Positions 1 through 64,000 of a DNA stretch of 64,000 nt are shown here, one piece after another. Source of the stretch: Steroidobacter gossypii (GTDB taxonomy: Bacteria > Pseudomonadota > Gammaproteobacteria > Steroidobacterales > Steroidobacteraceae); the NCBI RefSeq assembly GCF_016801985.1, contig NZ_JAEVLS010000001.1, positions 620,001-684,000 on the forward strand. The letters run 5' to 3'. The notes under the pieces are model-generated. The model made no database searches. It was not told where the DNA came from and was given only the letters and a program-made list of their open reading frames with translations. Within the stretch, counting starts at the first letter, position 1, and each line of letters starts with the position of its first letter. The translations under genes and the position numbers were made by a program.

Positions 1-1188
1 GTTGCGCGGACCGAGAGTCACCGGTGTGCGAACGATTTTCTCGTCGCGCAAAACGTAGACGTAAGTGACGCCGGCTTCATCGCGCACCGCGCGCTGGGCT
101 ACTGCAAGAACCGGCTCGGTCGCATTCAACATGAGCTCGCCTTGGGCGAACATGCCGCCCTTGAGCGCGCTGTCCGGATTCGGGACCGCGATGTAAATCA
201 TGATGGCGCGCGAGCCATCCGAGGTCATCGGATTGATTCGCTGCACTTCACCTTCGAACGTGCGCTCGCCGAAACCGGCGACGCGGAAGCGCACTTTCTG
301 ACCCACGCTCACCGAAGGAATCTCGGCGGACGGCACCGCGGCCTCGAGCACCATTTGTTTCAAATCCACCAGCGTGACGATTTCCGAATCCGGCGACACT
401 TTTTCGCCCGGCTGCACCAGGCGCCTGGCGACGGTGCCGGAGAACGGCGCTCGGATCACGGCGTCGTCCAGATTGATCTTGGCGACGCGCGCCTGGGCTT
501 CGGCAAGCTTGAAGCTCGCGATGCTGGCGGCGTAGGCGCTCTCGGTCTGCTCGAAGGTGTTTTGCGAGATGAACTTCTGATCGAGCAACGCGCGGTTCTT
601 GTCTCGATTCAACCGCGCCAGTTCGAGATCGGCGCGTGCCTTTTCCACAGCCGCCGCTTCACGATCGTACTGGGCCTGCAGATTGCGGGTGTCGACGCGA
701 GCAATCACTTCGCCCTCGCGCACATCCTGACCTTCACGCAGTCGCAACTGCTCGACTTCGCCACCGACCTTGGACTTCAAGGTCGCCTGCACATACGGCG
801 CGATCGAGCCGGACAGCGGCAAGGCGCGCGACAGCACTCGCGATTCGACGGATGAAACATCGACGGCAGCGAGCTCTACTGGAGCCGCGCTGGCGGCTGG
901 CGTACCCACCGCTGCGGCAGGCGCCGCCGCCGGATCGCGCATAGCAAACCATGCGATTGCGCCGATGATGGCCAGCGCCGCGACAATGATCCCTGCTTTC
1001 ATTGGTGTGATTTTGGAAGAGTCGCCGTGCTCCTGCTGGACCATCTCGGGTGCAGCCTCCTGAACCGGGGCCGACTGCCGATGTTCCGTGGGGCGGGTCG
1101 GGAACGGGGTGACCGCCGCTGCATGTGCGGGCGGATCGGTCCGATCGGCTTCGTAACGCGCGGAAGGCTGGTTTGCACTGGTTTTCAT
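1..1188 (-). CDS. RND efflux periplasmic adaptor (HlyD/MFP family), C-terminus cut by window edge
   Basis: This is the membrane fusion protein of a tripartite RND efflux pump, linking an inner-membrane RND transporter to an outer-membrane channel. The frame is open for 396 codons from the ATG at 1188 to base 1, so the last part lies outside the window. It has an unusually long, Pro/Ala-rich cytoplasmic N-terminus of about 65 residues, then one membrane anchor (about 66-82, IIVAALAIIGAIAWFAM). A lipoyl-like half follows (SGSIAPYV, KVGGEVEQL), then a helical hairpin (about 165-225), the second lipoyl half (APFSGTVARRLVQPGEKV) and the start of the beta-barrel. The RND pump gene is expected just beyond the left edge. 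The family is clear; the substrate is unknown. Confidence 0.9.
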   Translation of the reverse strand, partial: MKTSANQPSARYEADRTDPPAHAAAVTPFPTRPTEHRQSAPVQEAAPEMVQQEHGDSSKITPMKAGIIVAALAIIGAIAWFAMRDPAAAPAAAVGTPAASAAPVELAAVDVSSVESRVLSRALPLSGSIAPYVQATLKSKVGGEVEQLRLREGQDVREGEVIARVDTRNLQAQYDREAAAVEKARADLELARLNRDKNRALLDQKFISQNTFEQTESAYAASIASFKLAEAQARVAKINLDDAVIRAPFSGTVARRLVQPGEKVSPDSEIVTLVDLKQMVLEAAVPSAEIPSVSVGQKVRFRVAGFGERTFEGEVQRINPMTSDGSRAIMIYIAVPNPDSALKGGMFAQGELMLNATEPVLAVAQRAVRDEAGVTYVYVLRDEKIVRTPVTLGPRN

Positions 1189-1404
1189 TGCGGAATCCAC
1201 GACCGGAAGTCCCTGAAGGCCGGCGGCCAGGTCAGCTTAGAACACCGAACCTCGCCGCGAGTTGCACCCCTTGCCCCAAAGGCCAGCGAGCCGGGTGCGT
1301 TCCTGGTTGGACGGAAGCCAAGCCCAAAAGGTTACAAGCCGGCGAAAATTCTTTCCGAGACCTGGGTCTGTGTCGAAGCCTGCGGCCCCGAATCCAGGCT
1401 ACGG

Positions 1405-2874
1405 CTACACCTGTTTCAACTTCCACCGACCGCGCCTGAACAGCACCAGACTCCACAAGGCCAGCGCCGAAAAGCCGATGGGCACTGCAATGAACACGCC
1501 CAGCGGCCCGAGTCGGAAGACTTCCGCCAGCAGCCAGGCGAGCGGAATCTGGAACAGCCAGAAACAGAAAAAATTCAGCCGCGTCGGCGTCCAGGTGTCG
1601 CCCGCGCCGTTGAACGCCGCTTCCAGGCACATGCCGGCGGCATATAAAGGAAACGCCAGACTGACGATCCACAAGGCCCGCACGCCGTGCTCGAGCACCG
1701 GCGGATCGTCGGTGAACAGCCGTACCAGCGGCCCCGAGCCGAACACGAACACGAGGCCGATCAGGCCAAGAAACATCACATTGAAACGGGTCGCGATTCG
1801 TATCGCCTGCTCGGCGCGCTCCGGTTTGCCGGCGCCGAGGTTCTGGCCCACCAAGGTGGCGCCCGCGTTGGCCAGCCCCCAGGCCGGCATCAGCGCAAAC
1901 ATCACGATGCGCATGGCGATGGTGTAGCCGGCCAGCGCCGCGCTGCCGAACGCCGCCAGGATCTTGAACAGGCCCACCCAGCTGGTAGTGCCGATCAGTA
2001 GCTGCGCGATGCCGGTGCTGGCGGTGGCCATGATGGTTTGGACATCCAGCCAGACCGGTTTCAGATGTCGCAGGCGGACGCGCACCCGGCTATGGAATCC
2101 CGCCAGGTGCCACAGCTGATACAGCACACCGACGCCGCGACCGATGTTGGTGGCCACCGCCGCGCCGGTCACGCCCAGCTCCGGGAACGGTCCCCAGCCA
2201 AAAATGAAAAACGGACCGAGCACGATGTTCAAAGCATTGGCGAGCCACAGCGTGCGCATGGCCAGCACCGCGTCGCCGGCGCCGCGAAAGATGGCGTTGA
2301 TCAAAAAGATCATGAACACCGTCACATTGCAGCCGAGCATGATGCGGGCGAAGTCGCTGCCTAGCGACACGATGCTGTCGCTGGCGCCCATGAGCCGGAG
2401 AATGTCCGATGCGAAGTAGCTCAGCACCAGGCCCAGCGCCGCCGAGATCGTGACACCGAGCAGGATGATTTGGCCTGCCGCCTGCGCGGCGCGCTCCGCA
2501 TCCTTCTCGCCGATGCGCCGGGCGACGATGGCAGTAGCGGCGAATGAGATGCCGATGGCCACGGCGTAGACCAGCGTCATCAGCGATTCCGTCAGGCCGA
2601 CGACCGCCACCGCGTCCGAGCCGATGCGAGAGACCCAGAACACGTCGACCACTGCGAACAGCGATTCCATGATCATTTCCAGGACCATGGGCACGGCCAG
2701 CAGCAGCACCGCGCGGTTCAGCGGCACGGCGGTGTAATCGAGGTGCTGGCCTTTCAGCGACAGGCGCACGACCTGCCAGAACGAAAGGTCGGGCTGCGCG
2801 GCGGAGGCGTTTGCCTCGGTCGCCAGTGGCTGGTCGGGGTTGGAAGTAGACATGAGGGCGGCGATTGTACTCAT
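1405..2874 (-). CDS. MATE family multidrug/Na+ antiporter
   Basis: This 489-residue integral membrane protein is of normal MATE length. MATE proteins export cationic drugs or metabolites in exchange for Na+ or H+. About 12 hydrophobic segments in two similar halves are visible: the first half begins near LNRAVLLLAVPMVLEMIMES, where MVLEM is typical of MATE helix 1, and the second near TASTGIAQLLIGTTSW. VGQNLGAGKPERAEQA matches the usual GQN-GAG loop of helix 8. The N-terminal 50 residues are cytoplasmic. Two start codons (2874 and 2853) are possible and neither has a convincing Shine-Dalgarno sequence. It lies 216 bases upstream of the RND adaptor on the same strand and is divergent from the D,D-peptidase gene. 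Confidence 0.92.
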   Translation of the reverse strand: MSTIAALMSTSNPDQPLATEANASAAQPDLSFWQVVRLSLKGQHLDYTAVPLNRAVLLLAVPMVLEMIMESLFAVVDVFWVSRIGSDAVAVVGLTESLMTLVYAVAIGISFAATAIVARRIGEKDAERAAQAAGQIILLGVTISAALGLVLSYFASDILRLMGASDSIVSLGSDFARIMLGCNVTVFMIFLINAIFRGAGDAVLAMRTLWLANALNIVLGPFFIFGWGPFPELGVTGAAVATNIGRGVGVLYQLWHLAGFHSRVRVRLRHLKPVWLDVQTIMATASTGIAQLLIGTTSWVGLFKILAAFGSAALAGYTIAMRIVMFALMPAWGLANAGATLVGQNLGAGKPERAEQAIRIATRFNVMFLGLIGLVFVFGSGPLVRLFTDDPPVLEHGVRALWIVSLAFPLYAAGMCLEAAFNGAGDTWTPTRLNFFCFWLFQIPLAWLLAEVFRLGPLGVFIAVPIGFSALALWSLVLFRRGRWKLKQV

Positions 2875-2998
2875 CTAAAACTTCGATTGCCGCCTGCAAC
2901 CAATGAGGCAAGCAGGGAAAAACTCACATTCGCAAGTGCTGCAAATCGGTTACCTTTGAGTCTTCCGACCTCCAGTAAAGAAAGGCACGACCCAGGCG

Positions 2999-3874
2999 AT
3001 GCCAACTTCCTTTCGTCCGCGCCCCTTCCGGCTGCGCCATTTCCTGCTCGCACTCCCTGCCTCCCTGATCGTCACCCTCGCCTTCTCCCAGCCGCTGCCT
3101 GCCGGAAAACCGCAGACCAAATCGGCGTCGGTGCTGGTGGTGGACGAGGCCGACGCCACCGTGCTGTACGCCAAGCAGTCGCAGAAGGTCATGCCGGTCG
3201 CCTCCATCACCAAGCTGATGACCGCGCTGGTGGTGCTGGAAGGCAAACAGCCGCTGGAGGAAGTCGTCACCATCCTGCCGACCGATCGTGAACACACCAA
3301 AGCTTCCGCCTCCCGCCTGGCGGTCGGCAGCAAGCTGACACGCGGCGAGCTGCTGCATCTGGCATTGATGTCCTCGGAGAATCGCGCCGCTCAGGCGGTG
3401 GCGCGCGCCTATCCGGGCGGGCTGTCGACGTTCATCAAGGCAATGAACGCCAAGGCCAAGGCGCTGGGGATGAAGCACACGCGCTTCGTCGATCCGACCG
3501 GCCTGTCGAGCGGCAACGTCGCGACCGCCTCTGACCTGGTCAAACTGGTGGTCGCCTCCTCGCAGCAGCCTTTGATCGAGGAGTACTCGACCAGCGAGCG
3601 CCTGACCGTGCCGGTGGGGCGCCAGTTGCTGGAATTTCGTAACACCAATTCGCTCACGTCCAAAGAAGACTGGGACATCTCGGTCCAGAAGACCGGCTAC
3701 ACCCAGGACGCCGGCCAATGCCTGGTCATGAAAGCCAGCATCCAGGATCGTCCTACCGTGATCGTGCTGCTGAATTCGTTCGGCAAACTCACCCGCGTTG
3801 CCGACGCACGTCGCATTCGTCGCTGGATGGAAAGCGACGCGAACGGCGCGCAGCTGGCTCGCGCCGGCAAGTAA
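2999..3874 (+). CDS. pbpG: D-alanyl-D-alanine endopeptidase/carboxypeptidase, peptidase S11 (PBP7-like)
   Basis: This periplasmic penicillin-binding protein of low mass cuts D-Ala-containing crosslinks or stems in peptidoglycan. A signal sequence is visible (LRHFLLALPASLIVTLAFSQ, about residues 12-31). The three active-site motifs are intact: SITK with nucleophile Ser69 and Lys72, SEN at 126-128, and KTG at 231-233. At 291 residues it is close to E. coli PbpG (about 310) and lacks the C-terminal amphipathic anchor domain of DacA-type enzymes. That favours the PBP7 endopeptidase class over the DacA carboxypeptidases. A terminator-like hairpin follows the stop codon. Confidence 0.9.
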   Translation: MPTSFRPRPFRLRHFLLALPASLIVTLAFSQPLPAGKPQTKSASVLVVDEADATVLYAKQSQKVMPVASITKLMTALVVLEGKQPLEEVVTILPTDREHTKASASRLAVGSKLTRGELLHLALMSSENRAAQAVARAYPGGLSTFIKAMNAKAKALGMKHTRFVDPTGLSSGNVATASDLVKLVVASSQQPLIEEYSTSERLTVPVGRQLLEFRNTNSLTSKEDWDISVQKTGYTQDAGQCLVMKASIQDRPTVIVLLNSFGKLTRVADARRIRRWMESDANGAQLARAGK

Positions 3875-3903
3875 CTCTTTTCTCCTGTCGCTCTCCGGCG
3901 TTC

Positions 3904-3945
3904 ACCGGCGACCCTCCGCGGTTCGCCGGTAGTCCGCTTTTTTTT
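3904..3945 (+). terminator. Probable intrinsic terminator after the D,D-peptidase gene
   Basis: An 8-base stem (ACCGGCGA at 3904-3911 with TCGCCGGT at 3923-3930) is followed by AGTCCGC and a run of eight T (3938-3945). The seven bases between stem and T-run weaken the call, but position and T-run fit a Rho-independent terminator. Confidence 0.55.
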
Positions 3946-4039
3946 GCGATCCCGGTTGCAACCCTTTTTCGCAAGCTCGCGTCAGAAGCTACGAACACCG
4001 CATAACGCGGAGCAACCAAGAGTAAAGAGGAGAGCAATC

Positions 4040-4195
4040 ATGTACGCCGTGAGCAAAGTCACTCAGAGCACCCAGCGCGCCGTTTGCATGGCCATGTCGG
4101 TCGCCATCGTCGCCGTGTCGCTGACCTTCGGCGCCTTCGGTGTGAAGTCGATGGAAGATGTCGGATACAGCGTGACTGTGACGCAGCTGCAGTGA
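4040..4195 (+). CDS. Small hydrophobic protein, 51 residues
   Basis: I do not recognise this protein. The ATG at 4040 has a strong ribosome binding site, with GAGGAG ending about nine bases upstream, which decides this start over the longer in-frame extension from 3944. The product has a basic/polar head (MYAVSKVTQSTQRAV), one membrane-spanning segment (about residues 15-34, CMAMSVAIVAVSLTFGAFGV) and a short polar tail ending VTVTQLQ. This looks like a single-pass inner-membrane peptide or a very short exported protein. It sits downstream of a terminator-like hairpin, so it probably has its own promoter, and is followed by a second tiny ORF with its own ribosome binding site. Confidence 0.65.
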   Translation: MYAVSKVTQSTQRAVCMAMSVAIVAVSLTFGAFGVKSMEDVGYSVTVTQLQ

Positions 4196-4209
4196 CAGGA
4201 GCGCTGATC

Positions 4210-4302
4210 ATGCGCTCCACGTGCTCGACTCCGCGGCTGGTTCGTTCACCAGCGGCAGCCGCGGAGCCAGCCGAACCTTCGACGATGTTTGTTTGCTTCT
4301 GA
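4210..4302 (+). CDS. Possible 30-residue peptide downstream of the small membrane protein
   Basis: An ATG at 4210 lies eight bases after AGGAG (4197-4201), which immediately follows the stop codon of the 51-residue ORF. The frame runs 30 codons, is Ala/Pro/Arg-rich (MRSTCSTPRLVRSPAAAAEP and onward) and ends in a hydrophobic MFVCF. Spacing and ribosome binding site argue for translation. The length is too short for coding statistics, and chance cannot be excluded. Confidence 0.3.
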   Translation: MRSTCSTPRLVRSPAAAAEPAEPSTMFVCF

Positions 4303-4320
4303 AATAGCTCTAGCGATCGA

Positions 4321-4677
4321 TCAGAGATCGACGAATACAGTGAAGCCACCGTAGCTCATGCGCTTCATGTCGAAAGGCATGTTGTTCATGTCCGGGGCGA
4401 GCCGGGGATCCTTCATCACCTTGGCGTTGACCTTGTCGCGATGGGCGCGCGACTTGTAAAGAATCCACGAGAACACCACCACTTCGTTGCTCTTGGGCTT
4501 GACCAGCTTGGGGAACGGCGTGCCGAAATTCTGTTTCAGGTCGTCGCCCACACATTCGCAATATTCCAGCGCTCCGTATTCTTTCCAGACCTTGCCGGCT
4601 TTTTTCGACAGGGCCTCGTAGGCCTTGAGGTTTTTCTTGGGCACGACAATGACGAATCCATCGGCGTAACGTGGCAT
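4321..4677 (-). CDS. DUF1428 family protein (YbaA-like)
   Basis: This 118-residue cytoplasmic protein belongs to DUF1428, a ferredoxin-like alpha/beta-barrel family related to dimeric monooxygenase-fold proteins, with no established reaction. Family hallmarks are the opening MPRYADGFVIVVPKKNLKAY, the middle ALEYCECVGDDL, the strand EVVVFSWILYKSRAHRD and the end MPFDMKRMSYGGFTVFVDL. Length is typical. A GGGAGAG ribosome binding site lies just upstream of the ATG. It is divergent from the glutathione transferase gene across a 117-base gap. Confidence 0.88.
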   Translation of the reverse strand: MPRYADGFVIVVPKKNLKAYEALSKKAGKVWKEYGALEYCECVGDDLKQNFGTPFPKLVKPKSNEVVVFSWILYKSRAHRDKVNAKVMKDPRLAPDMNNMPFDMKRMSYGGFTVFVDL

Positions 4678-4794
4678 CTGTTGCTCTCCCGTGCTGTGGC
4701 CATCGTAGCGGTCGCACCATCGAGCAAGCCAGCCCCCCTGTCAACTCGCACGTTACAATCCTGGCCCAGACCCAGCACACTGAAGGAGCCCGCC

Positions 4795-5427
4795 ATGACG
4801 GACAGCATCGTGTTTTTTCACAATCCGCAGAGCCGCGCCCGCATCGTGCACTGGATGTTGGAAGAGAGCGGCGCTGACTATCGCACCGAGCTGTTGCGCT
4901 TCGATCGCAACGAGCACAAAGCGCCGCAGTATCTGGCGGTGAACCCGATGGGCAAGGTGCCGGCCATCAAACACGGCGACACCGTCATCACCGAGGCCGC
5001 CGCGATCTGTGCGTATCTCGCCGACGCATTTCCCGCCGCCAATCTGGCGCCGCCGGTCAACTCCCCCGAGCGCGGCACGTACTATCGTTGGATGTTCTTC
5101 GGCGCGGGCTGCGTCGAGCCCGCTTTCGTCGATCGCATGTTCAAGCGCCCGCAGGTTGACCGTCCAGGCGCGCTGGGCTACGGCAGTTATGAAGATACAT
5201 TGCAGGCGCTGGAGACGGCACTCAAGCCCGGTCCGTTCATTCTCGGCGAGCGCTTCAGCGCCGCGGATGTTTATATCGGCTCGCAGATTGCCTGGGGCAT
5301 GCTTGCGAAGGCACTCGAGCCGCGCAAGATATTTCAGGATTACGTGGCTCGCTGCGGCGAGCGGCCCGCGTTCCAACGCGCGGCCGCCCAGGATGAGAAA
5401 TATATGAAGGAGCTGCAGCAGGCGTGA
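4795..5427 (+). CDS. Glutathione S-transferase family protein
   Basis: This 210-residue cytosolic protein has an N-terminal thioredoxin-fold domain (about 1-80) and a C-terminal helical domain (about 90-205). FHNPQSRARIVHWMLEE holds the candidate catalytic Ser/Asn region, NPMGKVPAI carries the cis-Pro, and VITEAAAICAYLAD contains the glutathione-binding E-A/S motif. The helical domain carries the folding motif FSAADVYIGSQ. GST enzymes conjugate glutathione to electrophiles or act in stress responses; the substrate cannot be read here. The start at 4795 is chosen because GAAGGAG lies seven bases upstream; a longer in-frame extension to 4441 runs back through the divergent gene and is rejected. 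Confidence 0.92.
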   Translation: MTDSIVFFHNPQSRARIVHWMLEESGADYRTELLRFDRNEHKAPQYLAVNPMGKVPAIKHGDTVITEAAAICAYLADAFPAANLAPPVNSPERGTYYRWMFFGAGCVEPAFVDRMFKRPQVDRPGALGYGSYEDTLQALETALKPGPFILGERFSAADVYIGSQIAWGMLAKALEPRKIFQDYVARCGERPAFQRAAAQDEKYMKELQQA

Positions 5428-5428
5428 G

Positions 5429-5475
5429 TCGAGCCGCTGCGGTCGCGCTCCAGATGCGGAGCGCGACCGGCTCGA
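5429..5475. terminator. Strong hairpin between convergent genes (likely bidirectional terminator)
   Basis: A perfect 11-base stem, GGTCGCGCTCC (5441-5451) with GGAGCGCGACC (5458-5468), has a six-base loop. It is extended by an outer stem TCGAGCC (5429-5435) with GGCTCGA (5469-5475) across a five-base bulge. It fills the gap between two convergent stop codons. There is no T-run, so it may act by stalling, by stabilising 3' ends or with Rho. Confidence 0.6.
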
Positions 5476-7419
5476 TCATTGCGCCGCTACCACCGGCAAC
5501 TCGATCGAGCTGGCTTGTTCGGGCGTGCGCCAGATGCGCTGAGTCGCTTTCACGTAGCTGGCCGGCTCGGCGAACATGATGTTCGGCACGAAGCTCTGCG
5601 GATTGCGGTCGTACAGCGGAAACCAGCTCGACTGGATCTGCACCATGATGCGATGGCCAGGCAGGAAGGTGTGATTCACCTGCGGCAAGGCGATCGAGTA
5701 CGGCAACGCTTCGTTGGAAGTCAGCGGCTGCGGCTTTGACAAATCCGCGCGATATCGGCCACGGAAGATATCCGCCGACAACATCAGCTGATAGCCGCCC
5801 ATGCTCGGGCGATCCGGCACTTCGTCCGGCCACACGTCGATGATCTTCACGACCCAGTCCGAATCGGTGCCGCTGGTGGAAGCGAACAACTGCGCTATCG
5901 GTTGGCCGGCCAGGCGCACCGCTTCAGTCAACGGCTCGGTTTGATAGACCAGCACATCGGTGCGCGAGGCGGCGTGACGTTGATCGTCGACCAGCCATTC
6001 GCCCCAGCCCGAGTTCGCCGCGCTCATCGGCAAAATCGGGCGCTGGCGATACGGCACGGGCTTGGCCGGATCTGAAATGTACTCGTCATAGCCGCTCTCG
6101 CCCGCCTGCGGCGCTTCGAAGCCCAGCCGTCCGCCGGACAACAGATACAGCGGACGTGACTTTTGCGCACAGCCATTGGCGCACGAACGCGGCCAGTGAT
6201 CGTACTCGTGCCACTCGTTGGCGCCGGTCTCGTACACCAGCACACGCGGCGTGTTCGGCTTCGGCGCGTCTTTCAAGTGATGATCTAAGAACGGCTGCAT
6301 GATCTTGTTACGAAACCAGCCGGCGGTGTCGCCATTGAATTCCAATGCGCCGAGGCTGCGGCCCTCGCGACGTCCCTGGCCGTGATTCCACGGTCCCATC
6401 ACTAGGTGCACGAGCTCGCCGTTCGGGTCCTTGGGCGCGAGCGCCTTGTATAGCGCCGGGCTGCCATAGATATCTTCCTGATCGAACAGGCCGCCGACGA
6501 TCATCATCGGCACTTTCAAAGGCTGACGGGCGAGCAGTTTGTCGACAGCCTGCTCCTGCCACCAGGAGTCGTAGCTGGTGTGTTCGGAGATAGCGCGCCA
6601 GAAGCCGAGTTGCTCCAGACCGCGGGTTTTGGCGAGCGCGCCGGCCGAACCGGCGCGCAGGAATGTGTCGTAGATGTCGTATGAGTCCCACCACCACTTG
6701 AACGAGCCGCTGCGCGTGGATTGCTGGCCATAGATGAATTCCAGCGCCGCGCCCTGTCGGAACGCGCCGTTGTGAAACCAGTCGTCGCCCATCCAGCCAT
6801 CGATCATGGGCGCGAACGGCACCGCCACTTTGAGCGCGGGATGCGGATTCACTGTCGACATGACAGTGGTGTAGCCCTCATACGATCCGCCGATGGTGCC
6901 AACGCGGCCATTGCTCTCGGGCACGTTCTTCACCAGCCATTCGATGGTGTCGTAGGCGTCGGTCGCGTGATCCACCTTGGTGGGATTCAACGGGCCGCGC
7001 AGCGGACGAGTCAGCACGTAATCGCCTTCGGAACCGAACTTTCCGCGCACGTCCTGATAGACCACGATGTAACCGGCTTCGACATTCGTGTCATGCATCT
7101 GCGGCACGACCGCGGCCAATCGCGGGCTGTTGAAGCGCGACACGCGACCGGCAGCGTTATAAGGCGTGCGCGTCATGATGATGGGCGCCTTGGCGTCCCT
7201 GGTGGCGCTCCTGGGCACGAGAATGAAGGTCTTGAGCTTCACGCCGTCGCGCATCGGAATCATCACTTCGCGCTTGACGAAATCGTAGCTGTCGACGCTC
7301 GGCGTGAACTTCTCCGGCGTCTCGCTCGGCAGCGACTTTACCGCCTGCGCAGCGCCGGCTTGCAGACTCAAGCCGAGCAGCAGCACGCCGACCATGTGAC
7401 AGAACTTTTGCTGGGCCAC
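5476..7419 (-). CDS. Secreted CocE/NonD family alpha/beta-hydrolase (peptidase S15-like)
   Basis: Members hydrolyse X-Pro dipeptides, beta-lactam acyl side chains, cocaine-type esters or related acyl bonds; the substrate here is unknown. The product is 647 residues, typical of the family. Features in order: a signal peptide (MVGVLLLGLSLQAGAAQA), the MRDGVKLKTFILVP strand at the fold start, VVYQDVRGKFGSEGDY, and the nucleophile elbow GGSYEG with Ser179. The C-terminal jelly-roll domain starts near residue 420 (PLTEAVRLAGQPIAQLF). The start is set at the GTG at 7419: GGAGGAG lies six to seven bases upstream. A TTG at 7437 would place that site inside the gene, so I reject it. Confidence 0.9.
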   Translation of the reverse strand: MAQQKFCHMVGVLLLGLSLQAGAAQAVKSLPSETPEKFTPSVDSYDFVKREVMIPMRDGVKLKTFILVPRSATRDAKAPIIMTRTPYNAAGRVSRFNSPRLAAVVPQMHDTNVEAGYIVVYQDVRGKFGSEGDYVLTRPLRGPLNPTKVDHATDAYDTIEWLVKNVPESNGRVGTIGGSYEGYTTVMSTVNPHPALKVAVPFAPMIDGWMGDDWFHNGAFRQGAALEFIYGQQSTRSGSFKWWWDSYDIYDTFLRAGSAGALAKTRGLEQLGFWRAISEHTSYDSWWQEQAVDKLLARQPLKVPMMIVGGLFDQEDIYGSPALYKALAPKDPNGELVHLVMGPWNHGQGRREGRSLGALEFNGDTAGWFRNKIMQPFLDHHLKDAPKPNTPRVLVYETGANEWHEYDHWPRSCANGCAQKSRPLYLLSGGRLGFEAPQAGESGYDEYISDPAKPVPYRQRPILPMSAANSGWGEWLVDDQRHAASRTDVLVYQTEPLTEAVRLAGQPIAQLFASTSGTDSDWVVKIIDVWPDEVPDRPSMGGYQLMLSADIFRGRYRADLSKPQPLTSNEALPYSIALPQVNHTFLPGHRIMVQIQSSWFPLYDRNPQSFVPNIMFAEPASYVKATQRIWRTPEQASSIELPVVAAQ

Positions 7420-7521
7420 TTGCCACTCCTCCTGCAATGCAAACGCCGAGCTTAGTCAAGATGGATCCAAATCGCGACACTCGATATGATCGACGAGTCG
7501 TTCCCGTACGCCTAAGTCCGG

Positions 7522-7908
7522 ATGCCGCACATCGAATTGCCGCGCGCGATCGAGGATTATTTTGCGTTCGCTGAAACCGAGCCGACCCGCAACGGCCGTC
7601 GGTTCTCGATCACGTTGCCGTATCTGGACGGCGAGCGGCTGGACCGCCTGCAGTGGTGGTATCACATCACGCCGGCGCAGGAGCAGATGTACGACGGTAC
7701 CGGCCTTGCGTTCTATCGCAACCGCGCCGTCGAGCAGTTTCGCCGGCATATAGAGCGCTGGCTGGACATTACTTCACAACGATTCCACGGCGACGAACCC
7801 ATTCCACGGCTCGGCTCACGGCAAGCGGGCTCCTCAGCTGCCACGATCGCACCCAGCACGCCGGCGCCAGCACAGATCGAGCCGGTGGAAACGATCGCGA
7901 TCGGTTGA
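7522..7908 (+). CDS. Hypothetical protein, 128 residues
   Basis: I do not recognise it. The first 90 residues look like a folded domain: acidic and aromatic, with RFSITLPYLDGERLDRLQWW and GLAFYRNRAVEQFRRHIERW. The last 35 are an Ala/Pro/Thr-rich tail (AATIAPSTPAPAQIEPVET). There is no signal peptide, membrane segment or clear ribosome binding site upstream of the ATG. It sits alone between a divergent hydrolase gene and a convergent gene. A chance ORF is possible in DNA this GC-rich, although the residue mix of the first 90 positions favours a real gene. Confidence 0.5.
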   Translation: MPHIELPRAIEDYFAFAETEPTRNGRRFSITLPYLDGERLDRLQWWYHITPAQEQMYDGTGLAFYRNRAVEQFRRHIERWLDITSQRFHGDEPIPRLGSRQAGSSAATIAPSTPAPAQIEPVETIAIG

Positions 7909-7938
7909 TTCGAAACTGCTGACGATGGGCGCTTCATG

Positions 7939-7960
7939 CGCGGGGCCGCGGGGCCCCGCG
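7939..7960. terminator. GC-rich hairpin between convergent genes
   Basis: A perfect nine-base stem, CGCGGGGCC (7939-7947) with GGCCCCGCG (7952-7960), has a four-base loop. It lies between the stop codons of two convergent ORFs. No T-run follows on either strand. Confidence 0.5.
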
Positions 7961-8037
7961 TCGGATCGTGATGGGCCGGATGCACCACGATATCGCGACA
8001 TGAGCGATCGCGGCCGTCCGCCAGCGCGCGGCCGGTC

Positions 8038-8877
8038 TTAGCGATACTGACGATCGCGCGTCTTCAGCTCGACCTTGGTGCCGAAGTGGTACACCACGCT
8101 GAAGCTGATGGTGCCGATCTCCTGCTCGCGATCGACCACCGAGTAGCCCAGGGCGACGCCAAGCGAGTTGCCCATGAATTCGGGCTGATGTTCGATCTCG
8201 ATGCCGTAGGTGTCCTGCTCGTACATCTCGCCGCCGGAGAGCATCACGCGCACGCTGTCGATCGGATACCAGCTGGCGCTGAAAACGTTCGACTCGATCT
8301 TCGGGCCGTCCTCGAGCTCCGTGGAGGTATGCACCGCGCCAACCGTGAAATCCCACAGATAGGCTTCGGCGGCAAAACGATAGAAGTCGGTGCCGAGTGT
8401 GTCGGTGCCGGTGGAAACAAACACCGAGTCGTCGCCGCAGTCCGACTTCAGCTCGCCCTGGCCGTACGAAGCAGAAATCCTGCCCAACGTCGGGCGCCGT
8501 GCGAATATCGTGGCCGCAGCGTCGTAATTGTTGAAACGACACGAGGGACGCGACGTCCCCTGCGACGTCACATCGAGCAACACGTCGCTGGTGCGAGCCG
8601 TGGTGCGCGAGTAGTTGCCGGACAGCGATGCGCCAAACAAGCTGCCGATTGGCAAGGTGGCCACGCCGGTCAGGCCGAATGTGCCATTCGACGTGCTCTC
8701 CTTGGTGTCGCTGTCGCTGGCACTCAGGCCGAGCGACAGGTTGGTCGACTCCACCGCGCGCCGCTCGGTGTCGCGACCGAGATTCTGCTCCGCCGCCACA
8801 GCGACATTGCCCGCCAGCTGCAACGCCGCCAGCGCACCGATATAAATATATTGCGAGGTCATGATATGGATGCTCAC
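8038..8877 (-). CDS. Probable outer-membrane beta-barrel protein, unknown function
   Basis: This 279-residue exported protein has an N-terminal signal sequence (about residues 10-29, ending NVAVAAEQ). The body alternates polar and hydrophobic residues in short strands separated by Gly/Ser/Asp turns: NLSLGLSASDSD, GSLFGASLSGNYSR, SNVFSASWYPIDSVRVMLSG, SLGVALGYSVVD and ISFSVVYHFG. That is the pattern of a transmembrane beta-barrel. Its ATG overlaps the stop codon of the upstream lipoprotein gene (ATGA), so the two are probably translated together and may act together at the cell surface. No specific family is recognised. Confidence 0.7.
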   Translation of the reverse strand: MSIHIMTSQYIYIGALAALQLAGNVAVAAEQNLGRDTERRAVESTNLSLGLSASDSDTKESTSNGTFGLTGVATLPIGSLFGASLSGNYSRTTARTSDVLLDVTSQGTSRPSCRFNNYDAAATIFARRPTLGRISASYGQGELKSDCGDDSVFVSTGTDTLGTDFYRFAAEAYLWDFTVGAVHTSTELEDGPKIESNVFSASWYPIDSVRVMLSGGEMYEQDTYGIEIEHQPEFMGNSLGVALGYSVVDREQEIGTISFSVVYHFGTKVELKTRDRQYR

Positions 8878-10496
8878 AGAGCAGGCGTGGGCTGCACGAC
8901 GATGCGCGCGCCGCCGGCGACGAACAACGTACCGCCATCGGGCGTGATGGTCATGCGCACGCCGGGACCCGGGTCCCCCGCAAGCGGCGTGGCCGGCCCA
9001 AGCGCGGTGTACGCAGCTTCGTCTCGATCCACACTGATGTCGTAAACCAGGATGCCGCCTGCGGTCGGATCGTAAGCATATGCGCGCGTGCCGTCCGGCT
9101 TGAGCGCGACCGCGACGGTGGTATCCGGCAGCGTGCCGAGCAGTGCGAAAGCGCCGCTGTACACGCGAACGCCATTGATCACGACGCGAGAGAACCGGCG
9201 ATCGACCGCCGGCACTACAGCGTTCTGTCGCAGCGTCGGTGTGATGGTCGCGGTGATCGAATTCGTTGCAGTCTCATACAAGTACACCGGCACGTCGGTG
9301 GTCAGGCTCGGGTCGCCCTGGACTATCACAGCGGCGGTGCGGATGGCGGAGATGACAGGCGTACCGTTGTTCAGCTCGGGGCTGGTGACGATGAGCAGTG
9401 CGTTGCTGGCAGGATCGTAGATATAGGCGGGCGTGGTGCCGCTGGTCGGCAGACTGGTAGTGATGAGCGCGCGATTGTCATTGCCGACCACGATGTTCTT
9501 CAGTGCCGAATTCGCCTCGAGCGACGGCGCCGTGACCGCCGTGCCCAGCGCCAGCGTCACAGGATCGACCGGCACCAGCGTGTTCGCCGTGATACCGAAG
9601 ATCTGCGAACCGTTGGCGGACAGTGCGGCGCCCAGGAAGCCGTTGACCTGAGCCGGTGCGGCCCATGCGCCGTCCTGGAAGGCATAGCGAACCAGCGGAT
9701 TGGAGGGCGCATCCGTCGTCAGCAGTAACGCGCGCCGCTCGGGGTCGTACTCCAGCGATCGAACCGTAGTGGTGCCGGCAAGATGGTCCAGGGTGGTAGC
9801 GGCAAACGCGATCGGGTCCTGCACCAGCAGATTCACCGCCGAAGGAATCTCGCCGTCATGATCGGGCGCGCTCAGACGAATCGTGTACGTACCCGCGGCC
9901 AGCGCCGGATGCGTGGCGAGCAACTCGGTGCCATTGTCGTTCACACGAACCTCGGTGCCCGCGACATCGCCGAAGCTGACCGCGTTCACGTTGAAGTTCC
10001 GGAAACCGAAGCCGCGAATCAGCACCTGATCCGAGACGCCGGCGGTGGCCACGTATGGCGTCACTCGCTCGAGGACGGGCGAGATCTGGTAATCGATCGA
10101 AACACTCTCGGTGCTGCCCGCCGACATCCGCGTGCAAGTGGCGTCGGCACAGGTGTAGCCCGTCACCGCGACCGCGCCGGTGAATTTGCCGGGCCCGATG
10201 GTGTTCGCGGCCGTCGGCGTCACGGTGATCTCGGCGGTCCGGCCGTTCAGCACCGAGGTGGCCGACGCGATGGCGTTGCCACTGTGCACGACGGCGACGT
10301 GCGCGATGTCCTCACCGAAGCTGGCAGTAAAGCTCTGCGGAGCCACCGTGGCGCTCGGACTCGAGGCGCGGAACACAATCGCATTGGTGGAGATTTGGGT
10401 CTCGGCGGCGCCGTCGCCCCCGCCGCTGCCGCATCCGGCCAGCAATCCGATCAATACCAAGCCTGCTACGCCGCGGGCGCCGGGTAGATACTGCAC
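8874..10496 (-). CDS. Lipoprotein with IPT/TIG-like and beta-propeller-like domains
   Basis: The product is 540 residues from the GTG at 10496. That codon sits six bases after GGGAG; the TTG at 10508 would overlap this site and is rejected. A lipoprotein signal peptide ends in the lipobox LLAGC with Cys22, followed by a Gly/Ser linker. An Ig-like part (about 35-135) precedes an IPT/TIG-like segment (PVLERVTPYVATAGVSDQVL, GTYTIRLSAPD, about 140-225). The rest (about 230-535) has repeated propeller-like strands such as VRSLEYDPERRALLLTTD, GAALSANGSQIFGIT and TIALKPDGTRAYAYDPTAGG-type blades. It likely works at the outer membrane with the coupled downstream beta-barrel protein. The ligand is unknown. 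Confidence 0.8.
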   Translation of the reverse strand: MQYLPGARGVAGLVLIGLLAGCGSGGGDGAAETQISTNAIVFRASSPSATVAPQSFTASFGEDIAHVAVVHSGNAIASATSVLNGRTAEITVTPTAANTIGPGKFTGAVAVTGYTCADATCTRMSAGSTESVSIDYQISPVLERVTPYVATAGVSDQVLIRGFGFRNFNVNAVSFGDVAGTEVRVNDNGTELLATHPALAAGTYTIRLSAPDHDGEIPSAVNLLVQDPIAFAATTLDHLAGTTTVRSLEYDPERRALLLTTDAPSNPLVRYAFQDGAWAAPAQVNGFLGAALSANGSQIFGITANTLVPVDPVTLALGTAVTAPSLEANSALKNIVVGNDNRALITTSLPTSGTTPAYIYDPASNALLIVTSPELNNGTPVISAIRTAAVIVQGDPSLTTDVPVYLYETATNSITATITPTLRQNAVVPAVDRRFSRVVINGVRVYSGAFALLGTLPDTTVAVALKPDGTRAYAYDPTAGGILVYDISVDRDEAAYTALGPATPLAGDPGPGVRMTITPDGGTLFVAGGARIVVQPTPAL

Positions 10497-10515
10497 TTTT
10501 TCTCCCAAATAAGGC

Positions 10516-10546
10516 GCATCGCGCGCTCCGGAGGAACGCGCGATGC
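10516..10546 (-). terminator. Hairpin downstream of the MHS transporter gene
   Basis: A perfect ten-base stem, GCATCGCGCG (10516-10525) with CGCGCGATGC (10537-10546), has an 11-base loop that contains CTCCGGAG. Read on the minus strand it lies 44 bases after the transporter stop and just before the ribosome binding site of the lipoprotein gene. It could terminate or attenuate read-through. The following bases are only moderately T-rich. Confidence 0.55.
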
Positions 10547-10589
10547 TACCCGATCAAGCTGAATACGGGATGTATGTGCAGCTATTGTG

Positions 10590-12263
10590 TCACAAGCCCT
10601 TATCCTTGGTCTCCCTCAGGAACAGCGTGCCGATGACGGCGGTCATGACCGCCACCACGATGGGGTACCACAGGCCGTTATAGATGTCGCCGGTTGCCGC
10701 CACGATGGCGAACGAGGTCACCGGCAGAAAGCCGCCGAACCAGCCGTTGCCGATGTGATAAGGCAGCGACATGGAGGTATAGCGGATACGGGTCGGGAAC
10801 AGCTCCACCAGCCAGGCGGCGATCGGGCCGTACACCATGGTCACCAGGATGACCAGGTAGGTGCACAGGGCGATCACCATCGTGTAATTCACCTCGTCCA
10901 TGTTGGCTTTGGCCGGATAGCCCGCCTGGTTCAAGGCGCCCTTCAGCTGCGCGGTGAAGCTGTCGCTGGCGGTCTTGAACTCGGCCTTGCCGAGCGTGTC
11001 GCCCGCGAATGAATCGAGTATCACCGCGCTTTCGCCGGTGCCGATGCGAACCTGCGCGACTGTGCCGGGCGGCGCCGCTTCGTTCTCATACGGCACGCCG
11101 GTCCTGGCGAGCGCGGATTTCACCACGTCGCAAGATTTGGTGAAGGCCTTGCGTCCGACGGGATCGAACTGGAACGAGCAATCCGCCGGATCGGCGATCA
11201 CCGTCACCGGCGCGTTGGACACGGCGCGCTCCAGCGCCGGATTGGCGAAGTGCGTGAGTCCCTGGAACACCGGGAAGTAAGTCAGCGCCGCCAGTACGCA
11301 GCCCGCCATGATGATGGACTTGCGACCGATGCGATCGGACAGCGCGCCGAACACCACGAAGAACGGCGTGCCGATCACCAGCGCCGCGGCGATGATCAGA
11401 TTGGCCGCCTTGGCGTCGACCTGCAGGATCTTCTCCAGGAAGAACAGCGCATAGAACTGGCCGCCGTACCACACCACCGCCTGGCCGGCGGTGGCGCCGA
11501 ACAAGGCCAGCAGCACGATCTTCAGATTCGACCAGTTGCCGAACGCCTCGGTGAGCGGCGCGGTGGACAGCTTGCCTTCCTTCTTGATCTCCATGAACGC
11601 CGGCGACTCCTGCAGCTGCAGCCGGATGTACACGGAAATGCCGAGCAGCACGATCGACAGCAGGAACGGAATGCGCCAGCCCCAGGTCTCGAACTCGTCG
11701 CCCAAGGCGACGCGACACAGCAGGATGACCAGCAGCGAAAGAAACAAACCCAAGGTCGCGGTGGTTTGGATCCAGCTGGTGTACAGACCGCGCTTGCCAT
11801 TGGGCGCGTGCTCGGCGACATAGGTGGCGGCGCCGCCGTACTCGCCACCGAGCGCCAGGCCTTGCAACAGGCGCAGCACGATGAGAATGATGGGCGCGGC
11901 CACGCCGATGGCCGCGTAGTTCGGCAGCAAGCCGACGATGGCGGTCGAGGCGCCCATGATCACGATGGTGATCAGGAAGGTGTGCTTGCGACCGATCAGA
12001 TCGCCCAGCCGGCCGAACACCAGCGCGCCGAACGGCCGCACGAAAAAGCCGGCGGCGAACGCCATCAGCGCGAAAATGAAACCGGTGGTCTCGTTGACTC
12101 CGGAGAAGAACTGTTTGGAGATGATGGCCGACAGCGAGCCATACAAATAGAAGTCGTACCATTCGAACACGGTGCCGAGCGAGGATGCGAAGATCACTCG
12201 CCGATGCGAGCGGTCGATACCGCCGGTGCTGGCGCCCGACAGCGCCTGTGGTGTGCTGGCCAT
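10590..12263 (-). CDS. MHS-type MFS transporter (proline/betaine/organic-acid permease family)
   Basis: This inner-membrane H+ symporter of the metabolite:H+ symporter family has 557 residues. Family marks are ASSLGTVFEWYDFYLYG in helix 1, FFVRPFGALVFGRLGDLIGR (the MFS loop 2-3 motif), RLLQGLALGGEYGGAATYVAE in helix 4, and FGALSDRIGRK in loop 8-9. It carries an extra domain of about 120 mostly polar residues (about 338-458, with Cys362 and Cys378) before the last helices, absent from ProP-sized members (about 430-500). The start at 12263 has AGGGGAA upstream; the longer frame to 12557 overlaps the channel gene and is rejected. It lies 26 bases downstream of the DcaP-type channel gene, so the two probably form an uptake operon. 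Confidence 0.9.
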   Translation of the reverse strand: MASTPQALSGASTGGIDRSHRRVIFASSLGTVFEWYDFYLYGSLSAIISKQFFSGVNETTGFIFALMAFAAGFFVRPFGALVFGRLGDLIGRKHTFLITIVIMGASTAIVGLLPNYAAIGVAAPIILIVLRLLQGLALGGEYGGAATYVAEHAPNGKRGLYTSWIQTTATLGLFLSLLVILLCRVALGDEFETWGWRIPFLLSIVLLGISVYIRLQLQESPAFMEIKKEGKLSTAPLTEAFGNWSNLKIVLLALFGATAGQAVVWYGGQFYALFFLEKILQVDAKAANLIIAAALVIGTPFFVVFGALSDRIGRKSIIMAGCVLAALTYFPVFQGLTHFANPALERAVSNAPVTVIADPADCSFQFDPVGRKAFTKSCDVVKSALARTGVPYENEAAPPGTVAQVRIGTGESAVILDSFAGDTLGKAEFKTASDSFTAQLKGALNQAGYPAKANMDEVNYTMVIALCTYLVILVTMVYGPIAAWLVELFPTRIRYTSMSLPYHIGNGWFGGFLPVTSFAIVAATGDIYNGLWYPIVVAVMTAVIGTLFLRETKDKGL

Positions 12264-12289
12264 AAGGTTCCCCTGCAAACGATACCTTC

Positions 12290-13627
12290 TCAGAATGAAT
12301 ATCTCGCAACCGCGTGCACGCGCCGCATCGAGCCACTCGCACCGCTTTCGATTTCCCGTTCGGCGTGGCGGAACTCGATGCCGACGTCGAGCCTGGTCAC
12401 GGGCGAATAGAACGTGTTGACGGCCCACGACCAGCTCGACTTGTTGACGTTGGCGCCGCTCAGGAGCACATCGTTGTCGTAGGCCGAGCTGGACAGCATC
12501 AAGGTGCTGCGCAGCCGCTCGTTCCACACCTGGCGCCACGCCGCGAACGCCGCCCATCCGGAAATCGCTTCTAGCTCGCCGCTCGCCGTGAGCACGGCGT
12601 CGTTGTTGAAATTGACGCCGAGATAGCGGCCGATGCCTTCGCCGCCGGCGATCGAGAAGCGCAGATCGTGCGGACCGAAGTTGAACTTACCAGTCAGCGA
12701 CAGCGCCGCGCCTTCGGTGGTGTCGTCGATCGCTGTAGCGCCGGTGGTCTCGTATTTCAACTGACGCAACAGCGCCGCCGCGCGCACATAACCGCTGCCC
12801 AGCTTCCAAGTGTAGGCTGCCGTCAGGTCCGGGATATTGTTGTCATCCGAAGCGATGCGTGTGCCGCCGCCGAAGGGTGTGATCGTGGTCTCGGGATTTT
12901 CCGCCGAGAACGACCAATTGCCCAACGTATAACGAACCATCGGCTCGCGCACGAACACCGTGCCGTCGGTGGGGCCGATGTAATCGGCCGTCTCCGGCAG
13001 CGCGCCCGCGTCCATGAAATTGCTCCAGGTCTGGCCGACCAGCCAGTTGCGATATTGCACGTAGGCGTGTCGGAGCAGCACGCCGTAAGTGTTGGTGGCG
13101 CGCTCGTCGCCGAGCGCCGAGCCGTACAAATCCACTTCGAAACGCGACGACAACAACCCGCCGCCGGCCAGATCCGTGTCGGTGCCGAAGATGAAACGCG
13201 ATTGTTTGACGTGCGAATCGAAGTCCGCGCCTTCGCCGACGCCGCCCACCGGGATGGTCGAGGGCAGGTAGAAGTCGCGGCCGATGCTGCCGTCGGCGAT
13301 TTCGCCGTCGTCGTAATCCGACCACAAACCGTCGAGCTTGATGAAACCGCTATACAGGAAACGCGTTCCCGCGGTGGCGTTCACCATGATGGGCCTGGGT
13401 TGGAAGTTGGGCAGATCGGCGGGCTTGGCCGCGCTGGCCGCGGCGGGCGCGCCCGACACCTTTTGTCTCAGCTCTTGCAGTTGTCGCTCCAGTTCTTCTA
13501 TTCGGGCCTCCAGCGCGCGCTGCTGCCGATCCGCAGCCTCCGATGGAGACTGAGCTCGCGCAGTCAGCGGCGGCGCAGCCATGCTGACGATCGCCGAGGC
13601 GATCAGAACCTTCCGTAGCTCGATCAT
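12290..13627 (-). CDS. DcaP-like trimeric outer-membrane channel
   Basis: This 445-residue outer-membrane protein resembles Acinetobacter DcaP, a dicarboxylate-type diffusion channel. It has a signal peptide (about 1-27, ending ARAQS), then a short coiled coil (ADRQQRALEARIEELERQLQ and onward) that may guide trimer assembly. The barrel starts at FLYSGFIKLDGLWSDYDDG; FLPSTIPVGG-type loops, SRFIFGTDTDL and GQTWSNFMDAGALPETADY are typical of the family. The last residue is Phe (VHAVARYSF), the usual BAM signal. The start at 13627 follows a G-rich ribosome binding site. It is the first gene of a likely operon with the MHS permease and is divergent from the response regulator gene. Confidence 0.87.
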   Translation of the reverse strand: MIELRKVLIASAIVSMAAPPLTARAQSPSEAADRQQRALEARIEELERQLQELRQKVSGAPAAASAAKPADLPNFQPRPIMVNATAGTRFLYSGFIKLDGLWSDYDDGEIADGSIGRDFYLPSTIPVGGVGEGADFDSHVKQSRFIFGTDTDLAGGGLLSSRFEVDLYGSALGDERATNTYGVLLRHAYVQYRNWLVGQTWSNFMDAGALPETADYIGPTDGTVFVREPMVRYTLGNWSFSAENPETTITPFGGGTRIASDDNNIPDLTAAYTWKLGSGYVRAAALLRQLKYETTGATAIDDTTEGAALSLTGKFNFGPHDLRFSIAGGEGIGRYLGVNFNNDAVLTASGELEAISGWAAFAAWRQVWNERLRSTLMLSSSAYDNDVLLSGANVNKSSWSWAVNTFYSPVTRLDVGIEFRHAEREIESGASGSMRRVHAVARYSF

Positions 13628-13691
13628 TGTCCATCCCCCGATGACAAGTCGGCGCGAGTCTGCGCGCGCGGCTTGCGGACCGGCCATTCAT

Positions 13692-13734
13692 CTTTGGTCG
13701 AAGCGAGGCGCGCCGCTATTCGACCAAAGTCGAA
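13692..13734. promoter_or_regulatory. Nested inverted repeats in the divergent promoter region (candidate operator)
   Basis: A perfect 11-base inverted repeat, CTTTGGTCGAA (13692-13702) with TTCGACCAAAG (13719-13729), has a 16-base spacer. Its right arm overlaps a second palindrome, TTCGAC-N4-GTCGAA (13719-13734). It lies in the 177-base gap between the divergent channel and response-regulator genes, a natural place for a shared operator. The bound protein is unknown; the adjacent LuxR-type regulator is the obvious candidate. Confidence 0.6.
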
Positions 13735-13849
13735 TACTGGCGCGCGGTCCGCATCGTCAAGCTCGCGGGTAGTCGAGGCGTGACGTGTTCTTGGTCCCGG
13801 GCAAATGGAGTTGCCGCAAGTGACTCAAGCATGGAGTATTGCGCGCTCA

Positions 13850-14521
13850 ATGAAGCGCGCCGTCCTGATTGCCGACGATCATCCTCTGTTTCGTGATGCC
13901 TTGAAGCTCGCGGTGGCGCAAGCCGTGCCGGGTGCGCAGATCGTCGAGGCGGACACCGTCCATTCGCTGTTCGCGGCGCTCGACGCTCATCCCGATCCCG
14001 AGCTGTTGCTGCTTGACTTGAACATGCCCGGCGCGCACGGCTTCAACGCGCTGGTGCAGGCACGAGCGAATTTTCCTACCGTGCCCATCGTGGTGATTTC
14101 CGCCCGCGAGGACCGAAGCATCATGCATCGCGCTCTCGGTCATGGCGCGGCTGCCTTCGTCCCCAAATCGGCTTCGATCGATCTCATCGTGGCGGCGCTG
14201 CGCGCCGTGCTTGGCGGCGATACATGGCTGCCCGCCTCGGCCTCTGCCGGTGGCTTGGATCCGAGTCCGCTCGATCAGCAGGAGCTCGACGCGACGGCGC
14301 GTCTGGCGACTTTGACGCCGCAACAATTTCGCGTGCTGTCGATGCTGTCGGCGGGCCTGCTGAACAAACAGATCGCGGCCGAGCTCAACGTCTCGGAGGC
14401 CACAGTCAAAGCCCACGTCAGCGCACTCATGCAAAAGCTGGGCGTAAGTAATCGGACGCAGGCGGTGTTGCTGGCGCAGCGGTTGTCGCTCGATCAAGGA
14501 TCCGGCGATAGCACGAGCTAA
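13850..14521 (+). CDS. LuxR/NarL-type response regulator (ErdR/CrbR-like)
   Basis: This is a two-component DNA-binding response regulator. Receiver domain about 4-120: acidic pair Asp9-Asp10, phosphoacceptor Asp56 in LLLLDLNMPG, Ser84 in the ISA position and Lys106 in FVPKSAS. C-terminal helix-turn-helix about 150-205 (LTPQQFRVLSMLSAGLLNKQ, then LNVSEATVKAHVSALMQKLG). The start MKRAVLIADD at 13850 fits receiver alignment; an earlier in-frame ATG at 13805 adds 15 residues. Its last codons overlap the end of the convergent hybrid kinase gene by four bases. This pairing of a LuxR regulator with an SSF-type hybrid kinase matches CrbS/CrbR and MxtR/ErdR, which control acetyl-CoA synthetase and growth on acetate or alcohols. 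Confidence 0.88.
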   Translation: MKRAVLIADDHPLFRDALKLAVAQAVPGAQIVEADTVHSLFAALDAHPDPELLLLDLNMPGAHGFNALVQARANFPTVPIVVISAREDRSIMHRALGHGAAAFVPKSASIDLIVAALRAVLGGDTWLPASASAGGLDPSPLDQQELDATARLATLTPQQFRVLSMLSAGLLNKQIAAELNVSEATVKAHVSALMQKLGVSNRTQAVLLAQRLSLDQGSGDSTS

Positions 14522-17500
14522 CCGGTGCGCTCGCCCAATGCGGATTCTTCAAGCTTTGGACGCGCCAGAGCTACGAGCAACGCACGCAGCGCTGCTGGGC
14601 GCAGCGGCTTGCGCAGGACTTGAAAGCCCAGCTCGTTCGCACGTTGAGCCAGCGCTGCCGTGCCGTCCGCGGTCACCAACGCCCCAGCACGCAACCGATT
14701 CGGTTCGCGCGGCACCAGTTCGTCGAGCACATCCAGACCCATCGGCTCACCGCCGAGATGGTAATCGGCAAGCACCAGATCGGGGGGCTGCGTCTGCAAC
14801 ATCTGCCGCGCCTCGATCGCGGTCGCGACACAGAAGACTTCGATGCCCCAGCGAGTCAGCAGCTCGCGCATGGCGTCGAGAATGTTTGGATCGTCCTCCA
14901 CGCACAGCACTTTCAACCCGCGCAGCCCCGAGATATTGCCGACCGACGCAGTCGCGATCACCGGCTGACGCACGATGCCAGAACCCCGCGGCACTGTGAC
15001 ACCGAAGGCGCTTCCTCGACCTTGCACTGAACGCACCGTGAGATGTGTTTGCAATATGTTCGCGATCCGGTCGCAGATCGACAATCCAAGGCCCAAGCCG
15101 CGCTCACCCCAGGGCGATTGCTGATCGAGCCGCCGAAACTCCTCGAAGATCACGCTCTGACTCTCGGGGGCAATGCCAGGCCCGGTGTCCAGGACCTGCA
15201 GTTCGATTCGATCACCGGCGCGACGGCGCACCCCTACCACCACTCGCCCGCTGTGCGTGTAACGCAAAGCGTTGCCGATCAGGTTCTGCAGCACTCGCCG
15301 TAACATTCTCTGATCGGTGTAGACCTGCGCCCGCGTCGCATGCACACGCAGCTCCAGGTTGCGCTGTACAGCCACCGGCGCGAACTGTTCCTTCAACGAT
15401 TCCAGCAGTGCGCCCGCCGAGAAGTTGGCGGGTTCGGGGCGGATCGCACCCGAGTCGAGCCGCGAGATGTCGAGCAATCCGTCGAGCAGCTCCTCGGCGG
15501 CGTGCAACGAGTTCTCGACCCGATCCGCCAACTGCTCGATCTGCGGGTTTTGCAGCTGGCCCGCCTGTCCACGCAACGCCGCGTTGAACAGGCGCGCGGC
15601 GTTCAACGGCTGCAACAAATCATGACTCGCGGCAGCGAGGAAACGTGTCTTGCCCAGGTTTGCTTTTTCAGCCGCCGCAGTGGCTTCGGCCAGCTGGCGC
15701 GTTCGTTCCGCCACCCGCTGCTCCAGGGTTTCGTTGATCTCGCGCAGCTCGTCCTCGACATGTTTATAAGTTGTGACATCGTTGAACGTGCTGACATAAC
15801 CGCCGTCCGGCAAAGGTTGCCCCCGCACTTCGATCACTCGCCCGTCGCTACGCCGCCGTTCGGACAAATGCGCCGAGCCGGCGCGCATGTGCGCCAGCCG
15901 CTTTGCTACGTGCGCCTCCGCGTCGCCCGAGCCATACCAGCCGCGCGCGGCGTTGTATCTCATCAGGTCGGCGATGGGTCGACCGGCACGCATCAGCTCC
16001 GGCGGATAGTCCAGCAGTTCGACATAGCGACGATTCCACGCCACCAATCTCATATCCGCATCGACCACGCTGATTCCCTGCGGCATGTTCTCCATCATGG
16101 CTTCCAGCAGCTCACGATTGAAACGCAGCTTCTGCGAGGCCTCGTCGAACAACGTCACCACTTCGCTGAACTGCAGACCGGCGCCGCGTAGCGCGCTGGT
16201 CAGTACCATGCGCCCGGAAGCCGCACCGAGCGCGCCGGCGAGCTCGCGCTCCAGCCCTTGTAACAAGCCCACATCGGCGCGCTGAGTCGGCGAATACTCG
16301 CGGCCTTGCTCCTGTGAATATTGTTTGAACCACGCTTGCGCCGCGCTCGATCCGAGCAGGCGTGCAGCCAGCAATTGCAAGTCGGCGACGGTGGCCGAAC
16401 CCGGCAACAACTTGGCGCGTCGTGCATCGGCGCCGGCAATGCGCGGCGCCAGTTGCAATCGCTCACCGATCGCGGGTGGCGAATACAAAGACACGCCGAC
16501 CAGCGAGGCAATGTTCACGAGCAGCGACCAGAACACCCCGTGGGTGAGCGGATCCGGCCCTGCGAAGCCGAGCAGCGAATGCGGCGCGAACAAGCCGATG
16601 CCGAAGGGCCCTTGAGTGACCCACGCTGGCATCGGTCCGCCCGCGCTCACCAAAGTCGGCAGCAACAGCGTGTAGATCCAGATCAGAAATCCACCGCACA
16701 AGCCGGTGAGCACGCCGATGCGACTGGCGCCGGACCAATACACCGCACTGACCACTGCCGGAGCGAACTGCGCCACCGCTGCAAAGGCCAGCAAACCGAT
16801 GGACGCGAGACTCGAGCCGTTCGGCACGACTCGAAAGAAACCGAAGGCCACCAGCAGGATCGCCAGAATGGCCGCTCGCCTGATCCACAGAATGCCGCCG
16901 GCGGCCAGGCTGGGAGCGCCGAGCGCCGGCGTTCGCCAGCGCAACAGCGCAGGCAGCACCAGGTCGTTACTCACCATCGTCGCCAACGCCACAGTGGCCA
17001 CGATCACCATGCCCGTCGCGGCGGAAAAGCCGCCGAGATAAGCGAGCAGCGCCAGCCAGTCCTGACCCGCGCTGAGCGGCAACCAAAGCACGAAGGAGTC
17101 GGGCGACACGGAACCGCTCGCGGCGCCGGCTGCAATTGCGGCAGCAGCGATGGGCACGACCACCACGCTGATGACCATCAGGTACATCGTGAACCACCAG
17201 CGAGCATGCCGCGCGTCGTCTACTTCGGCGCATTCCACTACGCCGACCTGGAACTGCCGCGGCAAACAGAAGATCGCCGTTAGCGACAGCAATGTTTGGG
17301 TGACGAATGAAATGGAATGATCAACGCCGGCCGGCATTCTGCGGGCCGTCTCGATCACGGGCCCGATGCCACCGAGCTGCGTCAGCGCGAATACGGCGAC
17401 GAACACCAACGCGATCAGCTTCACCAGCGATTCGGCAGCAACCGCGAGCACCATGCCGGGATGATGTTCGGTCGCGTCCACTTGCCGCGCACCGAACAGA

Positions 17501-18021
17501 CTAGAGAACAATGCGAGCATCAGCGCCACCAGCAATGCACTGTCTCGATACCAGGCCGTCGTATCCGCCGGCGCGCCTGCGGACAGCACATCGATGCTCA
17601 TCGAGATCGCCTTCAACTGAAGCGCGATGTATGGAATGGCGGAGGTCAGCGCGATCAGCGTCACCGCCACGGCAATCTGCGGCGAGCGGCCGAAGCGGGC
17701 CGCGAGCAGGTCGGAGATGGAAGTGGCGTTCTGCTGTTTGGCCATTCGCACCAGCCGCTCGAAAAACGGCAGCAGAAACACGAACAACAGCATGGGCCCC
17801 AGGTAGATGGGCAGGTATCCCAGCCCGTCGCGGACCGCGGTGCCGACCGCGCCGTAGAAGGTCCAGCTGGAACAATAAACGGCCAGCGCCAGGCTGTAGA
17901 TCAGCGGGCGCAGCCGGCCATGGTCAGGATACAAACGACGGCGGTCGCCCCACCACGCGATGGCGAACAGGCCACACACGTAGACCAGCGAAGCGATCAG
18001 GAGCCCCCATCCCGAGATCAT
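14518..18021 (-). CDS. SSF transporter-like hybrid sensor histidine kinase (CrbS/MxtR-like)
   Basis: This 1167-residue membrane protein joins a sodium/solute symporter fold to a kinase. About 13 helices fill residues 1-480 (YCSSWTFYGAVGTAVRDGLG and GARQVDATEHHPGMVLAVAA are SSF core motifs). A linker, a PAS domain (about 640-750, MENMPQGISVVDADMRLVAW) and a coiled coil (about 755-785) follow. The kinase has His800 in AASHDLLQPLNAAR, an N-box with Asn917, DTGPGI at 945-950 and GLGLGL at 975-980. A receiver domain (about 1036-1160) has Asp1086. The SSF part of such kinases is thought to sense or transport a small carboxylate. The gene is convergent with, and overlaps, the response-regulator gene. 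Its ATG is only 17 bases from the start of a divergent gene. Confidence 0.92.
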   Translation of the reverse strand: MISGWGLLIASLVYVCGLFAIAWWGDRRRLYPDHGRLRPLIYSLALAVYCSSWTFYGAVGTAVRDGLGYLPIYLGPMLLFVFLLPFFERLVRMAKQQNATSISDLLAARFGRSPQIAVAVTLIALTSAIPYIALQLKAISMSIDVLSAGAPADTTAWYRDSALLVALMLALFSSLFGARQVDATEHHPGMVLAVAAESLVKLIALVFVAVFALTQLGGIGPVIETARRMPAGVDHSISFVTQTLLSLTAIFCLPRQFQVGVVECAEVDDARHARWWFTMYLMVISVVVVPIAAAAIAAGAASGSVSPDSFVLWLPLSAGQDWLALLAYLGGFSAATGMVIVATVALATMVSNDLVLPALLRWRTPALGAPSLAAGGILWIRRAAILAILLVAFGFFRVVPNGSSLASIGLLAFAAVAQFAPAVVSAVYWSGASRIGVLTGLCGGFLIWIYTLLLPTLVSAGGPMPAWVTQGPFGIGLFAPHSLLGFAGPDPLTHGVFWSLLVNIASLVGVSLYSPPAIGERLQLAPRIAGADARRAKLLPGSATVADLQLLAARLLGSSAAQAWFKQYSQEQGREYSPTQRADVGLLQGLERELAGALGAASGRMVLTSALRGAGLQFSEVVTLFDEASQKLRFNRELLEAMMENMPQGISVVDADMRLVAWNRRYVELLDYPPELMRAGRPIADLMRYNAARGWYGSGDAEAHVAKRLAHMRAGSAHLSERRRSDGRVIEVRGQPLPDGGYVSTFNDVTTYKHVEDELREINETLEQRVAERTRQLAEATAAAEKANLGKTRFLAAASHDLLQPLNAARLFNAALRGQAGQLQNPQIEQLADRVENSLHAAEELLDGLLDISRLDSGAIRPEPANFSAGALLESLKEQFAPVAVQRNLELRVHATRAQVYTDQRMLRRVLQNLIGNALRYTHSGRVVVGVRRRAGDRIELQVLDTGPGIAPESQSVIFEEFRRLDQQSPWGERGLGLGLSICDRIANILQTHLTVRSVQGRGSAFGVTVPRGSGIVRQPVIATASVGNISGLRGLKVLCVEDDPNILDAMRELLTRWGIEVFCVATAIEARQMLQTQPPDLVLADYHLGGEPMGLDVLDELVPREPNRLRAGALVTADGTAALAQRANELGFQVLRKPLRPAALRALLVALARPKLEESALGERTG

Positions 18022-18038
18022 GACCGCATAATACTCAA

Positions 18039-18566
18039 GTGATCAGCTACAACGTATTCCTGGAGCGCGACCGTTTGCCGGCCGCCGCCGATTGGGCCCG
18101 CTCGCTTCGCGAGGCCGGCTTCGACGTTCAGCTGCCGGAGGACTTCGAGCCCGGCTCGCATAGCGGATATTTGCCCTGCCCGGACGATCGCACCGGGTTC
18201 GAGTACTACCTGGAATCGTTCACCGCACCGACCATCGAAATCGGCGCAGCCGGAGCCAAGGCCATTGGCGCTCGAAACAGCGTTGCGAATCTGCGCTTCA
18301 GCGGTCGCCCCTCGGACCGTGCTGCCGCGGTGGCTGCCGCCGCGACCCTGACCGTCATGACCGACGGAGTGTTATTCGATACAGAAACCGGCCATTTCAT
18401 TGGCGCCGACGAGGCGCTGCCCTGGGCTCGCAACGAGCGTTACCAACCGCTCGCCGTCTATCGCCGGCGTTCGGCTCGACGCAAAGCGCGTCTCACACCC
18501 CCCATCATCCTGCGTTTGCTGATCATCCTGGTGCTGGTGATCATGATCTATTGGCTCAGGAGATAG
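18039..18566 (+). CDS. Tail-anchored hypothetical protein, 175 residues
   Basis: I do not recognise a characterised family. The GTG at 18039 opens a frame with a soluble alpha/beta-looking domain (SYNVFLERDRLPAAADWARS, EDFEPGSHSGYLPCPDDRTG, TLTVMTDGVLFDTETGHFIG) and a basic stretch (YRRRSARRKARL). One C-terminal membrane helix (about 155-172, ILRLLIILVLVIMIYWL) ends two residues before the stop. The topology is of a tail-anchored cytoplasmic protein. No ribosome binding site fits in the 17 bases between its start and that of the divergent kinase, so translation may be leaderless. It overlaps the end of the convergent diguanylate cyclase gene by 11 bases. Confidence 0.7.
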   Translation: MISYNVFLERDRLPAAADWARSLREAGFDVQLPEDFEPGSHSGYLPCPDDRTGFEYYLESFTAPTIEIGAAGAKAIGARNSVANLRFSGRPSDRAAAVAAAATLTVMTDGVLFDTETGHFIGADEALPWARNERYQPLAVYRRRSARRKARLTPPIILRLLIILVLVIMIYWLRR

Positions 18567-20316
18567 CCACTCGAGGTTGCGCCGGCGCGCCCTCTGGATT
18601 GCGTTCGTGGAACGCCACCACGCAGTTGCGGCCACGCTGTTTGGCTGTATAGAGGGCTGAATCGGCGGCCTCGAAGAATTTGTCCGCGCTTTCGAACTGG
18701 CCGCGGTCGAGACACGCATAGCCGATGCTGATGGTGATAGCCAGATCGCCGTGCAATGTTTCTTCAATGGTCCGCCGCAGCCGCTCGCTCATGAGCGCCG
18801 CGGTCTGGCAATCGACTCCCGGCAGGATCACGGTGAATTCTTCACCGCCATAGCGGCAGCCCAGCAGCGGCTTGCGGGCAAACTTGCGTAACGCATGCCC
18901 CACCGCCTTGATCGCTTCGTCGCCTCGCGCGTGGCCGTGCCGATCGTTGTAACTCTTGAAGTGATCGATATCGAGCACCAGCAGCGACAGCGGCCGTTGT
19001 TGCTCGCGCGCTTGCAGAAACTCCTCCGGCAAGCGGTCGTCGAACAAGCGCCGGTTGCCGAGCAGCGTGAGCGGATCGGTGCGGCTCTGGTGCTGCAGCT
19101 CGTTCATGCGCGTGCTCAACGTCATGGACAGCAGAATCATTTCCAGCAGCGAGCCGATCTGCCAGCCGTTCTGAGTGAGGAACGTATGAGGCAGCATGCC
19201 GAAGGTCTTCAAGAGAAACACCACCGAGCCGCACAGGAACGAGCTCCAGGCGATGACATAGAAGCGCGCCGGCCGCGAACCGAGCGCCATGGCGCTGATG
19301 CCTAGCGTCAACATATAGATCACGCCCATCAGCACCAGCAGCGCGATCGGGGCGATGATGGCTGAGTACCGCACGAACGGCGAGGCCAGCAGCAAGACGA
19401 CGGCGACGCCTTGCACGACTCTCGCCCCGAGGTCCAATCGCGGTATCACTTCCCTGGCGCGCAGAATCATCCGCGAGAACTGCAATCCCGCGAACAAGGC
19501 GATCATGATCAGCGCGATCAGACTGGTGTTGCCCCAGCGCGGGCTCTCGGGCCACAGGTACTGATAGGCGAGCCCATTGTGAATCAGCATGTACAGCCCG
19601 AACGTCGCCACGTACGCGAAGTAGGCGAGGAACGCCTTGTCGCGCACGGCGATGAACACCAGGCTGCTCCAGACCAGCAGCATGATCACGCAACCGTAAT
19701 AGATGCCGTACGCCAGCTGCTCGCGACTGAAGGACTCCAGCAGCTCCGGCGAGCTGTAGAGCGACAGACTGATATCGATGGCCCCCTGCGATTGATAGCG
19801 CAGGTAGACCACGCGCTCGGCCCCCGCCGGTACGTAGATGGGGAAAACCAGATCGCGATGGGCAATGTCACGAGCGGCGAACGGGCGCCGGTCGCCGGTC
19901 CGGTGGGTGCGCCACTGCCCCGGTCCCGTCTGCTCGTATACATCCAGGTAATCGATCAACGGGTAGGTCTGGCGCAGGTACAGCTCCCGCTCCCGCGGCC
20001 CCTGGTTACTCAATGTGACTCGGGCCCACCAGACAGAAGTGGTGAAGCCGACGTTGGCCGCCGCCAGGCTCGAGGGGCTGAAGCTCGCGCGGGTCACATC
20101 GTCGACGGACAGCGTGCCCGCCGGGTCTTCGAGCAGCCCGATGTGGCGACTGAATTCCTGCACGTGGATTCGTTCGGCGGCGGGCAGCACGAATATCGGC
20201 TCGGCCTGCACGGCGAAGGTGGTGAGCACGAGCATGAGCCACACCGACACGCATGCCGCGACCCGCCGAGCAAGGCGCTGGGTGGAAACGGCAATACGAA
20301 GCGGCGTCATCGGCAC
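18556..20316 (-). CDS. Diguanylate cyclase with 7TMR-DISM sensor
   Basis: This 586-residue inner-membrane enzyme makes cyclic di-GMP. A signal sequence (about 15-38) is followed by a periplasmic 7TMR-DISM extracellular domain (about 40-195; carbohydrate-binding-like, TSVWWARVTLSNQG, LYLRQTYPLIDYLDVYE). Seven membrane helices fill about 200-405 (QLAYGIYYGCVIMLLVWSSL). The GGDEF domain (about 420-575) has TDPLTLLGNRRLFDD, DIDHFKSYNDRHGH and the signature GGEEF at 490-494. The inhibitory RxxD site is absent: RKPL occupies that position. A GTG at 20316 with GGAGG five bases upstream is preferred over the ATG at 20310. It is divergent from the RoxA-like cytochrome gene across 244 bases. Confidence 0.92.
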   Translation of the reverse strand: MPMTPLRIAVSTQRLARRVAACVSVWLMLVLTTFAVQAEPIFVLPAAERIHVQEFSRHIGLLEDPAGTLSVDDVTRASFSPSSLAAANVGFTTSVWWARVTLSNQGPRERELYLRQTYPLIDYLDVYEQTGPGQWRTHRTGDRRPFAARDIAHRDLVFPIYVPAGAERVVYLRYQSQGAIDISLSLYSSPELLESFSREQLAYGIYYGCVIMLLVWSSLVFIAVRDKAFLAYFAYVATFGLYMLIHNGLAYQYLWPESPRWGNTSLIALIMIALFAGLQFSRMILRAREVIPRLDLGARVVQGVAVVLLLASPFVRYSAIIAPIALLVLMGVIYMLTLGISAMALGSRPARFYVIAWSSFLCGSVVFLLKTFGMLPHTFLTQNGWQIGSLLEMILLSMTLSTRMNELQHQSRTDPLTLLGNRRLFDDRLPEEFLQAREQQRPLSLLVLDIDHFKSYNDRHGHARGDEAIKAVGHALRKFARKPLLGCRYGGEEFTVILPGVDCQTAALMSERLRRTIEETLHGDLAITISIGYACLDRGQFESADKFFEAADSALYTAKQRGRNCVVAFHERNPEGAPAQPRVAIS

Positions 20317-20560
20317 TTTGTCCTCCCTCTAGGTGTGCCCCGCTGCCCCGGTGCGAATGGCGGCAACGAACGGCGCGCAGTATGCGACACGGCGCACTCG
20401 CTCGCGACGTCCGCGGTCATGAAATATTGGAATTGTGATGTCGTCAGCGGGCGGTGTGTGAGCCGGTCGGTACCTTCCGCTGCGCCGATGTGACGCATAC
20501 GTGCAAGCGGCCGGGACGCCCTCGCCGCCGGACTCAAAGACCAAAACAAGGAGCGCTTCG

Positions 20561-22828
20561 ATGCGGCGGCTGATGAAATGGTTGTTGGCCCTGGTGGGTG
20601 TGCTGGCCGTGCTGGCGGTGGCCGTCTTCGCCTGGTTCGTGCTGTGGCCGGTGCATACCATTCCAGCGCTCGAGCAGGTCGACGAGTACGTGTGGCTCGA
20701 CCAGAACTGGGGCGCAGGCCAGAACAGCCCGCAACGGCAGACGTACTATTACACCCCCCAGGGCACCTCGATGCCGCAGGGCGCCTCAACCGGCGCGGTT
20801 CGTTATGACTGGTTCGTGAATCTGGAGCTGCCTTTCTCCAGCGAGCGCTTCGCCGCGCCCGATCACATGCGCAAGTACCGTTTCGTGGTCGATCCGGAGC
20901 CGAGCCCGGCCAATCCGCATCAGCTGCCCATCGGCTTCACCAGGCACTTCGACCCCGCCATCGGCGAAGACGTGCTGGACATCACCTGCGCCGCCTGTCA
21001 CACCGGCGAACTCCATTTCACCAAGGACAATCGCACCTACGCCGTGCGCATCGACGGTGGCGCGGCGATGCATGCCTTCACCGACTTTTCACGCGGCGAC
21101 TTCGCACCGCTGCTGCTGGCCTCGCTGATCGACACCGCGGTGAAGCCCTGGAAGTTCGATCGGTTTGCCGAGCGCGTGCTCGGCTCGGGCTATCCCGACG
21201 CCAAGGCCGAGTTGAAGTCGGCGTTGTGGGCGAGCATCAAGGCCATGCTGAGCAGCGGTCAGAACAATCCGTTGCGCAAGTTGTATCCCGTGCACGAGGG
21301 CTTCGGCCGCACCGACGCTCTGGGGCGCATCGGCAACACCGCGTTCGGCGATCATCTCACCGCCGACAACTACCAGGTCGGCGACGCGCCGGTCAGCTAT
21401 CCCTATCTTTGGAACATCTGGAAGTTCGACTGGGTGCAATACAACGGCTCGGTGGCCCAGCCGCTGGCAAGAAACATCGGCGAGGCGCTGGGCGTCGGCG
21501 CCATCTCTCCCTGGCGCAACGGTATGCTGCAACCGTTGCCGCCGGAGCACCGCTTTCGCACCAGTGTCGATATCCCGGGCTTGCAGCGTATCGAGCATAC
21601 GTTGCAGCAGCTCACGCCTCCGCAGTGGCCTGAGCATATTTTCGGTCCCGTGGATCGCGCCAAGGCGGAGCAAGGCGGCAAGTTGTTCGAGCAATATTGC
21701 CGCGAATGCCATGGGCCTCACGTGGCCGAGGCGGCTCGTCAGCAAGCGAGCGCGCCGCTGAAGCCGTTCCCGGAAGTGGAATGGCGCATCGAAGTGATTC
21801 CACTCGATCACATCGGCACGGATCCGAAGGCCGCCCAAGGCTTCATGTCGCGCCGTTACGATTTGTCCCGCACCGGCTTGACCAATGCCGAACTGGCCGA
21901 CGCCCTGCGACCTTTGCTGGTTCGCTCGCTCGCGCGCGATGCGAGGTTCCGTCTGCATGAAGTGGTTCGGTTGCGTGAAGCGCAGCAGTTGCCGGTGGGC
22001 GAGCTGCCCACATTGCTTGCCAGCTATCCCGATCCCGACGCCAATGCGACGCCGAGCTTGCCGCAGCAAAGCTTCGAAGCCATCGATTCGGCGTTGGAAA
22101 TATTGCTGTCGCCCGTGCCAGTTGTGTCTGCGGACAAGCCTGCGGATCCGCTCGACTGCGGATTGGATTGCCACACGCTCAATCTGTTGTGGGATGTGCG
22201 CTATGGCACGTCCAGTATCGACAAGACGGTCGGCGCGCTGGATGTGACTCGGCTCACCGAAGGTCTGGCGCTGAACCTGGTCGGTATTTTGATCAAGAAC
22301 CGTTTCTATGCCGACTACGGCATCGACTACGCGACTCAGCAATGCCTCGAAGGTTTCGGCGCTCTCGATCTGCCGCAGCAGATCCTTGGCTACAAACCGC
22401 GCCCACTACAAGGCGTCTGGGCCACGCCGCCGTTCCTGCACAACGGCTCGGTGCCTTCGTTGTATCAAATGCTTTTGCCGCCCGAGCAACGGGATAAACG
22501 TTTCTTTGTCGGACGCCGTGATTTCGACCCGGTGCACGTGGGCTATGCAACGCAACCCGATCCGAAGACCGGGGGCGATGGGTTCTGGTTGGATACGTCC
22601 ATTCCGGGCAATCTGAATATCGGTCATGCGTTTGCCGCGGATGCTGCCTCGTGGAACAAACACTTGCAGGATCCTGCTTCGAACCCATTACCTGCAGGCG
22701 TGATTGGCCCCTTGCTCACTGACGAACAACGCTTCGCGTTGGTCGAGTACCTGAAGATTCACCAGGACCCACCCACGCCGGCGGACTTCTCTGCTCCGCA
22801 GTGTGAATTGTTCGGTCGCTCGTTGTGA
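20561..22828 (+). CDS. RoxA-like multiheme c-type cytochrome
   Basis: This 755-residue protein has one N-terminal membrane anchor (about 5-30, WLLALVGVLAVLAVAVFAWF) and a large periplasmic body. Two CXXCH heme sites are visible: CAACH (Cys143-His147) and CRECH (Cys380-His384). A third, unusual CX3CH site, CGLDCH, lies at 533-538. Size and motifs such as LPIGFTRHFD, FDWVQYNGSV and WATPPFLHNGSVPSLYQMLL match the RoxA/di-heme peroxidase-like group, whose founder cleaves poly(cis-1,4-isoprene) rubber. Many relatives have no known substrate, so rubber cleavage is not implied. AAGGAG seven bases before the ATG at 20561 sets the start; the upstream in-frame start at 20501 is rejected. Confidence 0.85.
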   Translation: MRRLMKWLLALVGVLAVLAVAVFAWFVLWPVHTIPALEQVDEYVWLDQNWGAGQNSPQRQTYYYTPQGTSMPQGASTGAVRYDWFVNLELPFSSERFAAPDHMRKYRFVVDPEPSPANPHQLPIGFTRHFDPAIGEDVLDITCAACHTGELHFTKDNRTYAVRIDGGAAMHAFTDFSRGDFAPLLLASLIDTAVKPWKFDRFAERVLGSGYPDAKAELKSALWASIKAMLSSGQNNPLRKLYPVHEGFGRTDALGRIGNTAFGDHLTADNYQVGDAPVSYPYLWNIWKFDWVQYNGSVAQPLARNIGEALGVGAISPWRNGMLQPLPPEHRFRTSVDIPGLQRIEHTLQQLTPPQWPEHIFGPVDRAKAEQGGKLFEQYCRECHGPHVAEAARQQASAPLKPFPEVEWRIEVIPLDHIGTDPKAAQGFMSRRYDLSRTGLTNAELADALRPLLVRSLARDARFRLHEVVRLREAQQLPVGELPTLLASYPDPDANATPSLPQQSFEAIDSALEILLSPVPVVSADKPADPLDCGLDCHTLNLLWDVRYGTSSIDKTVGALDVTRLTEGLALNLVGILIKNRFYADYGIDYATQQCLEGFGALDLPQQILGYKPRPLQGVWATPPFLHNGSVPSLYQMLLPPEQRDKRFFVGRRDFDPVHVGYATQPDPKTGGDGFWLDTSIPGNLNIGHAFAADAASWNKHLQDPASNPLPAGVIGPLLTDEQRFALVEYLKIHQDPPTPADFSAPQCELFGRSL

Positions 22829-22840
22829 GATCGCCGGAAA

Positions 22841-22863
22841 CGAGGGGGTTGCCAAGCCCCTCG
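22841..22863. terminator. Hairpin between convergent genes
   Basis: CGAGGGG (22841-22847) pairs with CCCCTCG (22857-22863) across a nine-base loop, between the stops of the cytochrome and transaldolase genes. There is no T-run. Confidence 0.5.
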
Positions 22864-22890
22864 CCGCTCCGCCATTCTCTGACGCAACTC

Positions 22891-24021
22891 TTATTTCTTA
22901 GCCCGCGCAGCCAACGTAGCGAGCAGCGCGTCGAACGGCTCCTTGAACTTCTTGACGCCCTCGCGCTCGAGCTGCGCGCTCACTGAATTCAAGTCGATGC
23001 CGAGACCACGAAGGCTCTGCACAGTTTCCGCAGCGGAAGAAAGATCCTCTTCGATGCGCACGGCCGGAGAGCCATGATCGCGATAGGCGTCGACAGTAGC
23101 AGGCGGCAGAGTATTGACCGTGTTGGGAGCGATCAGCGCCTCGACATACATCGTATCCTTATATGCCGGATCCTTGCTCGAGGTGGACGCCCATAACAGA
23201 CGCTGCGGCTTAACGCCTTTATAAGCCAGCACCCGCCACCGATCCCCATGGGTCCACTCTTTGAAATACTGATAAGCCAGCCGCGCATTCGCGATAGCAG
23301 CCCGACCGCGTTGAGCCTTGGCTTCCGGAGCAGACATCTTGTCCAGCTGCGCATCGACCAGCGTATCGATACGACTCAGGAAGAAACTCGCCACCGACGC
23401 AATCTGATCGATCGGCTTGCCGGCGCGCGAACGTTTCTCCAAGCCGGCCATGTACGCATCCACGACCGCTCGATACCGCTCCACGCTGAACAGCAAAGTG
23501 ACATTGATATTGACGCCCGCCGCGATCAACTCGGTGATCGCCGGCAACCCCGCCTCGGTACCCGGCACCTTGATCATGGCGTTGGGCCGATCGAACGCCT
23601 GCCACAACCGTAGCCCTTCGGCGACAGTGCCCTGCGTATCATCGGCAAGATGGGGCGACACTTCGAGGCTGACGAAGCCGTCCGTCCCGCCGCTCGCATC
23701 GTAGGTCGCCCGAAACAAATCGGCCGCCGCCTGCACATCTTCTAGCGCCAGCGTCTCGTAGATGTCGTTGATGCTGCGACCCGCAGCGGCCAGCGACGCG
23801 ATGGCCTCGTTGTATTCAGCGCCTTCGCTGATCGATTTGGCAAAAATGGCCGGATTCGAAGTCACGCCGGCTAGCGCATCGTCAGCGATCAGCTTCGCCA
23901 GGCGCCCGTCGCGCAGCCAGCCGCGCCGGATGTCGTCGAGCCAGATGCTCTGCCCCAGCTGGTGAACCTGACGGAGCGGGTTGGCGCCCGCGGCTTTGAT
24001 CTGATCGGCTTTGGCATTCAT
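22891..24021 (-). CDS. tal: Transaldolase
   Basis: This cytosolic pentose phosphate enzyme transfers a dihydroxyacetone unit from sedoheptulose 7-phosphate to glyceraldehyde 3-phosphate. The Schiff-base lysine is Lys151 in NAMIKVPGT. The substrate-pocket signature GVTSNPAIFAKSI (52-64) is intact, as are NINVTLLFSVERY and LLWASTSSKDPAY. At 376 residues it belongs to the longer class found in actinobacteria, cyanobacteria and some proteobacteria rather than the 317-residue TalA/TalB class. It stands alone between a convergent cytochrome gene and a divergent lpxO-like gene. Confidence 0.95.
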   Translation of the reverse strand: MNAKADQIKAAGANPLRQVHQLGQSIWLDDIRRGWLRDGRLAKLIADDALAGVTSNPAIFAKSISEGAEYNEAIASLAAAGRSINDIYETLALEDVQAAADLFRATYDASGGTDGFVSLEVSPHLADDTQGTVAEGLRLWQAFDRPNAMIKVPGTEAGLPAITELIAAGVNINVTLLFSVERYRAVVDAYMAGLEKRSRAGKPIDQIASVASFFLSRIDTLVDAQLDKMSAPEAKAQRGRAAIANARLAYQYFKEWTHGDRWRVLAYKGVKPQRLLWASTSSKDPAYKDTMYVEALIAPNTVNTLPPATVDAYRDHGSPAVRIEEDLSSAAETVQSLRGLGIDLNSVSAQLEREGVKKFKEPFDALLATLAARAKK

Positions 24022-24192
24022 CTGTATCTGGCTCCGACGCTACTCTGCGATGCACTCATGCGATTGTATAGGACCGGATTGCGATTACGCTTGTAGCGGC
24101 AATACTGCAATTCCGCCGAGGCGCTTGTTTCGAAGGTTTCGCTGAGTATGCTCCGCCCAACAACTGGTCAGAGCCCCGCGCCTTCGCAAACA

Positions 24193-25116
24193 ATGTATCA
24201 CCTGCTCGTGTCACCCCGCGTGCTGATCGTGGCGACCTTCATCGCTTCGGTCACCTTCGTACAGTTTCGCGGCCGCGTACGGCACAAGCTGTCGCGCCTG
24301 GTAGCGGATCACGCCAACCTGCTCGCCCCGTACAACAGCCTGATGTATCTGTTCTCGGCGGTGAAAGCCAAGCCCTATGCCGACGTGCGGGAGTTTCCCG
24401 AACTGAAGCAGGTGACCGAGCAGTGGCAGATGATTCGCGAGGAAGCGCTCAAGCTGTTCGATGAAGGTCACATCCGCGCGGCCGCGGGCTATAACGACAT
24501 CGGCTTCAACACGTTCTTCAAGCGCGGCTGGAAGCGTTTTTACCTGAAGTGGTACGGCGACTTCCTGCCCTCGGCCTCGGCGCTGTGTCCGAAGACGGCC
24601 GAGCTGCTGGCAAAAATTCCTTCCATCAACGCAGCAATGTTTACACTTTTGCCGCCGGGCTCGCGGCTCGGCGCGCATCGCGACCCGTTCGCCGGCTCGT
24701 TGCGCTATCACCTGGGCCTGAGCACGCCGAACTCCCCGGACTGTTACATCGTGGTGGACGGCGAGAAGTATTACTGGAAGGACGGCGAAGCGGTGATGTT
24801 CGACGAGACCTACATCCATCAGGCCGAGAATCGCACCGATCAGACTCGCGTGATTCTTTTCTGCGACATCGAGCGACCGTTGTCTAACCCCGTGATGCGA
24901 TGGATCAATCGCACCATCGGGCGCGGCATGATTCGCGCGGCGGCAACACAGAACGTGCCCGGCGAGCACGTCGGCGTCCTGAATCATATATTCTCTTACG
25001 TGTATCGAATTCGCGCGCTCGGCCTGCGCATCAAAGAGTGGCACAAGCCCACTTACTACGCGCTGAAATGGTCGCTGCTCGCAGTCGTCGCGTACGGCAT
25101 CTTCGTCGGATTTTGA
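24193..25116 (+). CDS. LpxO-like lipid A Fe(II)/2-oxoglutarate hydroxylase (aspartyl/asparaginyl beta-hydroxylase family)
   Basis: LpxO-type enzymes hydroxylate the 2-position of a secondary acyl chain of lipid A at the inner membrane. The 307-residue product starts with a membrane anchor (LIVATFIASVTFVQFRGRVR) and ends with another (LKWSLLAVVAYGIFVGF). The dioxygenase core has GAHRDPF (iron ligands His162 and Asp164), IHQAEN (His209) and Arg219 in TRVILFCD for 2-oxoglutarate. GYNDIGFNTFFKRGWKRFYL is characteristic of LpxO and its close paralogues. Start 24193 gives the usual family length; the in-frame ATG at 24148 adds 15 unsupported residues. Neither has a strong ribosome binding site. Confidence 0.85.
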   Translation: MYHLLVSPRVLIVATFIASVTFVQFRGRVRHKLSRLVADHANLLAPYNSLMYLFSAVKAKPYADVREFPELKQVTEQWQMIREEALKLFDEGHIRAAAGYNDIGFNTFFKRGWKRFYLKWYGDFLPSASALCPKTAELLAKIPSINAAMFTLLPPGSRLGAHRDPFAGSLRYHLGLSTPNSPDCYIVVDGEKYYWKDGEAVMFDETYIHQAENRTDQTRVILFCDIERPLSNPVMRWINRTIGRGMIRAAATQNVPGEHVGVLNHIFSYVYRIRALGLRIKEWHKPTYYALKWSLLAVVAYGIFVGF

Positions 25117-25366
25117 AACAGTTGTTGGCGTCGGCCCGACAAACGGGCCGTCCGCCACGCGGATGCGCCGCCCGTTGAGCCTTCAATTATTTCCGCCGCG
25201 GCGCTAATCGAAGCTGATAAATCGCGTCAACTCCCGGCGCGACACACGAGCGATTTCCAGCATGGAACTTCCGTCCGTGCGTGTCGTTGCTTGCTTATCC
25301 TCGGCATGGTTTCTGCAAGCCTGATTGGCCAACAAGGCTCGATGTCGAAGGACGGGAGTTGCAACA

Positions 25367-26152
25367 ATGATGCGCCTCGGACTCGTCTGTCTGGTTCTAC
25401 TGTTTCCTGCACTCGGCCACGCCTGCGAAAGCGTCAATCGCGAGCAGTGCAAGCAGCGCTTCGCGGCGCTGGTGAACTACCGCACGCAGGCCATCACCAC
25501 CGCATTCGGCGATCTGCTCGGCACCTTGCCCACCGCGCTCGAAGTGCGTTTCGTCGGCACCAAGGAGTTGGTCGACGGCAAAGAAATCTACGATCAACAG
25601 AATCACACGCTGGTGTTTCCGCGTCGGATGCTGAGCTCCAAGGTCCCCAACCCGCTGCGCGCCGCCGCTTACTACTGGCCGTTCTATGAAAACGAACAGT
25701 ATCGACATGCGTTCCCGGTGGTGGAGGCCATCGATCAATTGATCTGGAGCGCGTACCTGCAGGAAGCGGCCAGGGCGAGCGGCCTGTCGTGGCCGCACAA
25801 GGACTGCAAGTCAAGCGATCTCGGGCAGCGGCTGCCGTGCGAGATGCTGGTGGAAGGCATCAACGAACATCTGAAGGAAGTGCGCACGCCGATCTTCAAC
25901 GCCAACCGGCTCGATATGATCTGGCCGGAGGATTTTGCGGGCTTTCGCCGCAACCTCTGGGACAAGGGCGATCAGACCTATCTGGACGTGCAGCGCTACG
26001 GCGGAATTCTGTTGATCGGTCCGCTCATCGATCAATTCGGCGTGCCGCGCGCGCTGGCTTATGTCGCCAGAACGCCGTTCCACGTCGAGGACAACAACAT
26101 GCGCCTGTCGGCGCAGCGTTACCAGGAACGCGCGCGCAAGGTGCTCGACTGA
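25367..26152 (+). CDS. Secreted hypothetical protein, 261 residues
   Basis: No family is recognised. A clean signal peptide (MMRLGLVCLVLLFPALGHAC) precedes a mature domain rich in Tyr, Trp and charged residues. Segments include NHTLVFPRRMLSSKVPNPLR, RHAFPVVEAIDQLIWSAYLQ and VQRYGGILLIGPLIDQFGVP. Cysteines occur right after the signal (HACESVNREQC) and mid-protein (KDC and PCEM), so disulfides are likely. GGGAG eight bases upstream supports the ATG at 25367; an earlier in-frame ATG at 25325 would place a basic extension before the signal peptide. The stop is four bases from the end of the convergent DUF2058 gene. Confidence 0.75.
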   Translation: MMRLGLVCLVLLFPALGHACESVNREQCKQRFAALVNYRTQAITTAFGDLLGTLPTALEVRFVGTKELVDGKEIYDQQNHTLVFPRRMLSSKVPNPLRAAAYYWPFYENEQYRHAFPVVEAIDQLIWSAYLQEAARASGLSWPHKDCKSSDLGQRLPCEMLVEGINEHLKEVRTPIFNANRLDMIWPEDFAGFRRNLWDKGDQTYLDVQRYGGILLIGPLIDQFGVPRALAYVARTPFHVEDNNMRLSAQRYQERARKVLD

Positions 26153-26156
26153 ACGG

Positions 26157-26705
26157 CTACCACATCAGGTCGTCGGGCACGACGAAGTCCTTGTACGGAT
26201 CGTCCTCGGCGGGCTTGGATTCTTCCTGGTTCAGCTTCACTACCGAGCGCTCGTCGCGCTCGCGCAGGCGCTCGGCGATTTCGGCAGGCACCAGGTCGTA
26301 ACGGCCTTCGCAACGGGCGATCGCGATGCTGCCGCCCATCAGCTTTTCACGCAGCGCGTTGTCGGCGGTGATCCGACGCACTTTGCCGCGGTCGATGAAA
26401 TTGAAATATTCATCGCTGTCCGGCTTGGGCAGGCGGTGTTGCTCGATGATCTGTTTGATCTGCGCCCAGCGCTCCTTGCGCTCCTGATTCTCCTGGCGCT
26501 TGCGATTCAGCTCGGCGTCGCGCGCAGCTTTCTCGGCCTGAGCCTTGGCACGGGCTTCGGCGGCGCGCTTCTCCTGCTCTTCACGCAGCTGACGGTTCTT
26601 GGCCTGCTGGTGTTGCTGCTGCTTTTGCTGCTGTTCGACCTGGCGCGCCTGCTTCTTGCTGCCGAGGCCGGCGGCCAGTAACTGCTCGCGCAATGACATG
26701 CTCAT
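26157..26705 (-). CDS. DUF2058 family protein (YaiL-like)
   Basis: This 182-residue protein belongs to DUF2058, annotated in enterics as a nucleoprotein or polynucleotide-associated protein without proven activity. The N-terminus MSMSLREQLLAAGLGSKKQA is diagnostic. A long charged coiled coil follows (about 17-85; first Gln-rich, then Arg/Glu/Ala-rich). A small C-terminal globular part (about 88-182) has YFNFIDRGKVRRITADNALR and DLVPAEIAERLRERD. It occurs mainly in gammaproteobacteria, which supports the host assignment. It is monocistronic by spacing. Confidence 0.92.
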   Translation of the reverse strand: MSMSLREQLLAAGLGSKKQARQVEQQQKQQQHQQAKNRQLREEQEKRAAEARAKAQAEKAARDAELNRKRQENQERKERWAQIKQIIEQHRLPKPDSDEYFNFIDRGKVRRITADNALREKLMGGSIAIARCEGRYDLVPAEIAERLRERDERSVVKLNQEESKPAEDDPYKDFVVPDDLMW

Positions 26706-26788
26706 CGAAGGCTCCGCACGGACTCCCTTTGGGACGGCGCCATTCTACGCAAACCGGTCCCGGCCGCGAGTGCGACAGCGCTCGAAAA

Positions 26789-27736
26789 TCAGGCAGGTTG
26801 CAATCCGCCGCCGCGCACTGTCTGAATTTCCCGGCGCGGCGGAGCCCCGAACAGGCGGCGGTATTCGCGACTGAACTGCGACGGGCTTTCATACCCCACG
26901 CGATGCGCGGCAGCGGCCGCTTCCAGCCCTTCCATCAGCATCAGACGGCGCGCTTCATGCAAGCGCAGCTGTTTCTGGAATTGCATGGGCGACATCGCCG
27001 TCACCGCTTTGAAACGATGATGCAGCGACGACTCGCTCATATGCGCGGCGGCGGCAAGATCCTCGATGCGCAGCGATTCAGTGAATCGCTTGCGCAACAG
27101 TTCGATGGCGCGCGCGACCCGATTCACCTGACTGTCCACAACACACAACTCGCGCAACCGATGCCCCAGCTCGCCAGTGAGCACGCGGTAATGAATCTCT
27201 CGCAGCACCAGGGGCGCGAGAATCGCGGCGTCGCGCGGCTGTTCCAGCAACCGAGTCAGGCGTAGCACGGCATCCAGCAGCGGCGGACTGGTGCGTGCGA
27301 CATACAAACCACGATCGGTCGAGGGTGGCACGGCGCTGCGTCCCACCTGCAACAGCAGCTCGCCGATCATGCGCGCGTCCAGCTCCAGGCGCAGACACAG
27401 ATAGGGCTTGTCGGCGGTCGCTTCGAGCACATGACCGATCGCCGGCAAGGTGACCGACACGGTGAGATAGTTCAGCGCGTCGTAGTAATAGACCTCGTCG
27501 CCCACCATCGCGCGCTTACGCCCCTGGACCACGATGCACAGGCTCGGCTCGTACAGCGACGGCGTCGGCGTCGAAGGCGAGTTGGCGCGCATGATCGTCA
27601 GCCCTGGAATGGCCGACGGGTGCATGCCCTCCCCGGGCGCCAATCGCGTCACCAGCGCGGCCAGTTCGGCCTGCTGCTGATCCAGGTTGGGAAGCTCGAC
27701 AGGAGGCGATTCGGGGCTGGACTCGACGGCGCTCAT
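26789..27736 (-). CDS. AraC family transcriptional regulator
   Basis: This 315-residue regulator has an N-terminal AraC_N/cupin-like ligand domain (about 20-200; SLYEPSLCIVVQGRKRAMVG, VYYYDALNYLTVSVTLPAIG). A C-terminal pair of helix-turn-helix motifs follows (about 210-305; IEDLAAAAHMSESSLHHRFK, then RRLMLMEGLEAAAAAHRVGY with ESPSQFSREYRRLFG). Relatives of this subclass often control nearby oxidoreductases or transporters, but no obvious target is adjacent. The start at 27736 begins MSAVESSPE; an in-frame extension to 27895 lacks family similarity. No clear ribosome binding site is seen. Confidence 0.88.
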   Translation of the reverse strand: MSAVESSPESPPVELPNLDQQQAELAALVTRLAPGEGMHPSAIPGLTIMRANSPSTPTPSLYEPSLCIVVQGRKRAMVGDEVYYYDALNYLTVSVTLPAIGHVLEATADKPYLCLRLELDARMIGELLLQVGRSAVPPSTDRGLYVARTSPPLLDAVLRLTRLLEQPRDAAILAPLVLREIHYRVLTGELGHRLRELCVVDSQVNRVARAIELLRKRFTESLRIEDLAAAAHMSESSLHHRFKAVTAMSPMQFQKQLRLHEARRLMLMEGLEAAAAAHRVGYESPSQFSREYRRLFGAPPRREIQTVRGGGLQPA

Positions 27737-27866
27737 GGCTGCGGCTGCAACGATAATCAGGCTAGGCGGTAACCGCCATATCAGCACACAGCCCGGCTTT
27801 TGTCCCGGGTCGGCAGGCCACCTTTGCAGAATCGGGCAAGAACCGAAGAGGAATCGGTGAGCCGGC

Positions 27867-28586
27867 TCAGGCGCCCTGGCGAGCCGGCACTGCAAACAGA
27901 CGCTCGAGGTCGGTGGCGTCCAGCAAGCGCCACTGGCCCATCGGCAAAGCGCCGAGCTCGAGCCCGCCGACCCGGCTCCGATGCAGCGTCTCGACGTGAT
28001 TGCCGACCGCGGCGAACATGCGACGCGCCTGATGGTATCGACCTTCGGTGAGCGTGAGTCGCGCCTGGCGCGGCCCGAGCACTTCGAGATGCGCCGGCGC
28101 GAGCGGCTCTCGCTCCGATTCGAGCATCAGTTTGCCGCTCGCGAAAACCTTCACTTCGTCGCCACGCAAATCGCGCGCCAGCGTGGCCTCGTAGACCTTG
28201 GGCAGTTTGGATTTGGGCGAAACAATCTTGTGCAGCAGTTTGCCATCGTCGGTCATCAACAACAGACCGGTGGTGTCGCGATCCAGTCGACCCACCGTCG
28301 CGACCACCGGGCTGCGCTGACGGAAACGCGGCGGCAACAAGTCATAAACAACCTGGCCAGGGTCGGACGTCGAGCAGGTGTAGCCGGTCGGCTTGTGCAT
28401 CATCAGCAACATGCCGGGCGGCGGATCGAGCGGCTCGCCATCGATGCGCACGCGTGAGTGCTCGACCTTGTCATCCGAGTACAGCACCTCGCCATCGACG
28501 TCGGTGATGCGGCCGTCACGAAAGATCGCGAGCACTTCCTTGCGACTGCCGTAACCCAGATTGGCGATGAGCTTGAGCAATTTCAT
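27867..28586 (-). CDS. rsuA: Ribosomal small subunit pseudouridine synthase A
   Basis: RsuA converts U516 of 16S rRNA to pseudouridine. The 239-residue protein has an S4-like N-terminal domain (about 1-50; MKLLKLIANLGYGSRKEVLA) and the catalytic domain (about 58-235). The catalytic Asp is Asp102 in GRLDRDTTGLLL. MMHKPTGYTCS and LTLTEGRYHQARRMFAAVGN are characteristic family motifs, and length matches RsuA. Its start overlaps the stop of the upstream methyltransferase gene (ATGA), placing it third in a rRNA-modification operon. Confidence 0.92.
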   Translation of the reverse strand: MKLLKLIANLGYGSRKEVLAIFRDGRITDVDGEVLYSDDKVEHSRVRIDGEPLDPPPGMLLMMHKPTGYTCSTSDPGQVVYDLLPPRFRQRSPVVATVGRLDRDTTGLLLMTDDGKLLHKIVSPKSKLPKVYEATLARDLRGDEVKVFASGKLMLESEREPLAPAHLEVLGPRQARLTLTEGRYHQARRMFAAVGNHVETLHRSRVGGLELGALPMGQWRLLDATDLERLFAVPARQGA

Positions 28587-29653
28587 CGCGCGCTCCTGCC
28601 CGCTTTGGACGCCGCCTTGGCGCGCACGGCGGCGATGATCTTGTAGCCATGCTGCTGAGTCACGGTTCGCACGGACTCGAAGTTTTCACTCAGCACCGAT
28701 TCGTATGGCAAGTGACGATTCGCCACCAGCCACAACTTGCCACCGGGCTTGAGCGAGTCGGCGGCCACCGAGATGAAACGCCGCCCGATGTCGGGGCGGT
28801 CGATGCCGCGCTGTGCGTGAAACGGCGGATTGGTGACGATCACGTCGTAGGTATCCGGCAATCCCGCCGCGACATCGTGCCATCGGTAGTCGATGGGCGT
28901 GCGCGCCTCGAAACCCTTTAGATTGACGCGCGCGAGTTCCAACGCGCGGTTCTCGGCTTCATATATATCGAGCGCGGCGATGCCAGGGCAGCGAGTCAGC
29001 AACTCCGCCGACAGGTAACCGAATCCGCCACCGAGATCGGCGGCGCGACCGCTCAACGTCGCAGGCAGATGCTCGGCCAGCAGCGCCGAAGCCACGTCGA
29101 TGCGATCCCACGCGAAAATACCTGGACGACTCATGAACCGTCCGTCGGCGATAGCGCGCGGTTCATCCAACGACTGCCAGTGAGTCAGCAAGGAAAAATT
29201 CAGCCGGGCCAGCGAAGCGGTCCAGAACACGCGACATTTGTTCTTGCTCATGGACTCGACTTCGCCCGTGAGCTGCGCGAGATCCGCTTCACCGGATCGC
29301 GCGCCCTCATCGTTGCTCTGACACGCAATGATTCGACCGCCCGGCTTGGTCATCGCGACCGCGCGCGCCATGAGGGCACGCGCTTCGTCACGTTGCCGAG
29401 GCGGCAGGATCAGCACCAGTTCATAAGTTTTCGGCGCATCCTTGGCATTGACGGCGAATCCGGCTTGCAGCAACGCGTCCGCTTCGGGCTTGAATGTCTG
29501 TTCGCAAAACAGTCCCGGCAGCGGCTGCTGGCGCAGGGGCCAGCCGTCGCGCGCACGAAGAAACATTGCACCGCCGGCGGGCCACTGCAGACGACCGTCG
29601 CTGAAAGGCAGGAACAGCGTTTCGAGCGCCGCGTCGTTGCGATCAGCCGGCAT
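28583..29653 (-). CDS. rsmC: Class I SAM-dependent methyltransferase, RsmC-like (16S rRNA G1207)
   Basis: This 356-residue protein has the two-domain layout of RsmC/RlmG: a degenerate N-terminal methyltransferase domain (about 1-165) and an active C-terminal one (about 170-340). The SAM loop is RAADLGGGFGYLSAELL, the acidic end of the next strand is ALDIYEAENRALELAR, and the catalytic motif is VIVTNPPFHAQRGID. RsmC makes m2G1207 in 16S rRNA; RlmG-type 23S activity is the main alternative. It sits between an aminotransferase gene (11-base overlap) and rsuA (4-base overlap). The start MPADRNDAALE at 29653 is preferred over the 17-residue extension to 29704. Confidence 0.85.
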   Translation of the reverse strand: MPADRNDAALETLFLPFSDGRLQWPAGGAMFLRARDGWPLRQQPLPGLFCEQTFKPEADALLQAGFAVNAKDAPKTYELVLILPPRQRDEARALMARAVAMTKPGGRIIACQSNDEGARSGEADLAQLTGEVESMSKNKCRVFWTASLARLNFSLLTHWQSLDEPRAIADGRFMSRPGIFAWDRIDVASALLAEHLPATLSGRAADLGGGFGYLSAELLTRCPGIAALDIYEAENRALELARVNLKGFEARTPIDYRWHDVAAGLPDTYDVIVTNPPFHAQRGIDRPDIGRRFISVAADSLKPGGKLWLVANRHLPYESVLSENFESVRTVTQQHGYKIIAAVRAKAASKAGRSAR

Positions 29654-30941
29654 GCGACTGCAACAGCTTTTCGGTCGCGGCGAGCAGCACGCAGACGGCC
29701 ACACCTTCGGCGGCCTGGGTCACTTCCGGCAGTTCCGGAAAACTCGGCGCGATGCGAATGAAACGATCCTGCGCATCTTTGCCGAGCGGGTGCGTAGCAC
29801 CCGCGGGCGTGAGTTCCACGCCGGCTTCTTTCGCCAACTGCACGACGCGCTTGGCGCAGCCGTCGAGCACCTCGAGCGAAATGAAATAGCCGCCCTTCGG
29901 GCGCGTCCAGCGCGCCACGCCCGAATCGCCGAGGTGCTGCTCGAACGTCTTCAGCACCTGCTCGAACTTGGGCGCGAGAATCTCGCGATGCCGATCCATG
30001 AGCGCCGCCACGCCGCCATTGGTGTTGAACAAACGAACGTGGCGCAGCTGGTTCACCTTGTCGCCACCGATGGTGCGCATGCTCATCTGCTTCAGGTACC
30101 AGGCCACGTTGTCCTTGGAACCGGCGAACAAACCGACGCCCGCGCCAGCGAATGTAACTTTGGAAGTCGAGCCGAAGATGAAAGCGCGATTCGGATGGCC
30201 GTGGCGCGCGCAGGCTTCGTCGATGTTCGTTATCTCGATGTGCTCGTGAGTCAGGTGATGCACGGCATAGGCGTTGTCCCAGAACAAACGAAAGTCGCGG
30301 GCCGCGGCCGGCATCTTGGCGAGCCGCTCGATGGTTTCATGCGAATACACCGTGCCGCACGGGTTGCTGTATTTGGGCACGCACCACATGCCCTTGATCT
30401 GCGGATCGGACGCGACCAGCTGTTCCACCACGGCCATGTCGGGGCCGGTATCGAGCATGGGCACGGGGATCATTTCGATGCCGAACTGCGCGCAGATCGA
30501 GAAGTGACGATCGTAGCCCGGCACCGGGCACAGAAACGCGATGCGCGATTCGCGCGACCATGGCTTGTCGCTGTCGACGGTGCCTTTGAGCATCGAATAA
30601 ACGACGGCATCATGCATGAGCGCGAGACTGGCGTTGTCGCCGAGAATCACGCGATCCGGGCTCACACCGAAGATCGGCGCCAGCTGCGCACGCAGCTCGG
30701 GCAGGCCCTGCAACTCACCGTAGTTGCGAGTGTCCACGGCGCCGGCCATGTAGTCGCCGCCAGGCAGGCTCAGCAGCTCGTTGCACAGGTCCAGCTGTTT
30801 CGAGGACGGTTTGCCGCGGGTCAGATTGAGTTTCAGCTTGCGCTCGGCGAAAGCCTGATAACGGCGGCGAACGTCTTCATGGGCGGCGCGCAACTCGGCG
30901 ATGCCCCGAGAAGTCAGATCAAGACTCGTCAGATTGGACAT
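29643..30941 (-). CDS. PLP-dependent aminotransferase, MocR-like aspartate aminotransferase subgroup (class Ic type)
   Basis: This 432-residue fold-type I aminotransferase is close to the aspartate aminotransferases first described in Corynebacterium. The PLP lysine is Lys261 in GSTSKVTFAG. KLNLTRGKPSSKQLDLCNEL near the N-terminus, DTRNYGELQGLPELRAQLAP, KYSNPCGTVYS and WDNAYAVHHL are typical of the group. Arg residues in the C-terminal FIRIAPSFP likely bind the substrate carboxylate. It would interconvert aspartate and 2-oxoglutarate with oxaloacetate and glutamate. It heads a likely operon with rsmC and rsuA and is divergent from the ketopantoate reductase gene (60-base gap). Confidence 0.9.
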   Translation of the reverse strand: MSNLTSLDLTSRGIAELRAAHEDVRRRYQAFAERKLKLNLTRGKPSSKQLDLCNELLSLPGGDYMAGAVDTRNYGELQGLPELRAQLAPIFGVSPDRVILGDNASLALMHDAVVYSMLKGTVDSDKPWSRESRIAFLCPVPGYDRHFSICAQFGIEMIPVPMLDTGPDMAVVEQLVASDPQIKGMWCVPKYSNPCGTVYSHETIERLAKMPAAARDFRLFWDNAYAVHHLTHEHIEITNIDEACARHGHPNRAFIFGSTSKVTFAGAGVGLFAGSKDNVAWYLKQMSMRTIGGDKVNQLRHVRLFNTNGGVAALMDRHREILAPKFEQVLKTFEQHLGDSGVARWTRPKGGYFISLEVLDGCAKRVVQLAKEAGVELTPAGATHPLGKDAQDRFIRIAPSFPELPEVTQAAEGVAVCVLLAATEKLLQSHAG

Positions 30942-31001
30942 GGAAGGAGCCAGATGGGGGGTGGATTCGCGGCTGCGAATCTTAACGGCTATTCTCGACC
31001 C

Positions 31002-31934
31002 ATGACATCAATACTAATCGTCGGGGCCGGCGCGGTCGGCGCCCTGTTCGGCTCGGCACTGGCCCGGCAGGGCGCGCAGGTGTCGGTGGTTTGCCGCTCG
31101 GACTACGAGGTGGTCTCGCGTGAGGGCTATGACATCACCAGCCCGCTGCTCGGCAATCATCGCTTCAAGCCGCACCAGGTGTTTCGCGAAGTGGCCGAAT
31201 GCAAGACCCCGCCGGAATTCCTGATTCTCACGGTCAAAGTGCTGGAAGGAGTGGATCGCGCCGCCCTGATCCGCCCGGCCGTCGGGCCCGGCACGGTGAT
31301 CGTGCTGATCGAGAACGGCATCGACATCGAAGGCGAGATCGCCGCCGCGTTTGCCGAGAACGAGCTGCTCAGCGGACTGGCACTGGTCGGAGTCGGCCGC
31401 GGTGCGCCGGGCAAAGTGGACCACCAGATGCTGGGCCAGCTGAACCTGGGGCGTTATCCGGAAGGCCCTTCAGCAGCGGCAGATCGGCTCGCGGCCATGT
31501 TCAACGCCGGCGGCATCGGCTGCAAAGTGACCGAAAACGTGGTCGGCGCGCGCTGGCAAAAGGCCGTGTGGAACGCGACCTTCAATCCCGTCTCCATCAC
31601 GGGTGGCATGCTCGACACCGCAGTGATGCTGGGCACGCCCGAGTCGACAGCGTTCATTCGGCGGGCGATGCAGGAGGTGTGCGCGATCGCGGCGGCGGCC
31701 GGCCATCCCATGCATCCGAAGCTGATCGAGCAACTGATCGAGGGCACCAGGGCGATCCCGCCCTACCACACCAGCATGGCGCTGGATTACAAGTACCGCC
31801 GGCCGATGGAGATCGAAGCCATTCTGGGCAACACCGTGCGCGCTGCCCGCAAACATGGCGTCAGCGCTCCGATCCTGGAGACGCTGTACGCGCTCACTAA
31901 AATGATTGAAGCGAGACTCTCGGCAGCAAGTTAG
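31002..31934 (+). CDS. panE: 2-dehydropantoate 2-reductase family protein
   Basis: PanE reduces ketopantoate to pantoate with NADPH in pantothenate and CoA synthesis. The 310-residue protein has the Rossmann motif ILIVGAGAVGALFGSALA at the N-terminus, LTVKVLEGVDRA and LIENGIDIEGEI in the NADP domain, and the catalytic lysine Lys187 in ARWQKAVWNATFNP. The C-terminal helical domain includes MALDYKYRRPMEIEAILGNT, where Glu is the usual substrate-binding residue. The start MTSILIVG at 31002 is placed by alignment to the Rossmann fold; the open frame continues far upstream only as a shadow of the antisense genes. Paralogues of unknown substrate exist, so panE identity is probable, not certain. Confidence 0.85.
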   Translation: MTSILIVGAGAVGALFGSALARQGAQVSVVCRSDYEVVSREGYDITSPLLGNHRFKPHQVFREVAECKTPPEFLILTVKVLEGVDRAALIRPAVGPGTVIVLIENGIDIEGEIAAAFAENELLSGLALVGVGRGAPGKVDHQMLGQLNLGRYPEGPSAAADRLAAMFNAGGIGCKVTENVVGARWQKAVWNATFNPVSITGGMLDTAVMLGTPESTAFIRRAMQEVCAIAAAAGHPMHPKLIEQLIEGTRAIPPYHTSMALDYKYRRPMEIEAILGNTVRAARKHGVSAPILETLYALTKMIEARLSAAS

Positions 31935-31940
31935 CCGAGA

Positions 31941-32243
31941 TCAGGTCCCGGCAGCTTTCTTGGCCCGCGCCTTCGGCGGCTGCTTCACCGCATGCAGCAC
32001 ATTATCGGCCACGCGCGACATCCAGCCGCCGGAGTACAGCATCATCTTCAACGTGTGCAGCAGCACCTGGCCCGGCCCTTCCACCGCCAGGCGGCAGTCT
32101 TCTTCGATCTTGCAGTTCTGCATTTCGAAGAGGCCGTTGCCCTCGATGATCAGATTGGTGTCCTTGAAGTGGCAATCGACGAACGACTTGCCGTCGAGGA
32201 CCACGCGCTGGCCGGTGAAGGTTTTCCCGCGTACCTGTTTCAT
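31941..32243 (-). CDS. Small hypothetical protein, 100 residues, possible beta-solenoid
   Basis: No family is recognised. The first 65 residues alternate hydrophobic and polar positions with short periodic strands (GKTFTGQRVVLDGKSFVDCH, NLIIEGNGLFEMQNCKIEED, CRLAVEGPGQVLLHTLK), as in small beta-helix or polymerising folds. A more hydrophobic stretch (MMLYSGGWMSRVADNVLHAV) and a basic Lys/Ala tail (PPKARAKKAAGT) follow. The start at 32243 excludes a low-complexity 30-residue extension to 32333. It converges on panE with a six-base gap. A chance ORF is less likely given the residue pattern. Confidence 0.6.
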   Translation of the reverse strand: MKQVRGKTFTGQRVVLDGKSFVDCHFKDTNLIIEGNGLFEMQNCKIEEDCRLAVEGPGQVLLHTLKMMLYSGGWMSRVADNVLHAVKQPPKARAKKAAGT

Positions 32244-32365
32244 CTTTGTGTAACTTCTGAAAATTGCCGACGCCCCATGCGGAGCGCCCGTGAGCGAGGC
32301 GGTCTTTCTACACGAATGCGCCGGCTCTTGCACGGGCCGGCGTCGTAGGGGAAGCTGCCGGCCGC

Positions 32366-33193
32366 ATGCGTCTATGTAGATTCGATACCGACAGAGTCGG
32401 GGTGCTTCGCGGCGACAACGTGGTCGATGTGACCTCCGTCCTTGATTCCATCCCCGCCACGCGCTGGCCCATCGACCCTGGCGACCTGCTGATCGCCAAT
32501 ATCGACCGGCTGCGCGGCATGATCGAGCAGACCGCGCTGTCCGGCATTCCGCGCCATCTGGCCGACTGCGCGCTGAAAAGCCCGGTCGCCAATCCGAGCA
32601 AGATCCTGGGCGCGCTGAAGAACTATCACCAGCCGGCCGACGACGCCGACTATCCGGTGAGCACCCTGGAGCGCGACGGCCTGTTCCTGAAAGCCACCAG
32701 CTCCATCGTCGGGCCGTCCGAGGGCATCGAGCTCACCTTGCCCGGCCGGCAGCACGAGCACGAAGTGGAGCTGGCGGTCGTGATCGGATCCTGGTGCCGC
32801 AACGTCAGTCGCGAGCGCGCGATGGATCATGTCATGGGGTACACAGTAGCGCTCGACATGACCGTGAAGGGCACCGAAGAACGCAGTATGCGCAAGTCTG
32901 CGGACGGCCATACCGTGCTTGGGCCTTGGCTGATTACCCGCGATGAAATAGCAGATCCCGCAACGCTGGGGCTGTGGCTGCAGGTGAATCGACAGGCGCG
33001 CCAGCGCGGCAACACCCGCAATCTGCTGAACGACGTGCCTCGACTGATCGAATACGCCTCGTCGTTCTTCACCTTGTATCCGGGCGACATCATTCTCACC
33101 GGCACCCCGCCGGGCGCCGGTCCGGTGGTGGCGGGCGACGTGATCGATGCCGGCATTGTCGGCATCGGGTCGATGCGAGTGGAGGTTCGATAG
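32366..33193 (+). CDS. Fumarylacetoacetate hydrolase (FAH) family protein
   Basis: The 275-residue protein has the FAH C-terminal catalytic fold. The metal-binding motif is HEHEVELAVVIG (the usual E-x-E ligands), with the partner Asp in TVALDMTVK. The end FTLYPGDIILTGTPPGAGPV is the family signature. An N-terminal part of about 80 residues (MRLCRFDTDRVGVLRGDNVV) is of the type seen in acylpyruvases and 2-hydroxyhepta-diene-dioate isomerases. FAH members cleave or isomerise beta-diketo acids in aromatic degradation or decarboxylate oxaloacetate; the substrate is not readable. No pathway neighbours are seen. Confidence 0.88.
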   Translation: MRLCRFDTDRVGVLRGDNVVDVTSVLDSIPATRWPIDPGDLLIANIDRLRGMIEQTALSGIPRHLADCALKSPVANPSKILGALKNYHQPADDADYPVSTLERDGLFLKATSSIVGPSEGIELTLPGRQHEHEVELAVVIGSWCRNVSRERAMDHVMGYTVALDMTVKGTEERSMRKSADGHTVLGPWLITRDEIADPATLGLWLQVNRQARQRGNTRNLLNDVPRLIEYASSFFTLYPGDIILTGTPPGAGPVVAGDVIDAGIVGIGSMRVEVR

Positions 33194-33197
33194 AAGA

Positions 33198-33226
33198 CGG
33201 GGCCGTCGATTGTCTCGACGACCCCG
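33198..33226. terminator. Hairpin between convergent FAH-family and VOC genes
   Basis: CGGGGCCGTCGA (33198-33209) pairs with TCGACGACCCCG (33215-33226) around a five-base loop. The single mismatch is C-A in the plus-strand RNA but becomes a G-U pair in the minus-strand RNA, so it should be slightly more stable for the VOC transcript. No long T-run follows. Confidence 0.5.
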
Positions 33227-33323
33227 CGTTAGCTAGCGACCGAACATTTATTTTGTCGAAGCGAGCAACCCCCATCGGGGCCGCTATCGACTTGCTTCTG
33301 GCACTAGCCCCGTCCCTGGGTCA

Positions 33324-34625
33324 TCACTTCCTCTTTCGCGGCTTTTGCGCCGCCTTCTTCTTTCCCCCTGAGCGCGTCTTGCTCTTGGCCTTGGCCGGGC
33401 GGGCGACTGTCCTGGCGCCCTTTCTGGCCGCGGTCTTTTTGCTGCCGGCGCTCTTGGCGGCCGGCCGCTTCTTGCTCGATTGCTTGCCTGCTTTTTTCTT
33501 GGCAGGCGCTTTGGATTTCTTGCTCGACTTCCTGGCCGGCGCCTTCTTGGCCGGACCCTTCTTGGCCGGTGCCTTTTTCGCCGGTGACTTCCTGGCAGGC
33601 GCCTTTTTGGCGGGCGCTTCCTCGGTCGGCGCCTCGGTGGCAGGCGGCGCTTCCTTGGCCGGTGCTCGCTTGCGAGCCGGAGCCTTCTTGGCAGGCGCTT
33701 TTTGCGCCGGCTCTTCGGGCGGTCGATCGGCCGGCGGCGCCTGCTCCTCGGCCGGCGTCTCCGAATCCTCCACGACCGGCGGCGGGCTTTCTTCGCTCAG
33801 GCTCAGCTGTTCCTGCTCGGGCTTGGGCTGCTTGGCTTTCTTGGGCTTGGCGGTTTTCGCCTCGGCGGCCTTTTGCATATCGGCCGCCCGGGCATGCGCT
33901 GCGAACATCGCGCCCTGCGGATCGAGCGCCTGCACGATCCAGTCGCCGCCCGGCACTTCCATGGGACCGTTGACGATCTTGCCGCCGGCGGATTTCACTT
34001 TCTTGGCGGTCTGGTTCACATCCTTGACCTGCACGTAGCTCACCCATGCCGGGCTCGCCCCCTGCATGGTCATCATGCCGCCGAACTGCACGCCGCCCAG
34101 CCCATAGACCAGATACATGCCCATCTCGCCCATGTCGTGCTCGGACAGCTTTTCCCAGCCGAACAGCGCCGAGTAGAAATCGAACGCACCCTCATGGTCG
34201 GTGCTGGTCAGCTCGTGCCACGAATGCTCGCCCGGCTTGGGCGGCGTGATCTTGCCGTAGTCATCGGCGGATTCGTATATGCCGAAGCGAGCGCCGTACG
34301 GATCCTGCAGCACCGCGTAACGGCTGCCGGTGGATAAGGTCGCAACATCCTTGACCACCGAGCCGCCCTTTTGCTTCGCAAGCTCGATGGTCGCGTCGAG
34401 ATCGCCAGTGCCCACATAGGGTAGCCAGTGTGCGGCGGAGCCGTTGCCCCCCACGGTGGCGCCGACCGGACCGCGCGCGGCGGCGAACATTACGTAAGAA
34501 GCGTCTTCTTCCCAGGGCTGGCTCTTCCAGCCGATCGCCTTCCCATAGAACGCATGGGCGGCGTTGGAGTCCGGCGTCACCAGCTCATGCCAGACGAATC
34601 GTCCACGGACACTCTGATCAGCCAT
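33324..34625 (-). CDS. Tandem VOC (glyoxalase-like) protein with long histone H1-like basic tail
   Basis: The first 245 residues hold two vicinal oxygen chelate domains (about 10-117, FVWHELVTPDSNAAHAFYGK; and 134-244, HSWHELTSTDHEGAFDFYSA), the usual two-domain CFP30/glyoxalase-like layout. His13 and His137, with later acidic residues such as Glu118, are possible metal ligands. Unlike normal relatives of about 260 residues, it continues with an acidic Pro-rich linker (about 268-308) and 125 residues of Lys/Ala/Pro repeats (309-433, based on PAKKAPAKK and PARK), like bacterial histone H1-like and AlgP proteins. The tail should be disordered and bind nucleic acid or polyanions. The combination is unusual; the frame is continuous with no sign of a frameshift. 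Confidence 0.88.
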   Translation of the reverse strand: MADQSVRGRFVWHELVTPDSNAAHAFYGKAIGWKSQPWEEDASYVMFAAARGPVGATVGGNGSAAHWLPYVGTGDLDATIELAKQKGGSVVKDVATLSTGSRYAVLQDPYGARFGIYESADDYGKITPPKPGEHSWHELTSTDHEGAFDFYSALFGWEKLSEHDMGEMGMYLVYGLGGVQFGGMMTMQGASPAWVSYVQVKDVNQTAKKVKSAGGKIVNGPMEVPGGDWIVQALDPQGAMFAAHARAADMQKAAEAKTAKPKKAKQPKPEQEQLSLSEESPPPVVEDSETPAEEQAPPADRPPEEPAQKAPAKKAPARKRAPAKEAPPATEAPTEEAPAKKAPARKSPAKKAPAKKGPAKKAPARKSSKKSKAPAKKKAGKQSSKKRPAAKSAGSKKTAARKGARTVARPAKAKSKTRSGGKKKAAQKPRKRK

Positions 34626-34873
34626 CGCGATCTCCCTCGATGAGACTTTGTTAGGTGTTGCTCGTTCCGATCATCAAGTGACGTTCATTGGCGGCTGAGC
34701 ATACTCCGCTCGTTGACGCAAAAGTAGTCAACACTCGACGCACATTCTCACATTGCATGTTTGTTGTGTGATCGATGCGCATGAGCGAGGCGCACACTTG
34801 CCAAAAACTGGCGATGAGGTACAACAGCACGCCAGAATTCGCACCTTCACATCGCACCAACTCAACGGATCTC

Positions 34874-35626
34874 ATGAGCACCACGCCTGAGGCGCGGCCG
34901 ACCCGCCGTGCATTCGTGGGTCTTCTCGGCGCTTCGGTCGGCGCCTTGGCGCTCGTCACCTCGCTGCCCGCGCCGGCGGCGTTGGCGGGTCAGCCGCCGT
35001 TGCAGATCTGGTTCATCCGCCACGGCGAGAGCGAGCTCAATGTGCCCGGCACGCCGCGCACCGTGCCGGATGGCGGGGTGAGTTATCCGTTGACGCGACG
35101 GGGTGTGGAACAGGCGCGCGCGCTGGCTGAATCGTTGAGCGACGCACCCATCGCGAAGATCTACACCAGCACCCATCTGCGCGCCATTCAGACTGCGGAC
35201 GCGCTGGCCCTGGAGCACCTGCTGCCGCTCGCGCTCGCGCCGGAAGCGGTCGAGATCGACTTCGGCGTCGGCGTCAACAGCGGCCAGGATGTGCGAGCCG
35301 TGTACAGCGAGCTGTCGCGTAAGTGGTTAATCGAAAAAGACCTGGATGCGCGCCATGGCGACGGCGAAAGCTTTGCCGACGTGCAGCGCCGGTTCCTGCC
35401 GTTTGTGCGCGAAGTAATGAACCGTCACGCGCTGGATTCCGGCATCGTGGTAATCGTCGCGCACAGCGCCACCTTGGGCTTCCTGGTGCCGGTGCTCGCC
35501 AACAATGTGCCGGCCGATTTCGCTTTGCGCCATCCCTTGCCCAACACCGGCATCATCAAGACCGAGCTGCGCGACAGCCGGCTGTTCTGCACCGAATGGG
35601 CTGGTCTCACCACCTTTGGTGAATAG
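34874..35626 (+). CDS. Tat-exported histidine phosphatase family protein
   Basis: This 250-residue member of the branch-1 histidine phosphatase (phosphoglycerate mutase-like) superfamily has the catalytic motif WFIRHGESELN near residue 60 and the second histidine in IVVIVAHSATLGFLV. Arg residues in STHLRAIQTAD complete the phosphate pocket. The N-terminus PTRRAFVGLLGASVGALALV has a twin-arginine motif and a hydrophobic core ending PAALAG, so it is probably exported folded to the periplasm. The ATG at 34874 is chosen because it places this signal at the N-terminus. The substrate is unknown. Confidence 0.85.
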   Translation: MSTTPEARPTRRAFVGLLGASVGALALVTSLPAPAALAGQPPLQIWFIRHGESELNVPGTPRTVPDGGVSYPLTRRGVEQARALAESLSDAPIAKIYTSTHLRAIQTADALALEHLLPLALAPEAVEIDFGVGVNSGQDVRAVYSELSRKWLIEKDLDARHGDGESFADVQRRFLPFVREVMNRHALDSGIVVIVAHSATLGFLVPVLANNVPADFALRHPLPNTGIIKTELRDSRLFCTEWAGLTTFGE

Positions 35627-35698
35627 ACTCGCTGACGCTACCATGCCGCCGCGCTAAGCATGACGGCATGGGCATCGGCAAGGGGGCACGGCGGCAGG

Positions 35699-37771
35699 AT
35701 GATAAAAACAGCATTCTGGATTCTGGTGGCGCTGGTCGGCGCGTTCGCGGTCGGCGGTATCGCACTTCATCGCGGCGAAACCATCAACGCCATGTGGATC
35801 GTAGTGGCCGCGCTGTGTATCTACAGTCTCGGCTACCGCTTCTACAGCGCCTGGGTCGCGGCGAAGGTATTGAGCGTCGATGCCACGCGCGCCACACCGG
35901 CGCTGAGGCTGAACAACGGCCGCGACTTCGTGCCGACGCATCGCTGGATCGTGTTCGGTCATCACTTCGCGGCCATTGCCGGCCCCGGCCCACTGATCGG
36001 CCCCACGCTCGCCGCGCAGTTCGGCTATCTGCCCGGCACCCTGTGGATCCTGGTCGGCGGCGTGCTCGGCGGTTGCGTTCAGGATATGACCATCCTGTTC
36101 CTGTCCACGCGGCGCAATGGACGCAGCCTGGGACAGATGGCGCGCGACGAACTCGGCCCGGTCGGCGGCTTCGCCGCCATGCTCGGCACGCTGACCATCA
36201 TGATCATCCTGATCGCCGTGCTCGGCCTGGTGGTGGTCAATGCGATGAAGCACAGCCCGTGGGCCACTTCGACTGTGTTCGCGACCATTCCGATCGCGGT
36301 TCTGATCGGCCTGTACCTGCGCAATATCCGCCCGGGCCGCGTGTTGGAAGGATCGCTGATCGGCCTGGCGCTGTTGCTGCTCGCGGTGGTCGGCGGCGGC
36401 TGGGTCGATTCGCATCCGACGCTGCGCGAGCTGTTCAACCTGGACGGCAAGCCGCTCGCGTGGTTCGTGATCGGTTATGGTTTTATCGCTGCTGTGCTGC
36501 CGGTGTGGCTGCTGCTCGCGCCGCGCGATTACCTCTCCACCTTCCTGAAGCTCGGCACAGTGTTGCTGTTGGCCCTGGCCGTGATCCTGATGCGTCCGGA
36601 AATTCACATGCCGGCCGTCACTCAGTTCATCGACGGCAGCGGCCCGATTTTCGGTGGCGCGCTATTCCCGTTCGTGTTCATCACCATTGCGTGCGGCGCC
36701 ATCTCGGGCTTTCACGCGCTGGTGTCCAGCGGCACCACGCCGAAGCTCATCGGCAATGAAGCCGACGTGCGGATGATCGGCTACGGCAGCATGATGCTCG
36801 AGTCCGGGGTCGCGGTCATGGCCATGATTGCGGCGACGCTGCTGCAGCCGGGTGTGTATTTCGCCATCAACAGCGCGCCGGGCATCGTCGGCGTCACGGC
36901 GGAAGCGGCCGTGGCCACCATCTCGGGCTGGGGCTTCCCGGTGACGGTCGAACAGATGCAGTTCCTGGCAAAGGAGATGGGCGAGTCCACCTTGTTCGCC
37001 CGCACCGGCGGCGCGCCTTCGCTCGCCGTGGGCATGGCCAGCATTTTCTCCAGCGCCTTCGGCGAAAGCATGCTGGCGATCTGGTACCACTTCGCCATCA
37101 TGTTCGAGGCAGTGTTCATTCTGACCACGCTGGACGCCGGCACCCGCGTCGGCCGCTTCATGTTGCAGGATGCGCTCGGCCATATCTGGAAGCCCATGGG
37201 CGAGACTTCCTGGTATCCGTCGGTGCTGATCGCGAGCGCTCTGGTGGTGGCCGGCTGGGGTTACTTCTTGTACATCGGCGTGGTCGATCCCAATGGCGGC
37301 ATCAATATTCTCTGGCCGCTGTTCGGCATCGCCAATCAGCTGCTGGCCGGCATCGCGCTGTGCGTGGCCACCGGCATCCTGATCAAACAGGGCAAGCTGC
37401 GGTATTGCTGGGTGACGGCGGCGCCGCTCGCGTGGCTGGCCATCGTCACTACCGCCGCCACATGGGAAAAAGTCGTTTCGAGCGATCCACGCGTGGGCTT
37501 CCTCGCTGCGGCCGACAGCCTGGCGGCCAAGCTGGCCGCCGGCGCGTTGCCCGAAGCGCAGGCGGCCGTGGCTCCGCAGCTCATTTTCAATCAGCGGCTC
37601 GATGCGGTGCTGGCAGTGCTGCTATCGTTGATTCTTTGGGTGGTCATCGCCGACATGGTGCGGGTCAGCCTGCGGGTCGTGCGGGGCCAGCCGGTGCCTC
37701 CGAACTCGGAAGCACCCCATGTCCACATCAACTCGATCGGCCCGAGCAAGATCGGCGCGGAGGCGGCATGA
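35699..37771 (+). CDS. cstA: Carbon starvation protein A, pyruvate/peptide transporter
   Basis: CstA proteins import pyruvate or peptides during carbon starvation. The 690-residue product has about 16-18 membrane helices. Signature segments are FVPTHRWIVFGHHFAAIAGP, GPLIGPTLAAQFGYLPG, IACGAISGFHALVSSGTTPK and TTLDAGTRVGRFMLQDALG. The start MIKTAFWILVALVG at 35699 begins directly at the first helix; an upstream start at 35660 adds a basic extension. Its stop overlaps the ybdD start (ATGA), the conserved cstA-ybdD arrangement. A carbon-starvation transporter and the CrbS-type kinase in one region suggest scavenging of small carboxylates. Confidence 0.95.
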   Translation: MIKTAFWILVALVGAFAVGGIALHRGETINAMWIVVAALCIYSLGYRFYSAWVAAKVLSVDATRATPALRLNNGRDFVPTHRWIVFGHHFAAIAGPGPLIGPTLAAQFGYLPGTLWILVGGVLGGCVQDMTILFLSTRRNGRSLGQMARDELGPVGGFAAMLGTLTIMIILIAVLGLVVVNAMKHSPWATSTVFATIPIAVLIGLYLRNIRPGRVLEGSLIGLALLLLAVVGGGWVDSHPTLRELFNLDGKPLAWFVIGYGFIAAVLPVWLLLAPRDYLSTFLKLGTVLLLALAVILMRPEIHMPAVTQFIDGSGPIFGGALFPFVFITIACGAISGFHALVSSGTTPKLIGNEADVRMIGYGSMMLESGVAVMAMIAATLLQPGVYFAINSAPGIVGVTAEAAVATISGWGFPVTVEQMQFLAKEMGESTLFARTGGAPSLAVGMASIFSSAFGESMLAIWYHFAIMFEAVFILTTLDAGTRVGRFMLQDALGHIWKPMGETSWYPSVLIASALVVAGWGYFLYIGVVDPNGGINILWPLFGIANQLLAGIALCVATGILIKQGKLRYCWVTAAPLAWLAIVTTAATWEKVVSSDPRVGFLAAADSLAAKLAAGALPEAQAAVAPQLIFNQRLDAVLAVLLSLILWVVIADMVRVSLRVVRGQPVPPNSEAPHVHINSIGPSKIGAEAA

Positions 37772-37962
37772 ACATGCAACGATTGACGCTGTGGGTGGCG
37801 GCGACCTGGAACACGATCCGCTCGCTCGCCACCGACGACGCTTACGACAAGTACCTGGCGCACCATGCCCAGGCGCACGCCGGCTCGCCGCCCATGAGCC
37901 GCCGCGCGTTTTATCTCCAGCAGCAGCAGAGCAAATGGACGGGCGTGTCGCGCTGCTGCTGA
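37768..37962 (+). CDS. ybdD: YbdD/YjiX family small protein
   Basis: This 64-residue protein partners CstA-type transporters; in E. coli YbdD and YjiX are needed for pyruvate uptake by CstA and BtsT. The sequence NTIRSLATDDAYDKYLAHHA, PPMSRRAFYLQQQQSKWTGV and the ending SRCC match the family closely. It overlaps the cstA stop codon (ATGA), so translation is coupled. It is too short to stand out by length alone but clear by family and context. Confidence 0.93.
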   Translation: MNMQRLTLWVAATWNTIRSLATDDAYDKYLAHHAQAHAGSPPMSRRAFYLQQQQSKWTGVSRCC

Positions 37963-37978
37963 AGATTTCAGTACACCG

Positions 37979-40117
37979 TCACACCACGAACCCGTGTTTC
38001 ACGATCGGCAACCTGCGCAGCCGCTTCCGAGTCGCCGCATAAATCGCGTTACAAACTGCCGGCGCAACGAGCGCGACGGTGGGTTCGCCCATGCCGCCGG
38101 GCTTCTCGTCGGTGTTCAGCAGGTGTACCTCGATCGTCGGCGTCTCGTTCAGACGGAGCAGCCGATACGTATCGAAGTTCTGTTCCTGAACCTTGCCGTT
38201 GGCCACGTTGATCTCGCTGAACAGCGCCGCGGTCAAACCAAACACGATGCCGCCCTCGGCCTGCGCCTGCACGATGCCGGGGTTCACCATCTGCCCGCAG
38301 TCGATCGCGCACACGATGCGATGGACCTTGAGCTTGTTGCCTTCGAGTGAGATTTCCGCGACCTGCGCGAGATACGTGTCGTAGCCCGACATCAACGCCA
38401 CGCCTTGATGTCGTCCCGACGGCGGACTGCCCCAGTTGGCCTTGCGAGCGGCCACGTCGAGCACCGCCAGCCAGCGCGGCTCCTTGCCGAGCAAGGAACG
38501 ACGAAATTCCACCGGATCGAGCTGCGCCTCGGCCGCCAGCTCGTCCATGAAGCTCTCGATGGTGAAGCAGTTGATCGCGTGACTCACCGAGCGCCAGTAA
38601 CCGACCTCCAACCCGACTTCGTGCTGCAAATAGTCGATGTATAGATTCGGCACGTCGTAGGGAAAGTTGTGAGCTGCCTCCACCGAGAACGGATCCGGCG
38701 TTCCCTGCGGCACGGCGCCCGGCGCCCATCGAGATGTGATGGAAGGCGCGACCATATGAATCTTCACGGTGTCGAGCTTGCCGCTCGAATCGAATGCACC
38801 GGACAAAGTGTTGCGCGCTGGCGGACGATACTTGTCGTGCGTCGTGTCGTCCTCACGCGTCCATAGCAGTTTCACCGGTTTGTCGAGCGCCTTCGCGCAT
38901 TCGACTGCGGCCGGAACGAAGTCGACCTCGAGCCTGCGACCGAAGCCGCCGCCGAGAAACGTCGTATGCACCAACACCTGTTCCGGCGGCAGCCCCGCCG
39001 CCTTCGCGGCCGCAGCCTGCGCCATCTGTTGCACCTGAGTAGGCACATATAAATGACAAGCGCCGTCCCGGAACTCGACGGTGCAGTTCTGCGGCTCCAG
39101 GGTCGCATGGGCGAGCATCGGCAGTTCATAGGTCGCCTCGACGCGGCGTCCGTTCGCTTTCCAGCCTGCGTCGGCATCGCCTTGCTTGCGCACTTCCAGG
39201 CCTTTGCCGCTCGCGGCGTTCTTCAGGCCGGCATAGATCGAGGCATTGCTCAGCTTGGCGGCCGGCCCGGCATTCCACTGGATCTCCAAGGCATCGCGCG
39301 CCTGCTTCGCTTGCCACCACGAATCGGCCACGACTGCCACGCCCGAGGATGTTTGTAACACCTCGCGCACGCCGGGCATCGTCTTCGCCTTGTCGGCATT
39401 GAAGCTCCTCACGCTCGCGCCCAGTTCCGGCGGCTGCGCCAGCGCGGCGTACAACATGTTCGGCAATCTCACATCGATGCCGAACCGAGCCGAGCCGTCG
39501 ACCTTGGACGGAGTGTCCATTCGGGTCGCGGTCTTGCCGACGTATTTGAATTCGTTCTTGCCTTTGAGCTGCACGTTCTGCGGCGGCGGCAACGCCGCGG
39601 CCGCTTCCGCCAGCTCGCCAAACGACTTGCGTCGGCTGGTGAATAAAACATAGCCGTCGGCGACGGTGCAGGACTGAGGCGGCGCGTTCCACTCATCGGC
39701 CGCGGCCGCAATCAGTCGAGTGCGCGCTTCTGCACCGGCCATGCGGATCTTGTCCCACGCCTCGCGAACGCTGGTGCTGCCACCGGTCGCTTGCGCGCCG
39801 AGCATCTTGTTCACGTATTCGTTTCCAGGCGGCGCGAACTCGACCTTGATGACATCGGGCGCGACCCCGAGCTCTTCGGCGAGCAGCGTCGGCAAGGCGG
39901 TGTACACGCCCTGCCCCATCTCCGATTTGTCACAAAACATGGTGATCGAGCCGTCGGTGCCGATCTGCAGGAAGGCATTGGCTTTGACCAGCTTGGGCGG
40001 ACCGGCGTTGCTGGCCGCCTGCTCCGGCTTGCTGCAGCCGGGTAAGTAACAGGCGATGACCAAACCGCTGGCGGCGGTGGCGGTGGATTTGATGAAGCCG
40101 CGACGTGAAGTTGCCAT
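37979..40117 (-). CDS. Xanthine dehydrogenase family molybdopterin-binding subunit (isoquinoline 1-oxidoreductase beta-like)
   Basis: This large subunit of a periplasmic molybdenum hydroxylase oxidises an aldehyde or N-heterocycle. The 712-residue protein starts with a Tat signal (MATSRRGFIKSTATAASGLV) and a Cys after it (PGCSKPE), as in lipid-anchored or secreted IorB-type subunits. Molybdopterin motifs include GGFGRRLEVDFVPAAVECAK, QVQQMAQAAAAKAAGLPPEQ and the C-terminal KPGGMGEPTVALVAPAVCNA, where Glu is the likely catalytic base. The ATG at 40117 is chosen because AGGAGG lies eight bases upstream; the GTG at 40126 would abut that site. It starts one base after the stop of the Fe-S subunit gene, so translation is probably coupled. 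Confidence 0.92.
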   Translation of the reverse strand: MATSRRGFIKSTATAASGLVIACYLPGCSKPEQAASNAGPPKLVKANAFLQIGTDGSITMFCDKSEMGQGVYTALPTLLAEELGVAPDVIKVEFAPPGNEYVNKMLGAQATGGSTSVREAWDKIRMAGAEARTRLIAAAADEWNAPPQSCTVADGYVLFTSRRKSFGELAEAAAALPPPQNVQLKGKNEFKYVGKTATRMDTPSKVDGSARFGIDVRLPNMLYAALAQPPELGASVRSFNADKAKTMPGVREVLQTSSGVAVVADSWWQAKQARDALEIQWNAGPAAKLSNASIYAGLKNAASGKGLEVRKQGDADAGWKANGRRVEATYELPMLAHATLEPQNCTVEFRDGACHLYVPTQVQQMAQAAAAKAAGLPPEQVLVHTTFLGGGFGRRLEVDFVPAAVECAKALDKPVKLLWTREDDTTHDKYRPPARNTLSGAFDSSGKLDTVKIHMVAPSITSRWAPGAVPQGTPDPFSVEAAHNFPYDVPNLYIDYLQHEVGLEVGYWRSVSHAINCFTIESFMDELAAEAQLDPVEFRRSLLGKEPRWLAVLDVAARKANWGSPPSGRHQGVALMSGYDTYLAQVAEISLEGNKLKVHRIVCAIDCGQMVNPGIVQAQAEGGIVFGLTAALFSEINVANGKVQEQNFDTYRLLRLNETPTIEVHLLNTDEKPGGMGEPTVALVAPAVCNAIYAATRKRLRRLPIVKHGFVV

Positions 40118-40118
40118 C

Positions 40119-40649
40119 TCAGCCACCCTCCTTACCTGTCGTACCCGCAGGCTGCGCGAACGCAGTCGCGCGGCTGAGCGTATCCCGCGGGAGACCAGCA
40201 GCTATTGCGGCCGCGCGGTGAATCGCTTTTCGAATGCGCGGATACGTGCCGCAGCGACAGATGTTGCCGCTCATGGCGGCATCGATGTCCGCATCCGAAG
40301 GTTTGGGATTTTGTTTGAGCAGAGCGATCGCGGACATGATCTGCCCGGACTGGCAGTACCCGCACTGGGGCACATCGATCTCCATCCAGGCACGCTGCAC
40401 CGGATGGCTGCGATCCGGCGACACGCCTTCGATGGTCGTGACGGCCTTGCCGGCCGCGCTTTCCACCGGAGTGATGCAGGCACGCGTCGGGGCTCCATCC
40501 ACATGAACCGTACAGGCCCCGCATAGGGACATGCCGCAGCCGTACTTGGTCCCCGTCAACCCTAACGAATCCCGTAACACCCAGAGCAGCGGTGTATCCC
40601 CCGCCACATCCACTTCTCGTGGCTCGCCATTGACCGTGAGCTTGATCAT
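40119..40649 (-). CDS. [2Fe-2S] small subunit of molybdenum hydroxylase (isoquinoline 1-oxidoreductase alpha-like)
   Basis: This 176-residue electron-transfer subunit binds two [2Fe-2S] clusters. Cys38, Cys43, Cys46 and Cys58 ([18 protein letters not shown]) form the plant-ferredoxin-type cluster. Cys96, Cys99, Cys131 and Cys133 ([14 protein letters not shown]) form the C-terminal four-helix cluster. It passes electrons from the molybdenum centre, probably to a membrane cytochrome, as no FAD subunit gene is adjacent. A 20-residue Ala/Thr/Gly tail extends beyond the usual end. It lacks its own export signal and may be carried out with the Tat-exported large subunit. The ribosome binding site of the large subunit lies within its last codons. 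Confidence 0.93.
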
Positions 40650-40789
40650 TTAGAAATCCTCACCGGCTTGGAGTTGTGCGCGCGACTATAGGCCGACGAG
40701 AAGAAATTCACACTCTGTGGTCTTGCAGCGCAAAAGCCGCAACTGAACGGCCGGCCTGAACGAACAGCTGCATCGACACAGTGTCGTTT

Positions 40790-40821
40790 CGACGCGACGT
40801 TTCGCGTCGGAATGTTTGACA
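40790..40821. promoter_or_regulatory. Hairpin and -35-like box upstream of bactofilin
   Basis: In the 227-base divergent gap, CGACGCGA (40790-40797) and TCGCGTCG (40802-40809) form an eight-base stem with a four-base loop. A palindrome CGACAC-A-GTGTCG lies at 40774-40786, and a perfect TTGACA box at 40816-40821. No good -10 box is found at the right distance, so the promoter call is weak. Confidence 0.3.
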
Positions 40822-40876
40822 CGTTTTGGTTGCCTGTGTCATTAACCGCAGCTCGTTCAACGTGAGGAGTGCCGAC

Positions 40877-41347
40877 ATGGCGTTGTGGAAAGATCAGTAC
40901 GGCAGGGAACAGAACACACCCGATCCCGCCCCGGAAAAACCCGCGGCGACCGTGGCCGCCGTCGAAACCGCTCGCACGGCCGCGCCCGCTGCACGCTCCG
41001 CCGCTGCGGTCGATGCCAAGGAATCGGTGCTGGCTGCGGGCCTCACCATCGAAGGCAAGATCGAAGGTTCCGGCAATGTCCGCGTGGCCGGTAACTTCAA
41101 GGGCGACGTGCACGTGAACGGCAACCTCACCATCGAGCAAGGCGCCAAGATCACCGGCAGCGTCCGCGCCAACACCGTCGTGGTCGGCGGCGAGCTGGAA
41201 GGCAATATCGATGCGGCCACCCGCGTGGAGCTGTTGCAGACCGGCGTGTTGAACGGCGATCTGAAGGCCGGCTCCCTCACTGTCGCCGCGGGCTCACGCA
41301 TGCGCGGCCGAGCGGAATTCGGCTGGGACGATAAGGGCGGCAAGTAA
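40877..41347 (+). CDS. Bactofilin (polymer-forming cytoskeletal protein)
   Basis: Bactofilins form stable filaments without nucleotide that scaffold cell-wall or polar structures. The 156-residue protein has a disordered Pro/Ala-rich N-terminus (about 1-55) and a right-handed beta-helix (about 60-150). Rungs such as GLTIEGKIEGSGNVRVAGNF, GDVHVNGNLTIEQGAKITGS, NTVVVGGELEGNIDAATRVE and TGVLNGDLKAGSLTVAAGSR are diagnostic. The ATG at 40877 follows GAGGAG by eight bases; an in-frame earlier start at 40826 is rejected. A zinc-ribbon protein gene follows after five bases, so the two are very likely co-expressed. Confidence 0.94.
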   Translation: MALWKDQYGREQNTPDPAPEKPAATVAAVETARTAAPAARSAAAVDAKESVLAAGLTIEGKIEGSGNVRVAGNFKGDVHVNGNLTIEQGAKITGSVRANTVVVGGELEGNIDAATRVELLQTGVLNGDLKAGSLTVAAGSRMRGRAEFGWDDKGGK

Positions 41348-41352
41348 CCCCG

Positions 41353-41712
41353 ATGCCCGTGATCGGTACGGGACGGTCGGCGACCGCGGGCAAGACGCGC
41401 ATCTGCCCACACTGCAAGTCGACCATCCTCGAAAGCGCGAGCATCTGCCCGGCTTGTCAGCATCACCTGCGCTTCGATCCCAAGGCGGTCGCTGAACGGC
41501 GCGCGCAAGCGACGTTCTCGGCGCTGCGGGTCGAAGGCGCTTTCCGCCATCCGGCGGAAGGCGAGGCCTGGGAATACTCGGTCGTGATTTCGGTGCGCAA
41601 CGACCGGGGCGACGAAGTGTCGCGCCAGGTCGTCGGGGTCGGTGCGCTCGGCGCCAACGAAGGGCGCACCGTGACAGTCTCGGTGGACGTGTTCAAGCCG
41701 CCCGAGAAATAA
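41353..41712 (+). CDS. Zinc-ribbon protein cotranscribed with bactofilin
   Basis: This 119-residue protein has an N-terminal zinc ribbon with Cys18, Cys21, Cys32 and Cys35 (RICPHCKST and ICPACQHHL). The second half (about 55-115) looks like a small beta-sandwich (AWEYSVVISVRNDRGDEVSR, EGRTVTVSVDVF). There is no signal peptide or membrane segment. It begins five bases after the bactofilin stop. The function is unknown; proximity suggests a partner or modulator of bactofilin filaments. Confidence 0.85.
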   Translation: MPVIGTGRSATAGKTRICPHCKSTILESASICPACQHHLRFDPKAVAERRAQATFSALRVEGAFRHPAEGEAWEYSVVISVRNDRGDEVSRQVVGVGALGANEGRTVTVSVDVFKPPEK

Positions 41713-41738
41713 GCTCCGAAATATCGCAAACTGGCGTC

Positions 41739-42338
41739 ATGCCACGTTTGTATCTGGTCCGACACGCCAAACCCGCAGCTGCCTGGGGCGAGGACCCCGA
41801 TCCGGGCCTCGACCCCACCGGCATGGAACAGGCACGCGCCACGGCGGAGAGTCTAGCTGGCTCTCTGTCGCGGCTGCCGCTTTACACCAGTCCGTTGCGT
41901 CGCTGTCGCGAGACTGCCGAACCGCTGGCGCAGATCTGGTTCTGCGACGCCGAGCCGATGGCCACGGTGGCGGAGATTCCGTCGCCGCCCATCGATCTGG
42001 CCGCACGTCACGATTGGCTCATCGCTTCCATGCGCGGCACCTGGCAACAGCTGCATGCGAATGCACCCGCCGGTTCGATCGACTATTTGCAATGGCGACG
42101 CACGCTGATCGATGCACTGCTCGGCATGAATCACGACTGCGTGATCTGCACTCATTTCATCGCGATCAATGTCGCGGTGGGCGCCGCGCAGAAGCGCGAC
42201 GAGGTCGTGTGCGTTCGCCCGGACTATGCTTCCGTCACGGTCATCGGCAATGACGATGGCAAGTTGCGACTGATCGAGCTCGGACGCGAAGCCGATACGC
42301 TGGTGCTGGCCAGAACCAGTTCGATTGCCACCCAGTGA
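41739..42338 (+). CDS. SixA-like histidine phosphatase family protein
   Basis: This 199-residue cytoplasmic protein has the histidine phosphatase motif YLVRHAKPA with catalytic His9. Arg residues occur in PLYTSPLRRCRETAEPL, and the second His is in CVICTHFIAINVAV, where a Thr-His pair replaces the usual Ser/Gly-His. Relatives dephosphorylate proteins such as HPt domains (SixA) or small phosphoesters; the substrate is unknown. It follows the zinc-ribbon gene after 26 bases and may belong to the same transcript. Confidence 0.85.
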   Translation: MPRLYLVRHAKPAAAWGEDPDPGLDPTGMEQARATAESLAGSLSRLPLYTSPLRRCRETAEPLAQIWFCDAEPMATVAEIPSPPIDLAARHDWLIASMRGTWQQLHANAPAGSIDYLQWRRTLIDALLGMNHDCVICTHFIAINVAVGAAQKRDEVVCVRPDYASVTVIGNDDGKLRLIELGREADTLVLARTSSIATQ

Positions 42339-42500
42339 GTGCCTGACACGGCGGCAGTGCGCGCTACCAGTCAAAAGACTCGTGATTCAGAGCGCCGAAT
42401 ATTGGCGCCGCTGGCCGGAGACCGGAATGTAACCGCGCTCCTATAATCCGCGACTCCAACGATTCCCCACGCCCGATTCACCAGGCAGGAGTTGCTCATC

Positions 42501-43010
42501 ATGAGTCTGTACGAAGTCTCGATTCCCACGTTCCTGCTGACGCTGCGCAATCTCAAGGCCATTCTGGAAAAAGCGGTCGCGCATGCCGAAGCTCGCAAGT
42601 TCGATCCCAACGTGTTCGCCAGCCAGCGGCTGTTCCCGGACATGCTGCCGCTGAATCGCCAGGTGCAAATCGCCAGCGACGCGGCCAAGGGCGCGGCGGC
42701 GCGCCTGAGCGGCACCGAGCCGCCGAAGTTCGAAGACACCGAGACCACCATGGCGGAGCTGATCGCTCGCGTCAGCAAGACCATCGATTATCTGCAAGGC
42801 TTCAAGCCCGAGCAGTTCGACGGCGCCGACGACCGCATCGTCACCGTGAAAACGCCGCGCAACGAATTCAACTTCAAAGCGCTGGATTACGTGCGCCACT
42901 GGGCGCTGCCGAATTTCTTTTTCCACGTCACCACCGCTTACGCGCTGTTGCGCCATGGCGGCGTGGAGCTTGGCAAGGTGGATTACCTGGGTCCGGTGCC
43001 TCACCTCTGA
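42501..43010 (+). CDS. DUF1993 family protein
   Basis: This 169-residue protein belongs to DUF1993, predicted to adopt a DinB-like four-helix bundle with no established activity. The start SLYEVSIPTFLLTLRNLKAI, the middle RLFPDMLPLNRQVQIASDAA, and the end LPNFFFHVTTAYALLRHGGV with LGKVDYLG are characteristic. The ATG at 42501 follows CAGGAG; a TTG at 42492 is rejected. His in FFFHV and in the preceding helix could bind metal as in DinB proteins. It is convergent with the diiron gene across a hairpin. Confidence 0.9.
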   Translation: MSLYEVSIPTFLLTLRNLKAILEKAVAHAEARKFDPNVFASQRLFPDMLPLNRQVQIASDAAKGAAARLSGTEPPKFEDTETTMAELIARVSKTIDYLQGFKPEQFDGADDRIVTVKTPRNEFNFKALDYVRHWALPNFFFHVTTAYALLRHGGVELGKVDYLGPVPHL

Positions 43011-43020
43011 TTCGATTCGT

Positions 43021-43046
43021 CGGGGCCGGCCCCGCGGCCGGCCCCG
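43021..43046. terminator. Very GC-rich hairpin between convergent genes
   Basis: CGGGGCCGG (43021-43029) pairs perfectly with CCGGCCCCG (43038-43046) around an eight-base loop, 11 bases after the DUF1993 stop and just beyond the end of the diiron gene. No T-run follows. Confidence 0.55.
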
Positions 43047-43058
43047 CAGCGTGCATTG

Positions 43059-44033
43059 CTAGCTCATGATTGGCGCCAGCGCTGCTTGAATTCGCTGCAG
43101 CTGCTGACGCGTGACCATCCCCGACAGCATCCTGTTGAAATGCGATTGCTGCGCGCCCGACACAATGTACTGCCAGCGATAGGCGCGCTGCATGGTGTGG
43201 CGAATCTCGTACTGTTCGGCCGGTGAGAAAGTACGCTCGCACAGGCGCATGAAATAACCCGCGTCCGCCGAGGATTGCGCGCACACCACCTCGTCGAGCA
43301 AACGAAGCAGCGCGATGAAATCGTCGACGGCGATGTCGCGCTCGGCCGGCGAGAGATTGCGATCCTCGCGGCACCATTCGATCTCGTCCATCACGGCATG
43401 CTGGCATTCTTCCAGCCAGTGGAACCGAAACACGTCGCGATACAGATCGGACAGCTGCTCGTCGCGCTCCAGACTTTCGCGATAGTGCGCCTGGGTGAAC
43501 AGCTCGATGTGACAGGTCAGCGCCAGCACCGCCCAGGTGGATTTGTTCAGCACCTGGCGCGCCACTTCGTTGGCGTCGGCGATCAACGCGTAGCCGCCCG
43601 GCATGCGGCCGGCGAGCGCGGCCTCGATGCGACGGAACAGCTCCTGATGTTTCAGCTCTTCGTCGCTGAAACGCACCAGACCTTCCAGCGCCACCTGATC
43701 GCCCAGCCCCTGCTTGCTGGCCAGCTCCAGCGTCTTGGCGCTGATGAAGCGTTCCACCAAGCCGAACAGACAGGCATAGCTGCGGCCCTGCACATGGCTC
43801 ATGGCGCGCTTCTCGTCCACCGTCAAAAAAGTCAGCTCCTCGACTTTGGTGAGGCCGTCGGGCAGGAACTTGCGACGGAAGTCGAAAGCGCGGCCGCGGA
43901 ACACGTCGGCATCAATGTCCCAACGCACTCGTTTGGACGCTTTGATGCAACGCGCGTAGCGGGCGCGGTCGGAATTTTCCTGAAACAGTTTTTCGGCGGC
44001 GGGCGACACCACCATGGCGGCTGCGGCGCTCAT
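43059..44033 (-). CDS. Ferritin-like diiron protein, possibly an N-oxygenase (AurF-type)
   Basis: This 324-residue, mostly helical soluble protein has the complete ligand pattern of a four-helix-bundle diiron centre: Glu94 (GLVERF), Glu126-x-x-His129 (EELKHQ), Glu177 (HIELFTQ) and Glu209-x-x-His212 (EECQHAVMDE). Such E, ExxH, E, ExxH sets occur in AurF-like amine N-oxygenases and related diiron oxygenases or oxidases. I cannot assign a substrate. The start at 44033 is a guess among several in-frame ATGs (44114, 44033, 44015), none with a good ribosome binding site. It follows the hydrolase-LuxR gene on the same strand after 176 bases. Confidence 0.75.
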   Translation of the reverse strand: MSAAAAMVVSPAAEKLFQENSDRARYARCIKASKRVRWDIDADVFRGRAFDFRRKFLPDGLTKVEELTFLTVDEKRAMSHVQGRSYACLFGLVERFISAKTLELASKQGLGDQVALEGLVRFSDEELKHQELFRRIEAALAGRMPGGYALIADANEVARQVLNKSTWAVLALTCHIELFTQAHYRESLERDEQLSDLYRDVFRFHWLEECQHAVMDEIEWCREDRNLSPAERDIAVDDFIALLRLLDEVVCAQSSADAGYFMRLCERTFSPAEQYEIRHTMQRAYRWQYIVSGAQQSHFNRMLSGMVTRQQLQRIQAALAPIMS

Positions 44034-44209
44034 ACGTTTTACTCGCTTGGGCTTTTTCAAAGTGCGCGCATGGTGCGGATTTGTGGCCCGCTCCGCATGA
44101 GGCGGAAGGCTCATTTGCGCGCGTCAAAGCCGGGACAAACGTCCTACTTCGGCGCCGCCTACGGCGGCGGAGTACATCCTGTACCCGGGGCAGCCTGTTT
44201 AGACCGCAT

Positions 44210-45277
44210 CTAGGTCACGCCGCGATCCCGCGCCACCACGATGGCTCGGGCACGAGAATCGACGCCGAGCTTCTCGAAAATATTGGTGAGATGGTTGCGC
44301 ACCGTTTTCTCGCTGATGAACAGGCGCGTGGCGATTTCACTGTTGGCCGCACCTTGCGCCACCAATCGCAGGATGGCGTTTTCGCGCGCGGTCAGCTCTT
44401 CCAGATCCACTTGAGTCGCGGGGCCGTCGACCATGGGCCTCGAGATGACCCCCATGCATTCGTCGAAGCACTCGCAGAAGCGTGCCCACGCCGGTTCGCT
44501 CTCGATGAGAATGTGATTGCGACTCTCCAGTGTCACGAACCGTGCATTGGGAATCTCCGCGGCGAGCAGCCGGCCCTGCTCGAACGGAATGCGAGCATCG
44601 CCGCGGGCATGCACCACCATGGTCGGCACTTTCACCTTCGGCAACAACGCTCGCACGTTGATCTGCCCGAAGGCTTCGATGATGCGCGCCGCGATCTCCG
44701 GTTGCGTGGTGGTGCGCATGAGATCCGCGAACCAGCGCACTTGTTCAGTGGTGGCGTCGGGAATGAACAGAGAAGCAAACAACAGGCGGAAGGCCGGATT
44801 TTCCTGGCCCCAGCCCTGGCGAATCAATTCCACCAACGCTTCGCCGTGCCGCCGCGACTCCTCGCCTCGCTGCGCCCAACCCTCCGAATAGCAGCCATAC
44901 AACACCAGCTGCGTGACGCGCTCGGGATGTCGCACGGCGTACTCGATACAGGCTGCGCCGCCTTGTGAGATACCGAGCAGCGGAAATCTTTCCAGATCGG
45001 AAGCATCGATGATGGCTTCGAGGTCCGCCACCTGCGCCTCGTGTGACAGGTCGGGGACATCCCAGTCGGACAGCCCGCAGCCGCGCGGATCGAAACGAAT
45101 CAGCTGACGGCCCGACGATAGATAGCGAAACCAGTGCCGCCACACCGGGCTGCGCCAGTCGAATTCCAGGTGCGACAGCCAGTTGGCCGACTTCACCAGC
45201 GGCGGCCCGTGCCCGGAAGTGGCTACTGCCAGCCGCGTACCGTCGGCGGATTTGATGAAGCGAATCGTTTGCTGCAT
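44210..45277 (-). CDS. Alpha/beta-hydrolase fused to a LuxR-type DNA-binding domain
   Basis: The 355-residue protein couples an enzyme fold to a transcription factor. The hydrolase domain (about 5-275) keeps a full candidate triad: Ser104 in the elbow GISQGG, Asp227 in VVHARGD and His255 in SRNHI. It also keeps the oxyanion-type strand DPRGCGLSDW. The C-terminal helix-turn-helix (about 293-350; LTARENAILRLVAQGAANSE, FISEKTVRNHLTNIFEKLGV) is of the LuxR/NarL class. It may act as a one-component regulator whose hydrolase domain binds or cleaves an ester, lactone or amide signal. It starts 49 bases after the exporter permease gene on the same strand. The start codon at 45277 is preferred over 45289. 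Confidence 0.88.
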   Translation of the reverse strand: MQQTIRFIKSADGTRLAVATSGHGPPLVKSANWLSHLEFDWRSPVWRHWFRYLSSGRQLIRFDPRGCGLSDWDVPDLSHEAQVADLEAIIDASDLERFPLLGISQGGAACIEYAVRHPERVTQLVLYGCYSEGWAQRGEESRRHGEALVELIRQGWGQENPAFRLLFASLFIPDATTEQVRWFADLMRTTTQPEIAARIIEAFGQINVRALLPKVKVPTMVVHARGDARIPFEQGRLLAAEIPNARFVTLESRNHILIESEPAWARFCECFDECMGVISRPMVDGPATQVDLEELTARENAILRLVAQGAANSEIATRLFISEKTVRNHLTNIFEKLGVDSRARAIVVARDRGVT

Positions 45278-45326
45278 GGGGGGCCCCAACCCGCCCCCAG
45301 AATAACCCGAACCGGGGCGCTGGCGA

Positions 45327-46511
45327 CTAGACCGCCCTTAAGGCCATGGCGACTGGCAGGCGCGCCGCCCGCACGGCAGGAAACAGTCCGCCGAGCACAC
45401 CGATGATGCAGGCCCAGACGATGCCCAGAATCATCAGCTGCGGGCTGACGCTCAGCTCGAACACCATCTGGCCCATGCCGCCACCGGAGGTGCTCACGGT
45501 GTTGCCGTTGAAGAACAACCAGGCGATCAGCGCACCGATCGCGCCGCCGATCAACGCCAGCACCAACGCCTCGGCCAGCACCGACATCACCATCGCCGTC
45601 GAGCCAAAACCCAGGGCTCGCAACGTCGCGATCTCCTGTAGTCGCGCGCTCACAGCCGAGTACATGGTGTTGAGCGCGGCGAACACCGCACCCACCGCCA
45701 TGATGCCGCCCACCACATAGGCGATCACGGAGATGATGGTGCTTAGGGTCTTGGATTGCTGCTGGTAATACTCGCGCTCGCGCACCACATCCACACTCAA
45801 TCCCGGATTGGAGCTCAACGAATCCTTGAACGCCTGAAACGCGGCCGGCGACTCCAGCAGCGCCGTAACGCTTTGGAAGGCGCCGCGCTTGTCGATGGAG
45901 ATCAGCGTCTCCGCGTCCGTCATCAGCGAGGACTCGTGCGCATCTCCGCCCGTCTCGAAGATGCCGACCACCGTCCAGTTGGCGCCGCGCGATGTGACGA
46001 CATCGCCGATGTTCAAGCCCTTGAACTGCGCATGCGCCGATTTGCCGACGATGATTTCCGTGACCGCCGGCTGAAACATCCGGCCCTCGACGATCTTCAG
46101 CTCCGGTCGCAGTTGCTGGAGCTTCGGCCCCACGCCACGCAGGATGGCGTTGACCTCCGAATCGTCCTCTTTCTTGCGCAAGCTCAGAATGCGCATGGTC
46201 TCCGCGGACAAGATGGGCTCGCCCTGCGCATCGCGTTTGATGCCCGCACCGTCGACGATCAGTCGCGCCGAATCGCGATCCAGCGCGCTCGAAGTCTCGG
46301 CGATGGAGCCATTGCGCATCACGATGGCGCGATCCTCGCGCCCGGTGTTCTCCATGGTCTGGATCAAGCCGGTAGACATGGCGAGCACGGAAACCAGCAC
46401 GGCCACCACGCCGGCGATGCCGATCACCACGACCAGCGACGTGCTCACCCGCTGCGGCAGGCTGCGAAAGTTCATGCCGGTCACGGCGCCAATCTGACGG
46501 AACATCTTCAT
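45327..46511 (-). CDS. ABC transporter permease, FtsX/MacB-like (second)
   Basis: The 394-residue protein has the MacB/FtsX layout: one N-terminal helix (about 19-45, STSLVVVIGIAGVVAVLVSV), a large periplasmic domain (about 46-270; MFQPAVTEIIVGKSAHAQFK, WTVVGIFETGGDAHESSLM) and three C-terminal helices (about 275-385). Such permeases move lipoproteins, peptides or macrolides outward by a mechanotransmission cycle rather than by a channel. It lies 13 bases after a second FtsX-like permease gene, and the pair probably forms a heterodimer with the upstream ATPase, as in LolCDE-like systems. The start at 46511 (MKMFRQIG) is chosen at the first helix. Confidence 0.9.
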   Translation of the reverse strand: MKMFRQIGAVTGMNFRSLPQRVSTSLVVVIGIAGVVAVLVSVLAMSTGLIQTMENTGREDRAIVMRNGSIAETSSALDRDSARLIVDGAGIKRDAQGEPILSAETMRILSLRKKEDDSEVNAILRGVGPKLQQLRPELKIVEGRMFQPAVTEIIVGKSAHAQFKGLNIGDVVTSRGANWTVVGIFETGGDAHESSLMTDAETLISIDKRGAFQSVTALLESPAAFQAFKDSLSSNPGLSVDVVREREYYQQQSKTLSTIISVIAYVVGGIMAVGAVFAALNTMYSAVSARLQEIATLRALGFGSTAMVMSVLAEALVLALIGGAIGALIAWLFFNGNTVSTSGGGMGQMVFELSVSPQLMILGIVWACIIGVLGGLFPAVRAARLPVAMALRAV

Positions 46512-46524
46512 GATTCGCTCTCGC

Positions 46525-47676
46525 TCAGCGCCCTGCCAATGCATCCACGATGTTCAGCTGGCGCGCGCGCCACGCGGGCGGAAAGCCGCTGACGAACGCC
46601 ACCAGCACCGCGATGCCCGCGCCCATGGTCGCAACGATCGCGGGCATCGAGAAGTCGCCGAACAGCTTCTGCAACGCCGGCGACTCGAACACCAGCGCCG
46701 CGACGGCGATGCCCAACCCGGCAGCAAACAAACACAACAGCAGCGCTTCGGTCAGCACCAAGACCAGCACCTTGGTATCGGAGAAGCCGAGCGTCTTCAG
46801 CACGGCCAGCTCGGACGTTCTCTCGCGCACCGATTGCATCATGGTGTTGGCGGTGAGGAACAACAGAGTGAACAGCACCGCACCGACGATCGCGTTGGCG
46901 ATGAAGTTGATGTCGCCGAGCTGCTTGAGCTGCGATTGCGCCAGCGCATATTCGGTCTGGGTGCGCGTCTCCACCGATGAGTTGGCGAACAGTGCATCGA
47001 TGTCACGGGAGACGCGCTCCGCCTGCTTCGGATCCTGCACGGAAACGATGTAATAGTGGGTCTCGCCGGTACCGAACTGGCGCGCCTCGTCGAAGTAGCT
47101 CCAGTTCAGATAGAACGACGGGAAGCCCGCGCCATAGGCACTGGCGTCGAAGGTGCCGACGATGTCGAACTCCCAGGTGTTGCTGCCCGACTTGTTGGTC
47201 CAGATCGAGGTGCCGATGGGGATTCGGTCGCCGATCTTCCACCCGTACTGGGCCGCCAGCGCTTCTCCGACCAGCACGCCGGTGCGCGTCTTCGCCATGG
47301 CTTCGATGTATTCGGGCTTGATCTTGATTTCTTTATAGACCCTGAACAGCTCGACGGCGTCGGTGGCGAACGCCGGGATCGGCTTGCGCGCGTCCTGGAA
47401 GTAGCCGCCGAAGTAAGCCCACAGCGACACTGCACGCACGCCCGGCACCGAGCGGATCCGCGACAGATACGAGATCGGCATACCGTCCGTCATGCTGGTG
47501 CGCGCCGAAACATACAGGCGATCCACGTCGAGATTGGCCATGGCCGTGCCGAAGCCCTGGTTGATCCCTTGCAGCAGCCCGAACAGCAGGAACGCGATCA
47601 CGATCGAAATCATCGTGAACACGGTGCGCGTCTTCTTGCGCCACAGGCCGGCCCAGACGAGCCCGAAATATTTCAT
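46525..47676 (-). CDS. ABC transporter permease, FtsX/MacB-like (first)
   Basis: The 383-residue protein has an N-terminal basic start (MKYFGLVWAGLWRKKTRTVF) and helix (about 19-40), a periplasmic domain (about 41-260; DRLYVSARTSMTDGMPISYL, WTNKSGSNTWEFDIVGTFDA) and three C-terminal helices. The coupling region carries SVRERTSELAVLKTLGFSDT, typical of FtsX permeases. It differs in sequence from the neighbouring permease, so the complex is likely asymmetric. Its start overlaps the stop of the ATPase gene (ATGA). The cargo is unknown; no periplasmic adaptor or TolC gene is adjacent. Confidence 0.9.
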   Translation of the reverse strand: MKYFGLVWAGLWRKKTRTVFTMISIVIAFLLFGLLQGINQGFGTAMANLDVDRLYVSARTSMTDGMPISYLSRIRSVPGVRAVSLWAYFGGYFQDARKPIPAFATDAVELFRVYKEIKIKPEYIEAMAKTRTGVLVGEALAAQYGWKIGDRIPIGTSIWTNKSGSNTWEFDIVGTFDASAYGAGFPSFYLNWSYFDEARQFGTGETHYYIVSVQDPKQAERVSRDIDALFANSSVETRTQTEYALAQSQLKQLGDINFIANAIVGAVLFTLLFLTANTMMQSVRERTSELAVLKTLGFSDTKVLVLVLTEALLLCLFAAGLGIAVAALVFESPALQKLFGDFSMPAIVATMGAGIAVLVAFVSGFPPAWRARQLNIVDALAGR

Positions 47677-48365
47677 GCCGCGCGCCTCGCGTCGTTGGTG
47701 AGACGTCCCTTGTCGAGGTGCAATTCGCGCGAAGCGTATTCGGCCGCCTTGGGATCGTGGGTCACCATCACGATGGTCTTGTTCTGACTGCGGTTCAACG
47801 CCTGCAGCAGATTCATGATCTCTTCGGCGTTCTGGCGATCGAGATCGCCGGTGGGCTCGTCGCAGACCAGCAGTGTTGGATCGGAAACGATGGCGCGCGC
47901 GATAGCCACGCGCTGCTGCTGACCGCCGGACAGTTCGTTCGGTTTGTGTCGGGCGCGGTCGGCGAGACCGACCAGCTCCAACGCCAGCTGCACGCGGCGA
48001 CGCCGCTCCGACTTGGACAGGCTGGTCAGCAGCAGAGGCACTTCGACATTGGCCTCGGCGGTCAGCACCGGCAGCAGGTTATAGAACTGAAAAATGAATC
48101 CGATGTGTCGGGCGCGCCAGTCCGACAGGCTGCCCCGGGACAATTGGTCGATGCGATCGCCCGCGACCAGCACCTCGCCGCTGGTGGGCTGGTCCAGACC
48201 GGCCACCAGATTCAGCAGCGTGGTCTTTCCCGAACCGGACGGCCCCATCAGCGCCAGGAACTCGCCGGTCTCGATGCTCAGATCGACGCCGTGGAGCACC
48301 TCCACTTTCTGCTTGCCGCGAACATAGCTCTTGGTGACATTGCGCAGGGTGACGAGTGCAGTCAT
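47673..48365 (-). CDS. ABC transporter ATP-binding protein (MacB/LolD-like)
   Basis: This 230-residue ATPase powers the two downstream FtsX-like permeases. Walker A is GPSGSGKTT (about 41-49), the Q-loop lies in FIFQFYNLLPVLTAEANVEV, the signature is LSGGQQQRVAIARA, Walker B is LLVCDEPTGDLD and the H-loop is MVTHDPKAAEYA. Length and the FQFYNLLP and GDLD motifs match the MacB/LolD/FtsE class. It is the first gene of the exporter operon and overlaps the next gene by four bases. Confidence 0.95.
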   Translation of the reverse strand: MTALVTLRNVTKSYVRGKQKVEVLHGVDLSIETGEFLALMGPSGSGKTTLLNLVAGLDQPTSGEVLVAGDRIDQLSRGSLSDWRARHIGFIFQFYNLLPVLTAEANVEVPLLLTSLSKSERRRRVQLALELVGLADRARHKPNELSGGQQQRVAIARAIVSDPTLLVCDEPTGDLDRQNAEEIMNLLQALNRSQNKTIVMVTHDPKAAEYASRELHLDKGRLTNDARRAA

Positions 48366-48483
48366 GGCGCTGATCCGTGTCGGCTCCTGAAGGCGCGGCA
48401 GTGTACCGGCTCGATAGCGACACGTCAGGGGTTTGCCGGCGAAATGCGGCTGAACGCCGGCAACGATCGAATCGGGCAGCCGG

Positions 48484-49734
48484 CTAAGCCGGCGCCGCCG
48501 CGGGCTGCGTCTGCAGTCTCTGCTCGCGAATCGGCAGATTCACGATTGCGGCCAGCAGCGCCAGCGCGATGTCCGCATACCACATCCATTGATACGAATC
48601 GGTCTGCGACAGCACGATGCCGCCCAGCCAGGCGCCAAGGAAACCGCCGATCTGGTGCGACAACAAGGTCAGTCCGAACAGCGTCGCGAGATAGCGCGTG
48701 CCGAACAGTTTGCCGACCAGCCCCGCCGTGGGCGGCACCGTTGCCAGCCATGTCACACCGAGCGCAGCGGCGAACACATAGATGTTGAGCGCCGTCTTGG
48801 GCATCACGATGTAGATCGCGATGATCACGGCCCGGCTCGCATACACCCACGCCAGCAGATACTTCATGCGATAGCGCTGGCCGAGCCAACCGATGCCGAG
48901 GCTGCCCAGGACGTTGAACAGTCCGATCAGGGCCAGCGATTTGGCCGCCACGTCCGGCATCATCCCACACAGCTTCAGGTCGTTGGGGAAATGCGTCACC
49001 AGGAAGGCGATGTGAAACCCGCAGGTGAAGAATCCGGCGTGCAGACACAAGTAGCTGGGATTGCGAATTGCCTCGCGCAGCTGCTCGGTCAATGAAATGT
49101 GCGCGGTGGCCACGGCCGCCTTGGCCGATGCAGCTGCATTGCTCGCCGAGCGCAGCAAAGGCAGCACCAACGGAATCGTCAGCAATGCGGCGAACGCCGT
49201 AGCAAACATTGCGGTGGTCCAGCCCGCTGCGCTGATGATGAGCTGCACGGCCGGCGCAAACACGGACTGCCCGATCGAACCGCCGGCGTTGATGATGCCC
49301 GAGGCCATCGAGCGCTTTTCCGGCGGCAGCTGTTGAGCGGCGATGCCGATCAGGATGGAGAAACTTCCCGCCGCTGCACCGGCTGCTCCGAGCACGCCCA
49401 TGGTCAGCAGCAAACCGCCGCTCGACGTCATGAACGGCGTGAGCACCGAGCCGAGCGCCAACATGAATGCGCCTGCGACGATCACTCTCACCGCACCGAA
49501 TTTATCGGCGAGCGCTCCAAACACCGGCTGCGCGGCGCCGAACACGAACTGGCCAACCGCGAGCGCAAAACTGAAAGCAACGATCGTGACGCCGGTGGTT
49601 TCCGTGATGGGCAACAGGAACAAACCCGAGGTCTGCCGTATGCCCATGGTGATGAGGAGGATGGCGGCCGCCGCGAGAATCAGTCCGAGAGTGCCGGCGG
49701 TCGCGGGAGCATGAGGCGCGGTCGATGTACTCAT
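48484..49734 (-). CDS. MFS transporter (NarK/OxlT-like or monocarboxylate-type)
   Basis: The 416-residue protein has 12 hydrophobic helices. Helix 1 is ILLITMGIRQTSGLFLLPIT, helix 2 with its loop is VFGALADKFGAVRVIVAGAF, and the second half begins near ISLTEQLREAIRNPSYLCLH, resembling the oxalate/formate and monocarboxylate branch of MFS. SIGQSVFAPAVQLIISAAGW and TAGLVGKLFGTRYLATLFGL fit that branch. The substrate is unknown. The start at 49734 is selected by alignment; an extension to 49833 lacks support. It lies upstream of the ABC exporter genes on the same strand but 118 bases away, so co-transcription is uncertain. Confidence 0.88.
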   Translation of the reverse strand: MSTSTAPHAPATAGTLGLILAAAAILLITMGIRQTSGLFLLPITETTGVTIVAFSFALAVGQFVFGAAQPVFGALADKFGAVRVIVAGAFMLALGSVLTPFMTSSGGLLLTMGVLGAAGAAAGSFSILIGIAAQQLPPEKRSMASGIINAGGSIGQSVFAPAVQLIISAAGWTTAMFATAFAALLTIPLVLPLLRSASNAAASAKAAVATAHISLTEQLREAIRNPSYLCLHAGFFTCGFHIAFLVTHFPNDLKLCGMMPDVAAKSLALIGLFNVLGSLGIGWLGQRYRMKYLLAWVYASRAVIIAIYIVMPKTALNIYVFAAALGVTWLATVPPTAGLVGKLFGTRYLATLFGLTLLSHQIGGFLGAWLGGIVLSQTDSYQWMWYADIALALLAAIVNLPIREQRLQTQPAAAPA

Positions 49735-49889
49735 AAGGCGCGGCAGTATTGCGCGTTCGGTGGCCGCCTCACAGATACAGTTGAGTGAGAAGTAGTCACC
49801 ACTCTGATGACGCAAACTCCTCAATGGCTGCAATCGTCTGCAGCCGTCCCTTATGATTCCGCGCCTTTGTTTAGGATGGCTGATCGATC

Positions 49890-50255
49890 ATGAAGATCTC
49901 TTCAATCATGGTGGTGCGCATCGCCGTCGCGGCGATGTTCGTCATCCACGGCGTGGCGCGGGTCTGGTACGAGGCGGTCGGCCCGTTCGGGCCGTTTCTG
50001 GAATCGCGCGGCTTGCCTTTCGGCCTCGCGTGGGCCTGGGCGGTGACGATCATCGAGATCGTCGGCGGCACGCTGCTCGCGCTCGGCCGCTACACCGCGC
50101 CGCTTGCTTGTTATTTCATCATCCAGACCGCGCTGGGCATCTGGTGGGTGCACTGGAAGGCAGGCTGGTTCGTGGTCGGCCTGGGCCGCAACGGCATGGA
50201 ATATAGCGTGCTGATCATCGCCTGCCTGGTGGCGGTGCTGCTCGGGAAGAAATAG
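49890..50255 (+). CDS. DoxX family membrane protein
   Basis: This 121-residue protein with four membrane helices is of DoxX/SURF4-like type. The N-terminal helix MVVRIAVAAMFVIHGVARVW, the loop FGPFLESRGLPFGLAWAWAV and the second helix VTIIEIVGGTLLALGRYTAP are characteristic. Related proteins take part in quinol oxidase assembly or thiol-redox membrane complexes; no role is established for this group. It is convergent with the WYL regulator gene, with a 12-base gap. Confidence 0.88.
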   Translation: MKISSIMVVRIAVAAMFVIHGVARVWYEAVGPFGPFLESRGLPFGLAWAWAVTIIEIVGGTLLALGRYTAPLACYFIIQTALGIWWVHWKAGWFVVGLGRNGMEYSVLIIACLVAVLLGKK

Positions 50256-50267
50256 TTCGGCGCGCGC

Positions 50268-51233
50268 TCAGGTGGTCGCCGCGACCACCCGCTTGGCCTG
50301 ATTGCGCAGTTTCCGGCGCAGCTCGGCGGGTTTGACGATGTCGGCCTCGAACACCAGGTCGAACAGAATGCGCAGCGCCGCCTCCTCGCGCTCGAAGTCC
50401 AACGTCACCGGCTTGCGGCCTCTGAAGTCCTCGCCCAAGGGTTCGAGCCGCGTCCGAAACCAGTTGCCGAAACTGTCCAGCAACTGTTGCTTGCCCCTGG
50501 CGGAAATCATCAGTTCCACCGGAAAGCTCACCGGTGGATTCTTTTCGAACTTCTCGCACCACGTGTTCCAGAACTTTTGCAGATCGAATTCAGAGTCGCG
50601 GGTGAAGTGCGTGCCGGTGGTCTGAAGAGCGAGCATGCGTGAGATGCGAAAGACGCGGGTCTCGCGCTTCACACGGCCGATCAGATACCAGGTGTCGACC
50701 TTCACGACCAGCGCATACGGCTCGACCAGGTAGTCCTTCACTTCGCCGTTGCTGCGGCGATAGTTGATGTTGACGCACTCGTCTTTCCAGATCGCCGCAC
50801 GCAGCGTGTCGAGATGGGGAGAGGCGTCGTACGAGCGGAACCACGGTTTGGTATCGAACAGCAGGCGGCCGCGAGCGTGCTGGGCTCGCAATTGATGCAT
50901 CGTGGGTACTGCTGCCGCCAGTTTGTCGAGTGCCGTTCGCGTTGGCGCCGCGAGATCGCGCACACCGATACCGGCAGGACTCGCGATGAGGGCCAACGCT
51001 TCAGCTTCGCCCGAAGAAAGGCCGGTCAGATCGGAGCTGTAACCCTCGACCAATCGAATGCCGCCGCCGCGTCCCTGCTCGGTATAGACCGGCACGCCCA
51101 TGGTCGACAGCGCATCGACATCGCGAAAAATCGTCCGCACCGAGACGCCCAATCGCTGAGCCAGCTCACCGGCGGTGAGTGCCTGAGCCCTTTGCAGGGC
51201 CATCAAGATGGCGATGAGTCGTTCGGCGCGCAT
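50268..51233 (-). CDS. WYL-domain transcriptional regulator (YafY-like)
   Basis: This 321-residue regulator has an N-terminal winged helix-turn-helix (about 3-60; RLIAILMALQRAQALTAGEL, LGVSVRTIFRDVDALSTMGV). A central WYL domain (about 140-215; CVNINYRRSNGEVKDYLVEP with VDTWYLIGRVKRETRVFRIS) and the WCX C-terminal domain (about 235-315) follow. WYL proteins are ligand-responsive regulators, often binding nucleotides or nucleic acid fragments. A perfect palindrome 23-39 bases upstream of its ATG suggests autoregulation. Neighbours (DoxX, convergent) give no clear target. Confidence 0.9.
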   Translation of the reverse strand: MRAERLIAILMALQRAQALTAGELAQRLGVSVRTIFRDVDALSTMGVPVYTEQGRGGGIRLVEGYSSDLTGLSSGEAEALALIASPAGIGVRDLAAPTRTALDKLAAAVPTMHQLRAQHARGRLLFDTKPWFRSYDASPHLDTLRAAIWKDECVNINYRRSNGEVKDYLVEPYALVVKVDTWYLIGRVKRETRVFRISRMLALQTTGTHFTRDSEFDLQKFWNTWCEKFEKNPPVSFPVELMISARGKQQLLDSFGNWFRTRLEPLGEDFRGRKPVTLDFEREEAALRILFDLVFEADIVKPAELRRKLRNQAKRVVAATT

Positions 51234-51255
51234 GTCGGGATTACACCCTCAAACA

Positions 51256-51272
51256 TTGACATCGCATGTCAA
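51256..51272. promoter_or_regulatory. Perfect palindromic operator upstream of the WYL regulator
   Basis: TTGACAT (51256-51262), a CGC spacer and ATGTCAA (51266-51272) form a perfect 7-3-7 inverted repeat just upstream of the regulator's start codon. Short palindromes of this kind are typical autoregulatory sites of DeoR/YafY-type proteins. Read on the minus strand it also contains a TTGACA -35-like box. Confidence 0.65.
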
Positions 51273-51368
51273 CGAAAAGGGAATCACGAACCGCTCTCGA
51301 TGTGAAGCGGTGGCTCGCGCGGGAGGACACATTCCCCTCCGGGCGGCGCAAGCCACCGAGCTCTTACA

Positions 51369-52001
51369 TCAGCGGACGCCCATGAAGGCAGCGGTGTAAT
51401 CCGCCTGGCTGCGGCGAATCGCTTCGTACGCTTCATCGCGACCATACACGTGCGTGATCTCGACCTTGTGATCCGGCGAGCCCGGAGCGTGCTTGTACGT
51501 GAGGAAGTAGTGACGCACGCGCTCGATCACCAGCTTCGGACACTGCGAAATATCGGTCAGGTGGCCATACACCGCGTCGTCACGCATGACGGCGATGATC
51601 TTATCGTCCGCCTCGTTATCATCGATCATGCGCAGGCCGCCGATGGGAATGGCCTGCACCAGCACGTCACCGTGGCCGATGGACTTTTCCGTGAGCACGC
51701 AGATGTCGATCGGATCGCCGTCGCCTTTGATGTCGCTCTTGCCGGTGCGCTCTTCGCAGTAGGCGGCGACGCGCTCGGCGCACAGCGTGCGCGGCAGGAA
51801 GCCATACAGCGACGGGCAGATATTCGAGAACCGCTGCGGCCGGTCGACCTTGAGCAGGCCGGTGGCCTTGTCGACTTCATATTTGACCGTGTCGGTGGGC
51901 ACGATCTCGATATAGGCGGTTACGATGGACGGGGCTTCGGCGCCGAGATCGACGCCATGCCAGGGATGGGCACGAAACGCGGAAGGAAACATGGTCGACA
52001 T
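51369..52001 (-). CDS. ppa: Inorganic pyrophosphatase
   Basis: This soluble family I enzyme hydrolyses pyrophosphate to phosphate and drives biosynthetic reactions. The 210-residue protein has the metal-binding signature DGDPIDICV with Asp94, Asp96 and Asp99. EIVPTDTVKYEVDKATGLLK contains the early Glu and Lys residues, and HYFLTYKHAPG lies near the C-terminus. It is slightly longer than E. coli Ppa (175), resembling the longer forms seen in several proteobacteria and eukaryotes. It is divergent from the adenine phosphoribosyltransferase gene, a sensible pairing because that reaction releases pyrophosphate in its favoured direction. Confidence 0.95.
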   Translation of the reverse strand: MSTMFPSAFRAHPWHGVDLGAEAPSIVTAYIEIVPTDTVKYEVDKATGLLKVDRPQRFSNICPSLYGFLPRTLCAERVAAYCEERTGKSDIKGDGDPIDICVLTEKSIGHGDVLVQAIPIGGLRMIDDNEADDKIIAVMRDDAVYGHLTDISQCPKLVIERVRHYFLTYKHAPGSPDHKVEITHVYGRDEAYEAIRRSQADYTAAFMGVR

Positions 52002-52144
52002 GGATTACAGTAACGAGTGAGTGAACCAGGTTGAGCGGGGAATGAAGCCGGGTTGAAGCGCAAGAGGGAATCTTGGGCGACAATGACCGCCCGCCAGTTT
52101 ACCTGAAGGACCACCCGGGCCGAGGCCCGCAACACCATAAGCTC

Positions 52145-52675
52145 ATGACAGATCTGCAGCGCCTGATTCGCGATGTGCCCGATTTCCCCCGTCCCGGGAT
52201 CGTTTTTCGGGACATCGCCCCATTACTGCGCAGCCATTTCGCCCCGACCATCGAGGCCATGAGCGGCCTGCTGAACGAGGCCGAATGGAGCCGGATCGAT
52301 GCCGTTGCCGGCGTCGAATCGCGCGGTTTCATGCTCGGCGCGCCGCTGGCTTTGCGCCATGGCAAAGGCTTCGTCCCGATTCGCAAGCGGGGCAAGCTGC
52401 CGCCGCCCGTGGTCGAGATTCCGTACCAGCTCGAGTACGGCGAAGGGGTGCTGGAGATGCAGCCAGGCCAGGGCCGCGTGTTGTTGATCGACGACGTGCT
52501 GGCCACCGGCGGCACCCTGCGCGCCGCTGCCGATCTGTGCGGGCTGGCCGGCTACCAGGTCGACTGCCTGGCGGTCTTGCTGGACCTGAATCTCGTCCCG
52601 GGCTTCCGGTGGCAGGGAATCCCGGCCCGCACCGTGATCCGGTACCCGGCGACCGGAGCGACTGACAAATCTTGA
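52145..52675 (+). CDS. apt: Adenine phosphoribosyltransferase
   Basis: Apt salvages adenine with PRPP to give AMP and pyrophosphate. The 176-residue protein begins MTDLQRLIRDVPDFPRPGIV, a typical Apt N-terminus. It has AGVESRGFMLGAPLALRHGK, the hood region FVPIRKRGKLPPPVVEIPYQ, and the PRPP-binding motif VLLIDDVLATGGTLRAA. Start 52145 is set by family alignment; the extension to 52073 contains no family sequence and is rejected. Confidence 0.95.
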   Translation: MTDLQRLIRDVPDFPRPGIVFRDIAPLLRSHFAPTIEAMSGLLNEAEWSRIDAVAGVESRGFMLGAPLALRHGKGFVPIRKRGKLPPPVVEIPYQLEYGEGVLEMQPGQGRVLLIDDVLATGGTLRAAADLCGLAGYQVDCLAVLLDLNLVPGFRWQGIPARTVIRYPATGATDKS

Positions 52676-52752
52676 CCAGGGCCACAGTGCCCTGGGCAAC
52701 GCCCTCGTTGACAATGGTGTGCAAGCAAGGAACGTCGTTCACGGGGTTGGCC

Positions 52753-53391
52753 ATGAGAAACGCATTGAAGTCGGCGGTGCGCGCACTGGCGACGCTGGCA
52801 TTGATCGCGGTGGTGAGCGCACCCGCTCGCGCCATCGAGCCCGGCGCGAAGGTCGACAACTTTCGCTTGCTCGATCACCGGGGCAAGTCTCACGAGCTCC
52901 ACTCCCTTGCAGGCATGAAGGCCGTTGTGATCATGGTCCAGGGCAACGGCTGCCCGATCGTGCGCCAGGCGCTGCCTGCGCTCGCGGAGGTTCGCGCCAG
53001 GTATCGGAACCAAGGGGTCGAGTTTCTGCTGCTCAATTCGAATTTGCAGGACACGCGCGAACTGGTCGCCAGGGAAGCGGACGAATTCTCGATCGACTTC
53101 CCTATCCTGCTCGACGGAGCGCAACACATCGGCGAGATGCTCCGCGTGGTGCGCACCTCCGAGGTGTTCGTCATCGATCCCAAGGATTGGAAGCTCAAAT
53201 ATCGCGGCCCGATGGACGACCGTCTTTCGTATGAGCGACAGCGCCCCGCCCGCAATCACTATCTCACCGACGCGCTGGATGCACTGCTCGCCGGCAAGCC
53301 CGTGACGACGCCGTATGCCGAAGGCGTCGGCTGTCTCATCAATTTCCCGGAGCGCGAGCGCCAGGTGTCGCATTCCCCGATGTCGCATTAG
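52753..53391 (+). CDS. Exported redoxin/peroxiredoxin-like protein
   Basis: This 212-residue periplasmic thioredoxin-fold protein has a signal peptide (RALATLALIAVVSAPARA, about 9-27). The fold carries KVDNFRLLDHRGKSHELHSL at the start and a single active-site cysteine, Cys67, in QGNGCPIVRQALP, with no resolving cysteine in a CXXC. A second, distant cysteine (Cys194, VGCLINF) could act as resolving partner. NSNLQDTRELVAREADEFSI and the DPKDWKLKYRGPMDD strand are typical of redoxins. It may reduce peroxides or act in thiol transfer. It follows apt after 77 bases. The start is set by the signal peptide. Confidence 0.82.
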   Translation: MRNALKSAVRALATLALIAVVSAPARAIEPGAKVDNFRLLDHRGKSHELHSLAGMKAVVIMVQGNGCPIVRQALPALAEVRARYRNQGVEFLLLNSNLQDTRELVAREADEFSIDFPILLDGAQHIGEMLRVVRTSEVFVIDPKDWKLKYRGPMDDRLSYERQRPARNHYLTDALDALLAGKPVTTPYAEGVGCLINFPERERQVSHSPMSH

Positions 53392-53412
53392 GACACGCAA
53401 CTCTTACAAGGC

Positions 53413-53433
53413 AGCGCGCTTCAAGCGCTTTTT
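53413..53433 (+). terminator. Short intrinsic terminator after the redoxin gene
   Basis: AGCGC (53413-53417) and GCGCT (53425-53429) form a short stem with a seven-base loop, followed directly by five T (53429-53433), 22 bases after the redoxin stop codon. Confidence 0.5.
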
Positions 53434-53579
53434 CACGGCCTTCCGCGGCGTACAAATACTTACCGCAGATCTGTCGCCAATCGGCGAACCGGCCGATTCG
53501 AGGCCATCGCACGCGTTCAGTTTCGCTATAGTTCGCGTCTGCCGACGAAGCGGCCGAGATCGAGACCTATAAGGAACCC

Positions 53580-54245
53580 GTGCTGATGTTGAGAAAGGTG
53601 CTGCTAGCGCTGCTGCTGGTGCTAGGACCGCTGTCCGCCTTCGCCGCGACGATGTACATCTCCGATGAGTTGACTGTGCCGTTGCGCCGTGGCCCCTCGG
53701 GCGGCCACAGAATCATCAACGCTGCTCTGCCGAGCGGCCTCGCGCTGGAAGTGTTGGGCGAGGACAAGGCGGCCGGCTTCACTCAGGTGCGCACTCCGAA
53801 TGGCACGGAAGGATGGGTACCCACTCAGTACCTCACCAGTCAACCCGTCGCGAAGGACCGACTGGCCGCGGCCACCAAGCGCGTCGAGGCGCTCGAAGCG
53901 CAGCTGAAATCCATCCGCGAAAATTATCAGGACGTGCGCGGCGCGCGCAGCGAGATCGAAGGCCGCGCCAACGAGCTGGCCAAGGAAAATCAAAAGCTGC
54001 AGAACGAGCTCGCCGAGATCCGGCGCGTCTCGGCCACCGCCATCACTCAATACGAAGAAAACAAACAACTGAAAGCCGAGAACGCCTCGCTGCAGACTCA
54101 GGTCACGCAATTGAGCGACGAGGTGCAGGACCTGAAGCGCAATGTGATGTTGCGCTGGCTGCTGTCGGGTGGCGGTCTGGTAGTGCTGGGCCTGGTGCTC
54201 GGCGCGTGGATCAAGTCGCGCCCCAAGCGCAGCACCTGGGCTTGA
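53580..54245 (+). CDS. SH3-domain protein with coiled coil and C-terminal anchor (YgiM/TIGR04211-like)
   Basis: The 221-residue protein has a signal peptide (about 5-22, VLLALLLVLGPLSAFAA). A bacterial SH3 domain follows (about 24-88; MYISDELTVPLRRGPSGGHR, GFTQVRTPNGTEGWVPTQYL). A long coiled coil (about 95-190) and one C-terminal membrane helix (about 193-212, LLSGGGLVVLGLVLGAWIK) complete it. This is the layout of the YgiM family found in gammaproteobacteria, thought to act at the cell envelope; the ligand is unknown. The GTG at 53580 has AAGGA five bases upstream and is preferred over the ATG at 53586. A TATAGT -10-like box lies at 53527-53532. Confidence 0.9.
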   Translation: MLMLRKVLLALLLVLGPLSAFAATMYISDELTVPLRRGPSGGHRIINAALPSGLALEVLGEDKAAGFTQVRTPNGTEGWVPTQYLTSQPVAKDRLAAATKRVEALEAQLKSIRENYQDVRGARSEIEGRANELAKENQKLQNELAEIRRVSATAITQYEENKQLKAENASLQTQVTQLSDEVQDLKRNVMLRWLLSGGGLVVLGLVLGAWIKSRPKRSTWA

Positions 54246-54599
54246 GAGTGCGGGCTTAAGAGAAGCCTGTGAACGATCGCGGCGCCAGTGTTGAGAGATC
54301 GTCGTGCCGTGGCCTGCAGGAGGACACCGATGGCCTTGGCAGCAACGGGCCAACTCGCAAAACGTACTCGCCTCGACCGCTCACAGGCAGGCTCACAGAT
54401 TGATATGAGACCAGCACGATCACATCGGACCCGAGAGCGGACTCGCAGTTTCGAATGAGCTGCTTGTTGGTATAGATCAGGCAGCCTGCCAAAATGAACC
54501 CCCTCCGAGGAAGAGAGCTCGCAAAAAATCGTCGGGTTGCGATGTAACGGCAAATCCGATGCGCATGGCGACGTCATGGGAGTTGCAAAGCAATCCGTA
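54246..54599. other. 354-base gap without a convincing gene
   Basis: Between two convergent genes, this stretch is less GC-rich and codon-patterned than its surroundings. It contains a small hairpin (GGCTT 54253-54257 with AAGCC 54263-54267). Short ORFs on both strands lack ribosome binding sites or family features. I see no RNA gene, repeat or mobile element. Confidence 0.5.
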
Positions 54600-55754
54600 T
54601 CAGGGGCGAAGCAGCATTTCACGACTGCCGTCGGCTCGCACTCGAAACATCTGTCCTTTTTCAACCAACAGCGCCTCCATCACCGGCGCGTGAGTCCGCT
54701 GATCGCGATGTGGATAGACCTGCACGGCGATCACTCGTCCGTCGTACAAAGCCGTTACGGCTGGCACTCTGGTATGTCCGACCAGGATGGCCGCGACGCC
54801 GAAGCGCTCGTGGATCCGATCGATGTCGGCGGACTGGGCTAACGGAATCCCCGCATTGCGCGCGACTGCTTCGAAGTAGCCGCGATACCAGAGCGGACCG
54901 TTCTCACCCATCACGAACTGCGTTTGTTCGCTCGGCGTCGATCGCTCGCTCAGCGCGGCTCGGACGGTGCGATTGACTGTGGCGAGCGTCAGCCCGCGAT
55001 CGAGCAGCTCGGGTGAAACGCCGCCATGCAGACACAGATACTTCCCGATCCGAAACATTGCCGCCTTGCTACGCAGCCATTGGCCCAGCAGGGACTGCTC
55101 GTTCCATAGCGACGTGTAGTTGTCGGCGCCCAGCAACGAGGCGACGTGCGGATACTTGGGATTGAGATAACGATTGTCGCCGGTGAGCACCATGGACTCA
55201 TGGTTGCCGACCGCCAGATGGACGCCGCCGCCGGCGCGCGCCGCCTCCGCTTCCAGCTTGTATAGCAGCCACAACAATTCCGTCTGGTTCGGCCCGCGAT
55301 CGAACACGTCGCCGAGCACGGCGAGCTGTCCTTTGCCGAACGACCAGCGCAACCGTTCGTCGATCACTCCGTGACGCTGGAGCAAGGTGGCGGCGATCTC
55401 ATACTCGCCGTGCGTATCGGCCATCACGAACAACGGAGCGCGCGCCGTGACTTCGATCTCGTCGGCCGCTGGCTTGGCCGGACCGCGCAGCTTCACCTCG
55501 AACGCTGGCAACGTTCCGACCGCCGCGACTGTCACAACATCGCCTACCTTGACGTCTCTCTCGCGCACACGCGGCGAGTCGGCGTCGGACTCGATCCAAC
55601 GCGCCGTCAACTTCCCGTCGGCTGAGCGAATCACATACGGCCCGTCCTGAAGCGACGCTGCGACGACCGGGCCGACACCCAGCGCAAACAACGCCATTGC
55701 GAACAACAACGAGCGCGTGCTGATCCGTAACTTCGTTCTAGTAACGTTCGACAT
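54600..55754 (-). CDS. Exported metallophosphoesterase (calcineurin-like)
   Basis: The 384-residue protein has a signal peptide (about 12-33, SLLFAMALFALGVGPVVAAS). A small beta-rich N-terminal domain (about 34-100) is followed by a calcineurin-type phosphoesterase domain. Metal motifs are DTHGEY, LGDVFDRGPNQTE, VGNHESM, CLHGGVSPELL and ILVGHTRVPAV, all intact, as in PPP-family phosphatases and Shewanella-like (Shelph) phosphatases. It is probably a periplasmic protein or small-molecule phosphatase. It is divergent from the aspartokinase-like gene across 81 bases. Confidence 0.88.
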   Translation of the reverse strand: MSNVTRTKLRISTRSLLFAMALFALGVGPVVAASLQDGPYVIRSADGKLTARWIESDADSPRVRERDVKVGDVVTVAAVGTLPAFEVKLRGPAKPAADEIEVTARAPLFVMADTHGEYEIAATLLQRHGVIDERLRWSFGKGQLAVLGDVFDRGPNQTELLWLLYKLEAEAARAGGGVHLAVGNHESMVLTGDNRYLNPKYPHVASLLGADNYTSLWNEQSLLGQWLRSKAAMFRIGKYLCLHGGVSPELLDRGLTLATVNRTVRAALSERSTPSEQTQFVMGENGPLWYRGYFEAVARNAGIPLAQSADIDRIHERFGVAAILVGHTRVPAVTALYDGRVIAVQVYPHRDQRTHAPVMEALLVEKGQMFRVRADGSREMLLRP

Positions 55755-55835
55755 GGCTGCGCATCATAGAGCAAATATTCACGGGGTGACGGGTGTGGCA
55801 GCCTGCGACGGCCGTCTATAGAAAGGGGAGGCAAC

Positions 55836-57449
55836 ATGGCCGGCGACATAATCGTGCTGAAGTTTGGCGGCTCGGTGTTGCGCAGCCACGCCGATGTGCC
55901 CACGGCCGTCCATGAAATCTACCGTTGGTATCGCGCCGGCTGGCGCGTGGTCGTGATTGCTCAGCCGACAGCGGCCGGCGATGGCGCGTTCGCTGCCGTG
56001 TTTGGCAGCGCTCTGGATCGCGTCGGAATTCCGGCACGCATGGTGGATTTGCGCGAGGTGTGTTCAAGCACCCTGCTCGATGGCAGCACCTCGAGGCTCC
56101 GAGTCACCCAACTGCAAACATCGTTGAAGCTCGCGCCGGTGCTGGTGCTGGCGGGGCTCGCTCACGACAGGCTCTGCGGCTTGCCGATCTCGGAGCCACA
56201 GGACTCGGATCATTTCGCTGTGTACCTCGCTCACGCGTTGCGGGCCAATCGATGTCGTTTGCTCAAAGACGTCGACGGCGTATATGAGGCCGATCCTGCG
56301 GTCGCTCCCCCGTCGTCGTTGCAACGATTCTCGGCGCTCGGATATTCCGACGCACTCGAGCTGGCAACGACATTGATTCAGCCGAACACCGTTCGCCTGC
56401 TGGATCGCTATTCGGCGCGCGCCGAAGTTGCCGCCATCGCCTCGCCATACGAATCCGTCATCGGTCGCTTTGGCCGCACGCCCGCGCAGCGCGCAGCTGT
56501 CACACCCACTCGCGTGCTGATGCTCGGGCGAGGGGAGATCGGTCGTGGGATCCACGACCGAATCGCCGCCATGAGCGAGCACTTCACCATCGTCGGCGCG
56601 CTGATTCGCGATCGCTGCAAACATGCCGCTCCCAGCACGGTGCTGTTCGACTCGGTGAACGCCGCCATGAATCAGCAACCCGACGTGGTCATCGACGCCC
56701 TGCCCGGCCTCGAGCCAGCGCACTCTCTGGTGAGCCATTTCCTGGAGCGCGGCGTCAGCGTGATCTCGGCGAACATTCCGCTGATGGCCGAGTTGGGCCG
56801 CAAGCTCGGCGGCCTCGCTGCCCGATGCAATGCTTATTTGAAGTACAGCGCCGCGGTCGGCGGCAGCGCGCCCATGCTCGAGACTTTGCGCCGTGAACTG
56901 CACCACCACGATGTGAGCTCGATCTCGGTGGTGTTCAGCGGTCTGGCCAACCAGCTCCTGGACCGTTGCGCCCAAGGCATTCCGCTGAACGAACTGATCC
57001 TGAACGCGGCCGGCGAAACCGGCGCCGGGCGTCTGCACGAAGAACTGTCTGGAGCGCATGCCGTGCACAAGCTCCGAGTGCTGTCCCGGCACGCCTTCGG
57101 CCGCGACCCGGATGCGCTGCGCGTGGCCGCGCTCGATGTCGAAGCGTTGCAGCGGGCCTGCGATGGGCTAACCGAGAACTGCACACTCCGCCTGGTGGCG
57201 CGTGCGTGGAAAATCAGCCACTGCGTTTTCGGTCAGCTGCAGATGGAGACGCTGGGCAAGTACGACCCGCTGGCGCAGGGATCACCGGAATGGAACAAGT
57301 TGCTCATCACTCGTTCGAACGGACAGGAACTGCTCATTCAGGGCCGTGGCGCCGGCCGTTGGCCGGTCACCGAAGCGCTGATGGCGGATTTGCTCGACGT
57401 GCGCTTCGCGCAGCTGGCGTCGGCGACGTTCGCATCTCGATTTAGATAA
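55836..57449 (+). CDS. Compact aspartokinase/homoserine dehydrogenase-like fusion lacking ACT domains
   Basis: At 537 residues it is far shorter than bifunctional ThrA/MetL (about 810-820). The N-terminal amino acid kinase domain (1-215) has a KFGGS start at 9-13 and LLKDVDGVYEADP at 142-154, but the usual central motifs are divergent. No regulatory ACT domains follow. The C-terminal domain (225-525) resembles homoserine dehydrogenase: LMLGRGEIGRGIH (dinucleotide loop), AAVGGSAPMLETLRREL, the catalytic-type Lys412 in AVHKLRVLSRHAFG, and GAGRWPVTEALMADLLDV at the end. The Asp normally four residues before that Lys is His408, and the TANK-type Lys is Ile314. Activity may be lost or altered. A GNAT gene follows after nine bases. 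Confidence 0.8.
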   Translation: MAGDIIVLKFGGSVLRSHADVPTAVHEIYRWYRAGWRVVVIAQPTAAGDGAFAAVFGSALDRVGIPARMVDLREVCSSTLLDGSTSRLRVTQLQTSLKLAPVLVLAGLAHDRLCGLPISEPQDSDHFAVYLAHALRANRCRLLKDVDGVYEADPAVAPPSSLQRFSALGYSDALELATTLIQPNTVRLLDRYSARAEVAAIASPYESVIGRFGRTPAQRAAVTPTRVLMLGRGEIGRGIHDRIAAMSEHFTIVGALIRDRCKHAAPSTVLFDSVNAAMNQQPDVVIDALPGLEPAHSLVSHFLERGVSVISANIPLMAELGRKLGGLAARCNAYLKYSAAVGGSAPMLETLRRELHHHDVSSISVVFSGLANQLLDRCAQGIPLNELILNAAGETGAGRLHEELSGAHAVHKLRVLSRHAFGRDPDALRVAALDVEALQRACDGLTENCTLRLVARAWKISHCVFGQLQMETLGKYDPLAQGSPEWNKLLITRSNGQELLIQGRGAGRWPVTEALMADLLDVRFAQLASATFASRFR

Positions 57450-57458
57450 TATGCGGCC

Positions 57459-57932
57459 ATGAGCATCATCACGCTCGGTCCCGCGCGCATGGGCGACGCC
57501 CCGGCGATCGCCCACCTGTCACGCGATCTGGTCGAAGCCGACCTGCCCTGGAGCTGGACGCCCCGGCGGGTCGCCGGCCTCATGCGCCAGCGCGAAAGCG
57601 CTGCCGTGATCGCCCGCGATCGGAATCGCCTCGCCGGTTTCATTCTTGCCCAGTATGGCGACGAGTCGGCGCACATCGCCTTGCTCGGCGTGGCGAACGA
57701 ATATCGCCGGCAGGGTATCGGTCGTCTGCTGGTGCAGTGGGTGGAAGAGACGGCGATGGTCGCGGGCCTGTTCCTGGTGCGACTGGAAGTGCGCGCCATC
57801 AAGCGTGACGCCCGCCATTTCTACGCCAACCTGGGTTATCGAGAGATCGATCGCGTGCGCGGCTATTACAGTGGCATCGAGGATGCGATCAAGATGTCGC
57901 GCGATCTACGCGCGCTGTCGACGTCCAAATAG
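57459..57932 (+). CDS. GNAT family N-acetyltransferase (RimI-like)
   Basis: This 157-residue acetyl-CoA-dependent acyltransferase carries the acetyl-CoA loop EYRRQGIGRLLVQW. The preceding strand is HIALLGVANE, VRLEVRAIKRDARHFYANLG is motif B, and YREIDRVRGYYSGIEDAIKM is a typical end of RimI-like enzymes. The acceptor (protein N-terminus or small amine) is unknown. It begins nine bases after the AK-HSD-like gene, so the two are probably one transcript and could act on the same metabolite. Confidence 0.88.
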   Translation: MSIITLGPARMGDAPAIAHLSRDLVEADLPWSWTPRRVAGLMRQRESAAVIARDRNRLAGFILAQYGDESAHIALLGVANEYRRQGIGRLLVQWVEETAMVAGLFLVRLEVRAIKRDARHFYANLGYREIDRVRGYYSGIEDAIKMSRDLRALSTSK

Positions 57933-57944
57933 TTTTGTTCATCA

Positions 57945-58005
57945 GGGCGCTCCCCCTTCGGGGGAGGCCCTTGCTATTCCCAGCTAGCCTCCCCGTCCGG
58001 GAGGC
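57945..58005. terminator. Double hairpin between convergent genes
   Basis: The first hairpin has CTCCCCC (57950-57956) paired with GGGGGAG (57960-57966) around TTC, extended by GGGC (57945-57948) with GCCC (57967-57970). The second has GCCTCCC (57987-57993) paired with GGGAGGC (57999-58005) and a five-base loop. The two share similar C/G-rich arms and sit between convergent genes, like a bidirectional terminator or REP-type element. Confidence 0.55.
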
Positions 58006-58025
58006 CGCGTTCAACGCTCGTTCGA

Positions 58026-59765
58026 TCAGAACAACTCGCCCGCCGGGCCGGGCAGCATCTGCGAGCGCACCAGCGGAACCGGCGGACCGCCGTACGACAG
58101 GAACTCGTCGTTGAATTGTTTCCACGCCTGACGACCGCCGCGGCTGCCGGCCCAATCGTCACGCAGCTTGCGAATCATCAGTTTGCCCATCGTGTAGTTC
58201 AAATAACCGGGATCGTAGGTGCCACGCGCCGCCTGCTGGCGAGCGTTGCCGGCATCCTGGAACGCCTTTTCTTTGAACATCTGCTCGCACTGAGCCACCG
58301 TCATGCCCTGCGTGTGCAGCCCGACGGCGCACATGTAACGAACGTTTCGCAGCAGCGCGTTCAACAATTGACCGACATGCAGCTCCGGCTGGGTGGCCGC
58401 GATGCCGTGCTCGATCATGAGCTCCTCGCTGTAGTGGGCCCAGCCTTCGGCGAACGCATAGCCGACGAACAATTGTCCGAAGCGCCATGACGAGCGGTTC
58501 GAGTGCAGGAACTGCAGGAAATGACCCGGCCAGACTTCGTGGATTGAAGTGAACATCAGATCGGCCTTGCCGGGCACGTACGCTTCCTGCTCGGCCCTGG
58601 ACCAGTTCGGGTCCGGCGGCGCGATGTAATAGACCGAGGGCAGCTCTTTCTCGAACGCACCGGGGATATTGATGTATGCGAAATTCTGGCGGCGATACGC
58701 CGGCGCTTCCTCCACCTTGGCCTCTTCAATGCCCGGGATGCTGACGATGTCGTGATCGAGGAGGAACTTTCTAAGGGTTTCGAGCTGCGCCCGTGCGCCA
58801 GCCACCGCGCCGCCTTCCGGCTTGTCGGCGTTCATGCGCGCCACGCACTCCTCGATCTTTGCACCCGGAGCAAAACGTTTGCAGGCTTCGTTCAAGGCCG
58901 CCAGATTGCGCTCCAGATCGGCGCGACCGATGGCTTCGATCCTGTCCAGCGGCACATCGACATTCTCTGTCATGCGCAACATCGCGGCGAAGCGCTCGGG
59001 CCCGAGCGCATAAGCGTCGTTGGCGTTGGCGCGCTGTGATTCGAGCCACCTGGCGAATTCCTCGATCGCCTTGGCCGCCGGTTCGATCGCCTCGGCCAGC
59101 TCCTTTTTCAGCTCCTCCGGCACCTCCGCGAACGCCTGCGGCACGTCGTTGCGATAGAACTCGGCGAAACCGCCGTAGCTCTTGACGCTGAAATCGACGA
59201 ACGTGCGCGGCAACGGCAGTTCCAGATTCGATTTGATGTGATTCAACGCGCCGGGCACCTGTTTCACATAGGCAATGAACGCGCGCGCACGCTGATCCGC
59301 CGGCGCGTACGGCGTGTTCACATAGGTGCTCGGATCGAGACCGGCGTTGAGATACCAAGCCGGATTGGTGAACGGCTGCCGCGCTTCGCGCAGGTAGAAC
59401 AGATCGTTATCGATGCGGCTCACCACGTAGTCGCGCTGGAAGCGCTCCTCGGGCATCAGGCTGTCGTCATCGAAGCCGACCGCTCGGGCGCGCATCTGCT
59501 CCAGGCGCGCGATCTCCTTCTTGATGCCTTCGGCGCTCCAGTCGGGCATCTGGCCGTCGAATTCGTGCCGGCCCTGCCACACCGCGAAGCTCGGATTGGC
59601 GCGAAAATAACTTTCGACGAAATCGTCGACGTACTTGGTCCATTCGACATTGACCACCGGCGCGGGCGGCTCGGTGGCGCGCGTGTTGGGCTGCTGGGAG
59701 CGATCGCATCCGGCCAGTGCGGCCAGCACCATGACGATGCACAGAGTGCGATGTAAACCTGCCAT
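58026..59765 (-). CDS. DUF885 family lipoprotein, putative metallopeptidase
   Basis: This 579-residue protein begins with a lipoprotein signal peptide ending LAALAGC, with the lipidated Cys20 followed by Asp. DUF885 proteins are predicted zinc peptidases or carboxypeptidases; the metal motif HEVWPGH at 409-415 is intact, and EGWAHYSEEL further on supplies a likely third ligand. The long helical body and the end LNYTMGKLMIRKLRDDWAG are family traits. GAGGA eight bases upstream supports the ATG at 59765. It is 103 bases downstream of a TonB-dependent receptor gene on the same strand, so it may process the peptide-like substrate the receptors import. Confidence 0.9.
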   Translation of the reverse strand: MAGLHRTLCIVMVLAALAGCDRSQQPNTRATEPPAPVVNVEWTKYVDDFVESYFRANPSFAVWQGRHEFDGQMPDWSAEGIKKEIARLEQMRARAVGFDDDSLMPEERFQRDYVVSRIDNDLFYLREARQPFTNPAWYLNAGLDPSTYVNTPYAPADQRARAFIAYVKQVPGALNHIKSNLELPLPRTFVDFSVKSYGGFAEFYRNDVPQAFAEVPEELKKELAEAIEPAAKAIEEFARWLESQRANANDAYALGPERFAAMLRMTENVDVPLDRIEAIGRADLERNLAALNEACKRFAPGAKIEECVARMNADKPEGGAVAGARAQLETLRKFLLDHDIVSIPGIEEAKVEEAPAYRRQNFAYINIPGAFEKELPSVYYIAPPDPNWSRAEQEAYVPGKADLMFTSIHEVWPGHFLQFLHSNRSSWRFGQLFVGYAFAEGWAHYSEELMIEHGIAATQPELHVGQLLNALLRNVRYMCAVGLHTQGMTVAQCEQMFKEKAFQDAGNARQQAARGTYDPGYLNYTMGKLMIRKLRDDWAGSRGGRQAWKQFNDEFLSYGGPPVPLVRSQMLPGPAGELF

Positions 59766-59821
59766 TCCCAGTCCTCGCGACAAGTGAGCGGGCAATGATA
59801 ACCGCTCAGCGTCGGCTGGGG

Positions 59822-59847
59822 GACGCCGGCGCGGCTGCGCCGGCGTC
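59822..59847 (-). terminator. Perfect hairpin after the TonB receptor gene
   Basis: GACGCCGGCGC (59822-59832) and GCGCCGGCGTC (59837-59847) form a perfect 11-base stem with a four-base loop. It lies 21 bases downstream of the receptor stop on the minus strand and before the DUF885 gene. It is followed by C's rather than T's, so it may attenuate rather than end transcription. Confidence 0.55.
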
Positions 59848-59868
59848 AATCAGCAATTTTTACGTTGT

Positions 59869-62280
59869 TCAGAAATCCATCCGCAGCGACACGCCGTAAG
59901 TGCGCGGCATGTTGGTGAGATAACCGACGCGGGCGCGAGTGCCTCGCTCACGATCCAGCGACAGGAACGCGCGCTCGTCCCACAGATTGTTGACGAAGGC
60001 CGCTGCCTCCCACGAGCCGGAGCGCACACCGAAGCGCAGATTTCCGAGCTCGTAGCTGGGCAGCTCCGGATCGTACGTAAACTGCGTGATGGTGGGCGCA
60101 CCGAACATGAAGAACCCCGGCGCTCCAGGACAACCGACGCAGCCGGTCGGCGGCTCCTGATCGGCCAGCTGGGTGTAGGAAGAGCCGACCACCTGGAACG
60201 TGAGATTCACGAAGCCCTCCAGCGTGTTCGACAACGCCCAGTTGTATGTGGCGCTGGCCGCGGCCTGGAACTCGGGCGAGGTCGGCAGACGGTTGCCGTC
60301 GATGATGCCGGCGATCGGCTGGCCGATGGCGCTCAAGCGAGTCTCGGTGATCTCCGCCTGTACATAGGTCGCGGACACTCCCAAGTCCCAGTGCTCGTCG
60401 GGCCGCGCGAACAGCTCGAGCTCCGCGCCGACCGCTTCCGCCTGCGCATTGAGCACGATGCGCGACGAGCACGAGCCCGCATCCGCGATCACCTGCAGGT
60501 CGTCGATGTCCGAGTAGAACACGGCGGCGTTGAAGGTGATGCGTCGATCCGCCAGCAAGGTCTTGGCGCCGAGCTCGTAGTTCAACACCTTCTCGTCATC
60601 GAACGTCGGCTGGCCGCTGTACGTGATGAGATCGTCGTCGCCGCAAAGCTCGACGTTGAGCGGATCGTTGATGCCGCCCAGCCGGAAGCCGCGCGCCACT
60701 TGCGCGGTCAGCAGTATGTCCTCGTTGGGCTCGAACGAAAGAATCACGCGCGGCGAAAAGCCGTCCGAACTGGTCTCGCCCGGCTGCCGGGTGTAGCCCA
60801 CGTCCGCGAACACGCCGGCGAATGTCAGGAAACGTTCTTCTTCGAAATCGTAGTAGCGCAAGCCACCGGTGAGTGACCACTGCTCGTTGAAGTGCCAGGT
60901 GCCTTCGCCGAACAGTGCGAACTGCTGAAAGTCATACGGCACTTGTGAGAAATAGGGCGTGTTGGGCGGCGCGTTGTAGCCGACGCTGGTGCGCCTGCCG
61001 AGCCGTGTCAGCAAGTCGTCGTAGCCGGGCGTGGGCAGGTTCTGGCCGTAGTCGCGATCGATGTCCTGATAGAACGCGCCGACCAGCCATTCGAATGCGC
61101 CGCCGCCATCCGAAGCCAGACGCAATTCCTGGCTGAAGGATTTCAGCGAGGTGGTGTCGTAGAGCGGTGAGTTCAGGCGCACGTCGGCGGGAGTGGCGAT
61201 GCCTCGGCCGTCGTCCAGCGACAGGGTGACGCTGCCGGTCAGCTGGCTCGCATCGCGCAACACCACCACATCGCGATCGGTGTACGAGCTGATGGAGGTC
61301 AAGGTCAAACCGCCCAGACCGAACTCCAGTTTCAGATCGGCCAGTGTGAACTCATCGTCGATGCCTTCGCGGATTTGCGTCACCTGGCCGCGCTCTCCCG
61401 GATTCACCGGCGGCTGTTCGGTCGTGAATGGATTGCCGAGGATGTTATAGACATCGATGCGCGGATAGCCGTCCGTTTCGAGCTTCTGATAAACGATGCG
61501 CGGCGTGATCGAGATGGTTTCGCTGGGTTGAATCAGCAGCGCAACGCGCGCGCCGCTCTTCTCGCCGCTATTCACATCCTCTCGCACTGCGCGGCCCGGA
61601 TAATAGGAGTCGATGAAACCCGCCATCTCGTTGTAATAGCCGACCAGGCGCAGCGCCGTCGTCTGGCCCATGGGCGCATTGATCATGCCCTTGATGCCAC
61701 CGCCCCAATCGGTGTCGGTGCCGGTGTAGCCACCGACTTCGACCGCGCCTTCGAACTCGCCCAACTGCGGCTGACGTGTGATGTAACGCACCGTGCCGGC
61801 CGAGGAGCCCGCGCCGAACAATGTTCCTTGCGGACCTCGCAACACTTCGAAACGTTCCAGATCGAACAGATCCAGGTCGGGCGTGAACAGCGCCACCGAA
61901 ATGGCCGACTCGTCCAGGTACACCCCGACCGACTCTTTCACGCCGGGCTGATCGCGCACCACCTGTCCGGCGCTGATGCCGCGGATGGCGACCTGGCTCT
62001 GACCGGGCCCGAGATCCGTGATGGTCAAACCGGCGAAGTTGCGCGACAGCTCGACGATATTGGCCGAGCCGGAATTGCGGATCTGTTCTTCGCTGGCCGC
62101 CGCGACGGAGAACGGCACATCCTGCAACGCCGTCGCACGCTTCTGTGCGGTGACGATGATTTCGGCGATGAGCTTTTGGTCCGCTTCGGCCGGCGTCGCT
62201 GCCGCGGCCACTCGCGGAGTCATCACCAATCCCAAGGCAAACGCCACCGCGCCCAAGATCACGACATTGTGCTTGTTCAT
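59869..62280 (-). CDS. TonB-dependent outer-membrane receptor
   Basis: This 803-residue active-uptake receptor has a signal peptide (about 1-28, ending RVAAAATP). A TonB box-like segment (AEIIVTAQKRATALQDVPFS) leads into the plug domain (about 45-165; LSRNFAGLTITDLGPGQSQV, LFDLERFEVLRGPQGTLFGA). A 22-strand barrel ends RTYGVSLRMDF with terminal Phe. The plug phrase with VAIRGI and VLRGPQGTLFG is typical of the IroN/FecA-like class abundant in Steroidobacter, Sphingomonas and Caulobacter relatives. The ligand is unknown. It lies 33 bases after another TonB receptor gene on the same strand. Confidence 0.93.
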   Translation of the reverse strand: MNKHNVVILGAVAFALGLVMTPRVAAAATPAEADQKLIAEIIVTAQKRATALQDVPFSVAAASEEQIRNSGSANIVELSRNFAGLTITDLGPGQSQVAIRGISAGQVVRDQPGVKESVGVYLDESAISVALFTPDLDLFDLERFEVLRGPQGTLFGAGSSAGTVRYITRQPQLGEFEGAVEVGGYTGTDTDWGGGIKGMINAPMGQTTALRLVGYYNEMAGFIDSYYPGRAVREDVNSGEKSGARVALLIQPSETISITPRIVYQKLETDGYPRIDVYNILGNPFTTEQPPVNPGERGQVTQIREGIDDEFTLADLKLEFGLGGLTLTSISSYTDRDVVVLRDASQLTGSVTLSLDDGRGIATPADVRLNSPLYDTTSLKSFSQELRLASDGGGAFEWLVGAFYQDIDRDYGQNLPTPGYDDLLTRLGRRTSVGYNAPPNTPYFSQVPYDFQQFALFGEGTWHFNEQWSLTGGLRYYDFEEERFLTFAGVFADVGYTRQPGETSSDGFSPRVILSFEPNEDILLTAQVARGFRLGGINDPLNVELCGDDDLITYSGQPTFDDEKVLNYELGAKTLLADRRITFNAAVFYSDIDDLQVIADAGSCSSRIVLNAQAEAVGAELELFARPDEHWDLGVSATYVQAEITETRLSAIGQPIAGIIDGNRLPTSPEFQAAASATYNWALSNTLEGFVNLTFQVVGSSYTQLADQEPPTGCVGCPGAPGFFMFGAPTITQFTYDPELPSYELGNLRFGVRSGSWEAAAFVNNLWDERAFLSLDRERGTRARVGYLTNMPRTYGVSLRMDF

Positions 62281-62313
62281 GAATCCCCCCCCCTGTTCGA
62301 ACGACGCCGCGCT

Positions 62314-64000
62314 TTAGAATTTGAGCGCGGCTCTGGCATGGAAGAATCGGCCGGGCACCGGGTACAGCGTGCCGTCGTAGTTATTGAGATCGCAGCTCAG
62401 GCACGGCGGTGGATCTTCGTCCAGCACGTTGTTGACGCCGATGGCCAGCTGCAGTTGTCGATCGAAGGCAGCCGGGGTCCAGCTCACCCGCAGGTCTGTG
62501 TAGACCTTGCTCTCCATTTCGTTGGTCAGCCGCACCGGATCGGAGCACAACTGCTCGGTCAAGTCGTTGTCGATCACCGACTGCGGACAGATCTCGGTGA
62601 GATCGCTCAGGTACCGCAACGTGAGCGAAGTGACGAAATCGTTGAGCAGCCAGTCCGCACTCAGCGTCGACTTGTAACGGACGTAGCCGCGGATCGGCGA
62701 GCCCACTTCCGTGCCGGCCCGCTCCGTCGCCACCAGCCCGCTGGTGCCAAGGGTGAATTCCTTGTAGCCCGCCAGATAAGTGTTGGCCCACTGGAAGCGG
62801 AACGAGCCCACCCCGCCGAGCTCGGCCGTCGCCAATGTGAACGTCCAGTCGAAGCCGTCGGTTTCGATGCGGCCGATGTTGGTGAGCTGGTTGGCGAACG
62901 CGGTGATCGAGCCGCCCGGCCCGCGCACGATGCCGCCGCAGAACAACGGGTCGAGCGTATTCACGCAATTGGTCAGCAGCGTTTGCGCCGTCAACGCCTG
63001 GATCGCGTCGTCGAGCTCGATGTCGTAGTAATTGACGTCGAAGGTGAGATCGTCGATCCAGCCTGCGTTCCTGGCCCACGTCGGGCTGTAAGTGAAGCCG
63101 ATATTGCGCGTCTCCGACGTCTCCGGCACCAGGTTCTCGTTGCCGCCGGTCTGCACACTGATCTGTTGATTGATCTGCGTGAACGTGGTCGGCACTCCCA
63201 GGGCCGCGCAGTTGGCGCGTACGGTGGCCGAAGGGTTGGCGGAGTAGTTGGAACAGGGATCGTTGATGTTGCTGTCGAAGCGCGAGCCGGTGTTGAACAG
63301 CTCACCGATGTTCGGCGCGCGGAAGCCTTCGGCATAGCTGGCGCGTATCGCCAGATCGTCGATCGCTCGCCAATAGATGCCGCCCTTGAACACTTCGTCG
63401 CGACCGATGCGGTCGTAGTCGGACGAGCGCACGGCCGCCGACAATTCCAATCGGCGCACGGCCGGCAGATCGGCAAGTATCGGCGCACGCAACTCGAGAT
63501 ATGCTTCGCGCACTCGAGTGTCACCAGCCGTCGGCGCCGCCGGCACGTCGGCTGTCTCGCCCGCCTGCACGGTGGCGTCGGGCGTGAACGAACCTTCCTC
63601 TTTGCGATATTCGAAGCCCAGCGCGTATGCGAACGGCCCCGCCGGCAGATCGAACAGATCGCCGCTGACGTTGGCGATGATGTCGTTGAGCTCCTGTTCG
63701 CTCTGGTCGTTCTGCGTGAACGTGACCCAGTCGAGCATTTCCTGGGTGATGCTGCCGCTGCCATCGGGCCCCATGCCGCCAAAGATGTTGAACGGCACGC
63801 AGCCCGGCACGGCGACACACGCAGCTTCTGGCCCGAGCGCCAGCGCCAGCTTGCGCGCATTGAAGATGTTGTGGCCTTGCTGCGAGGCGTTGTTACGACC
63901 CCAATTCAAGCTCACGTCCCAGAAGATGGGCCGATCGGCGAATTGCAACTCACCGCTCAGGCTGCCCGAAATCATCCAGGTGTCCACCGTTTGATCGAAG
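62314..64000 (-). CDS. TonB-dependent receptor, N-terminus beyond the window
   Basis: Only the last 562 codons are inside the window; the frame is open to base 64000 (Phe-Asp-Gln-Thr before the visible GTG at 63987), so the signal peptide, TonB box and plug are missing. The barrel part shows YAEGFRAPNIGELFNTGSRF, NLVPETSETRNIGFTYSPTW and the C-terminal block QLAIGVNNVLDEDPPPC, ending RFFHARAALKF. Cysteine pairs in extracellular loops (DPCSNYSANPSATVRANCAA, TNCVNTLDPLFCGG, PPCLSCD) resemble receptors for peptides or plant-derived ligands. It is the first visible gene of a leftward set with a second receptor and a DUF885 peptidase. Confidence 0.92.
   Translation of the reverse strand, partial: FDQTVDTWMISGSLSGELQFADRPIFWDVSLNWGRNNASQQGHNIFNARKLALALGPEAACVAVPGCVPFNIFGGMGPDGSGSITQEMLDWVTFTQNDQSEQELNDIIANVSGDLFDLPAGPFAYALGFEYRKEEGSFTPDATVQAGETADVPAAPTAGDTRVREAYLELRAPILADLPAVRRLELSAAVRSSDYDRIGRDEVFKGGIYWRAIDDLAIRASYAEGFRAPNIGELFNTGSRFDSNINDPCSNYSANPSATVRANCAALGVPTTFTQINQQISVQTGGNENLVPETSETRNIGFTYSPTWARNAGWIDDLTFDVNYYDIELDDAIQALTAQTLLTNCVNTLDPLFCGGIVRGPGGSITAFANQLTNIGRIETDGFDWTFTLATAELGGVGSFRFQWANTYLAGYKEFTLGTSGLVATERAGTEVGSPIRGYVRYKSTLSADWLLNDFVTSLTLRYLSDLTEICPQSVIDNDLTEQLCSDPVRLTNEMESKVYTDLRVSWTPAAFDRQLQLAIGVNNVLDEDPPPCLSCDLNNYDGTLYPVPGRFFHARAALKF

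Follow-up and report, generated by a model that had tools for sequence, protein, structure and literature searches.

A gene in a 64,000-nucleotide stretch (the window) of the 7.1-Mb genome of Steroidobacter gossypii encodes a tandem VOC protein that ends in a basic, histone H1-like tail. The account that we prefer, held at a little less than even confidence, is that this protein is a metal-less, ligand-binding member of the wider Rv0577/KbpA group, which its tail would tether to a polyanion, most likely nucleoid DNA.

The gene is a single unbroken open reading frame on the minus strand that begins with an ATG at 34625, ends with a stop at 33324 and encodes 433 amino acids (aa). Its parts are as follows.

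33324..34625, minus strand: whole gene (open frame with ATG and stop), tandem VOC, linker and basic tail, 433 aa
34266..34607, minus strand: VOC domain 1, about residues 7-120 (Pfam Glyoxalase / Glyoxalase_6; AlphaFold2 model)
33891..34235, minus strand: VOC domain 2, about residues 131-245 (Pfam PF00903 at 139-241; AlphaFold2 model)
33852..33887, minus strand: short helix after the VOC pair, residues 247-258 (full-length model)
33705..33821, minus strand: acidic, Pro-rich (Pro/Glu) linker, residues 269-307 (sequence; alignment of near relatives)
33327..33701, minus strand: Lys/Ala/Pro histone H1-like tail, residues 309-433, 125 aa (composition; disorder; sub-threshold HC2 match)
33528..33711, minus strand: degenerate 15-bp tandem repeat under the tail, with a 5-residue unit (Tandem Repeats Finder)
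34631..34638, minus strand: putative ribosome-binding site GAGGGAGA before the ATG (read by eye)

The sequence-only reading had described two VOC domains, an acidic linker and a Lys/Ala/Pro tail in one frame, and the open reading frame and the Pfam matches bore this out; its figure of 125 residues for the tail agrees with residues 309-433, and the degenerate repeat tract that it saw under the tail corresponds to the 15-bp repeat (11.9 copies, 66% matches in Tandem Repeats Finder). Residues 1-245 were modelled by AlphaFold2 with a mean pLDDT of 95.3, and paired beta-alpha-beta-beta-beta modules are present, as judged from the model and from near full-length matches to tandem VOC structures. A full-length model was built on a six-sequence alignment, in which the VOC domain came out partly poorer, mainly at residues 42-62. 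In this model, residues 259-428 had a pLDDT below 50 and secondary structure was absent beyond residue 258; the tail is thus predicted to be disordered. It is in this sense, as a long C-terminal stretch of predicted disorder rich in Lys, Ala and Pro, that we call it H1-like. The tail shares its Lys/Ala-rich composition with HctB/HC2 (PF07382), a histone H1-like nucleoprotein in Pfam rather than a VOC fusion, and the match over residues 307-428 is sub-threshold (21.6 bits versus a cut-off of 40); when the genome was searched with HC2, the window gene scored 18.2 bits, again under 40.

The head belongs to the VOC superfamily. PF00903 Glyoxalase matched it in two stretches (55 bits versus a cut-off of 20.6) and matched all 47 aligned relatives at E 0.001 or better. 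The closest solved relatives were Rv0577 of Mycobacterium tuberculosis (PDB 3OXH, about 28% identity) and AbxF (PDB 8STB and 9JT3, about 22% identity), with metal enzymes further off. The 282-aa PDB chain of Rv0577 leaves no room for such a tail, nor does the 231-position model of Streptomyces KbpA (NF053614), and the PDB chains of AbxF (234-262 aa) are without one. Using what we take to be the metal-ligand set of GloA, we placed the ligand positions by a profile alignment with the gloA-like protein of locus L072, a placement based on sequence and not on coordinates. These positions do not hold His or Glu; they are W12, L68 and G115 in domain 1 and W136 and A242 in domain 2. W12, W136 and A242 were placed by extending the aligned block, and the claim of lost ligands covers these five placed positions. 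None of the 47 aligned rows departs from Trp at positions 12 and 136; column 68 is mostly hydrophobic, and only small residues occur in columns 115 and 242.

The glyoxalase or dioxygenase-type enzyme proposed in the sequence-only reading was therefore not borne out, the placed ligand positions being Trp, Gly/Ala and hydrophobic residues and the nearest proteins being Rv0577 and AbxF. What stands of that reading is a VOC protein with a genuine H1-like tail, while its enzyme half is weaker. An ordinary metal-dependent enzyme of this type stationed near DNA, guarding against methylglyoxal or a similar compound, is very improbable, given the invariant Trp pair, the small or mostly hydrophobic residues at columns 115, 242 and 68, and a score against the glyoxalase I equivalog (TIGR00068) of 21.5 bits versus 120. 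Weak matches to metal enzymes do occur among the 47 VOC rows (glyoxalase I in 6/47, HpaD in 3/47), and they count against the metal-less account.

Over 172 rows, 19 positions of the VOC part are kept at 97% or more. They include Trp 12, 33, 67, 136, 157 and 194 and Tyr 27, 44, 151 and 171, and this Trp/Tyr set repeats between the two domains. In the mechanism that we propose, the two VOC domains would form an aromatic-lined site for a small molecule.

The protein could instead be a KbpA-like regulator, whose VOC pair binds a Ser/Thr kinase or another partner while the tail brings it to DNA or ribosomes. The KbpA equivalog is the NCBIfam model that all 47 aligned rows match, passages of a review (PMC6988585) describe KbpA as inhibiting the autophosphorylation of AfsK, and Rv0577, the nearest solved structure, was deposited as a kinase inhibitor homolog. 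The window protein, however, falls far under the KbpA cut-off (73 bits versus 250), none of its six scanned neighbours (one of them without a Pfam match) is a kinase, and no neighbour is conserved between lineages; we regard a regulator of this kind as doubtful.

The gene lies between two genes that are outside the system, listed here together with a small gene nearby.

34775..35626, plus strand: divergent neighbour, histidine phosphatase superfamily (PF00300), outside the system
32366..33193, plus strand: convergent neighbour, fumarylacetoacetate hydrolase family (PF01557), outside the system
31941..32333, minus strand: small protein without a Pfam match in the window copy (Pfam scan)

CstA, a molybdopterin enzyme subunit and an aminotransferase complete the six window neighbours scanned with Pfam. 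A conserved operon partner across lineages was not found among 50 loci; since the neighbours differ between lineages, no pathway is indicated. In 8 of the 50, a small protein of 98-160 aa (picked by script) is encoded close to the tailed VOC gene. In 14 of them, which form a second lineage (L055, L062-L063, L070-L074, L080-L081, L084-L086 and L102), the tailed VOC gene has a gloA-like gene of about 139 aa upstream of it, in the same orientation and at varying distance. This gloA-like gene follows an acetolactate synthase gene in most of these loci, with a YiiD-type thioesterase gene in between in some, and the stretch also holds threonine ammonia-lyase genes. The gloA-like neighbour is a weak hint at a link to aldehyde chemistry, or else reflects mere linkage. 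A promoter scan found nothing.

We then consider how widely the tail is kept. A close relative of the VOC part (E 1.7e-49 or better) was present in 42 of 150 Steroidobacteraceae genomes, the window's own included, at one place per genome, and all 42 places were read. Two of them, L023 and L030, are cut by contig ends, and the other 40, which reach their stop, all carry a basic tail; a search for homologues keeping both parts together, as the sequence-only reading had suggested, thus recovered VOC and tail in 40/40. At E 1e-20 or better there were 63 places in 60/150 genomes, and of the 21 more distant family places the eight that were read had no tail. No close relative was seen in 108/150 genomes, some of these incomplete, so the function looks dispensable, a point against the preferred account. 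Among the nearest named relatives, Steroidobacter agaridevorans matches the VOC part at 84% and two species of Peristeroidobacter at 83-84%. The length after the VOC part varies among species, from 67 to 205 aa in the family sample, and is 188 aa in the window protein. The acidic linker was kept in four of five near relatives aligned and was missing in L042, and in 17 of 29 family tails Asp plus Glu made up 2% or less; from these alignments, it appears to be a feature of near relatives.

Four genomes (G115, G143, G004 and G519) each combine a tailed VOC gene with a second VOC relative that is more distant. Of these second copies, that of G115 (L190) was the one read, and it is untailed. Tailed and untailed relatives are directly comparable, and G115, with one of each, offers a natural internal control for the role of the tail in one cell.

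For a measure of chance, we counted frames ending in a comparable basic stretch, with at least 14 Lys and a net charge of at least +20 over their final 80 residues. The window and 20 further stretches of its genome, 464,000 bases together, contain 2108 stop-bounded frames of 100 aa or more; one ended in this way, and it was the window gene. The same definition was satisfied by 38 of 4106 frames in 848,214 bases of named loci, 37 of them the VOC frame itself and one a different frame in L066. A second such tail was not found in the genome by the HC2 search, by a search with the tail itself (150 of 509 first-look candidates scored) or in the 464-kb sample. L066 is a Gemmatimonadetes metagenome-assembled genome (MAG) in which a basic tail lies beside the VOC gene in a different frame (L066:6001-7020), by a frameshift or a split gene; its VOC frame stops 36 aa past the domain. 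We set it by hand as untailed in both trees and in the residue-conservation and VOC-charge counts.

Selection was then estimated from five genes, that of the window and those of the four named relatives closest to it. The dN/dS of the VOC part was 0.12-0.22 over 10 pairs, and that of the region after it (linker and tail together) was 0.11-0.32 in 10/10 pairs, a range to be read with the uncertainty that the repeats bring to the tail alignment. By these ratios, the region after the VOC part appears to be under purifying selection. Since only 1/2108 frames of the genome has such an end, the tail is in frame in 40/40 relatives and dN/dS is 0.11-0.32 in all 10 pairs, chance and frameshift were excluded as sources of the fusion. 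A frameshift or assembly artefact is ruled out by the in-frame tails of the close relatives with a stop together with the dN/dS values, and a by-product of base composition by the single such end among the frames of its own genome. The computable half of the refuting test given with the sequence-only reading, namely that relatives lack the tail or that a frameshift joins two genes, was run, and the fusion withstood it.

What selection keeps in the tail seems to be its charge. From the first part of the loci read, we compiled 61 distinct tails that reach a stop, taking everything after residue 245. They measure 37-205 aa (median, 108), with a pooled composition of 23.2% Lys and 13.3% Arg (Lys plus Arg, 36.5%), 28.6% Ala, 11.0% Pro and 2.4% Asp plus Glu. 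Over the last 80 residues, or the entire tail where it falls short of that length, the net charge was +33 (SD, 6; range, 18-44). Across the tails, Lys and Arg counts were anticorrelated (r = -0.71), and aromatic residues or Cys were absent there in 59/61. Because the charge is steady, Lys and Arg replace each other and aromatic residues and Cys are few, charge rather than residue identity appears to be kept, with the sequence and the choice of Lys or Arg drifting. Such drift would be less expected of a motif or of a lysine-specific modification than of an electrostatic tether without specificity.

A tail that is the tolerated, functionless by-product of an unstable GC-rich repeat might be suspected from the degenerate 15-bp repeat and the large length variation between species. 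We find this hardly credible, in view of a tail present in 40/40 family relatives with a stop and in 66/66 rows of one clade, purifying selection after the VOC part, and a charge that is conserved where the sequence is not.

The head differs in charge as well. The net charge of the VOC part was -3.4 for tailed (n = 8) versus -14.5 for untailed rows (n = 41) in Acidobacteriota, -2.6 (n = 8) versus -18.4 (n = 31) in Gemmatimonadota, and -6.5 (n = 52) versus -11.3 (n = 32) in the remaining rows. A less acidic VOC part is expected of a domain near a polyanion. Since the tailed rows share ancestry, the shift may be a single inherited event.

Outside the family, tails are the exception among the relatives read. 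A class-wide search yielded 7 of 369 genomes, comprising the window's own, one of its genus and five others; these five have no tail. Steroidobacteraceae is the only gammaproteobacterial family in which a tailed VOC protein could be placed, several tailed records being titled merely Gammaproteobacteria or Proteobacteria. In Acidobacteriota, a tail was present in 4 of 30 loci read in a first set (30 of 31 places listed) and in 4 of 21 new loci read in a second (27 places listed; L241 cut). With a scan of named records included and four genomes met twice, the distinct tailed acidobacterial rows number eight. In Gemmatimonadota, three of the best 30 loci among about 95 places listed were tailed, plus five from the named scan, which used one peptide pattern taken from tailed proteins and so favours them. 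Most relatives read in these two phyla are without a tail. Because many close relatives there, at up to 46-49% identity, are untailed, the VOC head would seem to work without the tail. L099, a record titled Acidimicrobiia, is probably mislabelled, as the class group of its genome holds the genomes of acidobacterial records; we counted it with Acidobacteriota.

Two trees of the VOC part were computed, with near-identical repeats of one genome entered once. Five rows were left out: L241, which is cut, and L107, L108, L111 and L112, which are partial or align badly. L059 and L086 were scored as tailed, although their contigs end within the tail. In a tree of 109 rows, a single clade (ultrafast bootstrap, 93; SH-aLRT, 89) took in 54 of 55 tailed rows and no untailed one, and two changes of tail state were needed versus 36.7 in shuffles. 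In a quick tree of 172 rows, 66 of 68 tailed rows formed one clade with no untailed row inside, L029 (on a long branch) and L136 fell outside it, and three changes were needed versus 53.6 in shuffles. The SH-aLRT of the tailed clade was only 59 in this larger tree, which counts against our preferred account. No loss of the tail was seen inside the sampled clade of the 172-row tree. The clade spans Proteobacteria (Steroidobacteraceae), Acidobacteriota and Gemmatimonadota; the trees are most simply read as a tail that arose once, perhaps two or three times.

A viral or plasmid origin was considered and rejected. No relative was confirmed on viral contigs in one scan with six peptide patterns, and of 75 matching plasmid records none among the best 20 reaches 80% coverage of the protein.

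A rather unlikely alternative, in our estimate, is an architectural nucleoid protein, in which the tail compacts DNA and the VOC pair is only a folded (dimerising or ligand-sensing) head. The absent metal ligands, a tail charge kept as the sequence drifts and the finding of only one such tail in the genome (HC2 search, tail search and 464-kb sample) suit it. A mere scaffold would not call for a VOC part so constrained (19 positions at 97% or more; dN/dS 0.12-0.22), and the core is the same in untailed family members.

Given that selection has retained a genuine H1-like tail on a genuine VOC protein, the tail is most naturally taken as a tether to DNA, RNA or polyphosphate. Known proteins with comparable tails bear on the choice among them. 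Passages of PMC9239181 describe Pseudomonas aeruginosa AlgP as an N-terminal domain with a long disordered Lys/Ala/Pro tail, like the protein here. According to the same passages, its C-terminal domain is a KPAA-rich stretch of 154 residues, AlgP associates with polyphosphate (polyP) granules, granule positioning is lost without that domain, and the tail is likened to histone H1 and AlgP also called a DNA-binding protein. The PhaF phasin of Pseudomonas putida is likewise presented, in passages of PMC3574117 and PMC9239181, as a functional head carrying a basic, disordered tail that is thought to hold the cargo of the head on the nucleoid; PhaF is the closest precedent for the tethering mechanism. 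The heads differ. That of AlgP is putatively helical and that of PhaF binds PHA granules and lacks a VOC domain, whereas the head here is a tandem VOC and neither helical nor a phasin. The AlgP tail has regular KPAA repeats, and that of the window protein degenerate ones.

The passages cited above ascribe DNA binding to the H1-like tails of PhaF and AlgP, and nucleoid DNA is favoured for this reason. The association of AlgP with polyP granules in the same source makes polyphosphate the strongest rival. On that reading, the tail binds polyP or polyP granules as in AlgP and the VOC protein is granule-associated, consistent with the tie of the AlgP C-terminal domain to the granules (passages of PMC9239181) and with a tail composition of the AlgP kind. 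Against it, AlgP is also called DNA-binding in those passages, which do not separate the two, an interaction strictly dependent on lysine sits poorly with Lys and Arg replacing each other freely, and none of the identified neighbours points to polyP metabolism; we consider it unlikely. The charge of the tail cannot separate DNA from RNA or polyphosphate, a point that also weighs against the preferred account.

Under that preferred account, a tail-tethered and metal-less ligand binder, the disordered polycationic tail would keep the protein on a cellular polyanion by electrostatic attraction and with no sequence specificity. Nucleoid DNA would be the most likely polyanion, in line with what has been proposed for the PhaF and AlgP tails. 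Close to DNA, the head would bind, and so sequester or convert, a compound that is probably aromatic and planar. What we infer of the function is that the protein binds a polyanion, that this polyanion is DNA, that the head takes up a ligand and that the role is protective.

Titles and abstract openings of open-licence PMC papers were searched for a VOC or glyoxalase protein bearing a tail of this kind, and none was found; the literature searches on AbxF, bleomycin-type proteins and 3OXH found nothing. The parts are of known kinds; the open-licence PMC literature searched gave no instance of the fusion, of its near-one-clade retention across three phyla or of the charge shift in the head. With low confidence, we propose that the tailed VOC clade is a new nucleoid-associated class with a chromatin-bound head that binds a small molecule. 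Its members would be DNA-resident scavengers of intercalating or DNA-damaging aromatics, or ligand-gated chromatin proteins, that arose essentially once and are now found in three phyla.

AlgP and PhaF are examples of the few structural proteins on which H1-like tails are known in bacteria. That such a tail is joined to a ligand-binding fold throughout a lineage, under selection and with no loss in the sampled clade, suggests small-molecule binders stationed on the nucleoid or on polyphosphate.
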